A DNA stretch of 64,000 nucleotides from Marinobacter gelidimuriae (GTDB lineage Bacteria; Pseudomonadota; Gammaproteobacteria; Pseudomonadales; Oleiphilaceae). Every line of letters starts with the position of its first letter. Position 1 is the stretch's first letter. Of this stretch, positions 1 to 64,000 are shown one piece after another. Where the stretch lies: contig NZ_KB889886.1 of NCBI RefSeq assembly GCF_000372805.1, forward strand, positions 1 to 64,000, in the 5' to 3' direction. The notes under the pieces were generated by a model, which was not told the origin of the DNA, did no database searches, and saw only the letters and a program-made list of their open reading frames with translations. Made by a program: the position numbers and the translations under genes.

Positions 1-2
1 CC

Positions 3-743
3 GACAAAGACACCCCTCTTCAAATTGAGCATATCGACCCAAAAGCCAACGGTGGCTCGAACCGGATCAGCAACCTGACATTGGCGTGCCGGCCATGCAA
101 TCAGGAGAAAGGCAGGCAGCCACTTGCTGATTTCTTTGCATCGTTCAAGCGGCTGAAAAACCACCAGGCCAGGCTGGATCGCATTCTAAAACAGTGCAAA
201 AAGCCCTTAAGAGACGCTTCAGCGGTCAACTCCACCCGGTGGGCACTGCATCAGGCACTGAAGCAGACAGGCCTGCCGGTTGAAGTAAGCACTGGCGGCC
301 GCACGAAATTCAATCGGCATCGACTGGGCATTCCTAAGACTCACGCGCTGGACGCTGCTTGCGTCGGAGAAGTCGAGATCGTAGAAGGTTGGGACGTTCC
401 AACCTTGGCGATCAAAGCCACCGGGCGCGGCGGCTATAAGCGCACACGCTTAACAAAGCACGGCTTCCCCCGAGGCTATCTGATGCGCCAAAAGCAAGTA
501 CAGGGGTTTCAGACCGGCGACATGGTGCGCGCCGTAGTGCCGACAGGCACAAAAACCGGAACCTGGTTGGGCCGGGTCGCCGTTCGCAAGACCGGCAGTT
601 TCAATATTCAGACAAACAGCGGTGTCATCCAGGGAATCTCCCATCGCCACTGTGTTTTAACCCAGCGAGCGGATGGCTACGGCTATCACATCCAACCTAA
701 CCAACCAAAGGAGGAGGGAGACAGGAAAAACGAGTCGCGCTGA
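3..743 (+). CDS. iscB: IscB RNA-guided HNH/RuvC nuclease, C-terminal part (5' end outside window)
   Basis: The frame is open from base 3, so the gene begins left of the window; 246 residues are visible. They start inside an HNH domain: EHIDP, a glycine-rich turn, SNLTLAC, then a CxxC pair and CNQEKG. After a basic linker comes the RuvC-III segment, NATRW-like (here VNSTRWAL), TKFNRHRLG and [10 protein letters not shown], which carries the last His and Asp of the RuvC site. This order and spacing is that of IscB, the IS200/IS605-associated ancestor of Cas9, which is guided by an omega RNA encoded just upstream of the gene. That RNA would lie outside the window. The C-terminal tail is basic ([14 protein letters not shown]) and should be the RNA/target-binding region. 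No TnpA is visible. A hairpin like the IS605 ends follows the stop. The gene ends 53 bp before the ctpA start. Confidence 0.88.
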
Positions 744-756
744 CGCACGACGCGCC

Positions 757-790
757 ATCCCTCCCCGACCTGAAGGACGGGGTATCCCGC
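757..790 (+). repeat. IS200/IS605-like terminal hairpin behind iscB
   Basis: CCCCG at 763-767 pairs with CGGGG at 778-782 around the 10-base loop acctgaagga. The loop and stem match, apart from one loop base, the hairpin at 28965-28984 downstream of the tnpB remnant. Short imperfect hairpins like this form the subterminal ends recognised by Y1 transposases. It probably marks the right end of the iscB element, placing the element edge within the leader of ctpA. Confidence 0.6.
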
Positions 791-795
791 GCAAA

Positions 796-2205
796 ATGAT
801 GAAACTTGCCCAACGCACTCTTCATGCTTTACCGATGCAGGCCCTCGTTATGGCCTTCTGTTTTGCCGCTTCCGGTTGGGCTTTTGCGCAGCAGACGCCG
901 ACCAGTACCATAGCCGATCCCCACGCGGGCATTGATATGCCGGCCGAACGCGAGCAGCTACCGCTGGACGACCTGCGTAAATTTACCGCCGTGTTCAGTC
1001 GCATCAAAGACGCTTACGTGGAGGAAGTCACTGACAGCCAGCTGCTTGAAAGCGCCATAAAAGGCATGCTGTCAGAGCTGGATCCGCATTCCGCCTACTT
1101 GGCTCCAAAAGATTATGAAGACCTGGAAGAAAGCACCAGCGGTGCCTTCGGTGGCTTGGGCATCGAAGTGAGCATGGAAAACGGCTTTATTAAGGTCATT
1201 ACTCCCATAGACGACACGCCCGCTCAAAAGGCAGGCGTGCAAGCCGCCGACGTGATCATAAAACTGGGTGAGCAACCGGTAAAAGGCATGTCTCTGCAAG
1301 ACGCGGTAGAGCTGATGCGCGGCGAACCCGGCAGCATTCTGCAACTGACGATTATCCGCGACGGCGAAACAGGGCCGCTGGTCATTCCGGTGGAGCGCGC
1401 CATCATCAAGGTCACCAGCGTGAAATCCCGTATGCTGGATGACGGTTACGGCTATGTACGCATCACCCAGTTCCAGGCCGAAACAGGCAGCCAGTTCCGC
1501 AACGCTCTGAAGGCCCTGAAAAAAGACGCCGGTGGTGCGCTAAAAGGTGTCATTCTGGATGTACGCAACAACCCGGGCGGCGTGCTGCAGGCCGCAGTAG
1601 ACACCGTTGACGCCGTGCTAGACGAAGGCCTGGTGGTCTATACCGAAGGCCGCATACAGAGCTCACGCCTGCGCTTCAGCGCCACAGAAGGCGACATACT
1701 GGCCGATACGCCCATGGTGGTTCTGATTAACGGCGGTTCCGCGTCTGCATCAGAAATTGTCGCGGGCGCCTTGCAGGACCATCGCCGCGCCGTGGTGATG
1801 GGCACCCAGTCATTCGGAAAAGGCAGCGTACAAACCGTGATTCCGCTGGATGAAACCCACGCCATAAAAATGACCACAGCCCGCTACTACACCCCGGACG
1901 GCCGTTCCATTCAGGCCACCGGCATAAAACCGGATATCGAAGTCAAACCGGCAGAGCTGAAAGAACTGGACAGCCAGCCGATGTTTACTGAAGCTGATTT
2001 AAGCGGTCACCTGGAAGGCAAGAACGAAGCCGAAAACCGTAAAAACGAAGCTCAGAATGAAAGCGCTAAGGATGTAAGCGATAACACCAAGGAATCCGCT
2101 GAAGCGGTTCTGGATCGTGACTACCAGTTGCGCTCAGCACTGAACCTGCTGAAGGGGCTGAACATCATCAGCCGCACCGGCACATCCAGCAGTGCTCAGG
2201 AATAA
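796..2205 (+). CDS. ctpA: S41 family C-terminal processing peptidase, periplasmic
   Basis: Serine protease of the CtpA/Prc family acting in the periplasm on C-terminal tails, probably on envelope or cell-wall proteins. The start is taken at the ATG ATG pair at 796/799, because it opens directly into a signal peptide (basic MMKLAQR, a hydrophobic stretch, then WAFAQQ). An upstream in-frame start at 673 would add a non-hydrophobic leader that overlaps the iscB tail. A PDZ domain covers about residues 120-190 (GGLGIEVS to LTIIRDG). The catalytic Ser lies in GGSASASEI (residues 314-320) and the Lys in SFGKGSV (K342). The C-terminal tail is charged and low in complexity (KNEAENRKNEAQNE), of unknown role. 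The ribosome site is weak (GGACGGGG inside the upstream hairpin), so translation may be affected by the inserted element. Confidence 0.93.
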   Translation: MMKLAQRTLHALPMQALVMAFCFAASGWAFAQQTPTSTIADPHAGIDMPAEREQLPLDDLRKFTAVFSRIKDAYVEEVTDSQLLESAIKGMLSELDPHSAYLAPKDYEDLEESTSGAFGGLGIEVSMENGFIKVITPIDDTPAQKAGVQAADVIIKLGEQPVKGMSLQDAVELMRGEPGSILQLTIIRDGETGPLVIPVERAIIKVTSVKSRMLDDGYGYVRITQFQAETGSQFRNALKALKKDAGGALKGVILDVRNNPGGVLQAAVDTVDAVLDEGLVVYTEGRIQSSRLRFSATEGDILADTPMVVLINGGSASASEIVAGALQDHRRAVVMGTQSFGKGSVQTVIPLDETHAIKMTTARYYTPDGRSIQATGIKPDIEVKPAELKELDSQPMFTEADLSGHLEGKNEAENRKNEAQNESAKDVSDNTKESAEAVLDRDYQLRSALNLLKGLNIISRTGTSSSAQE

Positions 2206-3115
2206 GTTGCTTTCCATGAGGCACTTTCCAAGGGGCGCTTTCCATGAGGCACTCCCCAAGAAGCACTTTGTGAAACCGCGGCTATCGAATACTTCGATTC
2301 GCATGTTGCTGACCATGCTTCTGGGCATGGTCAGCAACATAGCGCAGGCAGGGCCACCACCCACCATCGCCATCATCATTGATGACATGGGCCACAACCG
2401 GCTGGAAGGGGAACGCCTGGCGCGGCTGGAGCAGCCTCTCACCCTGTCGTTTCTGCCCTACCGCCGCCATACCGTAGAGCTGGCCAAATTGTCACACAGC
2501 CTGAATAAAGAAATCATGCTGCACGCGCCCATGGCCAATACCCAGCATTTCGGCCTGGGACCAGGCGGCCTGACCGAAGATATGGACCAAGCCCAACTTA
2601 CCCGCACATTGCGGCGGGCTTTGCAGTCGGTGCCTCACGTTCAGGGTGTCAATAACCACATGGGCAGCTTGCTAACGCAGCGCCTGCAACCCATGGATTG
2701 GGTGATGACAGAACTGGGCCAGTACCCGCTGTACTTCGTTGATAGCCGCACCATCGCAAGCTCGATAGCCGGTGATGTCGCCCGTGCCCACCGCATCCCC
2801 AGCTTTACCCGCGATGTGTTTCTGGACCACGAACAAACCGAAGAATTTATTGACCGGCAATTCAAACTGTTGATTCAACGTGCGCGGCAACAGGGCACGG
2901 CCATCGCCATCGGCCACCCCCACAAGATCACTGTAGATTATCTGGAAAAGCACCTACCCCTGCTGGATGAGCAAGGCATTGCAATAGCAACTGTCAGCGG
3001 CGTTTGGGCCATTCGCAACGACAACAGAACCATGTTTGCAAACGAAAAAAAGCAGGCCATCGTGCCTGCTTACGCGAGAAAACCGGAATCGGACAGCAGC
3101 GCTGCCCAATTGTAA
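2192..3115 (+). CDS. Divergent polysaccharide deacetylase (YibQ / DUF610)
   Basis: The core IAIIIDDMGHN, LSFLPYRRHT, IMLHAPMAN and GVNNHMGS is typical of the YibQ family of divergent polysaccharide deacetylases, periplasmic proteins of uncertain substrate often found beside murein hydrolase activators and ctpA. Three starts are possible: GTG 2192 (overlapping ctpA by 14 bp), ATG 2216, and ATG 2303. The last opens directly into a hydrophobic signal-like segment (MLLTMLLGM to AQAGPP), and the DNA before it is a 14-bp tandem repeat that is not a multiple of three. I therefore think 2303 is the most likely real start, giving about 270 residues. A perfect 16-bp inverted repeat begins exactly at that ATG. 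The 3' end of the gene also carries, on the other strand, what looks like the his operon terminator. Confidence 0.85.
   Translation: MLRNKLLSMRHFPRGAFHEALPKKHFVKPRLSNTSIRMLLTMLLGMVSNIAQAGPPPTIAIIIDDMGHNRLEGERLARLEQPLTLSFLPYRRHTVELAKLSHSLNKEIMLHAPMANTQHFGLGPGGLTEDMDQAQLTRTLRRALQSVPHVQGVNNHMGSLLTQRLQPMDWVMTELGQYPLYFVDSRTIASSIAGDVARAHRIPSFTRDVFLDHEQTEEFIDRQFKLLIQRARQQGTAIAIGHPHKITVDYLEKHLPLLDEQGIAIATVSGVWAIRNDNRTMFANEKKQAIVPAYARKPESDSSAAQL
2211..2266. repeat. Four imperfect 14-bp tandem repeats
   Basis: The units tttccatgaggcac (2211), tttccaaggggcgc (2225), tttccatgaggcac (2239) and tccccaagaagcac (2253) follow one another without gaps. Units 1 and 3 are identical. The unit length is not a multiple of three, so a protein read through it would not be periodic. 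This suggests the stretch is a leader rather than selected coding sequence. Confidence 0.85.
2303..2340. repeat. Perfect 16-bp inverted repeat at the yibQ start
   Basis: The arm atgttgctgaccatgc (2303-2318) is exactly complementary to gcatggtcagcaacat (2325-2340) with the 6-base loop ttctgg. It starts at a candidate ATG of yibQ and encodes the signal-peptide core. In mRNA it would sequester the start codon. Confidence 0.9.
3045..3071 (-). terminator. Rho-independent terminator of the his operon, inside the yibQ 3' end
   Basis: Read on the minus strand, AAGCAGGC, loop ACGATG, GCCTGCTT is followed directly by a run of T (the A run at 3045-3050 on the plus strand). It lies about 57 nt past the hisF stop. 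It is nested in the coding sequence of the convergent yibQ gene. Confidence 0.8.
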
Positions 3116-3127
3116 TTGCTTGGCAGG

Positions 3128-3901
3128 CTAATCCCGCACTTCAATTCCCTGGGCTTTCATGAACGCTTTTGCCTCTGGAATGGTGTGCTCGCCGAAGTGA
3201 AATATCGACGCCGCCAGAACCGCATCCGCGCCACCGATGGTTACGCCATCGGCCAGGTGCTGCAACTCGCCTACCCCGCCAGACGCAATCACCGGCACCG
3301 TTACCGCATCGCTGATGGCGCGGGTAAGGCCCAGGTCAAAGCCAATTTTGGTGCCGTCGCGGTCCATACTGGTTAGTAGCAATTCGCCGGCACCCAGCGC
3401 CACCATCTTCTGCGCCCATTCCACCGCATCCAAACCTGTTGGCTTGCGGCCACCATGGGTAAAAATCTCCCACCTGGGTTCTTCGCCCTCGGCACTCACC
3501 CGCTTGGCATCAATCGCCACCACAATGCACTGGCTGCCAAAACGCTCGGCCGCGGTTCTTACAAATTCAGGATCAAACACCGCCGCGGTATTGATGGCCA
3601 CCTTATCGGCACCGGCATTCAGCAGTTTGCGAATGTCTTCCACCGTGCGCACACCGCCGCCGACGGTCAAGGGAATAAACACTTCCGCCGCCATTCGCTC
3701 AACGGTTTCATAGGTGGTGTCACGGCTTTCGTGGCTGGCGGTAATATCCAGAAAGGTAATTTCATCGGCGCCCTGCTCGTTGTAACGGCGGGCCACTTCC
3801 ACCGGGTCGCCAGCGTCGCGGATATGCACAAAGTTCACGCCTTTCACTACCCTGCCCTTGTCCACATCCAGACAGGGAATAATGCGCTTGGCCAGTGCCA
3901 T
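3128..3901 (-). CDS. hisF: Imidazole glycerol phosphate synthase, cyclase subunit HisF
   Basis: HisF forms the imidazole ring from PRFAR and the ammonia delivered by HisH, giving IGP and AICAR in histidine synthesis. The (beta/alpha)8 barrel is complete: [21 protein letters not shown] at the N-terminus with the first catalytic Asp (D12), the phosphate-binding GGGVRT and ASGGVG motifs, and a second Asp in VAIDAKRV. I chose ATG 3901 rather than an in-frame codon 21 bp upstream, because family members begin MALAKR and GGAG precedes it. The gene is last in the leftward hisB-hisH-hisA-hisF operon. It converges on yibQ with 12 bp between the stops. Confidence 0.97.
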
Positions 3902-3950
3902 GGAAATGCTCCGTTCAGTCAAAAAATCACAGTATCAGAAGATCAAAAAA

Positions 3951-4688
3951 TCAGGCGTTCAGGCTGTCGCAGTAAGCCTGAGCTTCGGCTACATCCAGGG
4001 TGCCTTCGTAAATCGCACGGCCGGTGATAGCGCCCAGAATGCCCTGATCGGCCACAGCGCCCAGGCGCTTCAAGTCGTCCATATTGGTCACGCCGCCAGA
4101 AGCAATCACCGGTATGCCGCAAGCCTTGGCCAGCGCCGCGGTGGCTTCTACGTTCACGCCCTGCATCATGCCGTCGCGGGCAATGTCGGTGTACACAATG
4201 GAATCTACGCCGTCGTTCGCAAAACGCTGGGCCAGATCGGTTGCCATAACCTCAGACACTTCGGCCCAGCCGTCGGTGGCCACGTGGCCGTCTTTGGCGT
4301 CCAGGCCCACAATAATGTGGCCGGGGAAACGTTTGCACATTGCGGTTACAAATTCGGGTTCTTTCACCGCTTTGGTGCCAATAATCACCCACTGCACACC
4401 GGCCTGCAGGTAGGTTTCAATAATCTCTGCGGAGCGGATACCACCGCCAATCTGAATCGGTAAATCCGGATACTTGCACGCGATGGCCTTCACAATTTCA
4501 CCGTTAACCGGCTCACCGGCAAACGCACCGTTCAAATCCACTAAGTGAAGGCGCCGCGCACCGGCCTCTACCCAGCGGGTTGCCATATCAACCGGATCGC
4601 CGCCGAACACGGTGGAATCGTCCATCCGGCCCTGGCGTAGGCGTACACATTTGCCATCTTTCAGATCGATAGCGGGGATAATCAGCAT
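3951..4688 (-). CDS. hisA: ProFAR isomerase HisA
   Basis: 1-(5-phosphoribosyl)-5-[(5-phosphoribosylamino)methylideneamino]imidazole-4-carboxamide isomerase, the Amadori-type step before HisF/HisH. The barrel begins [17 protein letters not shown] with the catalytic Asp at residue 8. It carries the second Asp in YTDIARDGM and the phosphate loops QIGGGIRS and ASGGVTN. Its 245 residues are a normal length. It sits between hisH and hisF in the operon with gaps of about 50-80 bp. Confidence 0.97.
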
Positions 4689-4766
4689 AGCGTTAGTTTT
4701 TCCTGAATATTTTAAATAGTTTGCCGGTGATAACGGGGTAGTTTGGGTGCTGCGGTTTCTGCCGAC

Positions 4767-5405
4767 TTAAGCTCCGGTCCAGCTCACAAAATTCTTAAGC
4801 AATTGCAGGCCTGCATCGGCACTCTTTTCCGGGTGGAACTGCACCGCAAAAATATTGCCTTTGGCGACCGCCGCCGCAAGGTCAACACCGTAACGGGTGC
4901 GGCCGGCTATGTCGGCGTTATCTTCGGCTTCGGCGTAATAACTGTGCACAAAGTAAAAGCGCTCATCGTCAGCGATTTTGTGCCACATGGGGTGATCTTG
5001 TACCTGCTGCACCTGATTCCAGCCCATGTGCGGCACTTTTAGTCGTTTGCCATTTTCGGTCAGCTCATGGCCGAAAAAGCGAACGTGAGCGGGGAATACA
5101 TCAATGCAGTCAACGCCCCCGTTTTCTTCGCTGTGGGACATCAGCGCCTGCATGCCTACGCACACACCCAGCAAAGGGCGATCGCGGGAGACTTCTTTCA
5201 CCAGTTCATCCACGCCCAACCGACGGATTTCCGCCATGCAATCGCGAATCGCGCCCACACCGGGGAATATCACCCGGTCGGCGCTGCGGATAAGGTCGGC
5301 GTTGTCGGTCACCAGCACCCGGGTATTCGGGGCTACGTGTTCTACGGCTTTGCTCACGGAATGCAGGTTGCCCATACCGTAATCAATGATGGCAACGGTT
5401 TTCAT
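4767..5405 (-). CDS. hisH: Imidazole glycerol phosphate synthase, glutamine amidotransferase subunit HisH
   Basis: Class I glutaminase that hydrolyses glutamine and passes ammonia to HisF. The N-terminus [11 protein letters not shown] is characteristic. The catalytic triad is visible as C82 in LLGVCVGMQ, and as H191 and E193 in [10 protein letters not shown]. The oxyanion-region FPGVGAI motif is present. Its 212 residues are a normal length. It lies between hisB and hisA in the same operon. Confidence 0.97.
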
Positions 5406-5450
5406 AAATTCATCAGTCCAGCAGTTGGGAACAGTCTCGGGCGCCTCGGA

Positions 5451-6044
5451 TCAGAGCGTGCCTTTGGTGGAGGGCATAATACCGGCCATGCGGTCGTCCA
5501 GCTCAATGGCCATGCGCAGCGCGCGGCCAAAGGCTTTGAATACCGTTTCAATTTGGTGGTGGGTATTTTTGCCCTTCAGGTTGTCGATATGCAGGGTAAT
5601 CAGCGCATGGTTCACAAAGCCCTGAAAAAACTCGGCGAACAGGTCTACATCAAAGCCACCCACGGTTGCCCGGGTGAAAGGAACATCCATATGCAAGCCG
5701 GGGCGACCGGACAGGTCCAGCACTACCCGCGACAAAGCTTCGTCCAGCGGCACGTAGGCGTGGCCGTAGCGGCGGATGCCTTTTTTGTCGCCCACCGCTT
5801 TAGCGAACGCCTGGCCCATGGTAATGCCCACATCTTCTACGGTGTGGTGGTCGTCAATATGCAAATCGCCATCACACACCACATCCAGGTCTACCATGCC
5901 GTGGCGGGCAATCTGATCCATCATATGGTCCAGAAATGGCACGCCGGTCTGAAAGTTGGTTTTACCGGTGCCATCAAGATTTACTTCAACACTGATCTGG
6001 GTTTCAAGGGTATTGCGTTCAACCCGAGCCTTGCGTTCGACCAT
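5451..6044 (-). CDS. hisB: Imidazoleglycerol-phosphate dehydratase HisB (monofunctional)
   Basis: Mn-dependent dehydratase converting IGP to imidazole acetol phosphate. The two metal-binding motifs HHTVED (residues about 67-72) and the later NTHHQIE are both present, as are [13 protein letters not shown] and the C-terminal STKGTL. The 197 residues are the monofunctional form, without the HisB phosphatase domain found in enterobacteria. It is the first gene of the operon. The roughly 135 bp upstream are AT-rich (A/T runs at 6065-6090) and probably hold the promoter, though I see no clear -35/-10 pair. Confidence 0.97.
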
Positions 6045-6182
6045 GTGAACTCCGTAACTAACTGTTTAAAATAATTTTAAAAAATTTTCGGTTTCAAAGA
6101 CGCCAATGAATAATTGCGCCAAGTATACCGCTTATTCGTACCGGAGTCCTGCCGGTGGATTCATCGCAACCATTGCCCTGCG

Positions 6183-6647
6183 CTATGCAAACACTTTCTT
6201 CAGATTGCGCATGTACTGGTCTACCAGCGAGTTGAACTCGTGCTTGATAATCGGGCTGATGGCCAGTTTCAGCAGGCTCGGCAGCGGCAGCGTCAATTTT
6301 GCATTGGTCTTGAACTTCAGGGTGGACATGGTATCGCCCTTGGCGGTTATAACCCAAGACCCGCTCACCACGCCATTGCCCTGGCCCGTAACAGGCTCCC
6401 AGCGAATGGTGCCGGCATCGCGGTCAGACACATAATGGCAGGCGTACGCCGTTTGGATGGAGTACTTGTCAACGCCTACCTTCTCCATTTCCCAGAGGTA
6501 GCTGTTATCGCCCAGGTCAGTCAACTTATGCACTTTCGGAAAGTGGCTGACAGACCGGGGCACATCCGCCAGCAGGTCAAACACTTCGTCGTAACTGCCG
6601 TCAATTTCCAGCTCGCGGCTGAGTTCTATTGATACGTTGATGGCCAT
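6183..6647 (-). CDS. SRPBCC (START-like) family protein
   Basis: A 154-residue protein starting MAINVSIELSRELEIDGSYDEVFDLLADV. The pattern 'VFDLLADVPRSVSHFP...LWEMEKVGV...W.PV.G.G' followed by a long C-terminal helix is that of polyketide cyclase/CoxG-like SRPBCC proteins, which bind hydrophobic ligands. The substrate is unknown. I chose the internal ATG at 6647 because an SD-like AAGGAG sits just upstream (read on the minus strand), and the longer frame adds only a polar leader. It is transcribed leftward toward hisB but with its own 5' region. Confidence 0.75.
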   Translation of the reverse strand: MAINVSIELSRELEIDGSYDEVFDLLADVPRSVSHFPKVHKLTDLGDNSYLWEMEKVGVDKYSIQTAYACHYVSDRDAGTIRWEPVTGQGNGVVSGSWVITAKGDTMSTLKFKTNAKLTLPLPSLLKLAISPIIKHEFNSLVDQYMRNLKKVFA

Positions 6648-6809
6648 TGCCAACTCCTTGTTGTCATTATTAGAGGCTCTTGTTCTCATTACTAGAGACT
6701 AAGATCGTCACAGAAATACGGCGGTATTTTGGCCTAACACTACGGCATTGTCATACACTCACGCTGTTAATTTGCTAACCCTGCGTTATCCTTTGAACTA
6801 TCGCACACT

Positions 6810-6833
6810 GATCTGAACGAAGATCTGAACGAA
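6810..6833. repeat. 12-bp direct repeat in the asmA leader
   Basis: gatctgaacgaa occurs twice without a gap, ending 13 bp before the asmA start codon at 6847. The following cagga probably acts as the ribosome binding site. Confidence 0.8.
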
Positions 6834-6846
6834 CAGGACTCACCCA

Positions 6847-9054
6847 ATGAAAGCACTACGTTACCTGCTCCTTACTATTGTGGCACTGATTTTACTGGCC
6901 GTAGCGGCAATAGCCGTCGCCATGCTGGTGATTGATCCCAACACCTACAAACCGCAAATTGAGCAGGCCGTAGAAAAGCAAACCAATCTCGACCTGATTC
7001 TAGACGGCGACATCAGCTGGTCGTTCATTCCCATCGGCCTGGAGCTGAATAACGTTGAAGCCAAACTCGACGGCGAACGCTTCATCGCGCTCGATCGCCT
7101 GGTCGCAGAGATCGATTTCTGGTCATTGGTCGCCATGTCGCCCCAAGTGAACAACTTTGTACTGAACGGCCTGGATGCGCATCTAAGCGTTAACAAAGAA
7201 GGCCAGGCAAACTGGCCCCGCATATTGCCGGAGAAAGACGCGCAGCAAGCCGCCCCCAGCGAACCGGCTCCGGACGCGACTGCTACAGAAACAGCGAGTG
7301 AGGGCTCGTCAGAACCACTGAACTTCAACGTCAGCAACGTCGAAATCGCCAACGCCCGGGTGCACTACACCGACGCCACCACCGGCCAGGAAATTACTCT
7401 GGAAGATTTCACTCTAGGCGCCAGCAACATCACTCTGGGTTCCGAGTTTCCGTTAGACATTAGCTTCCGGGTAGAAACCGCCGAGCCGAAAATGAGCGTA
7501 ACCGGCAGCATTGCAGCCCGCCTGTCGGCCAACCAGGCGTTAGATGCATTTAGCGCATCGGGCCTGGACGCAAGCTTCGACATAGGAGGCGATGCATTCG
7601 CCGGTAAAACCGTCACCGCTAAAATCAGCGGATCACTGGCCGCCAATCTGGCTAACAAAACCGCGAAGTTCAAAGACATCAGCTTCAGCTTTGCCAACCT
7701 GAGCGCCAACACCAATCTGAATGTAGAAGGCTTTGGCGACAAACCAAAATTGGCGGGCAACATCGCCATCAACGAATTTTCATTGAAAAAACTGCTGGAG
7801 AACCTGGGCCAACCCGCTATTGAAACCAGTGACGGCGACGTGCTCACCGCCCTGGCCTTCAGTACTAACATTGGCGGAGCAGCGGGCAAGCCGGAGCTAA
7901 CCGACTTAACCCTGAAACTGGACGACACCACGTTCAACGGTTCAGGCAGTTATAACCTGGCCAGCTCCGCGCTTGTTTTTCGCCTGGCCGGTGACGAGCT
8001 AAACGCCGATCGCTACCTGCCGCCACCATCGGACACCCCGGCGACTGAAAGCGGCACTGGTTCTAATTCTGGCTCTAGCACTGCGGCAGCTCAAGCAGAC
8101 CCGGACTCGAAATTGCTGCCCCTGGACACCCTGCGTGCGCTGTTATTAGACATTGATTTGGGACTGAACAAGCTAACCGTCAGCAATCTCCAGATTAATG
8201 AGGTAAAAGCTAGCGCCCTGGCCAAAAACGGCCTGCTGGAAATCGATGACTTCAGCGGCAAACTCTACTACGGCAGCTTTAACGCCAATGCCAGCATCGA
8301 TGCCCGCTCCGACACTCCGAAATGGAGCATAAACACCGACGTGGCAGACGTACAAACCCTGCCGCTGCTGAACGACCTGGCGGAAGTAGACATGCTCTCT
8401 GGCGGAGCAAACCTCAAAATAACCGCCAAATCCACCGGCAACACCATGGCCGCATTGCGCGGTAACGCCGATGGCAAAATTACCTTTAACCTGGCAGAAG
8501 GCGAGTTCCGCCGTATGAACCTGACCCGCCTGGCATGTCAGGGCATTGCGCTGGTGAATCAGGAAACCCTGGGTACGACCGACTGGGGCACTACCACACC
8601 GTTTAATGACATGCGCGGTACCCTGGACATTAACGGCAACACGCTGAACAACACCGAACTGCTGGCGTCGCTTGCCGGTATGCAGCTGGAAGGCCAGGGC
8701 AGCGTAGACATGCAGCAAACCCTTGTCGACTACGAACTCGGCCTGCGTATTGTGGGCGAAATCCACCGCGACCCAGCCTGCCGGGTAACCGACATTGTGA
8801 GAAACGTGGTTATACCTCTGGAGTGCCGCGGCAACCTGAGCGATGACCCAGCAGGGCTCTGCTCCTTCGACGGTTCGCGCTTCCGCGACAGCCTGCAAGA
8901 CATCGCCAAAAACGCAGCCAAGGCCAAAGCAGAGCAAGAAATAGACCGCGCAAAAACCAAAGCAGAAGACAAAGTAAAAGAGAAGCTGCAGGAAAAACTG
9001 GGTGAAGGCGCCGGCGACAAAGTGAAAGACGCACTCAAAGGTTTCTTTAACTGA
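6847..9054 (+). CDS. asmA: AsmA family envelope protein
   Basis: A 735-residue protein with one N-terminal membrane helix (YLLLTIVALILLAVAAIAVA) followed by a long beta-rich periplasmic part. This is the AsmA architecture, related to bridge-like lipid transport proteins that affect outer membrane lipid homeostasis. The N-terminal DPNTYKPQIEQAVEKQT and the C-terminal 'LTRLACQGIALVNQ..GTTDWGTTTPFNDM' segment are typical. A Ser/Thr/Ala-rich low-complexity linker lies near residues 395-420. The C-terminus is a highly charged KAKAEQEIDRAKTKAEDK helix, probably coiled coil. The stop overlaps the mutY start by one base (TGATG), so the two are translationally coupled. Confidence 0.93.
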   Translation: MKALRYLLLTIVALILLAVAAIAVAMLVIDPNTYKPQIEQAVEKQTNLDLILDGDISWSFIPIGLELNNVEAKLDGERFIALDRLVAEIDFWSLVAMSPQVNNFVLNGLDAHLSVNKEGQANWPRILPEKDAQQAAPSEPAPDATATETASEGSSEPLNFNVSNVEIANARVHYTDATTGQEITLEDFTLGASNITLGSEFPLDISFRVETAEPKMSVTGSIAARLSANQALDAFSASGLDASFDIGGDAFAGKTVTAKISGSLAANLANKTAKFKDISFSFANLSANTNLNVEGFGDKPKLAGNIAINEFSLKKLLENLGQPAIETSDGDVLTALAFSTNIGGAAGKPELTDLTLKLDDTTFNGSGSYNLASSALVFRLAGDELNADRYLPPPSDTPATESGTGSNSGSSTAAAQADPDSKLLPLDTLRALLLDIDLGLNKLTVSNLQINEVKASALAKNGLLEIDDFSGKLYYGSFNANASIDARSDTPKWSINTDVADVQTLPLLNDLAEVDMLSGGANLKITAKSTGNTMAALRGNADGKITFNLAEGEFRRMNLTRLACQGIALVNQETLGTTDWGTTTPFNDMRGTLDINGNTLNNTELLASLAGMQLEGQGSVDMQQTLVDYELGLRIVGEIHRDPACRVTDIVRNVVIPLECRGNLSDDPAGLCSFDGSRFRDSLQDIAKNAAKAKAEQEIDRAKTKAEDKVKEKLQEKLGEGAGDKVKDALKGFFN

Positions 9055-10115
9055 TGACTGACAGCTTTGCCCCAGCCCTTTTGAAGTGGTTTGATGAACA
9101 CGGCAGGCACAACCTGCCGTGGCACCACAACCGCACCGCATACCGGGTGTGGGTGTCGGAAATTATGCTGCAACAAACCCAGGTAGCCACGGTTATACCT
9201 TACTACCAGGCGTTTATGCAGCGTTTTCCAGACGTTCACTCACTGGCGTTAGCCCCTACAGACGACGTGCTCAGCCACTGGTCCGGCCTGGGTTATTACG
9301 CCCGCGCCCGCAACCTGCGAAAAGCCGCGCAAGCCGTGGTGCAGGAACACAACGGCGAATTCCCCCGCGACCAGCAACAACTGGAAGCCCTAAGCGGCAT
9401 CGGCCGTTCAACCGCCGCCGCTATTCTGGCCCAGTCCTGGGATATAAAAGCCGCCATACTGGACGGCAACGTCAAGCGGGTGCTGGCGCGCTACCACGTT
9501 GTAGCCGGCTGGCCAGGGCAGACTGCTGTGCTACAGAAACTTTGGCAATTCGCCGAACAGCACACGCCCAACGAGCGTATTCGCGACTATACCCAAGCCA
9601 TTATGGACCTGGGCGCACTGGTATGTACCCGCAGCCGCCCAGGCTGCGAACGCTGCCCGGTGCAGCAAAACTGCCTGGCCTACGCCAACAGTGAAACCGC
9701 ACTTTACCCCGGCTCGAAACCGAAAAAAGCCAAGCCCGAAAAAACCACCTGGATGCTGATACTGGAAGACAGCGACGGCCGCATACTGCTTCAGCGCCGG
9801 CCACCCAGTGGCATCTGGGGCGGCCTATGGAGCCTGCCAGAGCTTGACCCAGCATTGGGTGAAGACGAACTGCAGCAGGCCTGCGAACAACAGCTAGGCC
9901 TAAGCTGTGGTGATCCACAACGCATCAGCGGCTTTCGGCACACCTTCAGCCATTACCACCTGCACATACAGCCAGCGCGAATGAGCGCCGAACCCCAGAG
10001 CCGCGTTGCCGACGACAATCACCGCTGGCTGCACCGTGATCAAGCATTGAGCCTGGGCTTGCCAGCCCCCATACGCACACTGCTGACAGACCCCGAACAG
10101 ACCACGCTGCTGTAG
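9054..10115 (+). CDS. mutY: A/G-specific adenine glycosylase MutY
   Basis: Removes adenine opposite 8-oxoguanine in base excision repair. The HhH-GPD domain shows the catalytic Glu (E36 in VSEIMLQQTQ), the hairpin LSGIGRSTAAAI, and the catalytic Asp (D137 in AILDGNVKRV). The 4Fe-4S loop C-x6-C-x2-C-x5-C is present (CTRSRPGCERCPVQQNC). The C-terminal NUDIX-like domain that reads 8-oxoG follows (GIWGGLWSLPEL, FRHTFSHYHL). The full length is 353 residues. It is coupled to asmA and followed 81 bp later by yggX, a common pairing. Confidence 0.98.
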   Translation: MTDSFAPALLKWFDEHGRHNLPWHHNRTAYRVWVSEIMLQQTQVATVIPYYQAFMQRFPDVHSLALAPTDDVLSHWSGLGYYARARNLRKAAQAVVQEHNGEFPRDQQQLEALSGIGRSTAAAILAQSWDIKAAILDGNVKRVLARYHVVAGWPGQTAVLQKLWQFAEQHTPNERIRDYTQAIMDLGALVCTRSRPGCERCPVQQNCLAYANSETALYPGSKPKKAKPEKTTWMLILEDSDGRILLQRRPPSGIWGGLWSLPELDPALGEDELQQACEQQLGLSCGDPQRISGFRHTFSHYHLHIQPARMSAEPQSRVADDNHRWLHRDQALSLGLPAPIRTLLTDPEQTTLL

Positions 10116-10196
10116 CAGCCCGGCAGCCTTATTACTGATATGATGCGTAAAATCTGATTTCCCGCTAAACATACTAAAATCCCCACAGGAGCCCCC

Positions 10197-10469
10197 ATGA
10201 GCCGTAACATTTTCTGCCGTAAACACCAGAAAGAAATGGAAGGTCTGAACAACCCGCCCATGCCCGGCGCCCGCGGCCAGGACATCTACGACAACATATC
10301 CAAAGCCGCCTGGGACGAATGGCAAAGCCAGCAAACCATGCTGATTAATGAAAAACACCTGAGCCTGATGGACCCGAACACCCGCAAATACCTACAGGCG
10401 CAGATGGAACGCTTCTTTAACAACGAACCCTTCGACAAAGCCGAAGGCTACGTACCACCTGAGAAGTAA
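10197..10469 (+). CDS. yggX: Fe(2+)-trafficking / oxidative damage protection protein YggX
   Basis: A 90-residue protein beginning MSRNIFCRKHQKEMEGL with the conserved early Cys, followed by PPMPG.RGQDIYDNIS.AAW.EW and HLSLMDPNTRKYL. This is the YggX family, thought to protect iron-sulfur clusters from oxidative damage. GGAG precedes the ATG at a good distance. It is co-directional with mutY and upstream of tRNA-Phe. Confidence 0.97.
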   Translation: MSRNIFCRKHQKEMEGLNNPPMPGARGQDIYDNISKAAWDEWQSQQTMLINEKHLSLMDPNTRKYLQAQMERFFNNEPFDKAEGYVPPEK

Positions 10470-10588
10470 CCCCTAAACGCGGCCTAACGGGCAGCACTGA
10501 AAACTTTAACAAATTTTCAAAAGCCCTCTTGACTCAGTGCAGCCAAACCGGTTTAATAGCGCCCCGTTGCAGAGCAGTATTGCAACAT

Positions 10589-10664
10589 GCCCGGATAGCT
10601 CAGTCGGTAGAGCAGAGGATTGAAAATCCTCGTGTCGGTGGTTCGATTCCGCCTCCGGGCACCA
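10589..10664 (+). tRNA. tRNA-Phe (anticodon GAA)
   Basis: A 76-nt cloverleaf with CCA encoded. The acceptor stem GCCCGGA (10589-10595) pairs with TCCGGGC (10654-10660), followed by ACCA. The anticodon stem GAGGA/TCCTC has loop TTGAAAA, so the anticodon is GAA at 10622-10624. The T-arm GGTTCGATTCC is canonical. The gene stands at the left border of the accessory region and next to integrase remnants, so it is probably the integration target. Confidence 0.98.
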
Positions 10665-10680
10665 TTAAGAATTCAGATGA

Positions 10681-10709
10681 AACCCGCCTAGTGCGGGTTT
10701 TGTTTTTTC
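10681..10709 (+). terminator. Rho-independent terminator after tRNA-Phe
   Basis: AACCCGC (10681) pairs with GCGGGTT around the loop CTAGT and is followed by TTGTTTTTTC. It lies 16 bp behind the tRNA 3' end. Confidence 0.85.
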
Positions 10710-11232
10710 TAAAACCTGAAATGTAAGCAATATGTAAGCAGATTTGGTGAATACCCATCAGGTGCAAACCGCTGTTGCCTCCCTGAACCTCGATAACGAA
10801 AAACATTAACAGCCGCTATACACTACACGGGGTTTTGGGTCCTTTCCACCGGGTCTAGCCACCGGGGGAAGCGCGGAGCGCGGTATTTGGCTGTTTTCAA
10901 AATCTCTATAGCACCACAATTCGAGTTTTATCACCGGTGGGGTTTAGTACGATACGGCAGTACGGTGCATCCTTGGATTCATAGAATAAGAACAGCGATT
11001 AATGGTGCTGGTATTTTCTTACTCATAGGCAACCCGTATCAAGAAGTAATGATAACGCTAAAATAACAGCGATCCGACAGGGACGCCCGGTGGAGGCTCG
11101 GAGAGGCGAAACGGATTTAATAGCTTTTTATGTTCTACGGCAAACCCCAACACCTTGGGGCCTTCTGCGCTATTTTCTGGTTCGAAAAAATTAGTTACCT
11201 GCAAAGACACAAACTCGGCATTGAACGCGGTT
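10710..11232. other. No gene seen; left part of the accessory region
   Basis: I see no supported coding frame in this stretch. A duplicated aatgtaagca / atatgtaagca pair occurs at 10719-10740, and a small ccccaa...ttgggg hairpin at about 11145-11160. No direct copy of the tRNA-Phe 3' end was noticed here. Confidence 0.5.
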
Positions 11233-11519
11233 CTATTCCGTCATTGGCGGCCACTGCCTAGCCGCGTGAAGGACACGTAGCACGCGCACCAGATCCCCGA
11301 GCAAGTCATAGATCAGGATATAGTTCTGATGTGCAACCAGCTCGCGGGTATCGGCTAAACGGCCAGGCGACCAAGGTTTGGATGATCGACCAAGCTCAAC
11401 GCTCTCTCCGACAACAGCTCATCAAGAGTTAAAGCGCCGACTGGATTGTCGGCCTCGATGTAATCATAAATATCGTCGCGGTCTTTTATCGCCTCTGGAG
11501 TCCAGAACAATTCCATCAT
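11233..11519 (-). pseudogene. ParE/RelE-like toxin, frameshifted
   Basis: Starting at ATG 11519, which overlaps the antitoxin stop, the frame reads MMELFWTPEAIKDRDDIYDYIE and ends in a stop after HPNLGRLAV. The next frame continues with PGRLADTRELVAHQN and YILIYDLLGDLVRVLRVLHAARQWPP, the normal second half of a ParE/RelE-fold toxin. Restoring one base near 11362-11370 would rejoin the two halves (HPNLGR-PGRLADT). It is either a recently inactivated toxin or an assembly error. It is coupled to the antitoxin upstream. Confidence 0.75.
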
Positions 11520-11809
11520 TCAGATGCGTCAAGTCTAAGGCGCGTTGCAGTTCGCCGGGCTGCAAATTTGGCCTCTACCTCGGCGGCGGGGATCAAGTTG
11601 CCGGCATTAGCCGAATCCAGACCATTTTTCACTTGGCGACGAAACCAAACGTCATGCCCAGCGGCTTCCTCTTGCTGACGCACAAAGTCACGCATGAAGT
11701 CGCGCAAAAGTTGCGCCCCGGTGCGGTCGCGGGACTTGGCAGCTGTGGCGAACTCGGCTTTTAGACCTTCATCCACCCGGAAGGTGAAGGTTGCTGTTGC
11801 TTCAGTCAT
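11516..11809 (-). CDS. Ribbon-helix-helix antitoxin of a ParDE/RelBE-like module
   Basis: A 97-residue protein read from ATG 11809 (MTEATATFTFRVDEGLKAEFA). The N-terminus is a ribbon-helix-helix DNA-binding motif (TFTFRVDEGLKAEFATAAKSRDRTGAQLLRDFMRDFV). The C-terminal half is the toxin-wrapping part. The frame extends another 20 codons upstream, but that leader is hydrophobic and unlike the family. Its TGA overlaps the ATG of the toxin. The antitoxin is intact while the toxin is frameshifted. Such modules autoregulate through the RHH domain; I did not identify an operator. Confidence 0.75.
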   Translation of the reverse strand: MTEATATFTFRVDEGLKAEFATAAKSRDRTGAQLLRDFMRDFVRQQEEAAGHDVWFRRQVKNGLDSANAGNLIPAAEVEAKFAARRTATRLRLDASE

Positions 11810-11865
11810 GGTTGAGCCCTTTTGTGTTACAAGAAAAGTACATAGTAACACTCGGAGGATAAAAC

Positions 11866-12294
11866 TCAAGAGATCTCGTTTTGTCGCGTAAGCCCAAAGG
11901 TATGGAACTCCCTCTGTAAGCTATCGCCTGCCAGATTTTTGCCTGTATAAACGTAATTCTCGAAGCTCACCATCAGCTTCCTTCGCTTCGGAAGCAACTG
12001 GCCCCGCTTGAATGCAGTTCGGGCTGATGACGTGTCGAACCTCGACAGTGCAAGCTTCAAAACATGGCCCTCGACGTGTGCTTCTTCAATCGCGAAATCC
12101 TTAAATGCCGTACGCATCCCATGAGCGGTGGCCATACGCCCGGATTTCGGATCAACAAACCCTGGGCCACCGTTTCTCAGGTCTGCGTGGTGGATCTCTT
12201 TCACAGTCAGGTTGAGCGCATTCTCGCTCATCATTTCCTTGCCACGAACCCAGCTAATTCGCCATTCCGACCAATTAGCCGCAGTTCGGCATAA
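11866..12294 (-). pseudogene. Tyrosine integrase C-terminal remnant, copy A
   Basis: The fragment carries the HGMR part of the P4-type integrase catalytic domain (ATAHGMRTAFKDF) and the end of the domain (LPKRRKLMVSFENYV). Its upstream part (AANWSEWRISW, then MMSENALNLT) is compressed by internal loss. Two catalytic positions differ from copy B: LSR where LSH is expected, and TAFKRGQ where the Tyr nucleophile (AYKR) is expected. It cannot be an active recombinase. Only about 65 bases separate its last recognisable part from copy B. Confidence 0.75.
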
Positions 12295-12297
12295 TTT

Positions 12298-12520
12298 TTA
12301 ATGCTTTTCCGAATTCACAATTGCAGAGACATACTTCTCAAAGCTGTTCATGAGCTTCCGACGCTTAGGAATCAGCTGCGCTCGCTTGTATGCCCCTCGG
12401 GCCGACGATGTTTCGAGGTGCGACAGCGCAAGCTCCGAAACATAGTCATCAACATGACCTTCTTCAGTAGAGAAGTCCTTAAAGGCGGATCGCATGCCGT
12501 GGGCAGTGCCTGCTTTGTCG
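12298..12520 (-). pseudogene. Tyrosine integrase C-terminal remnant, copy B
   Basis: A second partial copy of the same domain: GTAHGMRSAFKDFSTEEGHV, ELALSHLETSSARGAYKRAQ, LIPKRRKLMNSFEKYV. It keeps the catalytic His (LSH) and Tyr (AYKR) but has a stop codon just upstream and no N-terminal domains. Copies A and B stand in tandem in the same orientation, as left by successive insertions at the tRNA-Phe site or by partial duplication. Confidence 0.75.
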
Positions 12521-12637
12521 GACTACACGTCTACAGACCTGCCCGGCCTTCTGCATCCCGTCTAAATACGCTACTCTGAAGCCATAAAACTGCGGAAAAC
12601 CATACGGTTGAAAACGAGATGTATAGGCGGCGAGTGC

Positions 12638-15064
12638 ATGGACAAGAAAAAGCTCACAGAGCGGGATATCTGCACCAAGTTTATCAATCCAGCTTTAGAA
12701 CAAGCCGGCTGGGATATGCTGAAACAGGTACGGGAAGAAGTGTCATTTACTGCTGGCCGAATCATCGTGCGGGGCCGCTTGCACACCCGGGGCAAACGCC
12801 GCCGCGCGGATTACGTTCTCAGCCACAAGAAGAACATGCCCATTGCCATCATCGAGGCCAAGGACAATAACCACAGTCTTGGCGACGGCATGCAGCAAGG
12901 GCTGGCCTACAGCGATGCTCTGGACGCCCCCTTTGTGTTCAGCAGCAACGGCGACGGCTTTCTGTTCCATGACCGCACCGGGCTATTCGGCCAGACCGAA
13001 ACCACTCTGCAACTGAGCGAGTTCCCTTCGCCAGAAACACTTTGGAATCTGTATTGCCAGTACAAAGGCATTAGCAGCCAGGCGCGGAAAATTGTGGAAC
13101 AGCCCTATTACGATGACGGCAGCGGACGCACGCCGCGTTACTACCAAACCGTGGCCGTTAACCGCACCGTAGAGGCCGTTGCCAAAGGCCAGAACCGTAT
13201 TCTGCTGGTAATGGCCACGGGCACCGGTAAAACCTTCACAGCATTCCAAATTATCTGGCGGCTTTGGAAGGCAAAACAAAAGAAGCGCATCCTATTTCTG
13301 GCCGACCGAAACATCCTGATCGACCAGACCAAGAACAACGACTTTAAACCCTTCGGCCAGGCGATGACCAAGGTCACCAATCGCACGGTAGACCCGTCTT
13401 ACGAGATTTACCTGTCTCTTTACCAAGCGGTGACCGGCAGCGAAGAAGAGCAAAATATCTACAAACAGTTCTCGCCGGACTTTTTCGACCTTATCGTCAT
13501 CGACGAATGCCATCGCGGCAGCGCCTCGGTCGATTCCGCCTGGCGCCAGATTCTTGATTACTTCTCCACCGCCACCCACGTTGGCCTGACTGCGACGCCA
13601 AAAGAAACCAAAGAAGTGTCTAACACCGATTACTTCGGCGAGCCGGTATACTCCTATTCGCTCAAACAAGGCATCGAAGACGGCTTTCTGGCGCCCTACA
13701 AAGTGGTGCGGGTAGACTTGGACAAAGACCTGCAAGGCTGGCGCCCATCCAAGGGCCAAACTGACAAGCACGGCGAGCTGATAGATGACCGCATTTATAA
13801 CCAAAAAGATTTTGACCGCCAGCTGGTGCTGGTAAAGCGCACCGAAGTAGTCGCTGGCAAAATCACAGAATTTCTGGAAAGCTCTGACCCATTCCAGAAA
13901 ACCATCGTGTTCTGCGAAGACATCGACCACGCCGAACGCATGCGCCAGGCACTGGTGAATCTGAACCCGAAGCGAGTGCAGGAAAACCGCAAATACGTGA
14001 TGCGCATTACCGGTGACGAACAGGAAGGCAAAGCTGAGCTCGACAACTTCATCAACCCGGAAGAACGCTACCCCGTTATTGCCACCACCAGCAAACTGAT
14101 GACCACCGGCGTGGATGCCCAAACCTGCAAACTCATCGTGCTGGACCAGCGCATACAATCCATGACCGAGTTCAAACAAATCATCGGCCGTGGCACCCGC
14201 ATCAACGACGACTACAACAAGCACTGGTTCACCATCCTGGACTTCAAAAAAGCCACCGAACTGTTTGCAGACCCGGATTTTGACGGCGACCCGGTGAAGG
14301 TTTACCAGCCCAAAGCCGGCGACCCAATTAATCCAGACGCGGATGAAGCAGACGACGGTTCAGAACCCGACGAACACCCCTGCGCTGAAGACGCGGAAGG
14401 CTATGAAGTAGACCCAGCGTCAGGTTGGGAAAACGACGACGGCAATACCTCTGGCGGTGAGGAGGACGAAACAGGTAAGCCAAAACGGATAAAATACGTG
14501 GTCGGTAACGTTGAAGTCGCCGTTATTGCAGAGCGAGTCCAGTACCTGGGGCCGGATGGCAAGCTCATCACCGAAAGTCTGAAAGACTTCACCCGCAAAC
14601 AGGTAAAAGAACAATACGCCTCCCTAAACGACTTCCTGCGTCGCTGGCACCAAGCGGACCGCAAGCAGGTCATTATCGACGAACTGACGGAACAGGGCGT
14701 TATCTGGGACGACCTCATAAAAGACGTCAGCAAGAAGTTGGGCGCCGAGCCAGACCCCTTCGATGTTATCTGCCACATCGTTTACGACCAGCCACCGTTC
14801 ACCCGCAAAGAACGCGCGGAACAGGTGCGCAAGAACAACTACTTCAGTCAGTACGAAGGGCCCAGCCGGCAGGTTCTGGACGCGCTACTGCAGAAATATA
14901 CCGATACCGGCATTGAGTCTATTGAGGATGTTAAAATCCTCACCCTCGCGCCCTTCAGCCAGATTGGCGCGCCGATGGAACTGATTGATGCTTTCGGCGG
15001 CAAACCTGGCTACACCGAAGCGGTAAGAAGCCTCGAACAAGAGCTGTACCGGAAAATCGACTAA
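12638..15064 (+). CDS. hsdR: Type I restriction enzyme, R subunit (EcoEI-like)
   Basis: ATP-dependent translocase and nuclease of a type I restriction-modification complex. The N-terminal PD-(D/E)xK nuclease is visible as D58 in RADYVLS and E73-x-K75 in IIEAKDN. The SF2 helicase follows with Walker A ATGTGKT (193-199), DECH (289-292), GLTATP, and motif VI-like QIIGRGTRI. The C-terminal region interacts with M and S. The 808 residues fit the EcoEI family. I chose the ATG at 12638 over the upstream TTG/ATG because homologous R subunits start with a short 'KKKLTERDI' lead and the upstream codons are unlike it. It is the first gene of the hsdR-hsdM-hsdS-RT-NucS operon. A negatively charged insertion ([13 protein letters not shown]) lies near residues 568-610. 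Confidence 0.95.
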
Positions 15065-15116
15065 TCACCGGCTTTCGTAACCCCCCTATTTTTTACATCT
15101 CAGGAATGCATTACCT

Positions 15117-16601
15117 ATGTCTATCAGCAGCACCATTAAATCCATTCAGGACATCATGCGCAAAGACGTTGGCGTGGACGGCGACGCCCAGCGCATAGGC
15201 CAGTTGGTGTGGATGCTGTTCCTGAAGATTTTTGACGACCGCGAACAAGAATGGGACGTCCTCTACGACGACTACAAATCCCCGCTTCCAGAACAACTGC
15301 GCTGGCGTAACTGGGCAGCCGACCCAGAAGGCATGACCGGTGACGACCTGAAGAACTTTATTGATAACAACCTGTTTCCCGGCCTGCAAAACCTGGAACC
15401 CGCCGGCGACGATTACCGTGGCGTGGTTATCCGCAACGTATTTGAAGATGCCTACAACTACATGAAATCCGGCCAGCTAATGCGCCAGGTCATCAACAAG
15501 TTGCAGAGCGGTGTGAATTTCAACAAATCCGCCGAGCGTCACGAGCTTGGCGATATGTACGAACAAATCCTAAAAGACCTGCAAAGCGCAGGCAACGCCG
15601 GCGAATTCTATACACCCCGCGCGGTTACCCAGTTCATGGTCAATCGGGTAGACCCAAAGCTAGACGAAAAAGTGATGGACCCTGCTTGCGGCACCGGTGG
15701 CTTCCTGACCTGCACCATAGACCACAAGCGCACACGCTATGTAAAAACACCGCAGGATGAGCAGACCCTGCAACACACCATCATGGGCGTAGAAAAAAAG
15801 CCCCTGCCCCACCTGTTGGCCACCACCAACCTGATACTGCATGGCATCGAAGCACCAGACCAGGTCAAACACGACAACACCCTGGCTCGCCCGTTGATCA
15901 GCTGGGGCTCGAAAGAACGGGTAGACGTCATCATCGCCAACCCACCCTTTGGCGGTATGGAAGAAGACGGCATAGAAACCAACTTCCCCAGCGCCTTCCG
16001 CACACGGGAAACCGCCGACCTGTTCATGACCCTGTTTATCCATCTGCTGCGCAGTGGTGGCCGCGCTGCTGTGGTGCTACCAGATGGTTTCCTGTTCGGC
16101 GAAGGCATGAAAACCCGCCTGAAAGAAAAGCTGCTAAGCGAGTGCAATCTGCACACCATCGTACGCTTGCCCAACGGCGTGTTCAGCCCTTACACCGGCA
16201 TCAAAACCAACCTGCTGTTCTTCACCAAAGGCAAACCCACCGAAAACGTGTGGTTCTACGACCACCCCTACCCGGACGGCGTGAAAAACTACAACAAAAC
16301 CAAACCCATGCGGTTTGAGGAATTTCAGACAGAAATCGACTGGTGGGGCAGCGAAGCCGACGGCTTTACCAGCCGCGAGGAAACCGAGCAGGCGTGGAAA
16401 GTGTCCATCGACGACATCAAGGCTCGCAACTACAACCTCGACATCAAGAACCCTCATCAGGGTGAGCTGGTCAATCACGACCCAGAAGAACTGCTGGCCA
16501 AGTACGAGCAGCAACAGGCCGAGATTCAGGAAATCCGCCACCAGCTGCGGGACATCCTGGCCAATGCGCTCAGTCACGACAGTGCCGGAGGTGAGGCGTG
16601 A
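15117..16601 (+). CDS. hsdM: Type I restriction-modification, N6-adenine methyltransferase M subunit
   Basis: Modifies adenine within the sequence read by HsdS and is needed for restriction. An N-terminal helical domain covers about residues 1-140. The SAM-binding motif DPACGTGGF is at residues 188-196 and the catalytic NPPF at 275-278, in the order of the gamma class. The length is 494 residues. The start follows a CAGGAATG ribosome-site region. Its last codons overlap the GTG start of hsdS, so the two are translationally coupled. The gap to hsdR is 52 bp. Confidence 0.97.
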   Translation: MSISSTIKSIQDIMRKDVGVDGDAQRIGQLVWMLFLKIFDDREQEWDVLYDDYKSPLPEQLRWRNWAADPEGMTGDDLKNFIDNNLFPGLQNLEPAGDDYRGVVIRNVFEDAYNYMKSGQLMRQVINKLQSGVNFNKSAERHELGDMYEQILKDLQSAGNAGEFYTPRAVTQFMVNRVDPKLDEKVMDPACGTGGFLTCTIDHKRTRYVKTPQDEQTLQHTIMGVEKKPLPHLLATTNLILHGIEAPDQVKHDNTLARPLISWGSKERVDVIIANPPFGGMEEDGIETNFPSAFRTRETADLFMTLFIHLLRSGGRAAVVLPDGFLFGEGMKTRLKEKLLSECNLHTIVRLPNGVFSPYTGIKTNLLFFTKGKPTENVWFYDHPYPDGVKNYNKTKPMRFEEFQTEIDWWGSEADGFTSREETEQAWKVSIDDIKARNYNLDIKNPHQGELVNHDPEELLAKYEQQQAEIQEIRHQLRDILANALSHDSAGGEA

Positions 16602-18370
16602 GTGGGCGTGAACTAATTACAGAACGCCTGGACTTGTGGACTGGGGCGGTCACCAAAAAATCCAGCAGTGGCCGGGGGAGTAATGGCAAGATTGAGTTGA
16701 CTGGGATTAAGAAGCTGCGGGAATTGATTCTAGAGTTGGCGGTGCACGGAAAGCTCGTTGACCAAGACCCAGGAGATACCGCTGCGTCAGAACTGCTCAG
16801 CCGAATCACTGACATTCGGAAAGATTTGATTATCGGAAATAAAATAAAGAATTCCAAACCACTGCCGCCGGTACTTCACGAGGAAGCTCCTTCTAGACTC
16901 TCAGATGGCTGGGCATGGACCCGTTTGGGAACAATCGCCGAAATCAATCCGCGCAACACCGCCGCGGACCTGACAGAAGCCTCGTTTATACCGATGCCTC
17001 TGGTGACTACCTCCTACCATGGCGAACATGGAGATGAATCCAGAGCTTGGGGTGAGATAAAGAAGGGCTATAGTCACTTCGCTGATGGCGACATTGGATT
17101 AGCCAAAATTACACCGTGCTTCGAAAACAGCAAAGCCGCGGTTTTCAGAAGCCTGAGAAACGGAGTTGGTGCAGGCACGACGGAACTGCATGTTGCTCGA
17201 CCGCTATCCACGGCCATAAACCCATACTTCATCCTCTTGTTCCTGAAGTCACCAAAGTTCCTAGCTGAAGGTAAAAAGGTGATGACCGGCTCCGCTGGAC
17301 AAAAGCGTGTTCCAAAAGACTACTTCGCGCAGACACCATTGCCGCTGCCACCGGAGGACGAACAGTACCGCATCGTCCAAAAAGTCGATGAACTCATGGC
17401 CCTCTGCGACCGACTGGAGCAGCAAACCAGCAACCAGCTCGAAGCCCATGAAACACTCGTGGACACCCTGCTCGGCACCCTCGCCCAATCCCAAAACGCC
17501 ACCGAACTGGCCGACAACTGGACTCGCCTCGCCGCCCACTTCGACACCCTGTTCATCACCGAACAGAGCATCGACAAGATCAAGCAGACTATTTTGCAAC
17601 TGGCAGTGATGGGGCGATTGGTGGAGCAGGATGCGGGAGATGAGCCTGCAAGTGAATTCATGAAAAGGCTTGAAATCACACAGCAGGAACTCAGCAGCGA
17701 GTCTAAGCAGAGAAAAACGAAGCCCCTGCCCCCTATTGAAGAGTCCGAAGGACCATTTCGGCTTCCACCAGGCTGGTTTCTCTCGCGCCTCGATGACATT
17801 ACAGACATCCAAGGCGGTATTGCAAAAGGCAAGAAGCTATCTGACAAAAAAATGCGCTCCCTACCTTACCTGCGTGTCGCTAATGTTCAGCGTTCGTCAC
17901 TGGACCTTTCCGAAATAAAAGATATTGAAATAGCCGAGAACGAGGTTGAGCGTTATCTGGTTCATCCTCGAGACCTGCTCATAACAGAAGGAGGCGACTG
18001 GGATAAGGTAGGCAGAACCGCAATTTGGGACGGCAGCATCAATCCGATGGCTCACCAGAACCATGTATTCAGAGCCCGACTGATAATGGACGAACAGAAC
18101 GAACGGTGGTTCGAGAAGTATCTGAATTCACAGTTTGCGCGGGACTATTTTGCCGGCTCAAGTAAGCAGACCACCAACCTGGCCTCCATCAACAAAACCC
18201 AGTTGCGGAGCTGCACTATTCCACTGCCACCACTGGAAGAGCAGGCCCGAATCGTCGATAAATTCGATGAACTCATGGTTTTCTGCGACCAACTCAAGGA
18301 ATGCCTGTCCCAGGCTAACAAAACCCGTTCCCAGCTGGCTGAAGCAGTCGTGGAACAAGCAATCAGTTAA
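16598..18370 (+). CDS. hsdS: Type I restriction-modification, specificity S subunit
   Basis: Determines the bipartite recognition sequence. Two target recognition domains are visible. Each ends in the conserved motif that opens the spacer helix: PLPPEDEQYRIVQKVDELMALCDRLE near residues 247-272, and PLPPLEEQARIVDKFDELMVFCDQLK near 544-570. An 'ELVHGKLV-like' helix (LAVHGKLVDQDPGDTAASELL) precedes the first TRD. The equivalent LAVMGRLVEQDAGDEPASEFM precedes the second, showing the internal duplication. The 590 residues are complete. The start is GTG 16598, overlapping hsdM. The stop is 10 bp before the RT start. Confidence 0.96.
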   Translation: MSGRELITERLDLWTGAVTKKSSSGRGSNGKIELTGIKKLRELILELAVHGKLVDQDPGDTAASELLSRITDIRKDLIIGNKIKNSKPLPPVLHEEAPSRLSDGWAWTRLGTIAEINPRNTAADLTEASFIPMPLVTTSYHGEHGDESRAWGEIKKGYSHFADGDIGLAKITPCFENSKAAVFRSLRNGVGAGTTELHVARPLSTAINPYFILLFLKSPKFLAEGKKVMTGSAGQKRVPKDYFAQTPLPLPPEDEQYRIVQKVDELMALCDRLEQQTSNQLEAHETLVDTLLGTLAQSQNATELADNWTRLAAHFDTLFITEQSIDKIKQTILQLAVMGRLVEQDAGDEPASEFMKRLEITQQELSSESKQRKTKPLPPIEESEGPFRLPPGWFLSRLDDITDIQGGIAKGKKLSDKKMRSLPYLRVANVQRSSLDLSEIKDIEIAENEVERYLVHPRDLLITEGGDWDKVGRTAIWDGSINPMAHQNHVFRARLIMDEQNERWFEKYLNSQFARDYFAGSSKQTTNLASINKTQLRSCTIPLPPLEEQARIVDKFDELMVFCDQLKECLSQANKTRSQLAEAVVEQAIS

Positions 18371-18380
18371 GGACAACGCA

Positions 18381-21300
18381 ATGCCGGTTTTAGATAAAAA
18401 GTACGACAAGCTTACGTTGAACGGCGACTACCTTAACGATCCACTGCTCATGGCGCTCGCGTGGAAGAAGGCACATGACTATATCCGTACAGCCAACTGG
18501 TACGCGGATAACTTTGAACTCGATGTGTCATCTATCGATTTGCCGAATCGCTGTAACGAATGGGTCAACGATATTCAGGAAAAGCTTGAGTTCAAACCAC
18601 TCGAGCTCGTTCCAGCTCCAAAATCCCATCCATGGGAATTTGTTAAGCCAGAAGATCCGTTTAAGGTAGCGGAGTACAAAGTGATTTGGCAGCCCAAAGT
18701 CACTCTCAAAGTTGAAGGGGGTTCTGCTCGTGAGCAGAAGGATGGCGACAAAGACCTATTGAGACTGAGACCTTTAGCCCACATAGGCATTCGTGAACAA
18801 GCGATTATGACACTTGTCATGATGTGCTTGGCAAACGAAGTTGAGTCCATGCAAGGTGACCCATCAACTGACTACGAGAATGTTCATGAAAAAGGCGTAG
18901 CCAGCTACGGCAATCGACTCTACTGCCGCTATAAAGATGACAAGGCTGAGCACAGCTACGGCGCAACGACCACCTACAGCAAATACTTCACTGATTACCG
19001 AAAATTCCTCGAACGCCCATACCATTTTGCTAGAAAAGAGTTGCAAGAAAAATCGGAAGAGGAAGAGGTATACCTGTTGGAGCTGGACCTGTCTCAGTTT
19101 TTCGACTGTATCAACCGAGAGATACTTGTCGAGAAAATTGAGACACTGGCAAATCAGCAAGAGCCCAATGAAGAACTCGATAGATTAGCCAGTAAAAGCG
19201 TGCTTAGCGCGTTTAAGGACTGGGACTGGTCACAGTCAGCGAAAGATAGATACAAGAAATTGTGCTCCTCGGATGAGGTACGTGAAGCACCGCCAGGACT
19301 CCCCCAGGGACTTGTTGCGTCTGGCTTTTTAGCCAATATCTATATGGCAGAGTTTGACGGCTATATGAGAAAACTCATAGGTCAAGCCATAAACGAGCTA
19401 GGCGACATAAGACTTTCTGATTACTGCCGTTACGTTGATGACATGCGCCTTGTATTGGTTGGCCCCAACCGGGAAAAGCTAGAACGCGCGCCCCATGAAG
19501 AAAGCTCCCAAGACCAAACTCATTTGGACATAATCAAGTCAGCATTACTTGGTAAAATAATGCCTGAGCTAAAAGCTCTGAATCTTAAAGCTAATAAAAA
19601 GAAAACAAAAATTGAAGTTTTCAGAGGCAAGTCTGTTGGTATTTCGCACACACTGGAGGATATTCAGACCAGTGTGTCAGGTCCGGTATCAAATGAGGAT
19701 GCGGAGATTCACCTTGGTCAGCTTGAGTCACTACTCGTTCTATCGAGCAGTGATGCTGAGGATCAAACTGAAGGCTCAGGGCGCTTTAACCGGCTTGCTG
19801 CAATAGAGAAAGGCATATTTGATGTCCGCGAGGACACGTTGAAACGCTTCGCAGCCAATAAAATATCGAGCTTACTGAACAATATACGCCATTTTACTTC
19901 ACGCAAAACCGATGAAGACGGCCAAGCAAGGCCAGGTGACTGGGACTACTTGCAGGAGAGGCTCGCTCGGCGATTCATAGCCTGTTGGAGCCGAGATCCC
20001 GCATTGGTTTTATTGCTCAAAAAAGGACTCGAGCTCTTCCCAAGCACTAAACTACTTGAGCCGGTACTGGATCAACTTCGCTACCTCAAAGGGTTACCGT
20101 ACTCCTTCGAGCTTGAGGCAGATGACCCGCAAGCCATGCGGCAGGCCGCCATTGGGAAGTATTGCCTCGCCGAGGTTTTCCGGCATACGGCTACCATCAT
20201 TCATCGTAAAGATAGACAGGCAATTCCTGCCCACGCAGACATTGATGGATTTTTCGAATTACTACAGACCTCCGCGATAGCAGTTATCTCCAGACCCGCA
20301 GGGTTAAATGACACGGGAAGCATTGAAAAGGATGCAAAGTTCGCCCCACTGGCATCGCTCCGGCAAGAGGACTTTGAGTTTTTAGCAGACCAAGCCAGAT
20401 TCCTGCTGTTAGTGCGGTTAGACACCACTCTGGAAGCAAGCTCTGGCTCACCGTTCCACGACTTTATTTTTAAACTGGCCAAAGGATTTCGGAACACCCC
20501 CCTACCCGCCGAAGTAGATAATCGTGATATCGCTACCGCAATACTAATTGCCAGTCAGTTGATAGATGACTCGAAACCACTCCTCCGTTCGACTGCGAGC
20601 CTACTGGAAACTCATGGTGAGGCAGCAGAGATACTAGAGCTGATTGCGATACAGGATACAACGCTTTTCCATGCTCTTATTCTTCATGCTCGGGTATTAC
20701 CGTATACATGGCTCGAGAAATCAGGTGTGTCTGAGCTGGTACAGAAGCTCTATATAGGAGTCAGACCGTCAGCTAAAGCGCTTTCTGAGATTAAAACTCG
20801 CATCTCGCTATATAAACTTATCTCGCGCCCGGACAATCCCTTTGGCAATGAAATCATGGCGCTCAAGCTCATGCAGGCGTTGCTGGATAAAGAGGCCGAG
20901 TTCGCCAAGGCAAATCGGGAAGATATCATTGACTTGGCGAAGACAAAAGTAACGTTTGAGAAGTTTTCAGCCCCACCTATCTTCGACGTTTTTGAACACA
21001 GCCTCACCATTGAGCTAGAATTTCATCCAACTTTCAAGAAAGCGGCGAAACACCTTCACCCCGAACACGACGAGACCTTTGTACTGCAACGCACCGCTCT
21101 GTGCTTACGTGCCGCTTTAGCAGGCTCTGGCGACCCTACAGGTTTTGGGCAAACTATTTCCCCGAGAACTGGCTACCGTGGTCTAAAAACAACACAGTAC
21201 AAAAGACAAATTGGTCTTCTCACGACGCCCGAATCTCTTGCTGGTGAATCTGCTCAGTTCTCTGGCTGGCTTACCACTCTGCTCTCAAAGCTACTCAAGT

Positions 21301-22373
21301 GGCCAGGTATTCGCGTAAACGACCAAGGCTATCCCTGGCCTGCTGAACTCACTATTGAAAATGTCAGAAAGTTAGTTGAAGAGCGGCTCACCAAACTCAA
21401 GGAATGCTACTGCCAACAATCCCACATGCCCGGCCTTTCCGAGTTGATTTCACCGGACTGGGACGCAGCCAAAAGAAGTCTGATTGTAGCCATGGTTCAA
21501 ACCAAAATGCCGCAACAAAAGGACTTCGTTGAGCATGGCTTATTTCTGGATGACCCCGAATACCGCGCAAGTCACAGGCGACATTTGGCACGGGTCGCGA
21601 AACTGGTAACCAAGCATATTGAGGCCCAACATCTTAAGAAGCCAACCAACGGTGACCGTGAACAGGATATAGATCTAATAGTGCTACCTGAGCTGGCCGT
21701 CCACCAGGACGATATGGATATCCTGATTCACCTATCCCGAAAAACCCACGCAATTGTCGTTGCCGGCCTTGGTTTCATTAATCAGTCAGGTGTGAAAGGC
21801 CCAAATAACTGTGCCATCTGGGTAGTGCCCAGAAAACACAATGGCAATCGGAACGAAATCCAAAAATTTCAGGGCAAACACCACATGACTACTCCTGAAA
21901 AACAGATGAATATTCAACCGTGGCGGCCCTACCAGCTATTGCTTGAACTTGCCCATCCGGCCTTTCCGAATGCTCCGGGCTTTACTCTCACGGCGGCCAT
22001 CTGCTTCGACTCCACGGACATAGCGCTGAGCGCAGACCTGCGCGACAAGTCCCATGCGCTTTTGATTCCAGCACTCAACCGAGATGTAAACACCTTCGAC
22101 TCCATGGTTGAAGCACTCCATTATCACATTTACCAGCACGTTGTTCTCGTCAATACTGGCGAATATGGCGGCTCTTACGCTATGGCACCGTATGACGAGC
22201 GGCACAACCGGTTGATTGCTCATTCGAACGGCAATGACCAGGTGACAATAAACACCTTCAAGATGAATATGTTTGATTTCCGGCGTGACGGGGTTGGCTC
22301 GGGCATGCAGTCAGGCATAAAACAAAAATCTGCCCCGGCCGGTGTTGCCATCAAACAAACAGGGAGCAAATAG
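18381..22373 (+). CDS. Defence reverse transcriptase with C-terminal nitrilase (DRT1 / UG1-like)
   Basis: A 1330-residue fusion. The RT domain shows motif A LELDLSQFFDCI (Asp236), the motif B region PPGLPQGLVASGFLANIY (about 304-321) and motif C YVDD (351-354) in YCRYVDDMRLVL. A long helical middle region (about 450-1080) is expected for the class 1 UG/Abi RTs. The last 240 residues are a carbon-nitrogen hydrolase with a complete Glu-Lys-Cys triad: E1104 in IVLPELAV, K1166 in FQGKHHM, and C1208 in AAICFDS. RT plus nitrilase in one chain is the published design of defence-associated reverse transcriptase type 1. The start is ATG 18381, with AAGGA 8 bp upstream and only 10 bp from the hsdS stop. 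A longer open frame begins inside hsdS but is not RT-like. The next gene follows after 2 bp. Codon usage is more AT-rich than in hsdRMS, suggesting a separate origin. Confidence 0.9.
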   Translation: MPVLDKKYDKLTLNGDYLNDPLLMALAWKKAHDYIRTANWYADNFELDVSSIDLPNRCNEWVNDIQEKLEFKPLELVPAPKSHPWEFVKPEDPFKVAEYKVIWQPKVTLKVEGGSAREQKDGDKDLLRLRPLAHIGIREQAIMTLVMMCLANEVESMQGDPSTDYENVHEKGVASYGNRLYCRYKDDKAEHSYGATTTYSKYFTDYRKFLERPYHFARKELQEKSEEEEVYLLELDLSQFFDCINREILVEKIETLANQQEPNEELDRLASKSVLSAFKDWDWSQSAKDRYKKLCSSDEVREAPPGLPQGLVASGFLANIYMAEFDGYMRKLIGQAINELGDIRLSDYCRYVDDMRLVLVGPNREKLERAPHEESSQDQTHLDIIKSALLGKIMPELKALNLKANKKKTKIEVFRGKSVGISHTLEDIQTSVSGPVSNEDAEIHLGQLESLLVLSSSDAEDQTEGSGRFNRLAAIEKGIFDVREDTLKRFAANKISSLLNNIRHFTSRKTDEDGQARPGDWDYLQERLARRFIACWSRDPALVLLLKKGLELFPSTKLLEPVLDQLRYLKGLPYSFELEADDPQAMRQAAIGKYCLAEVFRHTATIIHRKDRQAIPAHADIDGFFELLQTSAIAVISRPAGLNDTGSIEKDAKFAPLASLRQEDFEFLADQARFLLLVRLDTTLEASSGSPFHDFIFKLAKGFRNTPLPAEVDNRDIATAILIASQLIDDSKPLLRSTASLLETHGEAAEILELIAIQDTTLFHALILHARVLPYTWLEKSGVSELVQKLYIGVRPSAKALSEIKTRISLYKLISRPDNPFGNEIMALKLMQALLDKEAEFAKANREDIIDLAKTKVTFEKFSAPPIFDVFEHSLTIELEFHPTFKKAAKHLHPEHDETFVLQRTALCLRAALAGSGDPTGFGQTISPRTGYRGLKTTQYKRQIGLLTTPESLAGESAQFSGWLTTLLSKLLKWPGIRVNDQGYPWPAELTIENVRKLVEERLTKLKECYCQQSHMPGLSELISPDWDAAKRSLIVAMVQTKMPQQKDFVEHGLFLDDPEYRASHRRHLARVAKLVTKHIEAQHLKKPTNGDREQDIDLIVLPELAVHQDDMDILIHLSRKTHAIVVAGLGFINQSGVKGPNNCAIWVVPRKHNGNRNEIQKFQGKHHMTTPEKQMNIQPWRPYQLLLELAHPAFPNAPGFTLTAAICFDSTDIALSADLRDKSHALLIPALNRDVNTFDSMVEALHYHIYQHVVLVNTGEYGGSYAMAPYDERHNRLIAHSNGNDQVTINTFKMNMFDFRRDGVGSGMQSGIKQKSAPAGVAIKQTGSK

Positions 22374-22375
22374 GG

Positions 22376-23464
22376 ATGGCAATCGAACAAGGCATCTGGC
22401 GCATTGGCGACCAGCCAAAAAAGCTCAAACCCGCCGCCCTGGCAGACGAAGCGTTGCTGGAAGACCAGGTGATGAAGGACATGTCCATTCTGAATTCGGA
22501 CTGGCTCCTCATCGGCCGTCAGGTGCGCACCAGCTACGACAAGCTCATCGACCTGCTGGCCATGGATGCCAACGGCTCCATCATCATTGTTGAGCTCAAG
22601 CGAAATAAGACACCTCGTGATGTGGTTGCGCAGACCATCGACTATGCCTCCTGGATAGCCAACCTCTCCGATTCGGACATCGTGGACATCTACCTTAACT
22701 TCGCGAAAACCTACCAGCTTAAACACCAAACGCTGGATGAAGCCTTCGCCGCTAAGTTCCGAACGTCTCTCTCGGACATCACCATCAACGACAGTCACCA
22801 GATGGTTGTCGTCGCGACCTCGCTGGATGCGAGCACCGAGCGCATCATCAACTACCTGAACGAATACGCTCAGATATCTATCAACGCACTCTTCTTCGCA
22901 GCCTTCGAAGACAACGGCCAGCAGTATCTGAGCCGCGCTTGGATGATTGACCCGGATGAAAATCAGGAGCGTGCCGTGACTAAGGGTAAGAAGGAGCCCT
23001 GGAACGGCGAGTTTTATGTCTCTTTTGGTGATAACCGCCCATGGGAGCTTGCAAGAAAGCTCGGTTTCATCGCCGGCGGTGGTGCCAATTGGTACTCCAA
23101 AACCCTATCGATGCTCTCAGAGGGCGACCGAGTGTGGGCAAACATCCCGAAGACCGGCTACGTTGGCGTGGGCATAGTCACCGGCGAGCGTGAACGAGCG
23201 GATCAATTCGAGTTTGATACCCCCGATGGCCCGCTCACCCTTCAACAAATGGAAGACACTGGGATCTATAGTCACCTGGATGGAGAGGCTGACGATGAAA
23301 CGGCAGAATATCTCGTCCCGGTGCGTTGGCTGAATACCGTTCCGAAAGACCGAGCCTTTAGTGAAGTTGGGCTCTTTGGCAACCAGAATACGGTCTGCAA
23401 ACCGACAACGCCGAAGTGGAGTCACACTACCAATCGACTTAAACAGGCTTGGCATATCCAGTGA
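22376..23464 (+). CDS. NucS/DUF91-like PD-(D/E)xK nuclease with a C-terminal PUA/EVE-like region
   Basis: A 362-residue protein that starts 2 bp after the RT-nitrilase stop, with AGGGAG as ribosome site. The N-terminal half matches the NucS-type endonuclease core: LEDQV (E30), IDLLAMDANGSIIIVELKRNK with D59, E73 and K75, then TIDYASWI. This predicts a metal-dependent nuclease. The C-terminal part (about 225-362) reads GDRVWANIPKTGYVGVGIVTG and ends with GLFGNQNTVCKP...W, which resembles PUA/EVE-type domains that bind modified bases. A linker segment EPWNGEFYVSFGD lies between them. This is the last gene of the operon. It may be an effector or a reader acting with the RT-nitrilase or with HsdRMS. 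The domain assignment is by eye. Confidence 0.72.
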   Translation: MAIEQGIWRIGDQPKKLKPAALADEALLEDQVMKDMSILNSDWLLIGRQVRTSYDKLIDLLAMDANGSIIIVELKRNKTPRDVVAQTIDYASWIANLSDSDIVDIYLNFAKTYQLKHQTLDEAFAAKFRTSLSDITINDSHQMVVVATSLDASTERIINYLNEYAQISINALFFAAFEDNGQQYLSRAWMIDPDENQERAVTKGKKEPWNGEFYVSFGDNRPWELARKLGFIAGGGANWYSKTLSMLSEGDRVWANIPKTGYVGVGIVTGERERADQFEFDTPDGPLTLQQMEDTGIYSHLDGEADDETAEYLVPVRWLNTVPKDRAFSEVGLFGNQNTVCKPTTPKWSHTTNRLKQAWHIQ

Positions 23465-23473
23465 GCAAAGAGG

Positions 23474-24300
23474 TCACGGTGGCTCATCGAAGGGGTGCAT
23501 AAGCTCAAAACCGTCGTCCGGCAACTTGGCGCCACTATAGCCCAATAAGGCGAATTCACTAATGTCGGCGTCAGCCGGAATAGCCCGAAGCTCAAGATAA
23601 CGGCTAAAATCTCGCCTGGTGCGCGGCGGCAGGCGGCGCGTGAACGCCTCCATCACTTGATGACGGTGCTCTACCTGCTTCAGCGGAAAGGCCGGATAAC
23701 CCTGGAACCCTACCTCTTTGGCGCGAGCCATCTCAGTTCCAACACTGTACTGGAGCACCACATGGCCACCTTGCTTTACCAATTGCCCAACACGATACCG
23801 GGAGCGCTTTTGACTCTCTCGTGCCTGCCAAAAAAGCAGCAGTCGTTGTGGTTCAACCAGATGTTCAATCAAGCGGGTCATGTCAGTTCTCCAGGGCCTG
23901 CAGTAGGCGTTAAACTCGTTCGGATCACGCACCATGCGTTGCATTTTCTCGGGTTGCAACTCATGGCCGAGACTGGTTCCGTTGTCAAAATATGGTGCAA
24001 ACCTCGCGGTAGGGCTGTCTTCTGTCCAAATCAGACCCCAGTTCTCTTGATGCCTGTCGGTATTACCAATTAAGGCGTCAAAACAAAGACCTAGCCCCCA
24101 GTAAAGTCGCCAATCATGAGAGAGCCATCCGCCTCGCTCCAGTACACGGCTTAACGTAATGATAGTGGATAGATTGTGTCGCTTGCCTTTCTCCCGATCG
24201 TAGTCAGGAATGCGGCGTTGCATGCAGTCTCCGCCTGGGAAAAAACGCTCATCGTTTTCGTCGTTGTACCCTAAAAACCATTCGTTTACGGTGAGTATCT
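23474..24300 (-). pseudogene. HipA-like kinase, N-terminally truncated
   Basis: The frame keeps the C-lobe of a HipA-like serine/threonine kinase: DALIGNTDRHQENWGL, with the catalytic Asp and Mg-binding Asn, and FAPYFDNGTSLGHE, the DFG-like metal site. The N-lobe with the nucleotide-binding loop is missing. Recognisable homology begins near ILTVNEWFLGYNDE. Immediately upstream, the DNA reads as an Mrr-like nuclease remnant on the opposite strand. The junction near 24300 therefore looks like a deletion scar joining two broken genes head to head. It is convergent with the RT operon, 9 bp past the NucS-like stop. Confidence 0.6.
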
Positions 24301-24304
24301 GGTT

Positions 24305-24558
24305 GGGGAAGACCAGGGTCAGTATGAGTTTCGCTCCGAACAAGAGTTAGTGGGCGAATTTGCGAGTATTCGTAAGGTCAAATGGCGAGGGCGCGTTTCC
24401 CGAGACCAGCTTTCTACGAAGCCGAGCAAGCAACCATACCCGTCACGCTCATCGACATCGATCTATTGGCGGACTTGGTAGTGGCGAATTATGAGCAGTT
24501 CGACATAGAGGGCCAGCGACTTATGCCGCTGATGAAAGTCTACTGGCCAGCAGAGTGA
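24305..24558 (+). pseudogene. Mrr-type restriction endonuclease remnant, deleted and frameshifted
   Basis: Two reading frames together resemble a restriction endonuclease. The first reads GEDQGQYEFRSEQELV, then EFASIRKVKWRGRVSRDQLS. A second frame reads ATIPVTLIDIDLLADLVVANYEQFD and ends MKVYWPAE. The piece between, which should carry the Mrr_cat active site, is missing. I assign the family from the VTLIDxxxLAxL ending typical of Mrr_cat domains. This call is tentative. Confidence 0.4.
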
Positions 24559-24643
24559 AGTGAGTCGCACTTTAAAAAGTCGATTTCCGTGGATACCAAG
24601 CCTGGATACCCGAGCCCAGCTACTCAAAGCTTAACAGCTGAAA

Positions 24644-24862
24644 ATGCCTAATCGTAAGGCCTGCCGCATCCAGTACGAACAACCCGCAGATGGTTACAAT
24701 AATGCAAACTGGCCAGAGATGATCCAGTGGTTGGTTGAACACATGACCCGGCTAGAGCAAGCCCTGAGCGGCCCACTGGAGAAGATTCGACAGCAGTTGA
24801 GAAACACCGATCTGAGCAGTGGGTCATCTGACCAGAATACAGAACTACTAAGAAATGCTTAG
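24644..24862 (+). CDS. Small protein resembling a DUF4268 C-terminal piece
   Basis: A 72-residue frame reading RIQYEQPADGYNNANWPEMIQWLVEHMTRLEQAL, then a polar tail. The 'YNxxNWPEMIxWLVEHMxRLExAL' pattern resembles the C-terminal end of DUF4268 proteins, which are often found with restriction-type genes. No convincing ribosome site precedes the ATG, so this may be a gene fragment left by the deletions in this region. Confidence 0.4.
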   Translation: MPNRKACRIQYEQPADGYNNANWPEMIQWLVEHMTRLEQALSGPLEKIRQQLRNTDLSSGSSDQNTELLRNA

Positions 24863-24952
24863 TAGTTCGCTGAAATAGCAGGAATAGCTGTCTGGCCGGG
24901 CTCTAAGTACACGCTATACTGTGTTATTTGAGTAAAACGACAAGGAGATGTC

Positions 24953-25540
24953 ATGACTGAACAACAAATACGGATTTTTACCTCAAACGATGGCCAAGCC
25001 CAGCTTGAAGTGGCGCTGGAACAGGAGACGGTTTGGCTTCATCAAAGTCAGATGGCTGCATTGTTCGACACCTCAACGGATAACGTCGGTTTGCACCTGA
25101 AGAACATCTATCAAGAGGGTGAACTGAAGGAAGTTCCAACTACCGAGGATTTCTCGGTAGTTCGGCAGGAAGGCAAGCGACAGGTTCGCCGGAGCATCAC
25201 ACACTACAACCTGGATGCCATAATATCCGTTGGCTACAGAGTCAGCTCAAAGCGCGCTACTCAGTTCCGGCAGTGGGCCACGCAGGTACTGAAAGATCAC
25301 CTGGTTCAAGGCTACACCCTGAACCAGCGCCGGCTCACCGAGCGCGGCATAGAGTTCGAGCAGGCCGTTAATCTGCTAAGCCGCACCCTGACTAATCAAG
25401 GCTTGGTTTCCACCGAAGGCGAAGCCGTTGCCCGGGTAATCAGTGATTACGCCCGTTCATGGAGCCTGTTGCAGGGCTATGACGAACAGCAGTTGGCTGA
25501 AGTGGGTATCAAGCAACTTGATATGCTGGCACGATCAGGC
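24953..25540 (+). pseudogene. RhuM family protein, truncated (Fic half lost)
   Basis: The frame begins MTEQQIRIFTSNDGQAQLEV after AAGGAG. It has the RhuM core: VWLHQSQMAALFDTSTDNV, HYNLDAIISVGYRVSS, and RATQFRQWATQVLKDHL. Full-length relatives continue into a Fic/Doc-type domain. Here homology stops after about 195 residues (YDEQQLAEVGIKQLDMLA). The following DNA belongs to a different family (hsdR), read in another frame, with a stop at 25561. It is a truncated gene whose N-terminal domain might still be produced. Confidence 0.7.
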
Positions 25541-25690
25541 GTTTCTGGTGGACTTCGTTAAACAGGAACCCGTGCAGGCAGACGACCGGGACAAATTGCG
25601 CCAGCTGCTGGCTGAACGTGAATTCGCCGGAATCATCTTCACCACAGCACAGAAGTTCGCCTTACTGAATAACGAAAACTTCATAATAAA
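25540..25690 (+). pseudogene. Internal fragment of a second type I hsdR
   Basis: In the frame +1 to RhuM, the DNA reads DQAFLVDFVKQEPVQADDRDKLRQLL and then GIIFTTAQKFALL. This matches the stretch between the Walker A region and motif II of HsdR helicases ('PVQA..R..LR.LL...GIIFTTIQKF'). Neither the preceding nuclease domain nor the following DEAD motif is present. It differs from the intact hsdR at 12638, so a second type I system once stood here. Confidence 0.6.
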
Positions 25691-25813
25691 CCGGCCAATT
25701 ATCCGGCCAAAATCACTTCGCATCATGCCAAGAAAAAATAATAAAAATGATCTACAATAAACAGATAGCAGTACTTATCTTATAAATACAGTGGTTATAA
25801 AACCGGCCAAACC

Positions 25814-27016
25814 ATGACATCGAAACTTGCCATCACTCCCTTTACCCCCCAAGAATCCGCGCTTCAACAGCATGGAATTTTTGACCTGGTGACTCAATTG
25901 GATCGCCAAGCAGCAAAGCTGACGGGGATGATACCGACCCAAAGTGCCGATACAATCCGTTGCCACATGGCCGTCATCAATTCTTATTACTCCAACCTTA
26001 TCGAAGGAAACCGAACCCTTCCCCATGAGATTCGGGCGGCTCAGCGCGGGCACTACAGCGACGATCCGGTTAAACGTGATCATCAAATAGAGTCGGTCGC
26101 GCACATTAGGGTTCAGAAATGGATTGAAGGCCAGGAACTGACACTGAAAACAGTTTGTTCTACGGCGTTTATTCTCACGCTTCACCGTCGGTTTTATGAG
26201 GGGCTTCCAGAGTCCTTGCGACAGCTACGCGATGAAAACGAAATCGTTGCAATGGTTGAGCCGGGACAATGGCGGCAACAGAATGTGAAAGTCGGGCGGC
26301 ATGTTCCTCCTGATGCCAAAGGTCTGGCGAGTTTGATGGAGGGGTTTTGTGATGAATACCGATCTGCCCGCTATCCAGGCAACAGCCGGCTGATCGGCCT
26401 TGCTTGTGCTCACCACCGATTTTTATGGATTCATCCGTTTATGGATGGGAATGGTCGAGTCGTTCGGTTATGGACCGATGCCCTCTTTCGGGCGGAAGGT
26501 TTGGAGAGCTACGGTATCTGGAGCCTCAGCCGAGGCCTGGCTCGCCAATCTTCAGACTACAAAGCAGCTCTGGCACAGGCAGACTATCCAATGCAGGGCA
26601 CGAATGATGGTCGCGGCCCTTTGAGTCAGGAGCGCTTAACACTGTTCTGCAAGTTTATGCTGGAAACCGCGCTGGATCAGGTGAACTACATGTCGGACAT
26701 GCTTGCCTTGGATGGATTGCTTACCAGAATACGGGGCTATATCGACGCTCGAAACGATGGCCGCGTTCCTGGAATGACCGGGAAGTACAAACCGGTTACA
26801 GCTCTATTGCTCTACAATGCGTTCCTGGCAGGATCTCTGGAACGGGCTGATGCCATCGATCTAACGGGGATGCCTGAACGAAGTGCTCGACGATTGCTTG
26901 CGCAATTAAAAGAGGAAGGCCTGCTCAGCGAAACCAGCAGCCGATCACCTCTAAAATGGGAGATCCCCGAGCATGCAGAGCCATTTTATTTCCCGCAGCT
27001 TGCACCAGGTGCCTAG
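25814..27016 (+). CDS. Fic family protein (class II, N-terminal inhibitory helix)
   Basis: A 400-residue Fic protein, probably an AMP-transferase or deAMPylase. The complete Fic motif HPFMDGNGRVVR begins at H207. An inhibitory motif SNLIEGN (S60, E64, G65, N66) lies N-terminal to the core, which defines class II, where the Glu blocks productive ATP binding. The C-terminal part has a winged-helix-like segment (MPERSARRLLAQLKEEGLLSE), often seen in Fic proteins of this type and possibly DNA-binding. No dedicated partner gene is adjacent. It is one of the few intact genes among truncated neighbours. Confidence 0.9.
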   Translation: MTSKLAITPFTPQESALQQHGIFDLVTQLDRQAAKLTGMIPTQSADTIRCHMAVINSYYSNLIEGNRTLPHEIRAAQRGHYSDDPVKRDHQIESVAHIRVQKWIEGQELTLKTVCSTAFILTLHRRFYEGLPESLRQLRDENEIVAMVEPGQWRQQNVKVGRHVPPDAKGLASLMEGFCDEYRSARYPGNSRLIGLACAHHRFLWIHPFMDGNGRVVRLWTDALFRAEGLESYGIWSLSRGLARQSSDYKAALAQADYPMQGTNDGRGPLSQERLTLFCKFMLETALDQVNYMSDMLALDGLLTRIRGYIDARNDGRVPGMTGKYKPVTALLLYNAFLAGSLERADAIDLTGMPERSARRLLAQLKEEGLLSETSSRSPLKWEIPEHAEPFYFPQLAPGA

Positions 27017-27110
27017 CATTAGCCACGCGTACTAAAGAACACTGCATAATCAAGCGCCAACATTGAGCACGCGATTGTCCATTTTTTAAAAACTACACTC
27101 TGAGGTTTTC

Positions 27111-27248
27111 ATGTTTTCTGGATTGAGCTCTGTTTTCCGATCATTAATGCGGCTGAGTCTTGTTTCTCAGATTACCATCGGCATTGCTGCCGGTGTACTG
27201 TTCACCGCGGCTGCCTGTCGACGGGCGGAAGCCCGGCAAGAAGGGTAA
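27111..27248 (+). pseudogene. N-terminal fragment of an SstT-like Na+/serine-threonine symporter
   Basis: MFSGLSSVFRSLMRLSLVSQ and ITIGIAAGVL are the typical start of an SstT/dicarboxylate-symporter family protein, preceded by GAGG. After residue 30 the sequence leaves the family and stops at codon 46 (TAAACRRAEARQEG). Only the first membrane helix remains, so the gene was cut by a deletion or insertion. Confidence 0.6.
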
Positions 27249-27296
27249 GTGTTGAAGATTGAAGGTTGAGCGATATACAAAATCAGGGTGCACGAC

Positions 27297-27833
27297 ATGC
27301 TAGCAGAGTCCCATAACCTCATTTTTGTTGGTATGCCCGGCAGCGGTAAAAGCACGGTGGGTGTGCTGGTTGCCAAGAGACTCGGACTGGGCTTTATCGA
27401 CACCGATTTATTGATACAGCAAGAAACCGGCCGTACGCTTCAGAACATCGTTGACCAGGATGGATACGTTGCCTTGCGGAAAGCAGAGGAACAGATGCTG
27501 TTGAACTTGAATGTGCAACAGCACGTCATCAGCACGGGTGGCAGCGCCGTCTACAGCGATGCGGCCATGAGGCACCTCAAGACCGGAGGCACCGTTGTCT
27601 TCCTCGATATCTCTCTGGATACAGTGTTTGCGCGGATTGGTGACTATAGCTTGAGGGGTATCTCAAAAAGGCCTGACCAATCGCTTCTTGAGCTTTATGA
27701 GGAGCGCTCCGCCCTGTATTCCCGCTATGCAGACCTGACGGTCCGGGGAGATTCTCTGAGCCAGGAGCAGGTTTGCGACGCTTTGATAGCCAGCCTGCAC
27801 AGCATTAAGAACCCGGCGGCCCCAAACAGCTAA
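27297..27833 (+). CDS. Shikimate kinase-like protein
   Basis: A P-loop kinase of the AroK/AroL type that would phosphorylate shikimate. The Walker A motif is GMPGSGKST, and the substrate-binding DTD follows in LGFIDTDLLI. The conserved GGS-type loop ISTGGSAVY is also present. The length is about 177 residues. I use ATG 27297, because AGGG sits 9 bp upstream and the alternative GTG at 27288 does not improve the protein. It is unlikely to be the main aroK, which usually sits beside aroB; here it stands alone among degraded genes. Confidence 0.75.
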   Translation: MLAESHNLIFVGMPGSGKSTVGVLVAKRLGLGFIDTDLLIQQETGRTLQNIVDQDGYVALRKAEEQMLLNLNVQQHVISTGGSAVYSDAAMRHLKTGGTVVFLDISLDTVFARIGDYSLRGISKRPDQSLLELYEERSALYSRYADLTVRGDSLSQEQVCDALIASLHSIKNPAAPNS

Positions 27834-27843
27834 GTCGCTGGCG

Positions 27844-28155
27844 TCACGGCACCATGTCATCTGGATCAACTAGCTGGGAATATTTAAGCTCCAGAATCAC
27901 ATTGTCTCGATCAGCATTGGGCGAATGGTACTCAGCAATCCCCTCGTCCAGACAAACAAGACCGCGGGACAAGCCAAATCTGGCAGCAACCAGAGGTGTA
28001 ATTGCAGAGATACCCCGCTCTTCCAGCGGGTCACCTTGTGTGATGAGGAGCTTTGGCTTTTGTATCTGCTTTTGGCCCCAGTACGACATGAGTCGTTCTG
28101 AGACCTCAGCTGCGACATAAGCAGGATCCTGGGGGTCGCCCAAACCAAGACCGAA
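27844..28155 (-). pseudogene. Unrecognised fragment, N-terminus missing
   Basis: An open frame of about 103 codons with no ATG at its start, only TTG. It reads GDPQDPAYVAAEVSERLMSY, later KPKLLITQGDPLEERGISAI and RDNVILELKYSQL. I do not recognise the family. The lack of a normal start and the truncated neighbours suggest the 3' remnant of a longer gene. It is convergent with the shikimate kinase-like gene. Confidence 0.35.
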
Positions 28156-28161
28156 CTATTT

Positions 28162-28584
28162 TTAAGCCGGCTCCACCATCACAAGAATGCGCCTGACCAT
28201 GCCTTTATTGATTCTTACCGGCAGATAACGCGCATTCAGCCAAACACCCTGCCCGCTTGCATCAAGATTCAGAAAGCGCCCATTCTGTGCAACGCCAATA
28301 ACCAGACTTCGCCAGAACACGATGTATTCTTCGCTACGGGTATAGGCGCTCTCGCATAGCACACGGTGATGCTTCCCGGTTAACTCTTCAGCCTTGTATC
28401 CGAGCAGCGCAAGGAATGCGTCGCTTACCCGGCCAATCAGGCCATCCGGGGTAAGCACCAGAACGGCCGAGGATTCTTTAATGGCCTCGAAATCCGCCTC
28501 CAGCTCGATAATCCGCTTTTCGGCAACCTCAAGCTTGTCGAGAGCAGCCTGCAGTTCTTGTTTTTTCCTACCAAAAAATGCCAT
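28162..28584 (-). CDS. PAS domain protein
   Basis: A 140-residue protein. A short coiled coil (KKQELQAALDKLEVAEKRIIELEADFEAI) is followed by one PAS domain: SSAVLVLTPDGLIGRVSDAFLALLGY, EELTGKHH, FWRSLVIGV, and a beta-rich C-terminus VWLNARYLPV. This layout matches the N-terminus of PAS-containing methyl-accepting chemotaxis proteins, but the signalling part is absent. It is either a stand-alone sensor or a truncated receptor. Confidence 0.7.
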   Translation of the reverse strand: MAFFGRKKQELQAALDKLEVAEKRIIELEADFEAIKESSAVLVLTPDGLIGRVSDAFLALLGYKAEELTGKHHRVLCESAYTRSEEYIVFWRSLVIGVAQNGRFLNLDASGQGVWLNARYLPVRINKGMVRRILVMVEPA

Positions 28585-28673
28585 CAGATAGCCTCTTCAT
28601 GCAAAAGGAGAGCTTTGGAGAACGGGCGCAGCTGGCGGTTCGCATTAAACGATGCGTGTTAGAAGATGTGCGA

Positions 28674-28958
28674 TCAAATGGTGATGAGAATGCCGCCGCT
28701 TGCCAGGATGATCACCACCGCCGCCCAAGCCGGTAATTTCCATACGCTTAAAAGAAGAAAGCCGGTCAGTGCCAAAGCAAATTCGTAGGGGCCCAGAATG
28801 GCGCTGGTCCACACCGGCTGATAAAGCGCCGCGCCCAAAATGCCCACCACGGCTGCATTGGCACCACTCATCACCGCGCGCGCGACCCCAGCGGCGAAAC
28901 CGATTCCAGTGCGGCAACACCGCTACCAGCAGCAGCATTCCAGGCAAAAAGATCTTGA
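28674..28958 (-). pseudogene. Chromate transporter ChrA, C-terminal remnant
   Basis: IFLPGMLLLVAVLPHWNRF runs in one frame, and GANAAVVGILGAALYQPVWT in another leads to VWKLPAWAAVVI. Both belong to the C-terminal half of ChrA-type chromate transporters. A frame change near 28895 breaks the reading. The 5' side stops at the hairpin end of the tnpB element (28950-28990), so the transposon edge lies inside this gene. Confidence 0.6.
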
Positions 28959-28995
28959 CATCCTCCCCGCCCTGAAGGACGGGGATTCCTGCTGC
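28955..28995 (-). repeat. IS200/IS605 right-end hairpin behind tnpB
   Basis: On the plus strand, CCCCG (28965-28969) and CGGGG (28980-28984) flank the loop ccctgaagga. The neighbouring ttgacatcctc and attcctgc are typical of this element end. It lies immediately downstream of the tnpB stop, where the 3' part of a TnpB omega RNA normally ends and its guide begins. Confidence 0.7.
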
Positions 28996-28997
28996 GC

Positions 28998-29815
28998 TCA
29001 GGCATGGCATTGAGCCATCCCTGAGTCGCTTCGGTGGGTTCCTGTTGCTGACGGCATTACCGCACCGTTCACTTCACAGGCTAACCGGGCATGACCTGCC
29101 CTTAGAATATTGATTGCGGCGTTGAGGTCTGCATTTTCAGCATACCCACATTCAACACAGTCGAATTGCGATTGAGTCTTGCGATTCTCTGCGGAAATAT
29201 GACCGCAGGCCGGACACGTCCGGCTGGTGTTACGAGGGTTGACGGCAAACACTTCACCGCCCAGCCACGCCTGCTTGTATTCCAACTGGCGGCGGAACTC
29301 GCCCCAGCCCTGATCGAGAATCGACTTATTAAGGCCGGATTTGGCTTTTACGCTTCGTCCTGGTGCCTCAAGTGTGCCGCTTGCTGACTTGCTCATATTC
29401 GTGACTTTCAGATCTTCGATTACGACCATCGCGTGGTTTTTGCTGATGATGTTCGAGGTCTTGTGGAGAAAGTCATTGCGGGTATGAGCAACCCGTTGAT
29501 GCAACTTGGTGATACGGGCCTTCGCCTTTTCCAATTGCGGCTGAATTTGACCTTGCGGCTCATGCGTCGCTGATACTTTGCCATCTTCGCAGCGCGGGTA
29601 CGCAGCGCATTGACCGGCTCGAACATCGTGCCGTCAGAGAGCGTCGCGAATAGCGTGATACCCGCATCGAGGCCGACTATCGACGTTGATGGATGTATTG
29701 GCTGCCCAACTTCGCGCCCGGTCTGAATGCTGGCGTACCACTTGCCAGCCACACAGGAAACGGTGATGTTCTTTGCCAGTCCGATGATGCCACGGCTTTT
29801 GGTATTCCCTTCGGA
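28998..29815 (-). pseudogene. tnpB: TnpB nuclease remnant, 5'-truncated and frameshifted
   Basis: The conserved parts are recognisable in two frames. One reads KNITVSCVAGKWYASIQT, then IVGLDAGITL (RuvC-I Asp), RAAKMAKYQRRMSRKVKFS. The second reads KAKARITKLHQRVAHTR, VVIEDLKVTNM (RuvC-II Glu), TCPACG...DCVECGY (zinc finger) and NADLNAAINIL (RuvC-III Asp). The frames join if one A is restored in the A run at about 29528-29532. The N-terminal OB/wedge region is missing. All three RuvC acidic residues survive, so the loss looks recent. No tnpA is present. Confidence 0.85.
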
Positions 29816-29909
29816 TCACAAGACGGAAACGGCAGGGGCGCAAATCGCTCGGCTAGGTCGGTGCCAATAGGGTCACGAAGCTTGGACGACACGGAGCAGG
29901 CAAAATAAG

Positions 29910-30120
29910 GCGGGATCGACTGAATATCGCGATCAAGCTCTTCAAGAGTTTCCTGAATGAATAACTGATGCTGCCTTGAAACGTCTGGCTGCTGAATCAG
30001 CTCAGGCTCATGACAGTAAAGAGGGAGCACTTTTCCCTTGTTGCGGAAGGCTCGCATGCTTTCAAAAAAAGGCTCTGAGTCCTGAAGCCTCAGGTTGCGT
30101 TTAAGCCAGAATATCTGCAC
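29910..30120 (-). pseudogene. Deoxyribodipyrimidine photolyase, N-terminal fragment
   Basis: MQIFWLKRNLRLQDSEPFFE, VLPLYCHEPELI and a following helix (QHQLFIQETLEELDRDI) are the N-terminal Rossmann part of a class I photolyase. After about 70 residues the sequence becomes unrelated and runs into the tnpB element. The FAD-binding domain is absent. Confidence 0.7.
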
Positions 30121-30233
30121 CCATCAATTCCCGTAAGGCGTTACTCTGCTAATCAAAGGCAGGTCAGAAAATGGATCTGTCCCGCCTCTGAAACGAAGGA
30201 CGTTGAAACGGAGGACTTTCGTAAAACAGCCGG

Positions 30234-30389
30234 TCAGGCCGCCTTGCGAAAATCCTCCATCCTTGTGGTTTTGTCACGGCTGCGGCGGTATTTACTTTTG
30301 TTCTCCACTACCCGCATCTGGTACTTCGGGGTTCTGAGTTCGCGCTGAACCGCGCTGTGTTTTGTCGGCTGTGCTTTCTTTTTCGCCAT
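30234..30389 (-). CDS. Small basic protein resembling ArfA ribosome-rescue factor
   Basis: A 51-residue frame from ATG 30389 with GGAG upstream: MAKKKAQPTKHSAVQREL, then RTPKYQMRVVENKSKYRRSR. The 'L.TP.Y..RVV..KSKYRR' core resembles the ArfA motif 'L..PLF..RVE..KKGKGSYRRK', which recruits RF2 to stalled ribosomes. Unlike E. coli arfA, it has an ordinary stop codon and no obvious RNase III hairpin. It is too short for usual ORF cut-offs. Confidence 0.55.
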   Translation of the reverse strand: MAKKKAQPTKHSAVQRELRTPKYQMRVVENKSKYRRSRDKTTRMEDFRKAA

Positions 30390-30591
30390 CGCTATTTCTC
30401 CATTGGTTTTTTCTGGTTGAACGGTCTAATCATAACACCCTCCGGTTGTTGCGCGGCATATGGGTTATTACGATGAGCCTGTTACTGAGTCGGATTAATT
30501 GCCATAGCAATCCAAACCCTTTTTTCTTGCAAACTGGACATGAATGAACGACTAATGAGGGCCTGCTTCCGCAACGGCGAGCGATCATCTT

Positions 30592-31794
30592 ATGGATTAC
30601 CTTACCTACCGCGAAAAACTGCAAAGCCACTTCCCCGAGCCCGTACTGGCGTTCAAGCCGGACGAATACGAGGCAAGGCTCGCCTCTGTTCGTCAGAGAA
30701 TGGCCGAAGCCGAACTTGACCTGTTACTACTGACCGAAGCCAGCGAACTGTGTTATCTGACCGGATACACGACCTTCGAGGTCTCGGTCCAGTGCGTGCT
30801 GCTAGTCACGTTTGATAGAACCGTGCTGTTCGTGCCGGCCATTGAGATGGGTCCTGCCGTGTATCTGAGCCGGGTGGACGACGTTATCGGCTATCCATGG
30901 CAGGCGCCCGAAACAGTGGCAAGCGATCTGGCTGTTCAGGTGCGCCGCACGGCGGGAAGCACAGCGCCGCGAATCGGCTTTAACCCCTGGGCGGGCTCTT
31001 TTCGGCCGGGACTGCTTTCGGCGCTCAAGAACACGTTAGACGCCGCCACATTTATCGATTTCGGCGCACTGATCGACCGTGTTCGACTGGTTAAGTCATC
31101 CGCCGAACTGGCTTATCTTGCTGAAAGCGCCGCCATTACCAACGCCGGTCTAAACGCAGCAACAGCCGTGACAAAAGCGGGCGTGGTCGACCATGAAATT
31201 GCCCGGGCTGGTGCCAGCTCCATGCTGGGGGCGGGCAGCGAATTCATGAGCATGCAACCAATTGTGACGACTGGCGCGCGCAGCGGCATCATTCATACCA
31301 ATCATGCGGGTTATGAAGTTGCACGCGGAGATGTGGTGTTCACTGAATTCGGTGCGGTTCGCAAACGCTACACCGCGCCTATGATGCGTACCGCCGTCGT
31401 TGGCGAAGCTTCCGCCGAAATTCGTGAATTTCATGCGGTCTGTCTTGAAGTTCTGGCAGCAGTGATGTCAGCCGCGCGCGCCGGGGCAAGCTTCGCCTCG
31501 GCAGCCCGTGCAGGCGAACTCGCGCTAGCGCCAATCGTCGACCGCGCGTTTTTCTCCGGCGTGTTTGGCTACCCGGTCGGTGCGTCATTTCCGCCATCCT
31601 GGGTCGCCGGCTCCATGTTTATTACCACAGACAACCCGGCAATTCTGGAGCAAGACATGGTGTTTCATCTGCCAATCTGCCTGCGCAAGCCGGGCGAGTT
31701 TGGCGTCGGTTTCAGCGAAACGGTCCGCATTACAGCCACCGGGGCCGAACGCATCACTAACAATACGCTGTCTCTCAGGGAAGTCTTCCTGTGA
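30592..31794 (+). CDS. M24-fold (creatinase/aminopeptidase-like) hydrolase, metal ligands not conserved
   Basis: A 400-residue protein with an N-terminal creatinase domain (EYEARLASVRQRMAEAELDLLLLTEASELCYLTGY) and a C-terminal pita-bread domain. In ordinary M24 metallopeptidases two Asp ligands lie in 'DFGA...ADITRT'. Here the segment reads FTEFGAVRKRYTAPMMRT, so the first is Glu and the second is absent. Similar changes are known in ectoine hydrolase DoeA/EutD, which hydrolyses ectoine without that metal site, so this is a possible function. The later conserved His region reads PVGASFPPSW. It is followed by a convergent MFS pump. No other ectoine-degradation gene is adjacent. Confidence 0.75.
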   Translation: MDYLTYREKLQSHFPEPVLAFKPDEYEARLASVRQRMAEAELDLLLLTEASELCYLTGYTTFEVSVQCVLLVTFDRTVLFVPAIEMGPAVYLSRVDDVIGYPWQAPETVASDLAVQVRRTAGSTAPRIGFNPWAGSFRPGLLSALKNTLDAATFIDFGALIDRVRLVKSSAELAYLAESAAITNAGLNAATAVTKAGVVDHEIARAGASSMLGAGSEFMSMQPIVTTGARSGIIHTNHAGYEVARGDVVFTEFGAVRKRYTAPMMRTAVVGEASAEIREFHAVCLEVLAAVMSAARAGASFASAARAGELALAPIVDRAFFSGVFGYPVGASFPPSWVAGSMFITTDNPAILEQDMVFHLPICLRKPGEFGVGFSETVRITATGAERITNNTLSLREVFL

Positions 31795-31918
31795 AGGCAA
31801 AACCGTATTCCGGTTTCTGCCTTCTTGATAGTACCTTGCAGTGTTCTTGACCGGCATCAATCAGCGCATCCTCAGAGGACCTACACTGAGTTTGAGCAAA
31901 CAACTCAACAAGCTGCCG

Positions 31919-33163
31919 TTAGCTTGGGGTTGAGGGTTCGGGTAACACAGCGGCACCGGCAACAGCTTCGTTTTTTGCAACCTCGCGGCGAACCGCCCGC
32001 GGCGCACCGAATGCCAGTATGGCCGCCAGCATTGAGCACACCGCCATCACAATCACTACGTTCAACACAGACTCTTCCACCACCGTGGTAGAAAACGCAC
32101 TGATGGCGCCGGCCAGGGTGAATTGAGTAGCGCCCAGCATCGCCGCAGCCGTGCCTCCCAGGTGCGGAAAAAATTCCAGAGCATTCGCCATATTATTGGG
32201 AATGATGGAACCCATAAAGCCCACGGCCGTCACAATGCAGCCGGCAATGACCCACCAGGGAGCCCCAACCCAAGCCAGCGCAACTAATACCAGCAACGCG
32301 ATGAACTGCAACAATACCGATACCCGCAAAATCGATACCGCCTCGAAATACCTTAGCAAATAACGGTTAAATATGTTCAGGCTGGCCATTAACACAATAT
32401 TGGCGGCAAACAGCGCAGAAAACAGGGTATTGGAGAGGCCAAACCATTCCTGATAGATAAAGGATGCGTGAGTGATAAACACCATCATAGCGCTGAAACA
32501 CAGCGCTTGTATGGCAACAAAACGCATGGTCACCCAATGCCTCAGAACCAGACTGTAATTTGTAACCAGAGTGGATACCGGAGTTTTGACCCGCTCTTTG
32601 GCAGGCAGCTGGCGAAACAGGCGCAGCTTCAGTACAACGGCTAGAAACACCGCGTAACCCGTCAGCATCAGGAATATCGCCGGCCAGTCGGCCACTGCCA
32701 ACAAAATTACCCCGAGAGTGGGCGCCGCTGCCGGAGCTATAAACATAACCAGGCCAATCAGACCAAACAGCCGAGCTGCATCTTTGCCGTGAAACTGGTC
32801 GCGCACAATAGCCGGCACAGACACCGCGCAAAAGGCGCCCCCCATGCCCTGCACCAGTCGCCAGCCCAGCATTTCGTTCAGGCTGCTCGCTTGTGCAACC
32901 ATGGCTGCGGCAACGGCGAACACAAACAGGCCGCCGAGCAAAATAATCTGTCGACCGTAGCGGTCAGACAACGGTCCACCCACCAATTGCGAAAGACCCA
33001 AAGCCCCTACATAAACGCTCAGGGTAAGCCCGACATCAGTGTGGTCAACGTTCAAATCCGTGGCAATCTGCGGGAACGCAGGCAGGTAAGCATCTAAGGC
33101 TAGGGGCCCGAGCGCCACTGTCATTCCCAATAAAATTGCCAATTGTAATTGTGACACGCGCAT
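31919..33163 (-). CDS. Bcr/CflA family multidrug efflux MFS transporter
   Basis: A 414-residue inner membrane protein with about 12 helices. The N-terminal 'LGMTVALGPLALDAYLPAFPQIA' and the motif GPLSDRYGRQIILLGG between helices 2 and 3 are typical of drug:proton antiporters of the Bcr/CflA group. 'GAFCAVSVPAIVRDQF' is also a family signature. The substrate is not predictable. It is divergent from the aot operon with a 275-bp shared intergenic region. Confidence 0.92.
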   Translation of the reverse strand: MRVSQLQLAILLGMTVALGPLALDAYLPAFPQIATDLNVDHTDVGLTLSVYVGALGLSQLVGGPLSDRYGRQIILLGGLFVFAVAAAMVAQASSLNEMLGWRLVQGMGGAFCAVSVPAIVRDQFHGKDAARLFGLIGLVMFIAPAAAPTLGVILLAVADWPAIFLMLTGYAVFLAVVLKLRLFRQLPAKERVKTPVSTLVTNYSLVLRHWVTMRFVAIQALCFSAMMVFITHASFIYQEWFGLSNTLFSALFAANIVLMASLNIFNRYLLRYFEAVSILRVSVLLQFIALLVLVALAWVGAPWWVIAGCIVTAVGFMGSIIPNNMANALEFFPHLGGTAAAMLGATQFTLAGAISAFSTTVVEESVLNVVIVMAVCSMLAAILAFGAPRAVRREVAKNEAVAGAAVLPEPSTPS

Positions 33164-33341
33164 TTGCCTTTTCAGTAGTGCCAGCCCTCACGCGGACTGG
33201 TCGGTATTTTCGGTAACAAACTCGCTCTGGACACAGTGCCAGTTTGGCAAACTATCGAGCATTCAAAGGGCACGCAGCCGTAAATTATAGCATGCTCACG
33301 AAAATGCGTTATTGCGAAACCAGAGTGTGTCCTTAAAGTGT

Positions 33342-33370
33342 TTGCATTAAGGCAAACCAGACCGTATAAA
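33342..33370 (+). promoter_or_regulatory. Sigma70-type promoter for the aot operon
   Basis: TTGCAT (33342-33347) and TATAAA (33365-33370) are separated by 17 bp, 69 bp upstream of the ATP-binding protein gene. Confidence 0.65.
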
Positions 33371-33438
33371 AAGTGTTGATTTACACTGGCACAGTCCGTA
33401 AAACAGACGCCTTTGATGTGTAGCCTCAGGAGCCACCG

Positions 33439-34212
33439 ATGGCGGACCAAGCGCCCTTGATCTGTAGGGATATTTGCAAAACCTTCGACAAGCTTGAAGT
33501 GCTAAAAGGCATTTCGCTGGAAACTCAAAAAGGCGATGTTGTATCGCTGATTGGCAGTTCAGGTTCCGGCAAAAGCACCTTTTTGCGCTGTATTAACCTG
33601 CTGGAAACGCCAACGTCCGGCGAAATTATTGTGCAAGGCGACCCAATCCGCTTTGCGCAGAATCGCAAAGGCGAGCGCATTCCCGCCGACAACCATCAGG
33701 TAGAACTCATACGCGCCAAACTGTCGATGGTGTTCCAGGGTTTTAATCTTTGGTCACACATGACCGTACTGGAAAACATTATTGAAGCGCCCATTCACGT
33801 GCTGAAGGTACCCAAAAAGGAAGCCATCGAGCGCGCGGAAGGCTATTTGCACAAAGTAGGCATTTACGAGCGCAAAGACTATTACCCGGCGCAGATGTCT
33901 GGTGGCCAGCAACAAAGAGCCGCGATTGCACGAGCCCTGGCGATGGAGCCGGACGTCATGCTGTTTGACGAGCCTACCTCGGCGCTAGACCCGGAACTGG
34001 TGGGCGAAGTGTTGCGGGTTATGCAGAGCTTGGCTGAAGAAGGCCGCACTATGATTGTGGTTACCCACGAAATGGCCTTCGCCAAAGACGTTTCAACCAA
34101 GGTGCTGTTCCTGCATCAGGGCGTCATTGAAGAACAGGGTTCACCGACGAAGGTATTCGACAACCCGGAATCTGAGCGGATGCAGCAATTTCTGGCTCCC
34201 AAGTTCGGATAA
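33439..34212 (+). CDS. aotP: Basic amino acid ABC transporter, ATP-binding protein
   Basis: ATPase of the polar amino acid uptake family (HisP/AotP). Walker A is GSSGSGKST, the signature is MSGGQQQR and Walker B is [11 protein letters not shown]. The [22 protein letters not shown] segment, with an insertion before the Q loop, is typical of the histidine/arginine/ornithine transporters. The length is 257 residues. AGGAG precedes the ATG. It is first of five rightward genes ending in astE, so the transported substrate is probably arginine/ornithine. Confidence 0.93.
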
Positions 34213-34340
34213 CCGGTGTTATCGTGTTTTTCGTACTTCATTTTCTGTATCGTGTTTTTGTACCATTTTTCTGTAATTCGTGCTGTATGCGGCGTAGTGA
34301 TAAAAAAGCCATTAAAGGCAAACCACTGGAGAGTTCACCC

Positions 34341-35090
34341 ATGAAAAAAATTCTGATTGCCGCTAGCTGCGCGCTGGCCATGCTGACGGGTTCTGTACAA
34401 GCCGAAGACAGCATCCGCATTGCTTTCGACGTGCCCTACGAGCCGTTCGAATACAAAGATGAAAACGGCGAACTCACCGGCTTTGAAGTCGAGCTGGCTG
34501 CAGCCATGTGCGAAGAAATGAACGCCAAGTGCGAGTTTGTCATCCAAGCCTGGGACGGCATGATTCCTGGCCTTTTGGCGCGCAAGTTTGACGCCATCAT
34601 GTCTTCCATGTCGGTCACCCCGGAGCGCGCCGAGCGCGTACTGTTCTCCAAGCCTTACTACAACACACCGGGCGGCTGGTTTGCGGCGGAAGGGTTTGAT
34701 ATCGACGTAACCGACATGGACGCCATGAAAGACAAGTCTGTAGGCGTACAGCGCGGCACCACCATGGATACATTTGTCACTGAAAACATGACCGGCGTTG
34801 TAAACATCAAGCGTTACAACACCGCCGGCGATATGGTTCTGGATCTGGAAGGCCAGCGCCTTGACGTGGTATTTGTAGACTACCCGGTGGGCGAACAGAC
34901 CATCAAAAACAAAGACGGTTTTATTGAAATTGGCGAGTCAGTGAAGCTGGGTGAAGGCGTTGGCGTTGCCATGCGCAAGCGCGACACAGACCTGGCCAAA
35001 CGTGCCAACAAAGCGCTGGACACCCTCAAGGAAAACGGCACTTACGATGCCATCATGAAGAAATACTTCGCTTACGACATCAAGGTTTAA
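34341..35090 (+). CDS. aotJ: Arginine/ornithine ABC transporter, periplasmic binding protein
   Basis: Solute-binding protein of family 3. The signal peptide MKKILIAASCALAMLTGSVQA is followed by EDSIRIAFDVPYEPFEYKDE and GFEVELAAAMC, the typical ligand-cleft beginning. The ATG 34341 is chosen because it opens into the signal peptide and has GGAGAG upstream; the frame extends 39 codons further into unrelated DNA. A strong hairpin without a U tract follows the stop, which would favour higher yield of this protein than of the permeases. Confidence 0.93.
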   Translation: MKKILIAASCALAMLTGSVQAEDSIRIAFDVPYEPFEYKDENGELTGFEVELAAAMCEEMNAKCEFVIQAWDGMIPGLLARKFDAIMSSMSVTPERAERVLFSKPYYNTPGGWFAAEGFDIDVTDMDAMKDKSVGVQRGTTMDTFVTENMTGVVNIKRYNTAGDMVLDLEGQRLDVVFVDYPVGEQTIKNKDGFIEIGESVKLGEGVGVAMRKRDTDLAKRANKALDTLKENGTYDAIMKKYFAYDIKV

Positions 35091-35099
35091 TCATGCCTT

Positions 35100-35124
35100 C
35101 GGGGTGGCCGCTCTGGCCACCCCG
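35100..35124 (+). promoter_or_regulatory. Intercistronic hairpin between aotJ and aotQ
   Basis: cggggtggcc (35100-35109) pairs with ggccaccccg (35115-35124) around gctct. There is no T run, so it is more likely an mRNA-stabilising or attenuating element than a full terminator. Confidence 0.75.
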
Positions 35125-35141
35125 GATTACCGGAATATTTC

Positions 35142-35846
35142 ATGCTTGATCTGAAGGGTTACGGCCCGGAACTGCTTGCCGGCGCGATGGTAACCATGGA
35201 ACTGGCGTTCTTGTCGCTGGCCGTATCGCTAATCCTAGGCCTGGTTGGAGCCTCTGCCAAGCTGTCGGACAACCGACCATTGCGAGCCATAGCGACCACC
35301 TACACCACCTGCATTCGCGGCGTCCCAGACATAGTGATGATGATGCTGTTCTATTACGGCGGTCAACTGGCGGTGAACAGCCTGTCTGATGTGTTGTGGG
35401 AAGCCTACGAAATCGACTTCTTTTTTCAATTCGACCCTTTTATTTCCGGCGTGGTCACCATCGGTCTTATCTTTGGCGCCTACATGACCGAAACCTTCCG
35501 CGGTGCATTTCTAGCTGTAGACACTGGCCAGATAGAAGCTGCCCGGGCTTATGGATTTTCACGCTGGCATACCTTTCGACGTATTATATTTCCGCAAATG
35601 CTGCGCCATGCTCTGCCTGGCATTGGCAACAACTGGCAGGTATTGCTGAAAACCACCGCTTTGGTATCCATTATCGGCCTGACCGACATGGTGAGAGTGG
35701 CTGAAGAAGCCGCCAAAGCCGAGCGCATGCCGTTCCACTTTTTCATCCCCGTGGCCTTTGTTTATCTGTCGCTGACAGCGGTTTCCGAGCTGTTCATCAA
35801 GTGGCTGGACATTCGCGCCAATGTTGGCGTGGTGCAAAGGAGCTGA
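35142..35846 (+). CDS. aotQ: Arginine/ornithine ABC transporter permease
   Basis: A 234-residue inner membrane protein of the HisQ/ArtQ type with about five helices. The EAA loop lies in IEAARAYGFSRWHTFRRIIFPQMLRHALPG, which docks to the ATPase. The motif RGVPDIVMMMLFYYGGQ is family-typical. It lies 51 bp after aotJ and 3 bp before aotM, with which it should form the heteromeric permease. Confidence 0.93.
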   Translation: MLDLKGYGPELLAGAMVTMELAFLSLAVSLILGLVGASAKLSDNRPLRAIATTYTTCIRGVPDIVMMMLFYYGGQLAVNSLSDVLWEAYEIDFFFQFDPFISGVVTIGLIFGAYMTETFRGAFLAVDTGQIEAARAYGFSRWHTFRRIIFPQMLRHALPGIGNNWQVLLKTTALVSIIGLTDMVRVAEEAAKAERMPFHFFIPVAFVYLSLTAVSELFIKWLDIRANVGVVQRS

Positions 35847-35849
35847 TTT

Positions 35850-36572
35850 ATGCCAGACCTCATCAGCCAGTGGCTGAACCAGAACGATATCTTCACCGTC
35901 ATGACCCTTCTGGAATACTGGAATGGCCTGGTAACCACCGTACACCTGGTGTTTTTGTCGTTGCTGATTGGCCTGGTGATTGCCTTACCGCTGGCGATTC
36001 TGCGCACCGTGCGCAATCCGTTCGTGTCTGGCCCGATCTGGGTCTTCACCTACCTGTTTCGCGGCACGCCGCTGTTGATTCAGCTGTACATTATTTACTA
36101 CGGCATTGCCCAGATTCCCGGTATTCAGGAAACCTTCTGGTGGCTCATCTTCCGCGAGCCTTTTTACCCGGCCCTGCTGGCATTCACCCTTAATACTGCG
36201 GCCTACACCACCGAAATTATCCGCGGTGCCATTATCGCCACGCCGGTGGGTGAAATTGAAGCGGCCAAAGCCTACGGTATGAGCTGGATGCTGCGTATGC
36301 GCCGCATCATTCTGCCCAACGCGGCACGCCGTGCGGTTCAGGCCTACTCGAACGAAGTGATTTTTATGCTGCACGCCAGCGCTATTGCAAGCGTAGTAAC
36401 CATGGTGGATTTGACCGGCGCCGCGCGCAATATATACGCACGCACCTACGCACCCTTTGACGCATTCATATTCGTCGCGCTGATTTACCTGATGCTGACT
36501 TTTATACTGGTGTTTGTGTTCCGCAAACTGGAAAACCACCTGCTACGGCATCAGCGCCCGGTAAACTCCTGA
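35850..36572 (+). CDS. aotM: Arginine/ornithine ABC transporter permease
   Basis: A 240-residue membrane protein of the HisM type and the partner of AotQ. The EAA loop is IEAAKAYGMSWMLRMRRIILPNAARRAVQAYSNEV, and the conserved RGTPLLIQLYIIYYG is present. The intergenic gap to aotQ is only 3 bp, with GGAG at the end of aotQ as ribosome site. Confidence 0.93.
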   Translation: MPDLISQWLNQNDIFTVMTLLEYWNGLVTTVHLVFLSLLIGLVIALPLAILRTVRNPFVSGPIWVFTYLFRGTPLLIQLYIIYYGIAQIPGIQETFWWLIFREPFYPALLAFTLNTAAYTTEIIRGAIIATPVGEIEAAKAYGMSWMLRMRRIILPNAARRAVQAYSNEVIFMLHASAIASVVTMVDLTGAARNIYARTYAPFDAFIFVALIYLMLTFILVFVFRKLENHLLRHQRPVNS

Positions 36573-36599
36573 CGAGGAATTCCTGCTAAAGAGCAACCA

Positions 36600-37655
36600 A
36601 TGACCGCCAGCAGCGCATTTTTTAACAGCAAACAAGACTGGCTAAGCCACACTCTGGAAAACGCCAGCAAAGCCCTTCCCCAATGCCGCCATGGGTTGCT
36701 GGGCGGGGGAGAACTGGTGCAACTGGGCACCGGCATTTTACAGGTTAGCCCGCCAGTAGGCCGCCAAAACACCCATCAAGACGCGATGATGATTTCTGCC
36801 GGTGTTCACGGCAATGAAACCGCGCCCATCGAAGTGCTGAACCAGCTGGTTAACGAACTGCTTAGTGGCGCCTTACAGCCTGCCTGCCCCGCCTTGCTGA
36901 TACTCGGCAACCCGCAGGCCATGGTAACGGGCAAGCGCTTTATTGACGCCAACCTGAACCGACTGTTCAGCGGCGCACACCGGCGTGACGAAGTCCGTCA
37001 AACACCAGAAGCCGAGCGCGCGCTGCAGCTGGAACAGCTGTGCCAGACATTCGCCGAGCAAACGCAGGCACGGGGCCTGGCGTTGAGCCACTACGATCTG
37101 CACACCGCCATACGTTCTTCTCAACGGGAGAAGTTCGCACTCTATGCGTTTGTGGCCGGCCGCCAGGTACCTAATGAGCAGTGCGCCTTTTTACTGGAAG
37201 CGGATGTGCATGCCCTGTTGCTGCAACACAAAGCGGGCACCACCTTTGCTTCATTTTCGTCATCCGCTCTGAACGCCCAAAGCTTCACGGTAGAGCTGGG
37301 CCAGGTAAAACCCTTCGGCCAGAACGATCTGAGCCGTTTTCAAGGGTTTTATAACGCACTGGAACGGCGCCTGGCCGGATTACCAGCGCCAGCTTCTGCA
37401 GCCACAGCAGGCGGCCTACAAGAGCTGGCTGTATTTCAGGTGGTTCACGAAATCCTGAACAGCGGAGAGGGTTTTCAGTTTCACGTGCCGGATGACGTGG
37501 CAAACTTCACCGAATACGCCCCGGGCACTGTCATTTGGGAAGACAGCAATCAACGCTACTGCGTAGGCGGGAAGCCCGAAGCCATTGTGTTTCCAAACCG
37601 CGATGTGCCCGTTGGCCAGCGTGTGGGATTGCTGGTGTCCCGACTGGCTGTTTGA
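36600..37655 (+). CDS. astE: Succinylglutamate desuccinylase
   Basis: A Zn-dependent carboxypeptidase-like enzyme releasing glutamate and succinate, the last step of the arginine succinyltransferase pathway. The Zn ligands lie in GVHGNETAP (His and Glu) and in the later HYDLHTA (His). 'DANLNRLFSG' and the C-terminal VELGQVKPFGQ region are typical. The 351 residues are complete. In pseudomonads the gene closes the aru operon. Here it instead follows aotM by 27 bp, on the other strand from astCAADB. A 13-bp inverted repeat spans its stop. Confidence 0.93.
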   Translation: MTASSAFFNSKQDWLSHTLENASKALPQCRHGLLGGGELVQLGTGILQVSPPVGRQNTHQDAMMISAGVHGNETAPIEVLNQLVNELLSGALQPACPALLILGNPQAMVTGKRFIDANLNRLFSGAHRRDEVRQTPEAERALQLEQLCQTFAEQTQARGLALSHYDLHTAIRSSQREKFALYAFVAGRQVPNEQCAFLLEADVHALLLQHKAGTTFASFSSSALNAQSFTVELGQVKPFGQNDLSRFQGFYNALERRLAGLPAPASAATAGGLQELAVFQVVHEILNSGEGFQFHVPDDVANFTEYAPGTVIWEDSNQRYCVGGKPEAIVFPNRDVPVGQRVGLLVSRLAV

Positions 37656-37680
37656 ACGTTCCATAAATTCAAACAGCCAG
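37644..37680. repeat. 13-bp perfect inverted repeat across the astE stop
   Basis: CTGGCTGTTTGAA (37644-37656) is complementary to TTCAAACAGCCAG (37668-37680) with an 11-base loop. It sits between two convergent genes and may stop transcription from both sides, though neither side has a T run. Confidence 0.75.
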
Positions 37681-37692
37681 CCGGAAAACGAA

Positions 37693-39078
37693 TCAGGCCG
37701 GTGAGTTGTCCGGTTCGGCTACCGGCACTTTGATCAGCAGCGAGCAGACCGCAGGAATCATCAGCAGGGTCAGCACGGTAGACGCCAGCAAGCCGGAGAT
37801 AATGGCCCAGGCCATGGGTGGCCATAGCGTAGAGCTGCTGAACGCCAGCGGCAGTAAACCCGCCACCGTGGTAGCGGTGGTCAACAGAATGGGCCGGGTG
37901 CGTTGTTCTACGGCCTTGCGCACGGCGTTAAAAATGTCGTGGCCGTTATCCAGTTCCCTATCCATCACGTCCAGCAGCACAATGGCGTTATTCACCACAA
38001 TACCCACCAGAGCAATCACCCCCAACAATGACTGAAAACCAAAAGGCGAACCGCTCAGCACCAGCCCCGGGAATATACCCACGGTGGCCAACGGCACGGT
38101 CAGCAGAATAATCCCCACCCGGCGGAAGGAATTAAACTGCAACAGCAGAAAGAATAACAACAGCAGAATACCGATGGGCGCAGCCTTTAGCAGCGCGCTG
38201 TTAGCGTCGCCCGAACCTTTGGCATCACCGCCCAGCTCCAGCCGCGTACCCGGCGGCAAAGGGTCGGATTCCAGCGCACGATTCATGCCGTCCAAAGCCT
38301 GGCTAAAGCTGAACCCGGTGACCAGGTTCGCCGCTACTGTATTGATTGGTACACCATTGCGGGAATACATCACCGCCGCTTCCCAACGGGTGTCTACCGA
38401 GGCCAGCGCCGCCAGCGGTATGGCGTCACCCTGGCGGTTGTAGATGTTCACCGACAGCAATCGTTCCAGGGAAATGGCCGTGCCCTCGCGGGAACGCAAC
38501 ACCAGCGGAATAGGGTCGTCTTCCAGCGCCAGGGTAATCTGTTCATCGCTGTCGCCGTCTAGCTCAACCCGGGACAAGCCGCTGATATCACCCAGGTTCT
38601 GTTTTAGCCTCTCGGCCACTGCGGTCAGCTCGGTAACAGAGGGCGACCCCGCCACTGCTAGCACAATCGCCGGAATGTCAATCAAACGGTCGTCTAGCGC
38701 CATCAATCCAACATCGTCAGGAAAATCCCGGCGTGCCCGGTCCATCGCCCGGCGCACACGGTCCCAAGCCGGATCGGTTTCATATATCGTGTCTTTCAGG
38801 CGCAAGCTCAGCAGCGCTACGCCGGTGCGAGCAATGCCCTGGCTGTAATCCAGTTCCTCCACTTGCCGCAATTCGTCGGTCAGCGGTTGCAGCACCAGGC
38901 GCTCTATATCCGCGGCGCTGGCACCGGGATAAACCACCGACACAAGGCCCGCTCGATAGGGGAACGATGGGTCCTCCTGGCGCGGCATGGTGCTGTAAGC
39001 GGCAATGCCCAAAAGGCACAGCATGGTAACAACCATGCCCAGCAGGCGTTGAAAACTCAGCAGGCGGCGGGTGGTCAA
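37693..39078 (-). pseudogene. RND efflux transporter with large in-frame internal deletion
   Basis: The frame is open for 461 codons, but RND pumps have about 1030. The first about 190 residues match the N-terminus (MPRQEDPSFPYRAGLVSVVYPGASA). The rest, from about PIPLVLRSREGT, matches the C-terminal half (SFRRVGIILLTVPLATVG, GIVVNNAIVLLDVMD, RTRPILLTTATTVAGLLP). The middle, with helices 2-7 and part of both porter domains, is missing while the frame is preserved. It follows a damaged HlyD-type partner by 7 bp. No function as a normal trimeric pump is expected. Confidence 0.8.
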
Positions 39079-39085
39079 GGCGTTG

Positions 39086-39783
39086 CTATCCTTCTACAGG
39101 CTGAGTGCGCACAGCTTGCGCCGCTTCAATTACGGTGTCACCGGAACTGGCAGCGGCGTTTACGTTACGTATCACCGCCAGCAGCGGCACGGTTAAGGCC
39201 GCGGTGGTTTGCGGGGTTATGCCCACTTCTACCGGCATACCTGCATTAAGGGTGTTAGCCGGAAGGTTCACCAGCAGCGGTTGCAGCTCGCCACGAATGG
39301 CACCGGCCTGGGCGGTGGCAACACTGGCCTTGAGGCAATCTGTTCCAGCGCCTGTTCCGACACCACACCGCGCTCGCGCAGGCTGCTAGCGCGCTGCCAT
39401 TCGCGTTGTGACTGTTGATAGTTGGTGGCCAATTCATCCAGGCGAGCGCTGGCAGAATCCCGCGCGGGCACCAGGGCGGGACTGTAAATACGCGCCAGCA
39501 CATCGCCGGCCTCTACGGTTTGGCCCAATTCCACTTTACGCTCGGTAAGGGTTCCGCTGAGCTGAAAGGTTAACGTTGCGCGCTGGCTGGCACGCACTAT
39601 GCCGGCAAAGCGCAGAGATACCGCGCGAGCATCGCCGCCTTCAACCGCCGCGGTGCGCACATGCACAACTGCCGGGCCTGAAGCTGTTGTTGTAGTGACA
39701 GTCTCACCCGTTGATTTTGAACACGCCGCAGCCGTTAAAGCCGCAACCATCAGCAACGCCATACGCAAATAAGGTCGCACCAT
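39086..39783 (-). pseudogene. RND periplasmic adaptor (HlyD/MFP), deleted and frameshifted
   Basis: The N-terminal lipoprotein-like signal (MVALTAAACSKS-type lipobox within LMVAALTAAACSKS) and the barrel-sandwich half LTFQLSGTLTERKVELGQTVEAGDVLARIYSP are intact. After EQALEQIAS the frame shifts. The other frame continues ASVATAQAGAIRGELQPLLVN, then NAGMPVEVGI...LLAVIRN, the end of the adaptor. The hairpin return and beta-barrel are mostly lost. Together with the deleted RND gene this is a decayed efflux operon lying between astB and astE. Confidence 0.8.
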
Positions 39784-39792
39784 GGGTGTTTT

Positions 39793-41151
39793 TTATCCCC
39801 GTTGAAAATCGTAAATCGACCCCAGGCTCAGAATGCCGGTAAGTTCGTCCAGCGCTTTTTGTACTTCCTGCAGCAACATGGGATCGGCCAGATCCTGTTG
39901 GCTGAGCCTGTCACGATAATGGGCTGCTACCCAGTGAGTCAAACGCTCGTATAAAACATCCGTTAGAATTACGCCCCGGTGCATGGCCGCCCGCTCTTCA
40001 TCATTCAGTACTATCCGCAAGCGCAGGCAAGCCGGCCCTCCGCCGTTACGCATAGACTGCTTTACATCAAACACTTCCACCGCGGTAATCGGTCCGCCGC
40101 TGGCCACCAGTTTGTCCAGATACTGGCTCACGCTAGCCACTTCGCGGCACTCGCCCGGCACCGCCAGCAGCATGCCGTTGTCGGTGTTGAGGAGTTGGCT
40201 GTTAAACAGGTAAGACGAAACTGCATCGGCCAGAGGCACTTCACTGTCGCTCACCCGCACCGCTTGCAGCTCACATCCGGTCAGGCGCTCGCGAATTTCG
40301 TTGAGCGTGGAGTTTTCATTCAGAAACGCCATCTCGTGATAAAATAAGGTGTTGCCATTACCGACCGCAATCACGTCGTTGTGGAACACACCGGCGTCAA
40401 TCGCCGCCGGGTTCTGCTGGGCAAATACCACGCCTTCATCGCGCAAATTGTGCAGCCGGGCAATGGCGTGTGACGCCTCAAAGGTCTGCCGCGCAGGGAA
40501 GCGCTTGGGCGCCTTCGCCTTATCATTTAACGCACGCTGGCCATACACGAACAACTCCACCCCGGGAGCACCGTAATCGCTGCAAAGACGGGTGTGGTTG
40601 GCCGCGCCTTCATCACCAAAATGACTCACCGCTGGCAGCGCCGGGTGGTGGGTAAAATGGCTTTGGTCGCTGAATATGGACTTTAAAGCACGGCCGGTGA
40701 CCACGTGCTCAATGGAGCGATGGAACTTGGCACCCAGGTTGGCCGGGGTGAAATGCACCCGCCGGCCGCGGGTGTCGGCGCTGGGCGAAACCGTGGCTGC
40801 ATTCGCTGTCCACATGGCCGCAGCGGAAGACACCGCCGCCAACAATTCCGGAGACTTTTTTAGCACCTGCGCCAGAACGTCTGCGTCGTTGCCGCTAAAG
40901 CCCAAAGCACGCAAGGTCGGCAAGTGCGGGCGTTCGTGGGGCGGCAACACGCCTTGCACATAGCCCCGGTCAGCAAGCTGCTTCATTTTCGCCAGCCCCT
41001 GCAGGGCCGCTTCTTTGGGATTAGACACCGCACTGACGTTGGATTTCGATGCCACGTTGCCCCAGGACAACCCGGCATAGTTGTGGGTGGGCCCCACCAG
41101 CCCGTCAAAGTTGGCTTCTCGGGCATGATTTATCATTTTCAATGATTCCAT
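39793..41151 (-). CDS. astB: N-succinylarginine dihydrolase
   Basis: Second step of the arginine succinyltransferase pathway, converting N2-succinylarginine to N2-succinylornithine, ammonia and CO2. Family signatures include [40 protein letters not shown] and [14 protein letters not shown]. The length is 452 residues (447 if ATG 41136 is used, the usual start MINHAREAN). It is the last intact gene of the leftward astC-aruF-aruG-astD-astB operon. Confidence 0.96.
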
Positions 41152-41201
41152 AGCAGATGGCCCTGAACGGGCCTTGAATAAACGTCGATGTGCTACCCGG
41201 A

Positions 41202-42692
<1,491 letters not shown>

Positions 42693-42710
42693 TTAAACAA
42701 TGTGTGTTCG

Positions 42711-43784
42711 CTATTGGGGGGCTTTTAATGAATGTATGGGCAGCGGGCCGCTGTCTTTCAAAGGCGCCAGGCGCACTGTGTCGCCGGCCTGAACCTGAAG
42801 TGCTGCAGCAACGTCTTGCGGCAACGCAATGGTGTCGGCGTCTACGCAGGTAAGCGGCAGTGTGGTCGCACGGAAATGTCGCATCGAACGGTTAGCCACA
42901 ATAACGCGATCGGTAACGGGCACGTCGGTGGCCACCGGTGTGTCAGTAATGGTGACCGTGCGCTCAACCGCTTCGCGTACCGTGCGGATATTGTCGATAA
43001 ATGTTTCCACCACCGGGCCTCCGTCAAAAATATCCACCAGCCCGTTGAAATTAAAACCCTCCGCCTGGAGCATATTCAACGCCGGCGCCGTATTAGCGTG
43101 CACGCAGCCAATCACCGAGCGGGCGGTGCTTGGCAGCATCGACAGATAAATCGGATATTTCGGCATCAACTCGGCAATAAAAGATTTATTGCCCATGCCA
43201 GACAGACGGTCGGCTTCGCTGAACGCCATATCAAAAAACTTGCTGCCCAAAGCGTCCCACAGCGGGTTATTGCCCTCGGCATCACTCACACCCCGCATTT
43301 CCGCGAAGATTTTCTCAGAGAACTGTTTGCGAAAGTCGTCCAGAAACAAAAATCGGCAGCGGGACAGCAGCAGGCCGTTGCCACCGCCTTTGTGGGTATC
43401 CGCCAGCAACAGCGAGCAAATTTCGCTTACGTCGGTCATGTCATTGGACAGTTGCAGCGTTGGCGTTCGCACGTGTACACCCAGCTCCCGCGAGGCATTC
43501 ACGGTAACGCTCAGGCGATAGTTGTAAAACACCTCATCGCGGCCAACTCTGGCCTGTATACCGCTTATTCCGACCGCTTGGCCTGTTGTGGTGTCTTCAA
43601 GAGCAAACAGATACAGCGCCGCTTCGGGGGCGCAACGCTGGTTAAAACTGTTTCCCGCCAGATCGATTTTCTTCTGCAACAGGCCACGGTCTGCCGGCAG
43701 CGAGGTCAGGCCCTTGCCCGCCTGTTCCGCCATGGCGTACAGGGCATCAAGGTCGCGATCAGCCAATGGGCGTATCAGCAGCAT
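42711..43784 (-). CDS. aruG: Arginine N-succinyltransferase, second subunit (AruG-like)
   Basis: One of two homologous AstA-family proteins encoded side by side. It transfers succinyl from succinyl-CoA to arginine. The start MLLIRPLADRDLDALYAMA and the later FFDMAFSEADRLSG, NKSFIAELMPKYPIYLSML and FEGFNFNGLVDIFDGGPVVE-like stretch are typical. The length is 357 residues. In Pseudomonas two subunits, AruF and AruG, form the enzyme, and the second gene here takes the aruG position. Confidence 0.94.
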   Translation of the reverse strand: MLLIRPLADRDLDALYAMAEQAGKGLTSLPADRGLLQKKIDLAGNSFNQRCAPEAALYLFALEDTTTGQAVGISGIQARVGRDEVFYNYRLSVTVNASRELGVHVRTPTLQLSNDMTDVSEICSLLLADTHKGGGNGLLLSRCRFLFLDDFRKQFSEKIFAEMRGVSDAEGNNPLWDALGSKFFDMAFSEADRLSGMGNKSFIAELMPKYPIYLSMLPSTARSVIGCVHANTAPALNMLQAEGFNFNGLVDIFDGGPVVETFIDNIRTVREAVERTVTITDTPVATDVPVTDRVIVANRSMRHFRATTLPLTCVDADTIALPQDVAAALQVQAGDTVRLAPLKDSGPLPIHSLKAPQ

Positions 43785-43849
43785 GGTCGCAGCTCTCCAT
43801 TAATAAATGGCACTCATGACGGCGTTCACAATGACACTCACAAGGGTGC

Positions 43850-44866
43850 TCATAATGGCAATCCGCGCACGCTGTCACCGGTGTTGCCACCCAGGCGGCG
43901 CCAGGTGTCTATCGGAACTTTCAAGGCGGCGTCCAGCATTTCCCCAACCGGGGTCAGCGTGCAACAAAAGCGCTGGCCTTCGCCTGCCGCCAATAACCAT
44001 AACGGGCCGTCAGCATCGACGCTGCCGCGAAGAATTTTTCGGCGGCTGGCCGCAATACTGTGCAGGCTGTCGGTGCGCGCTTCAAACACCGGACCACCGT
44101 CAAAAATATCCACGTAGTGGCCGGCACTAAAGCCTTCTCTTTGTAACAGCTCCAGATTGCCGACCGTTGCCGGATGGGCTTCGCCCAGAGCCTGCTGCGC
44201 GGCTTCGCTGAGCAGAGTTACATAAATGGGGTTGGGCGGCATCAGCTCGGCAATAAACGTTTTGCTCAGCTGCGCGGAGTGCCGGTCGGCGGTGGCAAAA
44301 TCCATATTAAAAAAGTGCCGGCCCAGGCTGTCCCAGAATGGCACAGTGCCGTCGCTGTGCTGTATGCCTTGCAGCTCTACCACGGTGCGCGCCGCAAACC
44401 ACTCTCTATGGCCCGCTATAAACAGTAAACGCGCACGGGAAAGCAGTTCGAATGCCTGGGTGCCGCGAAGTTCCTCGGCGATCACCAGAGAACACAACAG
44501 GGTGCAATCGGTCAGGGAGTGGGATGGGTAAAGCGCTTCCACCCGCCGGGAGATACCCAATTCGTGGGAAGCGTGAATCAGCTCGTCGCGGCGGTAATTG
44601 TAGAAAGGTTGACCATTGCCGGCACGGGCATCAATACCGGCAACGCCTTTTATTTCATAACTGTTCACTTGTTCCAACACAAACAAAAATCGCGCCGGGT
44701 GCTTTGCGCTGTGTTCGCCGGCGAACACAGCGCAGGAATCTTTTATCCGGCCCGCCAGCGCCTCGCGCTCACGGGGCAGCGTAGAGGGCAGCGCCCGCGT
44801 GTGCGTCTCGGCGAAAGCCAGTACGGGCTCGATATCTTCCGCTGTTACCGGGCGCACCAACCACAT
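43850..44866 (-). CDS. aruF: Arginine/ornithine N-succinyltransferase, first subunit (AruF-like)
   Basis: A second AstA-family protein of 338 residues: MWLVRPVTAEDIEPVLAFAE, FFNMDFATADRHSAQLSKTF, IAELMPPNPIYVTLL and YVDIFDGGPVFEARTD. GGAGG lies 5 bp before the ATG. It lies immediately after astC and before aruG, as in the pseudomonad aruCFGDB order. Confidence 0.94.
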   Translation of the reverse strand: MWLVRPVTAEDIEPVLAFAETHTRALPSTLPREREALAGRIKDSCAVFAGEHSAKHPARFLFVLEQVNSYEIKGVAGIDARAGNGQPFYNYRRDELIHASHELGISRRVEALYPSHSLTDCTLLCSLVIAEELRGTQAFELLSRARLLFIAGHREWFAARTVVELQGIQHSDGTVPFWDSLGRHFFNMDFATADRHSAQLSKTFIAELMPPNPIYVTLLSEAAQQALGEAHPATVGNLELLQREGFSAGHYVDIFDGGPVFEARTDSLHSIAASRRKILRGSVDADGPLWLLAAGEGQRFCCTLTPVGEMLDAALKVPIDTWRRLGGNTGDSVRGLPL

Positions 44867-44886
44867 AGGACCTCCGCATTGTTTGA

Positions 44887-46125
<1,239 letters not shown>

Positions 46126-46178
46126 TTAACTAACGCATAAGTTAGCACGAATACACGGCTGAAATAATACTACGCCGG

Positions 46179-47630
46179 TTACGGCATCAGCACATCAGGC
46201 TGCGCTAAAGCCGGCAGCGGCTGTATACGGAATTGCCCGCTGTCTTTACCCAACAGGGCTTTGGCCAGAAGTTTGTAAGAATCCAGATCAAAATTGACCG
46301 CCTGACCGCCCAGCGACAGCGAATCCAGTTCATGGTCATCGTGAACCGTGGCAACGTGCACCCAGTTGTACACCACCAGCACGTCGGTTTTATGGCTGAT
46401 TTCGTTGCGCTCGATAATCGCCACCGGCCCTTTCCATGGCCAGGTTTGCAGGCGCAGGCTGTGAAACGCAATTTGCATGCGCAAATTATAACGCAGAGGA
46501 TCTTCGCGGCCTTCGCAGGCACCCTGGCAGCGGCCAAGCGCACGCTGAAAACAGGGGCCGCTGTGCTCTGGTTCCAGGCCTAACAGGCGATTGCACAGTT
46601 CGTTTTTTGCAGCAATACCCGCTAACGCCCGCTCGGCGTCGCGTTTGCTGCGAAACAGGCCGTAATAGTCGCCCAGCCGGCCAGGGTCTATTTCCCGTAT
46701 CAGCCGCGCTTGCAGATAGCCTTGGGCGTTTGTGGTCAGCTCTATGCTCACCAGATTCTTGGCCGCCCGCGAGCGTCGGTTGAACAACGGCTTCAGACCT
46801 TTGATCTGCTTCAACTCCAGCAACAACGCCCCCAGCTCGCCGGCGGTTTCGGTCCAGTCAACACGGCGCAGGCTTTCGGAAATTCGCACACCGCGGGTTG
46901 AATTGTGATCGCCGGAAAAGTGCGAGGCCACCCGCTGCGCGATGTTGGTGCTTTTGCCCACGTACAAGAGCGCATCGTTCTCGCCGTAAAACCTATAAAC
47001 ACCGGGCCCGCGAGGCAGTTCCTGCAATGTGTCTAAAGGCAGGTGGGAGGGAATGCTCGGCCGCTGTAGCAACTCGCCTATGGCGGTTTCCAACGTGTCT
47101 TCGCCTTGCTGCGCCAAGGCATGCTCAAAAAATCCGAGCATAGCAGCAACGTCTCCCATCGCCCGGTGGCGCTGCACCTGTTGCAAGCCATGGCGCTCAA
47201 TCAGCGCGTCCATATTATGGCGCCGAAACTCCGGGTATAGCCGGCGCGACAGCTTCACCGTACACAACACTTTGGCCACAAACATTCGCCCCAGCCGGCG
47301 AAATTCGCCTTTCACAAAACCGTAATCGAAGCGCGCGTTATGGGCCACAAACACCACGCCGTCCAGGCGTTGCTCCAGCTCGTCAGCAATGTCCTCAAAC
47401 AGAGGGGCATCCGCCACCATGGCATTGGATATGCCGGTCAACTGTTCAATGAAGGGTGAAATGCGGGTTTTCGGATTGACCAGGGTTTGCCACTGGCCCA
47501 CACATTCACCTGCTCGCCAGAACTGGATGCCGATTTCAGTGATGCGATCAGTAGCCACGCTGCCGCCGGTGGTTTCAAGATCCAGAAAGGCGAAAGTGGT
47601 GGTTTTCAGGTGCTGTGATGGTTGGGGCAT
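46179..47630 (-). CDS. DnaQ-type 3'-5' exonuclease fused to a UvrC-like GIY-YIG nuclease
   Basis: A 483-residue two-domain protein. The N-terminal part is a DEDD exonuclease with FAFLDLETTGG (Exo I), VFVAHNARFDYGF (Exo II) and HRAMGDVAAML (Exo III). The C-terminal part starts at about residue 205 with LPRGPGVYRFYGENDALLYVGKSTNIAQRVASHF, the GIY-YIG core of UvrC/Cho. It probably trims or incises DNA during repair. The same fusion occurs in many bacteria, but its exact role is poorly known. It lies between the ast and paa clusters without obvious operon partners. Confidence 0.9.
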   Translation of the reverse strand: MPQPSQHLKTTTFAFLDLETTGGSVATDRITEIGIQFWRAGECVGQWQTLVNPKTRISPFIEQLTGISNAMVADAPLFEDIADELEQRLDGVVFVAHNARFDYGFVKGEFRRLGRMFVAKVLCTVKLSRRLYPEFRRHNMDALIERHGLQQVQRHRAMGDVAAMLGFFEHALAQQGEDTLETAIGELLQRPSIPSHLPLDTLQELPRGPGVYRFYGENDALLYVGKSTNIAQRVASHFSGDHNSTRGVRISESLRRVDWTETAGELGALLLELKQIKGLKPLFNRRSRAAKNLVSIELTTNAQGYLQARLIREIDPGRLGDYYGLFRSKRDAERALAGIAAKNELCNRLLGLEPEHSGPCFQRALGRCQGACEGREDPLRYNLRMQIAFHSLRLQTWPWKGPVAIIERNEISHKTDVLVVYNWVHVATVHDDHELDSLSLGGQAVNFDLDSYKLLAKALLGKDSGQFRIQPLPALAQPDVLMP

Positions 47631-47653
47631 AGGCTCTCGAGTTATTTACGAAT

Positions 47654-48244
47654 TCACCGGTCTTTCAAGCTGTGCGAACCCACTCTCAGCTGAGGCCGGT
47701 CTTCATCAATTTCAACCAAGGGCGCACATTCTTTGATGGTTTCCAGGCAACGCTCGGTTAACGCCTGATACTCGCGTGTACCGCTTTGCTTCCAGCCCAC
47801 TTCTTTATCACTCAACTGCCGCAGCACTTTGGCCGGCGACCCCACAATCAATGAGGCTGGCTCACACTCGAAACCCGCTTTTACAAAAGCGCATGCTCCT
47901 ACAATAGAGCGTGCTGCAATAACAGCCTCGTCCATTATAACGCTATTCATACCCACCATTGCGTCCTCTTCAATGGTGCAGCCGTGCAATATTGCGCCGT
48001 GTCCCACGTGACCATTACGACGAACAATCGCGTCTCGGCCCGGAAACGCGTGAACAACGCAACTGTCCTGCAAGTTCGAGCCTGCCTCCATAACAATGCG
48101 ACCGAAGTCGCCACGTAAAGATGCACAGGGGCCAACGTAACAACTCGCACCCACGTGTACGTCGCCTATAAGCACCGCCGTTGGATGAACGTATGCGGAT
48201 GGGTGCACCACTGGCGTAACCCCGTCAATTTGGTAACACGGCAT
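47654..48244 (-). CDS. paaY: PaaY-like hexapeptide-repeat protein (gamma-carbonic anhydrase family)
   Basis: A left-handed beta-helix protein of 196 residues with repeats such as AVLIGDVHVGASCYVGPCAS and GHVGHGAILHGCTIEEDAMVGMNSVIMDE. The metal-binding His pattern (VHAFPG, HVGHGAILHG) is kept. In paa clusters PaaY is a thioesterase that hydrolyses the toxic ring-opened CoA by-product. It is divergent from paaF across a 348-bp regulatory region, which supports the paaY assignment over caiE or yrdA. Confidence 0.85.
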   Translation of the reverse strand: MPCYQIDGVTPVVHPSAYVHPTAVLIGDVHVGASCYVGPCASLRGDFGRIVMEAGSNLQDSCVVHAFPGRDAIVRRNGHVGHGAILHGCTIEEDAMVGMNSVIMDEAVIAARSIVGACAFVKAGFECEPASLIVGSPAKVLRQLSDKEVGWKQSGTREYQALTERCLETIKECAPLVEIDEDRPQLRVGSHSLKDR

Positions 48245-48592
48245 AAAACTACCCTCACAAAGTCGTTGTTTTTAACTTACATACTATTTTATGTATCAAA
48301 ACATGCCGCGAATAAAAAACACACTCACCTGAACGCCAATGTTTATTTTACAAGCGCTGATAGCGAAAGCCGAAACACAGAATACGCATAAAAATCAGAA
48401 ATCTGTGGATACCACGACACCGATAAATGAAACGTGATACAAAAATTCATCATCTTCACCCTTGACCGGTATCAATTAAAACCTATACTCTTTCGTTAAA
48501 ACAAACAAGGTAAAACACCGCTGTAAAGAACCGCCCGACAGCTACAGGCTCAGGTTCTGGCAAATCAAAAATAATGAAATACCGAGACCATA
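48245..48592. promoter_or_regulatory. Divergent paaY / paaF regulatory region
   Basis: No gene is seen. A sigma70-like promoter toward paaF lies at TTGACC (48462-48467), 16 bp, TATACT (48484-48489). The half-sites TGATAC (48435-48440) and GTATCA (48469-48474) form an inverted pair with 28 bp between them, and the right half covers the spacer of this promoter. The same pair occurs before paaA. It is a plausible operator for a PaaX/PaaR-type regulator, whose gene is not in the window. Confidence 0.65.
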
Positions 48593-49369
48593 ATGATGCC
48601 GCAGATACTGCTATCAGAAGGGCCAAGTAACGGCGTTCGCCTTCTAACACTTAATCGTCCCGAAGCTCTCAATGCGCTCAATACCGCACTGCTCGAGGCG
48701 CTGAGCGAACAACTCGATATTGCAGAAACCGACCCTGAAACCAAAGCCGTCGTTATTACCGGGAGTGAGCGAGCGTTTGCCGCCGGTGCCGATATCAACG
48801 AGATGGCCTCCCGCGATGTTGTTGGAATGCTGGAAGACCCCCGTGTCCAGCACTGGGCGCGCATCGACCGCTTTGTTAAACCGCTGATTATCGCCGTGAA
48901 CGGGTTCTGCCTGGGTGGCGGCTGTGAGCTCGCAATGCGGGGCGACATTCTTATTGCCGGCACCAACGCCCAGTTTGGTCAACCTGAAATCAACCTCGGC
49001 ATTATGCCCGGCGCCGGCGGGACCCAGCGCCTGGTGCGAGCGGTGGGGCAATCATTGGCGATGCAGATGGTTCTCACCGGGGAAGCTATCGGCGCCCAAA
49101 GAGCCCTCGCAGCCGGTTTAATCACCGAAATCTGCCAACCGGAACTTACGGTTGAACGCGCCATGGCGATCGCCACCACGATTGCTTCCAAAGGCCCTAT
49201 TGCGGTGCAGCTGGCGCGCGAGTCGGTGCGCCGCGGTGCAGATATGGACCTTGCTGCCGGCCTGCGATTTGAGCGTCACGCGTTTACCATTCTGGCCGCA
49301 ACAGAAGACCGCCGCGAAGGTCTGGATGCGTTTCGCAACAAGCGCAAGCCCCAGTTCAGCGGACGCTGA
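48593..49369 (+). CDS. paaF: 2,3-dehydroadipyl-CoA hydratase
   Basis: An enoyl-CoA hydratase of the crotonase fold that hydrates 2,3-dehydroadipyl-CoA in lower phenylacetate degradation. The oxyanion-hole motifs AFAAGADINEM and VNGFCLGGGCELAM are present. The two catalytic Glu positions of hydratases fall in GGGCELAMRGD and GQPEINLGIMPGAGG. The length is 258 residues, first of the rightward paaFGHIJK run. Confidence 0.92.
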   Translation: MMPQILLSEGPSNGVRLLTLNRPEALNALNTALLEALSEQLDIAETDPETKAVVITGSERAFAAGADINEMASRDVVGMLEDPRVQHWARIDRFVKPLIIAVNGFCLGGGCELAMRGDILIAGTNAQFGQPEINLGIMPGAGGTQRLVRAVGQSLAMQMVLTGEAIGAQRALAAGLITEICQPELTVERAMAIATTIASKGPIAVQLARESVRRGADMDLAAGLRFERHAFTILAATEDRREGLDAFRNKRKPQFSGR

Positions 49370-49447
49370 TCTCGCTCAAACAACGATCAAACAACGATCA
49401 ACTGCCCGATTACACACGGGCGCCAAAGCTACGAAAAGGACTATTCC

Positions 49448-50239
49448 ATGACCGAGCAGAGCGTGCTTCTCGATATTGACCAGGGGATCGCCAAAGTTAC
49501 CCTGAACCGCCCAGACAGCCTTAATAGCTTTAACGTTGAGATGCACAAACAGATGCGCGCCGCGCTCAAAAGCATTCGCAACGATGCCTCTGTGCGGGTA
49601 ATGCTGTTGACCGGTAACGGCCGGGGTTTCTGCGCCGGCCAAGACCTGTCTGACCGCACCGTCAAACCGGGCGCGCAAGTACCGGACTTGGGTATATCCA
49701 TCGAACAGTACTACAACCCGTTACTGCAAGCCCTGCGGGACCTGCCTATGCCGGTCATCTGTGCCGTTAATGGCGTAGCCGCGGGCGCCGGCGCAAATAT
49801 CGCGCTGGCCTGCGACATCACACTTGCGGCTCGTTCCGCCAACTTTGTTCAGGCCTTTTGCAAAATAGGACTTATTCCCGACTGCGGCGGTACCTGGACC
49901 CTGCCGCGCGCGGTCGGAATGGCTCGTGCCAAAGGCCTGGCCTTATTGGGTGGAAAACTGAGCGCCGAAAAAGCGGAACAGTGGGGCATGATCTGGCAGT
50001 GCGTAGAAGACGATGCCCTACAAGATGAAGCCATGAAGCTGGCCCGCCATTTCGCCACTCAGCCCACCAAAGGCCTGGCAATGATCAAGCGGGCCCTGCA
50101 CGCGAGCGCCAATAATACGTTTGAAGAACAGGCATTGGTCGAGCGTGATCTGCAGCGCCTGGCCGGCCGCAGCGATGATTACCGTGAAGGCGTTTCCGCC
50201 TTCACGGAAAAACGCGCCCCCAAATTCACAGGAAAATAA
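49448..50239 (+). CDS. paaG: 1,2-epoxyphenylacetyl-CoA isomerase
   Basis: A crotonase-fold isomerase that converts the ring epoxide to the oxepin form. The motifs are GFCAGQDLSDR and VNGVAAGAGANIALACD, followed by SANFVQAFCKIGLIPDCGGTW, which carries the Asp typical of PaaG in place of the second hydratase Glu. The length is 263 residues. It follows paaF after 78 bp and precedes paaH by 3 bp. Confidence 0.93.
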   Translation: MTEQSVLLDIDQGIAKVTLNRPDSLNSFNVEMHKQMRAALKSIRNDASVRVMLLTGNGRGFCAGQDLSDRTVKPGAQVPDLGISIEQYYNPLLQALRDLPMPVICAVNGVAAGAGANIALACDITLAARSANFVQAFCKIGLIPDCGGTWTLPRAVGMARAKGLALLGGKLSAEKAEQWGMIWQCVEDDALQDEAMKLARHFATQPTKGLAMIKRALHASANNTFEEQALVERDLQRLAGRSDDYREGVSAFTEKRAPKFTGK

Positions 50240-50242
50240 ACC

Positions 50243-51763
50243 ATGCAGCCACTTGCCACAAACACTCCTGTTGCCGTTATCGGCGCTGGCGCCATGGGCT
50301 CCGGCATTGCTCAGGTAGCCGCGCAGGCGGGCCACCAAGTGTTTTTGCTTGACCAACGGGAAGGTGCTGCCGAAGCAGGCCGTCAAAGCATCGTTAAACA
50401 ACTTCAGCGTCGGGTAGATAAAGGAAAGATGGAGCAGTCCGCGTTGGATGCCCTCATCAACCGCATTACGCCGGTTAACGAACTCGACGATCTTGCCAGC
50501 GCCGGCCTGGTCATCGAAGCCATCATTGAAGACCTGGACATCAAGCGCAGCTTACTGACCAGCCTTGAGAAAGTCTGCGGCGACGACACCATTCTGGCCA
50601 CCAATACGTCGTCCATCTCGGTAACGGCACTGGGCGCAAAAATGAAGCACCCCTCACGCTTGGTAGGCATGCACTTTTTTAATCCGGCGCCTTTGATGGC
50701 ACTGGTGGAAGTGGTCAAAGGCCTGGCCACCAGCGATGACGTTGCCCAATGCGTTTACGCCACGGCGGCCCAATGGGGTAAGAAACCCGTAACCGCAACG
50801 TCTACCCCCGGCTTTATTGTGAATAGAGTCGCACGGCCGTTTTACGCAGAAAGCCTGCGGCTGCTTCAAGAACAGACAACAGACAGCGCCACCCTGGACG
50901 CCATCATACGCGAGGCCGGCGGTTTCCGAATGGGCGCGTTCGAGCTGACAGACCTGATCGGGCACGATGTCAATTACGCAGTGACCTCCTCGGTGTTCAA
51001 CTCCTATTATCAGGACACCCGCTTTTTACCTTCGCTGGTGCAGAAAGATCTGGTTGACGCCGGCCGTTTAGGCCGCAAGACCGGCCAGGGCTTTTACAAC
51101 TACGCCGAGGGTGCGCAAAAACCCCTGCCTGCCACCGCCGAAAAAGCCAACTCCGCTGCCGATACCTTGATTGTAGAAGGCGACCCCGGCCCGCTGGCAC
51201 CGTTGGTAAAACGACTGGCTGCCAGCGGCTTGAACATCATAGAACGCGATGGCCCCGGCCGCCTGCGATTTGGCGATGCCGTGCTGGCATTAACTGATGG
51301 CCGTATGGCCACCGAACGCGCGGCGAACGAAGTCTGCAACAATCTGGTACTGCTCGACCTGGCGTTTGATTACGCCAACACCACCCGCCTTGCCATTGCG
51401 GTTGCTGCGCAGGCGTCTGAGCAAGCCAGAACCGATGCCTGCGCCCTGTTGCAAAAGGCCGGCCTGGCAGTCAGCCAGATTGCCGACCGGCCAGGCCTGG
51501 TTGTTATGCGCACAGTGGCTACCCTGGCCAATGAAGCCGCAGATGCCGCGCTGCAGGGTGTAGCGTCTATTGGCGATATTGACCTTGCCATGAAAGCCGG
51601 CCTGAACTACCCGGAAGGCCCTCTGCGCTGGAGTGACAACCTTGGGTTCAGCCTGGTGCATACCGTACTGACACACATCCAGCAGAGCTACGGCGAAGAG
51701 CGCTACCGGCCAGCCTTGCTGCTGCGGCAAAATCGTTTCGCCGAAAAAGGGTTCTATTCATGA
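50243..51763 (+). CDS. paaH: 3-hydroxyadipyl-CoA dehydrogenase
   Basis: An NAD-dependent 3-hydroxyacyl-CoA dehydrogenase of 506 residues. The Rossmann motif is VAVIGAGAMGSGIAQVAAQAG, and the active-site segment is LVGMHFFNPAPLMALVEVV. The long form with a duplicated C-terminal domain (second repeat near residues 400-500, with GLNYPEGPLRWSDNLG) is that of PaaH. Its last bases overlap the paaI ATG. Confidence 0.94.
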   Translation: MQPLATNTPVAVIGAGAMGSGIAQVAAQAGHQVFLLDQREGAAEAGRQSIVKQLQRRVDKGKMEQSALDALINRITPVNELDDLASAGLVIEAIIEDLDIKRSLLTSLEKVCGDDTILATNTSSISVTALGAKMKHPSRLVGMHFFNPAPLMALVEVVKGLATSDDVAQCVYATAAQWGKKPVTATSTPGFIVNRVARPFYAESLRLLQEQTTDSATLDAIIREAGGFRMGAFELTDLIGHDVNYAVTSSVFNSYYQDTRFLPSLVQKDLVDAGRLGRKTGQGFYNYAEGAQKPLPATAEKANSAADTLIVEGDPGPLAPLVKRLAASGLNIIERDGPGRLRFGDAVLALTDGRMATERAANEVCNNLVLLDLAFDYANTTRLAIAVAAQASEQARTDACALLQKAGLAVSQIADRPGLVVMRTVATLANEAADAALQGVASIGDIDLAMKAGLNYPEGPLRWSDNLGFSLVHTVLTHIQQSYGEERYRPALLLRQNRFAEKGFYS

Positions 51764-52218
51764 GCAACCAACCGAACACACAAACCCCGCAGCAGTTGGC
51801 ACAAAGCTGTGCCGACGCCATGTACCAGCGGGACGAAGCCAGCCGCAATCTGGGTATGGAAATCACCCAGGTTTCCCCCGGCAAAGCCACCGTTACCATG
51901 CCCGTGAGCAGCATCATGATTCAGGGCCACGGCTCCTGCCACGGTGGCTATCTGTTCACCCTGGCGGATTCTGCCTTTGCGTTTGCCTGTAACAGCTACA
52001 ACAAGGCCACCGTAGCATCCGGCTGCTCCATCGATTACATGCTGGGCGCCCGCGAAGGCGACTTGCTGACCGCCAGCGCGGTTGAGCAGTCCCGCGGCAA
52101 TCGCACCGGCGTGTACGACATAACCATCACCAATCAGAACGGCCATGTGGTGGCCCTTTTCCGCGGCAAGTCCTACCAGGTACGCGGCGAAGTCATCCAG
52201 TCGGAGAATAATCAATGA
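51760..52218 (+). CDS. paaI: Hydroxyphenylacetyl-CoA thioesterase
   Basis: A hot-dog fold thioesterase of 152 residues that releases CoA from dead-end aryl-CoA intermediates. The signature [25 protein letters not shown] contains the catalytic Asp region. The start overlaps paaH and its stop overlaps paaJ by 4 bp each, indicating tight coupling. Confidence 0.94.
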
Positions 52219-53462
52219 GCCATAATAAACCCCTACAAGACGCCTACATTGTTGACGCTGTTCGCACCCCCGTTGGCCGCTACGGTGGCGCTCTGGCCGC
52301 CGTGCGCGCCGACGATCTGGGCGCCATACCCATTAAAGCCCTGAAAGACCGCTATCCGAACCTGGATTGGGCCGCCATAGACGACGTGCTGTATGGCTGC
52401 GCCAACCAGGCCGGTGAAGACAACCGTGACGTAGCACGCATGTCACTGCTGCTGGCAGGTTTGCCGGTAGACGTACCGGGCACCACCATTAACCGCCTGT
52501 GCGGATCAGGCATGGATGCCATCGGCAGTGCCGCCCGTGCCCTGCGCACCGGCGAAGCCCAGCTGATGCTGGCTGGCGGGGTGGAATCCATGTCGCGCGC
52601 ACCTTTTGTGATGGGCAAAGCCGACTCCGCGTTCAGCCGTGCAGCCGAAATCTTCGACACCACCATCGGCTGGCGCTTTGTAAATCCTCTGTTGAAAAAA
52701 CAGTACGGCGTTGACTCAATGCCAGAAACTGCCGAGAACGTGGCCGCCGACTTCAACATTTCACGGGCAGACCAAGATGCCTTCGCCCTGCGCAGCCAAC
52801 AGCGCACCGCAGCGGCTCAACAGGCGGGGCGTTTTGATTGTGAAATCGTGCCTGTCAGCATTCCCCGCCGCAAGCAAGACCCGCTGGTGGTGGATACCGA
52901 TGAGCACCCGCGCGCCACCAGCCTGGAAAAACTCGCCAGCCTGGCCACACCGTTCCGCGAGGGCGGCAGCGTAACCGCCGGCAACGCCTCTGGCGTAAAC
53001 GACGGCGCCTGCGCCCTGCTGCTGGCCAGCGGCGAGGCCCTAAAAAAATACAATCTGAAACCCCGTGCCCGCGTTATAGCCATGGCAACCGCCGGCGTTG
53101 AACCGCGAATTATGGGCATGGGGCCCGCACCCGCCACCCGCAAAGTGCTGAAAACCGCAGGCCTGGAACTGGCTGACATAGACGTGATCGAGCTGAACGA
53201 AGCTTTTGCCGCCCAGGCTCTCGCGGTACTGCGCGACCTGGGCCTGCCGGACGACGCCGAACACATTAATCCCAATGGCGGTGCCATCGCCTTGGGCCAC
53301 CCGCTGGGTATGAGCGGCGCGCGCCTTGTTACCACCGCGATGAATGAACTGGAACTCCGCCACCGGCAGGGCCAGAAAGCCCGCTACGCTCTGTGCACTA
53401 TGTGCATTGGTGTGGGCCAGGGCATTGCAATCATTATCGAACGCGTAGACAGCGCCGACTGA
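52215..53462 (+). CDS. paaJ: 3-oxoadipyl-CoA thiolase
   Basis: A thiolase that cleaves 3-oxoadipyl-CoA to acetyl-CoA and succinyl-CoA, and may also cleave the semialdehyde intermediate. The nucleophilic Cys lies in [12 protein letters not shown], the His in [11 protein letters not shown] and the second Cys in [10 protein letters not shown]. The length is 415 residues. It is shared in type with pcaF, but the position in the paa run supports paaJ. Confidence 0.93.
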
Positions 53463-53551
53463 TGTATCCGGCGCGCAAACGCGCGCGCCGCGCACAAAAA
53501 CTGAAGCTAATCCGGTAGCAAACCGGGGCAACAAGAACAACACAGGAAAAG

Positions 53552-54862
53552 ATGATGGACCTACCCATGCAAAGAGTCGGAAAACTGGACCGGATGGAAA
53601 CTGCCAGCGTGGACGAACTTCGCCACGAACAGCTGCAGCGCCTGCGATGGAGTGTTTGGCACGCTTATACGAACGTGCCTCATTACCGCAATGCGTTTGA
53701 TGCCATTGGCCTGAAGCCGATGGACATCAACAGTTTGGAAGACATCGCCAGGATTCCGTTCACCGGAAAAGAGGACCTGCGGAATAACTATCCGTTCAAG
53801 ATGTTCGCTGTGCCCATGCGCAAAGTTGTTCGCGTACACGCCTCCAGCGGCACCACCGGCAAACCCACCGTTGTGGGCTACACCCAAAGCGACATTGAAA
53901 CCTGGTCTGACATAGTAGCCCGCTCCATTCGTGCCGGTGGCGGCCATGCCGGCGACAAGATTCACATCGCCTACGGCTACGGCCTGTTCACAGGCGGCTT
54001 GGGTGCCCACTACGGCGCCGAGCGTCTCGGCTGCACCGTTATTCCCATGTCGGGCGGACAAACCGAGAAACAAGTTCAGCTGATCGCCGACTTTGAGCCT
54101 GACATCATTATGGTCACGCCTTCTTATATGCTGAACATTGCTGACGAAATTGACCGCCAGGGCATTGATCTAAAAAAGCTGCCATTACGACTGGGCATTT
54201 TCGGTGCCGAGCCCTGGACCAACGAAATGCGCACAGAGCTGGAAGACCGCCTGGGTATTCAAGCGCTGGATATCTACGGCCTGTCTGAAGTGATGGGCCC
54301 GGGTGTGGGTATGGAATGCCTGGAAACCAAAGACGGCCCCACCATCTGGGAAGACCACTTCTACCCGGAAATTGTTAACCCGGAAACCGGCGAAGTGTTG
54401 CCTGACGGCGAATACGGCGAACTGGTGTTCACCTCGCTCACCAAAGTGGCCATGCCGGTACTGCGCTACCGCACTCGCGACCTTACCCGCCTGCTGCCCG
54501 GCACCGCGCGCCCCATGCGCCGCATTGACAGAATCACCGGCCGCAGCGACGACATGCTGATTATTCGCGGGGTTAACGTATTCCCCAGCCAGATTGAAGA
54601 GCAGGTATTGAAATGCCGCGCCCTGTCGCCTCATTACGAAATCGAGGTGTACAAAAAAGGCAATTTGGACTGCGTAGATGTTCGGGTAGAACTGAAAGCT
54701 GGCGCAGAAGGCGAGAATGTTAAAGAACACACGGCCAAAGAACTGGCCCACCAAATCAAATCGTATATTGGTATCAGCACCAAAATAGACGTGCAGGACG
54801 CAGGAAGCATCAACCGCTCGGAAGGCAAAGCAAAACGTGTGTTCGACCGGCGTAAAGACTGA
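53552..54862 (+). CDS. paaK: Phenylacetate-CoA ligase
   Basis: An adenylate-forming enzyme that activates phenylacetate with ATP and CoA, the first step of the pathway. The P-loop SSGTTGKPTVVGYT, the later YGLSEVMGPG and the C-terminal hinge/lysine region RIDRITGRSDDMLI with SEGKAKRVFDRR are complete. The length is 436 residues. ATG ATG occurs at 53552/53555, with AGGAA upstream. It ends the first paa run; 257 bp of noncoding DNA follow. Confidence 0.96.
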   Translation: MMDLPMQRVGKLDRMETASVDELRHEQLQRLRWSVWHAYTNVPHYRNAFDAIGLKPMDINSLEDIARIPFTGKEDLRNNYPFKMFAVPMRKVVRVHASSGTTGKPTVVGYTQSDIETWSDIVARSIRAGGGHAGDKIHIAYGYGLFTGGLGAHYGAERLGCTVIPMSGGQTEKQVQLIADFEPDIIMVTPSYMLNIADEIDRQGIDLKKLPLRLGIFGAEPWTNEMRTELEDRLGIQALDIYGLSEVMGPGVGMECLETKDGPTIWEDHFYPEIVNPETGEVLPDGEYGELVFTSLTKVAMPVLRYRTRDLTRLLPGTARPMRRIDRITGRSDDMLIIRGVNVFPSQIEEQVLKCRALSPHYEIEVYKKGNLDCVDVRVELKAGAEGENVKEHTAKELAHQIKSYIGISTKIDVQDAGSINRSEGKAKRVFDRRKD

Positions 54863-55119
54863 CACGGATGTTTAGGCGACGCATCGCGCTCGTCATTTAA
54901 ATTTTGTTGTTTAAATAATGATCTAAAAGCTACAACGTATCGTCTGACACTTTAGCTAGCAGATTCAGATACTTAGAGCTTTAATGCTTTAACATGATAC
55001 AGGATATTCAAGCTTGAATTTTATCCAGTATCATATAGTATGAAGACATAGCCCGTGATTCGTCGCGGAGCATTGCTGATCAACTACAACAGACCAACAA
55101 GACAGATTCGGAGAGAGTT
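54863..55119. promoter_or_regulatory. paaA upstream regulatory region
   Basis: This AT-rich stretch has no gene. A 41-bp imperfect palindrome centred on aagctt spans 54994-55034 (ATGATAC-a-GGATA-TTCAAG against CTTGAA-ttt-TATCC-a-GTATCAT). Its outer half-sites TGATAC and GTATCA repeat the pair found before paaF, here 27 bp apart. A further gtgattcgtcg at 55055-55065 resembles the core of the published E. coli PaaX site. The paaA ribosome site GGAGAG lies at 55111-55116. Confidence 0.65.
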
Positions 55120-56109
55120 ATGTACGCACAGCTCGTTGACACCGGTACCAAGCGCCTTAAGACCCGTGAAGAGATGTCCCCCGAAGAGCGGGACTTTCAG
55201 GACAAAATAGACGCCGAAACCAAAATCGAAGCCAAAAACTGGATGCCGGACGCCTACCGGAAAACCCTGGTTCGCCAGATCTCCCAGCACGCCCATTCGG
55301 AAATTGTCGGCATGCTGCCGGAAGGCAACTGGCTTACCCGCGCGCCTACCCTCAAGCGCAAGCTGCAACTGATGGCCAAAATTCAGGACGAAGCGGGCCA
55401 TGGCCTTTACCTGTACAGCGCTATGGAAACCTTGGGCGCGGACCGCGATGAGGAAGTTCAGAAGCTGCACGATGGCAAAGCCAAGTACTCGAGCATTTTC
55501 AACTACCCAACCCTTAACTGGGCTGATATGGGCGCCGTGGGTTGGCTTGTGGATGGCGCGGCTATCGTGAACCAGGTGGTTCTGCAGCGCACATCCTATG
55601 GCCCCTACTCCCGTGCCATGGTGCGGATCTGTAAAGAAGAGAGCTTCCACCAGCGTCAGGGCTTCCAGATTCTGCTGGACATGATGCGTGAAGGCACTCA
55701 GGCCCAGAAAGACATGGTGCAGGATGCCATCAATCGCCTGTGGTGGCCGGCGCTGATGATGTTTGGCCCGCACGACGACGAATCCCCCAACTCCCAGCAG
55801 TCCATGGTCTGGAAGATCAAGCGCAAGAGTAACGACGAACTGCGCCAGATGTTCATTGACCAGACCATTCCACAGCTGGAGTTCCTCGGCTGCACCGCAC
55901 CCGATCCAGACCTAAAGTGGAACGAAGAAACCGGTCATTACGACTTCGGCGCCATTGACTGGAAAGAGTTTTACGACGTACTCAAGGGCGATGGCCCGTG
56001 TAACCGTGAACGCATTTCCACACGCCGCAAAGCCATAGACGAAGGCACTTGGGTACGTGAAGCCGCCGTTGCCTACGCCGCAAAACAAAAACAACGCGCA
56101 GCCGCTTAA
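55120..56109 (+). CDS. paaA: Phenylacetyl-CoA 1,2-epoxidase, catalytic subunit
   Basis: Di-iron oxygenase subunit that epoxidises the ring of phenylacetyl-CoA. The ligands sit in the ferritin-like bundle, with [15 protein letters not shown] and [14 protein letters not shown] as the two ExxH-type motifs. The length is 329 residues. It is the first gene of the paaABCDE-Z run. Confidence 0.96.
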
Positions 56110-56135
56110 ACAGGCGCGCAAACAGGAGAGTAACT

Positions 56136-56417
56136 ATGTCTGAATGGCGCCTTTACGAAGTTTTCGTGCGCAGCAAGCATGGCCTTAACCACAAACATGT
56201 GGGCAGCGTGCACGCTGCTGACAATGAAATGGCCATGGAAAACGCTCGCGACCTGTACACCCGTCGCAGCGAAGGGGTGAGCATATGGGTGGTTCCTTCT
56301 GACACCATCACGGCCTCTGCTTCAGACGAGAAAGAGATCCTGTTCGATCCGGCAGAAGACAAAGTGTATCGGCACGCGTCTTTCTACAAACTGCCAGACG
56401 AAGTCGGGCACATGTGA
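56136..56417 (+). CDS. paaB: Phenylacetyl-CoA epoxidase subunit B
   Basis: A 93-residue accessory subunit: WRLYEVFVRSKHGLNHKHVGSVHA, ALxNARDLYTRR-like, and EGVSIWVVPS. It is needed for assembly of the epoxidase complex. It lies 26 bp after paaA and 10 bp before paaC. Confidence 0.95.
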   Translation: MSEWRLYEVFVRSKHGLNHKHVGSVHAADNEMAMENARDLYTRRSEGVSIWVVPSDTITASASDEKEILFDPAEDKVYRHASFYKLPDEVGHM

Positions 56418-56427
56418 GGAGCGACCC

Positions 56428-57192
56428 ATGACTGAACAAAAAGCTCTGCAGGATTACCTGATCCGCCTGGCGGATTCCGACATGATTCTAAGCCAGCGCC
56501 TTTGCGAACTGTGTGGAAAAGCGCCGGCGATAGAAGAAGAAATGGCCGTAATGAACGTCGGGCTCGACTTGGTCGGCCAGGCGCGTAACTGGTACGAGTA
56601 CGCCGCCGAACTGATCGACGACGGCCGTGACGCCGACAAACTGTGCTTCCTGCGGGATGCTCTGGACTATCGCAATCTACTGCTGGTAGAACAGCCGAAT
56701 GAAGACTACGCGGTCACCATGGCGCGCCAGTTTTTCTTCGACGTATGGCACTACTTCACCTTGAAAAGCCTGGTAGATGCCAGCGATGAGCGCATTGCCA
56801 ACATCGCTGCGAAGGCGGTCAAAGAAGCCACCTATCACTTGCGCCGCTCGTCAGAGTGGGTCAAGCGCATGGGTGACGGGACTGAAGAAAGCCACCGCCG
56901 CATTCAGGAAGCGTTTGATCTGCTATGGCGCTTCACCGGCGAACTGGTAACCCCGGACGATACCGATCACGCCATGTTCAAGGCCGGCATTGGCCCGGAT
57001 CCAGAGAAACTGAAGCAAGACTGGTTCGGCATGGTGCGTGAAGTCGCGGCCCAAGCCACCCTGAAAACCGGTGCGGAAGACGCCTGGATGTACATGGGCG
57101 GCAAAAGCGGCGTTCACACCGAACACCTGGGGCTTATCCTGGCCGAGATGCAGTTTTTGCCTCGCGCCTACCCGGATGCGACCACCTGGTAG
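56428..57192 (+). CDS. paaC: Phenylacetyl-CoA epoxidase subunit C
   Basis: A structural partner of PaaA with the same helical bundle but without the complete di-iron ligand set. 'LRLADSDMILSQRL-like' start, LVGQARNWYEYAAEL, and YHLRRSSEWVKRMGDGTEESH are typical. The length is 254 residues. Confidence 0.95.
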   Translation: MTEQKALQDYLIRLADSDMILSQRLCELCGKAPAIEEEMAVMNVGLDLVGQARNWYEYAAELIDDGRDADKLCFLRDALDYRNLLLVEQPNEDYAVTMARQFFFDVWHYFTLKSLVDASDERIANIAAKAVKEATYHLRRSSEWVKRMGDGTEESHRRIQEAFDLLWRFTGELVTPDDTDHAMFKAGIGPDPEKLKQDWFGMVREVAAQATLKTGAEDAWMYMGGKSGVHTEHLGLILAEMQFLPRAYPDATTW

Positions 57193-57219
57193 ATCTTTTT
57201 GTTAAAGGGAGCACATCCG

Positions 57220-57777
57220 GTGAATGAACGTGAACCATCATCTGTAAACCTACTGATTGCCAGCGACCGGGTACCGGCCAACGCCCACCCCGAACTGCTG
57301 ACAGAAGACGCAATCTGGGCGCTGCTGGATAACGTCAAAGATCCGGAAGTGCCTGCCGTCAGCGTATTAGAGCTGGGCATCGTGCGCAGACTGAGTTGGG
57401 ATGGCAAACATCTGAGTATTGATGTCACGCCTACCTACTCCGGCTGCCCCGCCACCGAGCTGATCGAAGAACTGATTACCGAAGCCCTGCGCGCCGTTGG
57501 CATCTGCGACCCGCACATTAATCGCGTGCTAACCCCAGCCTGGAGTACAGACTGGATAACGGACGTGGGCCGGGAAAAACTCCGGGTATATGGCATAGCA
57601 CCGCCCCAGGGTAATGCCAGCAAAATGAGCCTGCTGGGCGCTAACGAAGTCATCACCTGCCCGTTTTGTGACAGTAAGCACACCGAACGAGTCAGCGAAT
57701 TCGGTTCTACAGCCTGCAAGGCGCTTTACCGCTGCCGCGACTGCCTTGAACCCTTCGACTATTTCAAATGCATATAG
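57220..57777 (+). CDS. paaD: PaaD, iron-sulfur maturation factor of the epoxidase
   Basis: A MIP18/SufT-family protein with a C-terminal zinc-type cluster (CPFCDSKHTERVSEFGSTACKALYRCRDC). The N-terminal part has VKDPEVPAVSVLELGIVR and YSGCPATE. I chose GTG 57220, because AAAGGGAG lies 8 bp upstream; the TTG at 57199 would place the ribosome site inside the gene. The length is 185 residues. Confidence 0.92.
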   Translation: MNEREPSSVNLLIASDRVPANAHPELLTEDAIWALLDNVKDPEVPAVSVLELGIVRRLSWDGKHLSIDVTPTYSGCPATELIEELITEALRAVGICDPHINRVLTPAWSTDWITDVGREKLRVYGIAPPQGNASKMSLLGANEVITCPFCDSKHTERVSEFGSTACKALYRCRDCLEPFDYFKCI

Positions 57778-57789
57778 AGCCGATACGCC

Positions 57790-58869
57790 ATGAATAAATT
57801 CTACTCACTGGCCCTCAAAGAGGTCAGGCCGGAAACAAGAAACGCCGTATCCCTGTGCTTTGAGCTGCCCGCTGAAGGGGCCGAAAAGTTCAAGTACAAG
57901 CAGGGCCAGCACTTGGTGGTGCGCACCACAGTTGATGGCGAAGAAGTGCGCCGCACCTACTCCATCTGTTCCAGTGTGAACGATCAAGAACTGCGTATTG
58001 CCATCAAACGTGTACCCGGTGGCGTATTTTCCAGTTTCGCTAACGACCTGCTGAAGCCCGGATCCGTTCTGGACGTTATGCCGCCGCAGGGCCATTTCTC
58101 CGTTGAGCTGGACCCAGAGCGGAAAGGCGACTACCTGGCGGTCGCCGCCGGCAGTGGCATCACGCCTATTCTGTCCATTATTAAAACCACTCTGGAAACC
58201 GAGCCCAGAAGCGAGTTCACCCTGTTCTACGGTAACAAGGGCACCAGCAGCACTATGTTCCGTGACCAGCTCCAGGATCTTAAAAACGAACACATGACCC
58301 GTTTCAATCTGGTGTACATCTTCACCCGTGAAGAACAGGACATTGATCTTTACAACGGCCGCATTGATTCAGACAAGTGCGACCGGTTGTTCGACCATTG
58401 GATCGACGCCAGGAACTTGACCGCTGCCTTCCTTTGCGGCCCCCAGATGATGACCGAAACCGTGAGCGATTCACTGGTACGCCACGGCATGGAAAAAGCG
58501 AAAGTTCATTACGAACTCTTTACGCCTGTTGGTGGCGTGCCCAAGGCACGCAAAGACCGCGCTGAAACCAAAGTCGACCTGCAAGCTGTCAGCGTTGTTA
58601 CGGTAAAAGCCGATGGCCGCTCCCTGACCTTCGATCTGGTGCGCGATACCAAGAGCATTCTTCAGGCAGGCAACGACGAAGGCGCCGACCTGCCCTACTC
58701 GTGCCAGGCCGGCGTGTGTTCAACCTGCCGCGCCAAGGTCATTGAGGGCGAAGTGGAAATGGACCAGAACTTTGCGCTGGAAGATTACGAAGTGGCCGCA
58801 GGCTATGTGCTGTCATGCCAGTGCTACCCCGTTAGCGACAAGGTCGTTCTTGACTACGACGAAATGTAA
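57790..58869 (+). CDS. paaE: Phenylacetyl-CoA epoxidase reductase subunit
   Basis: Transfers electrons from NADPH to PaaA. The ferredoxin-NADP reductase part carries RRTYSICSS (flavin) and AAGSGITPILSII (nucleotide). The C-terminal 2Fe-2S domain has CQAGVCSTC and a fourth Cys in LSCQCYP. The length is 359 residues, 12 bp after paaD. Confidence 0.96.
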   Translation: MNKFYSLALKEVRPETRNAVSLCFELPAEGAEKFKYKQGQHLVVRTTVDGEEVRRTYSICSSVNDQELRIAIKRVPGGVFSSFANDLLKPGSVLDVMPPQGHFSVELDPERKGDYLAVAAGSGITPILSIIKTTLETEPRSEFTLFYGNKGTSSTMFRDQLQDLKNEHMTRFNLVYIFTREEQDIDLYNGRIDSDKCDRLFDHWIDARNLTAAFLCGPQMMTETVSDSLVRHGMEKAKVHYELFTPVGGVPKARKDRAETKVDLQAVSVVTVKADGRSLTFDLVRDTKSILQAGNDEGADLPYSCQAGVCSTCRAKVIEGEVEMDQNFALEDYEVAAGYVLSCQCYPVSDKVVLDYDEM

Positions 58870-58886
58870 TTCTGGAGTTTTCTTAC

Positions 58887-60932
58887 ATGTCAGTTCTTAA
58901 AAGCTTTATTGCCGGTAAGTGGGTTGGTGAACGGCAGGCCAAAGCCCTTCCCAGCGCCATCAACGGCGAGATTGTGGCGCACACGCACGACGACACCCTG
59001 GACTTCAAAGAAGCCGCGGAATACGGCCGCAAAGTCGGTGGCAAAAACCTGCTGGCCATGGATTTCCAGGAACGTGCTCTGGCGCTCAAAGCCATGGCGA
59101 TGTACCTGCAGGAGCACAAGAAAGAGCTGTACGCGTTGTCTATGCACACCGGTTCCAGCAAAGCGGATAACGGCTTCGACATCGACGGCGGCTTTGGCAC
59201 TATGTTTTCCTACGCCAGTATGGGCCGCCGCGAGCTGCCGTCTGGCAACGTAGTGCACGAAGGCCCGGTAACGCAGTTGGGCAAGAACAACCACTTCGCC
59301 GGCACCCACATTCTGGTGCCCCGTGGTGGTGTTGCGCTGCACATCGACGCCTACAACTTCCCGGTGTGGGGCATGCTGGAAAAGTTTGCGCCAACCTTTT
59401 TGGCGGGCATGCCTTCCATTGTTAAGCCGGCCACCTCCACTTGCTACGTAACCGAACTGGCCGTGCGCCTGATGCACGAATCCGGTGCGTTGCCAGAGGG
59501 CAGCCTGCAGCTGATCATTGGCAGCACCGGCGACCTGTTCGAGCACCTGCAGGAGCAGGATGTGGTGACTTTTACCGGTTCGGCAAAAACCGCACGCATG
59601 TTGCGTAACCACCCGAACATCGTCCAGCGCTCGATTCCGTTCAACGCCGAAGCCGACTCGCTGAACAGCGCGGTTCTGGCCCCGGATGTTACCCCGGAAC
59701 ACGAAGAATTCGATCTGTTTGTACGTGAAATCGGCCGCGAAATGACCGCTAAAGCCGGCCAGAAGTGCACCGCGATTCGCCGGGTTATGGTTCCACAAAA
59801 CCAAGTGCAAGCCGTGTGCAATAAGCTTACAGAACGGCTGTCGAAGATTACCGTCGGCGACCCTTCCGTTGAAGGCGTGCGCATGGGTGCTCTGGCGTCC
59901 ATGGATCAACTGGAAGACGTGAAAGCCAACATCCAGGAACTGCTGAAAACCAGCGAACTGGTGATGGGCGGAGACGGTAGCTTCAAACCCACCGGCCCGG
60001 GCACCGACAAAGGCGCGTTCATCGAACCGCATCTGCTGGTGTGCCGTAACCCGGAAAACGGTTGTGGTGCCCACGACATCGAGGCCTTCGGCCCGGTTGC
60101 TACCATTATTCCTTACGATACCCTGGATGACATGGTGGAACTGGTCGCCAAGGGCCGCGGCTCATTGGTGACCACAGTCACCACCCGTGACCCGGCGATC
60201 ATTGCCAAACTGGCACCGGCACTGGCCGCCTATCACGGCCGCCTGCACCTGCTGGATGCGGAAGCAGCCAAAGAATCCACGGGGCACGGTTCTCCCCTGC
60301 CTATGCTGAAACACGGCGGCCCGGGCCGCGCTGGTGGTGGTGAAGAACTCGGTGGCATTCGCGCGGTGCATCACTACCTGCAGCGCACGGCTATTCAGGG
60401 CTCGCCCACCATGCTGGCGGCGGTCACCGGCGAATACGTTCGCGGTGCCAAACTGATTGAAAACGACGTGCATCCGTTCCGCCGTCACTTCGAAGACCTG
60501 CAGATTTGTGAATCACTGCTAACACACCGCCGTACCGTCACCGAAGCAGATCTGGTGAACTTCGGCTGTTTGTCCGGCGACCACTTCTACATGCACTTTG
60601 ATGAAATCGCGGCCCGCGAAAGCCAGTTCGGCAAGCGCATTGCCCACGGCTATTTTGTGCTATCTGCTGCTGCAGGCTTGTTCGTGTATCCGGGTGAAGG
60701 CCCGGTGTTGGCGAACTACGGCCTGGACACCCTGCGCTTTATCGAACCGGTAGCACCGGGCGATACCATTCGTGCCCGCCTGACCTGTAAGCGCAAGATT
60801 GATCAGGGCCGGATGTCACCAGATGGCCATCCACAAGGCGTGGTGGTGTGGGATGTTCAGGTCACCAATCAAGACGACGTGCTGGTTGCCAGCTACGACA
60901 TTTTGACCCTGGTTGCGAAAAAGCCGGAGTAG
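58887..60932 (+). CDS. paaZ: Oxepin-CoA hydrolase / 3-oxo-5,6-dehydrosuberyl-CoA semialdehyde dehydrogenase
   Basis: A bifunctional fusion of 681 residues. The N-terminal aldehyde dehydrogenase (about 1-520) has [11 protein letters not shown] and [10 protein letters not shown] with the catalytic Cys. The C-terminal MaoC-like hydratase (about 535-681) has [19 protein letters not shown] and [14 protein letters not shown]. It opens the ring and oxidises the aldehyde. It is the last gene before a strong terminator. Confidence 0.96.
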
Positions 60933-60945
60933 CTTATCCGGCCAT

Positions 60946-60985
60946 AAAAAAACCGCCAGCAGCGTTCAGCTCTGGCGGTTTTTTT
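60946..60985 (+). terminator. Rho-independent terminator behind paaZ
   Basis: AAAAAAACCGCCAG (60946-60959) pairs with CTGGCGGTTTTTTT (60972-60985). The A and T tracts make it effective in both directions. Confidence 0.92.
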
Positions 60986-61064
60986 GTATCATTGGACGCT
61001 GGGCTTTAAACTGCGCCGCTCTGGCACATCCTTTCGGATGCTTCATCACTTGAGGAAAACTACA

Positions 61065-62060
61065 ATGAAAAAACTCGCGTTGAATACACTGGTGCTTGGC
61101 CTTTCCCTGTCGCTGGCCGCTACGGCTTTTGCGTCTGAATTTACCAACATGGATCCGATTACTCTGCGCTTGGCTCACGTGGTCAATGAACAGGATGGCT
61201 TTCATATTGCAGCCGTCAAATTTCAGGATTTGGTAGCAGAGCGAACCGAAGGTGCGGTGAACATTGAACTTTATCCTAACGCTTCGCTAGGTGACGAGCG
61301 CACCCTGCTGGAAGGCATGCAAATTGGCACCGTTGATATGGGCGTGATCACCAACGGCCCGGTCGCTAACTTTGTCGAAGAAATGGCGGTTTTTGAGCTG
61401 CCGTTTTTGTTTCCTTCACCGCAAGCCGCTTACGATGTGCTCGACGGCCCCATTGGTCAGGAACTGCTCGACAAGCTTTCCGAGGTCAACCTGAAAGGCC
61501 TGGCCTACGCCGAACGCGGCTTTCGTAATTTGACCAACAGCGAGCGCCCGGTCAACACACCAGAAGACATGAAAGGCCTGCGTATTCGCGTAATGGAAAA
61601 TCCGGTGTATGTGGACACCTTCCGCGCATTGGGTGCCAACGCCATTCCGATGGCGTGGACGGAAGCCTTGACCGCCATGCAGCAGGGCACCATTGATGGA
61701 CAAGAAAATCCCGCCAATGTCATTCATTCCTTCAAACTCTACGAAACCCAGGATTATATGACCCTCTCGCGGCATACCTACGCCCCGGCCATCTTCGTGA
61801 TGGGTCTGCCGGTCTGGAATAAGCTTCCAGAAGCGGCACAGGCTGTGGTCGTCCAGGCAGCCCAGGAAGCCGCCGAACATGAGCGCCGGGTAAACGCCGA
61901 GATGGAATCCCAGCAATTGGCCGAACTGCGCGAAGCCGGCATGCAGATTAACGACACTCCAGATATAAAGGCTTTTCAAGCCGCCGTGGTGCCGGTCTAT
62001 GCAAAGTACGGTGAGAAGTTCGATGATTACCTGCCACGTATTCTGGAGGCGCTCAAGTAA
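61065..62060 (+). CDS. TRAP transporter substrate-binding protein (DctP family)
   Basis: A periplasmic binding protein with a signal peptide (MKKLALNTLVLGLSLSLAATAFA). The DctP-family core is LRLAHVVNEQDGFHIAAVKF, ELYPNASLGDERTLLEGMQ and AIPMAWTEALTAMQQGTIDGQENP. The ATG 61065 is chosen because TGAGGA lies 8 bp upstream and it opens into the signal peptide. Its ligand is probably an organic acid; the conserved Arg that binds carboxylates lies in GLRIRVMENP. It follows the paa terminator, so a link to phenylacetate uptake is only inferred. Confidence 0.92.
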   Translation: MKKLALNTLVLGLSLSLAATAFASEFTNMDPITLRLAHVVNEQDGFHIAAVKFQDLVAERTEGAVNIELYPNASLGDERTLLEGMQIGTVDMGVITNGPVANFVEEMAVFELPFLFPSPQAAYDVLDGPIGQELLDKLSEVNLKGLAYAERGFRNLTNSERPVNTPEDMKGLRIRVMENPVYVDTFRALGANAIPMAWTEALTAMQQGTIDGQENPANVIHSFKLYETQDYMTLSRHTYAPAIFVMGLPVWNKLPEAAQAVVVQAAQEAAEHERRVNAEMESQQLAELREAGMQINDTPDIKAFQAAVVPVYAKYGEKFDDYLPRILEALK

Positions 62061-62579
62061 GTGACCATCACAACCCAATCGCTTTTAAAGCCACTAAAGC
62101 GAATTGAGCAAGGGCTGGATGCGATCATCCAGCCCTTGGTGTTTGCGGGCATGGCGGCGCTGATTGGGGTGATTACCCTGCAGATTATCTCCCGAGTGAT
62201 GTTCAGCGCAGTCGGCTGGACCGAAGAAGTCGCTCGTTTTCTGTTGGTGTGGATCACTTTTTTTGCAGGCACCCTGGCTTTTCAGCGTGGCCGGCACATC
62301 GCCGTAACATTTGCCGTAGACGCCCTGCCCGTGCGCCTGCGACAAGCCGCGCGCATTGCCGGCACCCTGGCGGTATTGGCTTTTATGGTGGCACTGGTGG
62401 TGATCGGCTATCGTTACATGCAAGTTCAGAGCTTTCAGAAATCTGCTTCCTTAAGGCTCTCCATGACCTACGTTTACGCCGTGATTCCGCTCTGCGCGGC
62501 CGTGATGAGTTGGTACGCTTTGGTCGATCTATTGGAGCTTTTAATAGATGGCGAGCGTCGTGAGGAACCCGTTCCATGA
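62061..62579 (+). CDS. TRAP transporter small permease (DctQ family)
   Basis: A 172-residue protein with four membrane helices, including VFAGMAALIGVITLQIISRV, FLLVWITFFAGTLAF and the conserved GRHIAVTF. It starts with GTG directly after the DctP stop codon and overlaps dctM by 4 bp. Confidence 0.9.
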   Translation: MTITTQSLLKPLKRIEQGLDAIIQPLVFAGMAALIGVITLQIISRVMFSAVGWTEEVARFLLVWITFFAGTLAFQRGRHIAVTFAVDALPVRLRQAARIAGTLAVLAFMVALVVIGYRYMQVQSFQKSASLRLSMTYVYAVIPLCAAVMSWYALVDLLELLIDGERREEPVP

Positions 62580-63850
62580 CGCTGCTACTGTTTGGGCTGT
62601 TCTTCGGGCTCATGCTACTGGGTATACCTATTGCCCTGGCGATAGGTGCCAGCACCATGATCGCGCTCAGCCAGGCTGGGGTCCCTTTGATGGTGGTTAC
62701 CCAGCAGATGTTTCAGGGCATCAATTCTTTTGCCTTGGTGGCCATTCCCATGTTCATACTGGCCGGCGACCTGATGGCTCAAGGCAAGGTAAGCGAGAGG
62801 CTCGTCAATTTTGCCAACTCTTTGTTCGGCTTTCTACGGGGAGGCTTATCGATAGTTTCGGTGATGGCAGGGATGTTCTTCGCTGCAATTTCAGGCTCCG
62901 GGGCGGCGACCACAGCGGCGGTGGGAGCAAGTCTGGTGCCGGAGTTACGCAAAAAAGGTTATGACCCCGCGTCTGCTGCCAGCCTGATTGCCGCAAGCGG
63001 TACCATCGGAGTGGTCATCCCGCCGTCCGTGCCCATGATTATTTATGCAGTGATTGCCCAGCAATCGGTATCTGAGCTGTTCCTGAACGGCTTTTTGCCA
63101 GGGCTAGCCATGGGGCTGGGGCTGATGGCAATTGCCATTACCCAAGCCTACAAGCGCCAGTATCCCAAAGGCACGCCTTTCTCCCTGGCCACCATCTGGC
63201 GCACATTAAAAAGCGCGAGTTGGGGACTGATGACGCCCGTCATCATTCTGGGGGGCATATTCTCGGGAATCTTTACGCCCAGTGAAGCCGCGGTGGTGGC
63301 TGTCAACTACGCGTTGCTGGTCTCGCTGTTCATTTACCGTGACCTCAAGCTAAGCGATGTGTATCGCATCTTGATTCGCTCGGCGATTACCACCTCAGTG
63401 ATCATGCTTGTGATCGCCACCTCGGCGGTGCTGAGCTGGACGCTATCCAGCTGGCAGGTGCCCGGCGCTATTGCTGAAGCGGTGCTGTCTATCTCCACCA
63501 ACCCTTACGTGATCATGCTGTTAGTGGTAGGCATAATCCTGCTGACCGGTGTATTTCTCGAGACGGCCAGCGCATTGATTATTCTAACGCCGGTTTTGCT
63601 GCCGCTGGTGCTTCAACTGGGCATTGACCCGATTCACTTTGGCCTGATCATCGTGGTCGGGTTGGCGATCGGAATGATCACCCCACCGGTAGCGATCAAC
63701 CTTTATGTGGCCTCCTCAATCACGCAGTTGCCTTTGGAGCGAATCACTCGGGCAATCATCCCTTACTTGCTGGGGTTGATCAGCGTGCTGCTAATGGTCG
63801 TGTATATTCCTATTCTGGCCGGCTGGTCAGGGCCTTACATACCCAGATAA
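62576..63850 (+). CDS. TRAP transporter large permease (DctM family)
   Basis: A 424-residue membrane protein of about 12 helices. The typical motifs are FALVAIPMFILAGDLMA, GGLSIVSVMAGMFFAAISGSGAATTAA and GVVIPPSVPMIIYAV. It forms the Na+-driven transporter with the DctQ protein. Its 3' end overlaps the convergent livF gene by 16 bp. Confidence 0.93.
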   Translation: MTLLLFGLFFGLMLLGIPIALAIGASTMIALSQAGVPLMVVTQQMFQGINSFALVAIPMFILAGDLMAQGKVSERLVNFANSLFGFLRGGLSIVSVMAGMFFAAISGSGAATTAAVGASLVPELRKKGYDPASAASLIAASGTIGVVIPPSVPMIIYAVIAQQSVSELFLNGFLPGLAMGLGLMAIAITQAYKRQYPKGTPFSLATIWRTLKSASWGLMTPVIILGGIFSGIFTPSEAAVVAVNYALLVSLFIYRDLKLSDVYRILIRSAITTSVIMLVIATSAVLSWTLSSWQVPGAIAEAVLSISTNPYVIMLLVVGIILLTGVFLETASALIILTPVLLPLVLQLGIDPIHFGLIIVVGLAIGMITPPVAINLYVASSITQLPLERITRAIIPYLLGLISVLLMVVYIPILAGWSGPYIPR

Positions 63851-64000
63851 GCCTCGCGCACTTTCTCGTTGCTCAACAACTCACGGCCAGAACCTTCCAC
63901 CACTACGCGGCCCGTTTCCAGTACATAGCCTCGATCGGCCAGCGCCAGCGCCTGGGAGGCGTTCTGCTCTACCAAAAAGATGGTCATGCCTTCGTTTTTG
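63835..64000 (-). CDS. livF: Branched-chain amino acid ABC transporter ATPase LivF, C-terminal part
   Basis: The last 54 codons of a LivF-type ATPase, running off the right edge: GMTIFLVEQNASQALALADRGYVLETGRVV and the ending REAYLGM. The H-loop His of ordinary ABC ATPases is replaced by Gln (VEQN), as usual for LivF/LivG. It converges on the TRAP large permease and overlaps it by 16 bp. Confidence 0.9.
   Translation of the reverse strand, partial: KNEGMTIFLVEQNASQALALADRGYVLETGRVVVEGSGRELLSNEKVREAYLGM

What the first reader, a model, noticed from the sequence alone, without database searches (positions are those of the whole stretch)
3..795. IscB beside ctpA: an OMEGA-type nuclease at the window edge
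The visible part has the HNH and RuvC-III motifs of IscB and its 3' hairpin lies only 13 bp from the ctpA start. The element has landed in the leader of a core protease gene. Its omega RNA and guide would be just left of the window. No TnpA is seen, so it may be a stand-alone or domesticated copy.
Basis: partly seen in the sequence, partly recalled or inferred. Interest (0 to 1): 0.7.

Follow-up and report, generated by a model that had tools for sequence, protein, structure and literature searches.

The report
RNA-guided transposon at ctpA start codon
A small mobile DNA element that carries its own RNA-guided DNA cutter has landed directly in front of the start codon of a bacterial protease gene, and most of its relatives examined here also sit in front of what look like start codons, which may be a habit and can be tested.

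Summary
Window 3-743 is the 3' part of iscB; the window starts where a contig broke inside the repeat. The left half ends contig C71: gpmI, envC, a HEARO (omega) RNA, then iscB with RRXRR, RuvC-I and bridge helix. It is not stand-alone or domesticated: it is one of about ten copies in a Marinobacter genome, and the ctpA site is empty in the three close relatives compared. A TnpA/TnpB element in the genome has similar end hairpins and may mobilise it in trans. The 20 nt left of the element match the empty ctpA leader of two sister species exactly, followed by GTGA. Beyond the question: these elements insert directly 5' of NTGA (nearly always ATGA), and that is often a start codon (galU, smpB, galE, ppsR, tcdA): 18 of 21 distinct Marinobacter sites and 49 of 68 others open a frame of at least 100 codons there, against about 22% of control ATGA sites. 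In 14 of 68, iscB ends on the target's own TGA. No mention of this was found in the open-licence papers searched; key papers were not held.

The parts
3..743 (+). 3' part of iscB (HNH, RuvC-III, C-terminal part), stop TGA 741-743; the 5' part is on contig C71 (L009), outside the window
   Evidence: ORF; Pfam/NCBIfam; rejoined 447-aa protein NF040563 454.9 bits (cut-off 175) and RRXRR PF14239 3.1e-70; join
1..94 (+). overlap with the end of contig C71 (assembly break inside the repeat)
   Evidence: 100% identity to the last 94 bases of C71; also exact inside the C47 copy, so the join rests on the order envC-ctpA seen in G048, G066 and G073
752..792 (+). right-end subterminal hairpin (outer GCGC 752-755/789-792, inner CCCCG 763-767/CGGGG 778-782)
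   Evidence: fold -18.1 kcal/mol, z -1.76; similar hairpin at the right ends of the other copies
796..798 (+). last three bases of the element (ATG), in frame with the conserved ctpA ATG
   Evidence: right ends read; boundary defined by empty sites of other copies
799..802 (+). ATGA = ctpA start codon + next base; NTGA motif at the element's right end (TAM position)
   Evidence: NTGA TAM of IsrB in PMC9581776 (passages)
799..2205 (+). ctpA, C-terminal processing protease, the displaced host gene
   Evidence: Pfam Peptidase_S41, CtpB_N-like, PDZ
28960..29752 (-). remnant of an IS605-type TnpB element with the end hairpin CCCCGCCCTGAAGGACGGGG (related mobile element, not part of the ctpA copy)
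   Evidence: intact relative with TnpA on C89

Best explanation
A non-autonomous IS200/IS605-type element of the HEARO kind (left end GTCAAC + omega RNA + iscB + right-end hairpin) has inserted between the ribosome-binding site and the start codon of ctpA. Inferred working: (1) a TnpA supplied in trans moves the element as single strand, choosing TCAT-like sites, i.e. NTGA on the iscB strand; (2) transcription entering from the envC side reads the ctpA leader, whose last ~16-20 nt become the guide, then the omega RNA and iscB; (3) the IscB RNP cuts the empty leader (guide match followed by NTGA) after excision or in incoming DNA, so repair from an occupied copy keeps or spreads the element; (4) ctpA stays in frame directly behind the element and is presumably translated through re-initiation behind iscB or from the element's terminal ATG. 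Shown: anatomy, boundaries, copy number, empty sites, guide match. Inferred: every activity, transcription and translation.
For: Joined element 1688 bp, IscB 447 aa with RuvC-I (KIDPGSK), arginine-rich bridge helix, RuvC-II (SQELVRFD), HNH (IEHIDPKA), RuvC-III (THALDAAC) (motif names recalled); guided_IscB 454.9 bits, RRXRR and HNH, solved IscB chains among the best sequence relatives. HEARO 110.6 bits, gathering 83. At five own-genome sites (C113, C47, smpB, C62-C66, C89-C36) the empty allele of a relative has left flank and ATGA adjacent, no base gained or lost. The 20 nt left of the ctpA copy match the empty leaders of G048 and G066 exactly and G073 with one mismatch, each followed by GTGA; 37 of 124 genus genomes hold the empty 28-mer with up to 3 mismatches, 3 exact, the own genome none. 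HEARO in 4 of 124 genus genomes with 2 to 11 hits each. An IS605-type TnpA/TnpB element on C89 has the 20-base hairpin CCCCGCCCTGAAGGACGGGG found exactly in 4 of 26 Marinobacter HEARO left ends.
Against: No expression, transposition or cleavage data. The ctpA copy lacks GTGA (4 nt) relative to all three close empty sites. Its left-end hairpin is weakened: GGGG reads GAAG, -19.8 against -26.8 kcal/mol for the C80 left end, so it may no longer move well. Two codons contain N on C71. The 94-bp join is not unique by sequence. The likeness of HEARO and C89 right ends was judged by eye; the exact left hairpin is shared by only 4 of 26 left ends. Nearest upstream ORF is co-oriented in only 29 of 59 loci outside Marinobacter (crude calls), so an upstream operon is no general rule.
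Confidence: 0.8

Rival explanations
1. Domesticated IscB: the nuclease has been recruited to regulate ctpA from its leader.
For: It sits in frame directly before the ctpA start, with catalytic motifs kept.
Against: About ten copies, several of them 87-89% identical over the 3' part, elsewhere in the genome; site empty in the three closest relatives compared; the same arrangement occurs before unrelated genes. Only one genome per species was available.
Confidence: 0.04
2. Dead copy: its RNA and ends have decayed, so it no longer moves or cuts.
For: Left-end hairpin mutated, GTGA missing at the site, two N in the left part.
Against: Full-length ORF without stop, catalytic motifs kept, HEARO above the Rfam gathering score; copy G073_255 shows the same variant in its first 26 bases.
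Confidence: 0.15
3. The start-codon position is only survivorship: insertions at NTGA are random, and those inside genes were lost.
For: 354 of 444 ATGA sites in the window are inside genes, where insertion would be harmful.
Against: Against non-genic ATGA sites only (30 start-like, 60 intergenic), 18 of 21 and 49 of 68 are in excess (Fisher 1.4e-5 and 1.2e-6). That comparison mixes criteria: the observed count is 'ORF of at least 100 codons at the junction', the background is 'at or near a called start', from one 63-kb stretch with crude gene calls. Like for like (ORF of at least 100 codons) the controls are 94 of 440 window sites and 481 of 2124 same-loci sites, Fisher 1.9e-9 and 3.1e-17, but those controls include genic sites. 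Insertion between ribosome-binding site and ATG should itself be harmful unless compensated (inference).
Confidence: 0.4

Closest known systems
HEARO RNA + IscB elements (Rfam RF02033; NCBIfam NF040563)
   Same: omega RNA 5' of the ORF, guide outside the left end, RRXRR-HNH-RuvC protein, NTGA next to the right end
   Different: nothing in the ctpA copy beyond the 4-nt loss at the site and the weakened left hairpin; the start-codon habit described here belongs to the group, not to this copy alone
IsrB (DtIsrB)
   Same: NTGA/NTG target-adjacent motif and omega RNA (PMC9581776, passages)
   Different: IsrB nicks and lacks HNH (the latter partly recalled); this protein has HNH
IS605-type element with TnpA (Y1) and TnpB on contig C89 (L231)
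   Same: one end with CCCCGCCCTGAAGGACGGGG, the other GCGCTATTCATCCCCGGCCTGAAGGCCGAGGTTTTCCGCGC, like HEARO left and right ends
   Different: carries TnpA and TnpB; its flank is not ATGA; TnpB guides lie at the other end (recalled)
TldR, regulators derived from TnpB
   Same: RNA-guided protein acting on a host gene (seen only in a search listing)
   Different: TldR are regulators without nuclease activity (recalled); this copy keeps catalytic motifs and transposon ends

Membership tests
IscB / HEARO | RRXRR (PLMP, RuvC-I, bridge helix) at the N-terminus | tested here: met
   PF14239 3.1e-70, residues 3-178 of the rejoined protein
IscB / HEARO | HNH nuclease and full-length match to the IscB equivalog model | tested here: met
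   PF14279/PF01844; NF040563 454.9 bits, positions 1-314 of 314, cut-off 175
IscB / HEARO | HEARO/omega RNA directly upstream of the ORF | tested here: met
   RF02033 at L009:5783-6022, 110.6 bits, gathering 83
IscB / HEARO | guide matches the uninterrupted target beside a TAM | tested here: met
   20 of 20 nt in G048 and G066 followed by GTGA; computed, not assayed
IscB / HEARO | RNA-guided double-strand cleavage | not testable with these tools
   no assay
IS200/IS605 superfamily | subterminal hairpins at both ends, no target-site duplication, precise junctions | tested here: met
   zero gain or loss at 5 of 8 own sites compared; hairpins at both ends; the ctpA copy itself lacks 4 nt of its site, C1 275 nt, C80-C64 about 24 nt
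IS200/IS605 superfamily | Y1 transposase TnpA in the element | tested here: not met
   no Y1_Tnp hit on C71 or C60; 13 hits elsewhere in the genome, 12 above cut-off; hence non-autonomous at most
Domesticated RNA-guided regulator | single copy kept at one site across species, ends lost | tested here: not met
   multi-copy; ctpA site empty in relatives; ends present

The most novel reading that the evidence does not exclude
HEARO-type IscB elements are start-codon specialists. Their target motif NTGA is the start codon of a gene plus one base, their guide is that gene's 5' leader with its ribosome-binding site, so the RNP takes its guide from a host transcript and homes to a sequence class under strong constraint. 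The host gene is re-attached to translation behind iscB; in some clades iscB has no stop of its own and ends on the TGA of the host's NTGA, giving stop/start overlap. Start codons would thus be a safe harbour for an RNA-guided transposon.
Probability: 0.6. Interest if true: 0.75.

Novelty: new member of a known kind. Interest (0 to 1): 0.52.

Why it matters
IscB is regarded as a relative of the ancestor of Cas9, and how its elements persist without their own transposase is open. If they sit on start codons because the guide must come from a host transcript and the host gene can be rescued by translational coupling, then target motif, 5' position of the guide and genomic niche are explained together. 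The multi-copy Marinobacter genomes with empty sister sites give a natural test system.

Tried and rejected
Four papers looked up by DOI are not held: Weinberg 2009, Kapitonov 2015, a 2023 Nature paper on transposon-encoded guided nucleases, Altae-Tran 2021 (names recalled). 'HEARO inserts 5' of ATGA or GTGA' is recalled from Weinberg 2009, which may already make the start-codon point.

Paper searches on this point, all over open-licence papers only: IscB+HEARO+start codon, 0 papers; HEARO/IscB/ATGA two of three, 27 papers, 25 listed; IscB+IS200+start codon+insertion, 3 listed; IscB+TAM+TnpA+guide+transposon, 16 listed; IS200/insertion/start codon/transposase/TnpB/upstream five of six, 77 papers, 15 listed; IscB+ribosome binding site, 2, unrelated; IscB/start codon/omega RNA two of three, 41 papers, 15 listed; spelled-out HEARO name, 4 papers. 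None was on this point by title and abstract start; most were not opened. Passages only were read of PMC9755519 and PMC9581776.

A stricter start test (ORF of 100 codons and no in-frame start further upstream in the joined empty site) gave 18 of 60 against 86 of 2124 control sites: enriched, but 42 of 60 fail it; I think GC-rich leaders that stay open are the reason, untested. The upstream-operon idea is not supported by crude calls, 29 of 59 co-oriented, although 13 of 14 annotated plasmid loci have a co-oriented upstream CDS (by eye). The idea that the element's terminal ATG is a designed start: the other types end mostly in CTG, CG or GG, so it is probably a by-product of a common ...TG tail. 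L226 (-1482) is a frame artefact and was left out of the overlap count.

Rows dropped: 7 of the 80 loci are Marinobacter (ELB17, M. bryozoorum), already counted as G066/G011; 5 of the remaining 73 gave no right junction (L199, L214, L217, L227, L228); 7 junctions were set by hand (L194, L206, L212, L218, L222, L224, L225); 8 loci lacked a recognised left end. The scan kept the best 80 of 373 confirmed loci. Of 56 plasmid records with IscB I fetched 14.

Full report
What is there. Window 1 is the first base of contig C60 of a 136-contig, 3.63-Mb genome. The open frame 3-743 is the C-terminal half of IscB. iscB is repeated, which is the likely reason for the contig break: the first 1500 bases hit 11 places in the genome.

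The missing left half. Near the end of contig C71 lie gpmI and envC (named by my reading of the translations), then a 75-base leader, then the element's left end at L009:5783, the HEARO RNA and the 5' part of iscB; the last 94 bases equal window 1-94. The same 94 bases also occur exactly inside the C47 copy, so the overlap alone does not prove the join; the continuous order envC leader-ctpA in G048, G066 and G073 does so indirectly. Rejoined, the element is 1688 bp and iscB 447 codons from its ATG, without a stop. NCBIfam guided_IscB scores 454.9 bits over the whole model; RRXRR covers residues 3-178 and HNH 197-244; solved IscB chains are among the best sequence relatives. Rfam HEARO scores 110.6 bits at the left end.

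Copy number. The genome has 11 HEARO hits and 11 IscB hits, several cut by contig ends; 10 left ends and 9 right ends were read. HEARO was found in 4 of 124 genus genomes: G000 11 hits, G066 9, G073 7, G011 2 (stricter filters that can lose weak matches).

Boundaries and target motif. 25 of 26 Marinobacter left ends begin GTCAAC, one GTTAAC. Right ends run hairpin, then CGCGC and a short tail, mostly AAAATG or AAAATCG, then ATGA; variants are TTAATG, TAAATG, AACATG, and C64 where the tail is shorter. Against empty sites in G048, G066 and G073, five own sites (C113, C47, smpB, C62-C66 = galU, C89-C36) have left flank and ATGA directly adjacent in the empty allele: no base gained or lost. The pairings C62-C66, C89-C36 and C80-C64 rest on these comparisons. 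Three of the eight own sites compared deviate: ctpA (4 nt GTGA missing), C1 (275 nt missing; in the empty allele the left flank is followed by ATGA, and the deletion ends at another ATGA), C80-C64 (about 24 nt missing and the motif altered). For ctpA two histories fit: insertion at GTGA with later loss of GTGA on the right, or insertion at the start ATGA with loss of GTGA on the left. The first keeps guide and motif adjacent in the empty allele; I prefer it, without proof. It also puts the element's final ATG in frame with ctpA.

The guide. The 20 nt left of the ctpA copy, GCGGAATAAATACAGGATAA, are identical in the empty leaders of G048 and G066, one mismatch in G073, each followed by GTGA. 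The empty 28-mer GAATAAATACAGGATAAGTGAATGAAAC with up to 3 mismatches is in 37 of 124 genus genomes, 3 exact; none in the own genome, none for the reversed control pattern. So the leader with its AGGA ribosome-binding site is a conserved target, and no empty copy of it was found in the occupied genome.

Who moves it. No Y1_Tnp hit lies on C71 or C60; the genome has 13 hits, 12 over the cut-off. On C89 an IS605-type element carries TnpA (138 aa, Y1_Tnp 2.4e-42) and TnpB (404 aa). One end has CCCCGCCCTGAAGGACGGGG, found exactly in 4 of 26 HEARO left ends (C80, G066_C61, G073_376, G073_304) and in near versions in others; the other end reads GCGCTATTCATCCCCGGCCTGAAGGCCGAGGTTTTCCGCGC, close to the HEARO right end by eye. 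Mobilisation in trans is an inference. The ctpA copy's left hairpin is weakened.

Start codons. In Marinobacter 22 of 25 right junctions (18 of 21 distinct sites, counted by hand) open a frame of at least 100 codons exactly at the ATG, against 94 of 440 ATGA sites in the window (Fisher 1.9e-9). The exceptions are C47, C36 and G011b. Of the 18 proteins scanned, 17 match a Pfam family; G011a does not. Curated models start within a few residues of the junction methionine for GalU (residue 2 to model 1), SmpB (3 to 3), PpsR (2 to 3), TcdA (3 to 6), acetoacetate-CoA ligase (6 to 3) and a GalE-type epimerase (3 to 1). For others the N-terminus is not settled that way: RecJ-like 124 to 102, ketopantoate reductase 112 to 68, Lon-like 43 to 2. 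In the GTDB-wide scan, after removing 7 Marinobacter loci, 68 of 73 gave a right junction: ATGA 65, GTGA 1, TTGA 1, ATGG 1; 49 of 68 open a frame of at least 100 codons there, against 481 of 2124 other ATGA sites in the same loci (Fisher 3.1e-17). Ribosome-binding-site-like tetramers lie just left of the element in 16 of 26 Marinobacter left flanks (window control 53 of 442) and 24 of 60 other ones (control 373 of 2482). With crude gene calls, 13 of 444 window ATGA sites are called starts and 17 more lie in frame within 60 codons of one; 60 are intergenic, 354 genic; the excess holds against non-genic sites too (Fisher 1.4e-5 and 1.2e-6), with criteria that are not quite the same on the two sides. 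In 14 annotated plasmids the next annotated CDS begins directly at the element's end in 7 by eye (L240, L242, L244, L246, L249, L250, L251; L244 and L251 look like the same site; L246 is annotated from an ATG 3 nt before the ATGA) and not in the other 7.

Coupling. In 14 of 68 loci iscB has no stop before the junction and ends on the target's own TGA: overlap of 4 nt (NTGA) in 10, of 1 nt (TGATG) in 4. Cupriavidus (L240) and Polaromonas JS666 (L242) plasmids show the same 1-nt overlap in their annotation, and the smpB copies in G000 and G073 read through to the junction. In 46 of 68 the stop lies 61-100 nt before the host ATG; for ctpA 55 nt. Re-initiation is my inference for how genes such as galU, or L178 (AlaRS by my reading of its N-terminus), tolerate the loss of their ribosome-binding site.

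Persistence. Insertions at the acetoacetate-CoA ligase gene and smpB are shared by G000 and G073, those at galE and a ketopantoate-reductase gene by G066 and G073, so copies at start codons can outlive speciation. The ctpA site is empty in G048, G066 and G073, and G011's two copies lie elsewhere; one genome per species was available.

What is known. IscB/HEARO as RNA-guided nucleases, their RNA and sparse TnpA association are in print (PMC9755519, passages); NTGA as an IsrB motif too (PMC9581776, passages). Insertion 5' of ATGA or GTGA is recalled from the 2009 HEARO description, which is not held. I found no mention of start codons in the searches listed under Tried and rejected.

Verdict. 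An ordinary and apparently complete HEARO/IscB element, correctly spotted, with the domestication reading rejected. The start-codon habit and the use of the target's TGA as the iscB stop are the parts worth a specialist's time.

Noticed in passing
window 28960-29752: TnpB remnant (C-terminal ORF 28998-29534 in one frame, another piece 29420-29752 in a second frame) with the end hairpin CCCCGCCCTGAAGGACGGGG, next to a photolyase-like ORF 29677-30120.
   Followed up: partly
L014 2435-3848 (G000 C1): HEARO/IscB copy whose right side has lost 275 nt of target; both the old and the new right neighbour begin with ATGA, as if the right end had moved to another target motif.
   Followed up: partly
L015 2344-4025 (G000 C60:119843 on): Second copy on the same contig directly before smpB, with a tmRNA gene downstream; its iscB reads to the TGA of the smpB ATGA. 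Same insertion in G073 (L107).
   Followed up: partly
L208, L210, L212, L218, L223: Five IscB loci (Nitrospirae, Leptospirillum and a gammaproteobacterial MAG) in which iscB ends on the target's NTGA, one of them with TTGA (L218).
   Followed up: partly
L113 (G073 C1:2925462-2925545): HEARO remnant in G073 beside the sequence that flanks the G000 C64 right end: perhaps an old shared insertion in decay.
   Followed up: no
L243 (M. nauticus VT8 plasmid pMAQU02): IscB split into two annotated ORFs on a plasmid typed as conjugative; a possible route between Marinobacter species.
   Followed up: no
L098 276-3941 (G011 C80): Two HEARO/IscB elements in tandem about 285 bp apart.
   Followed up: no
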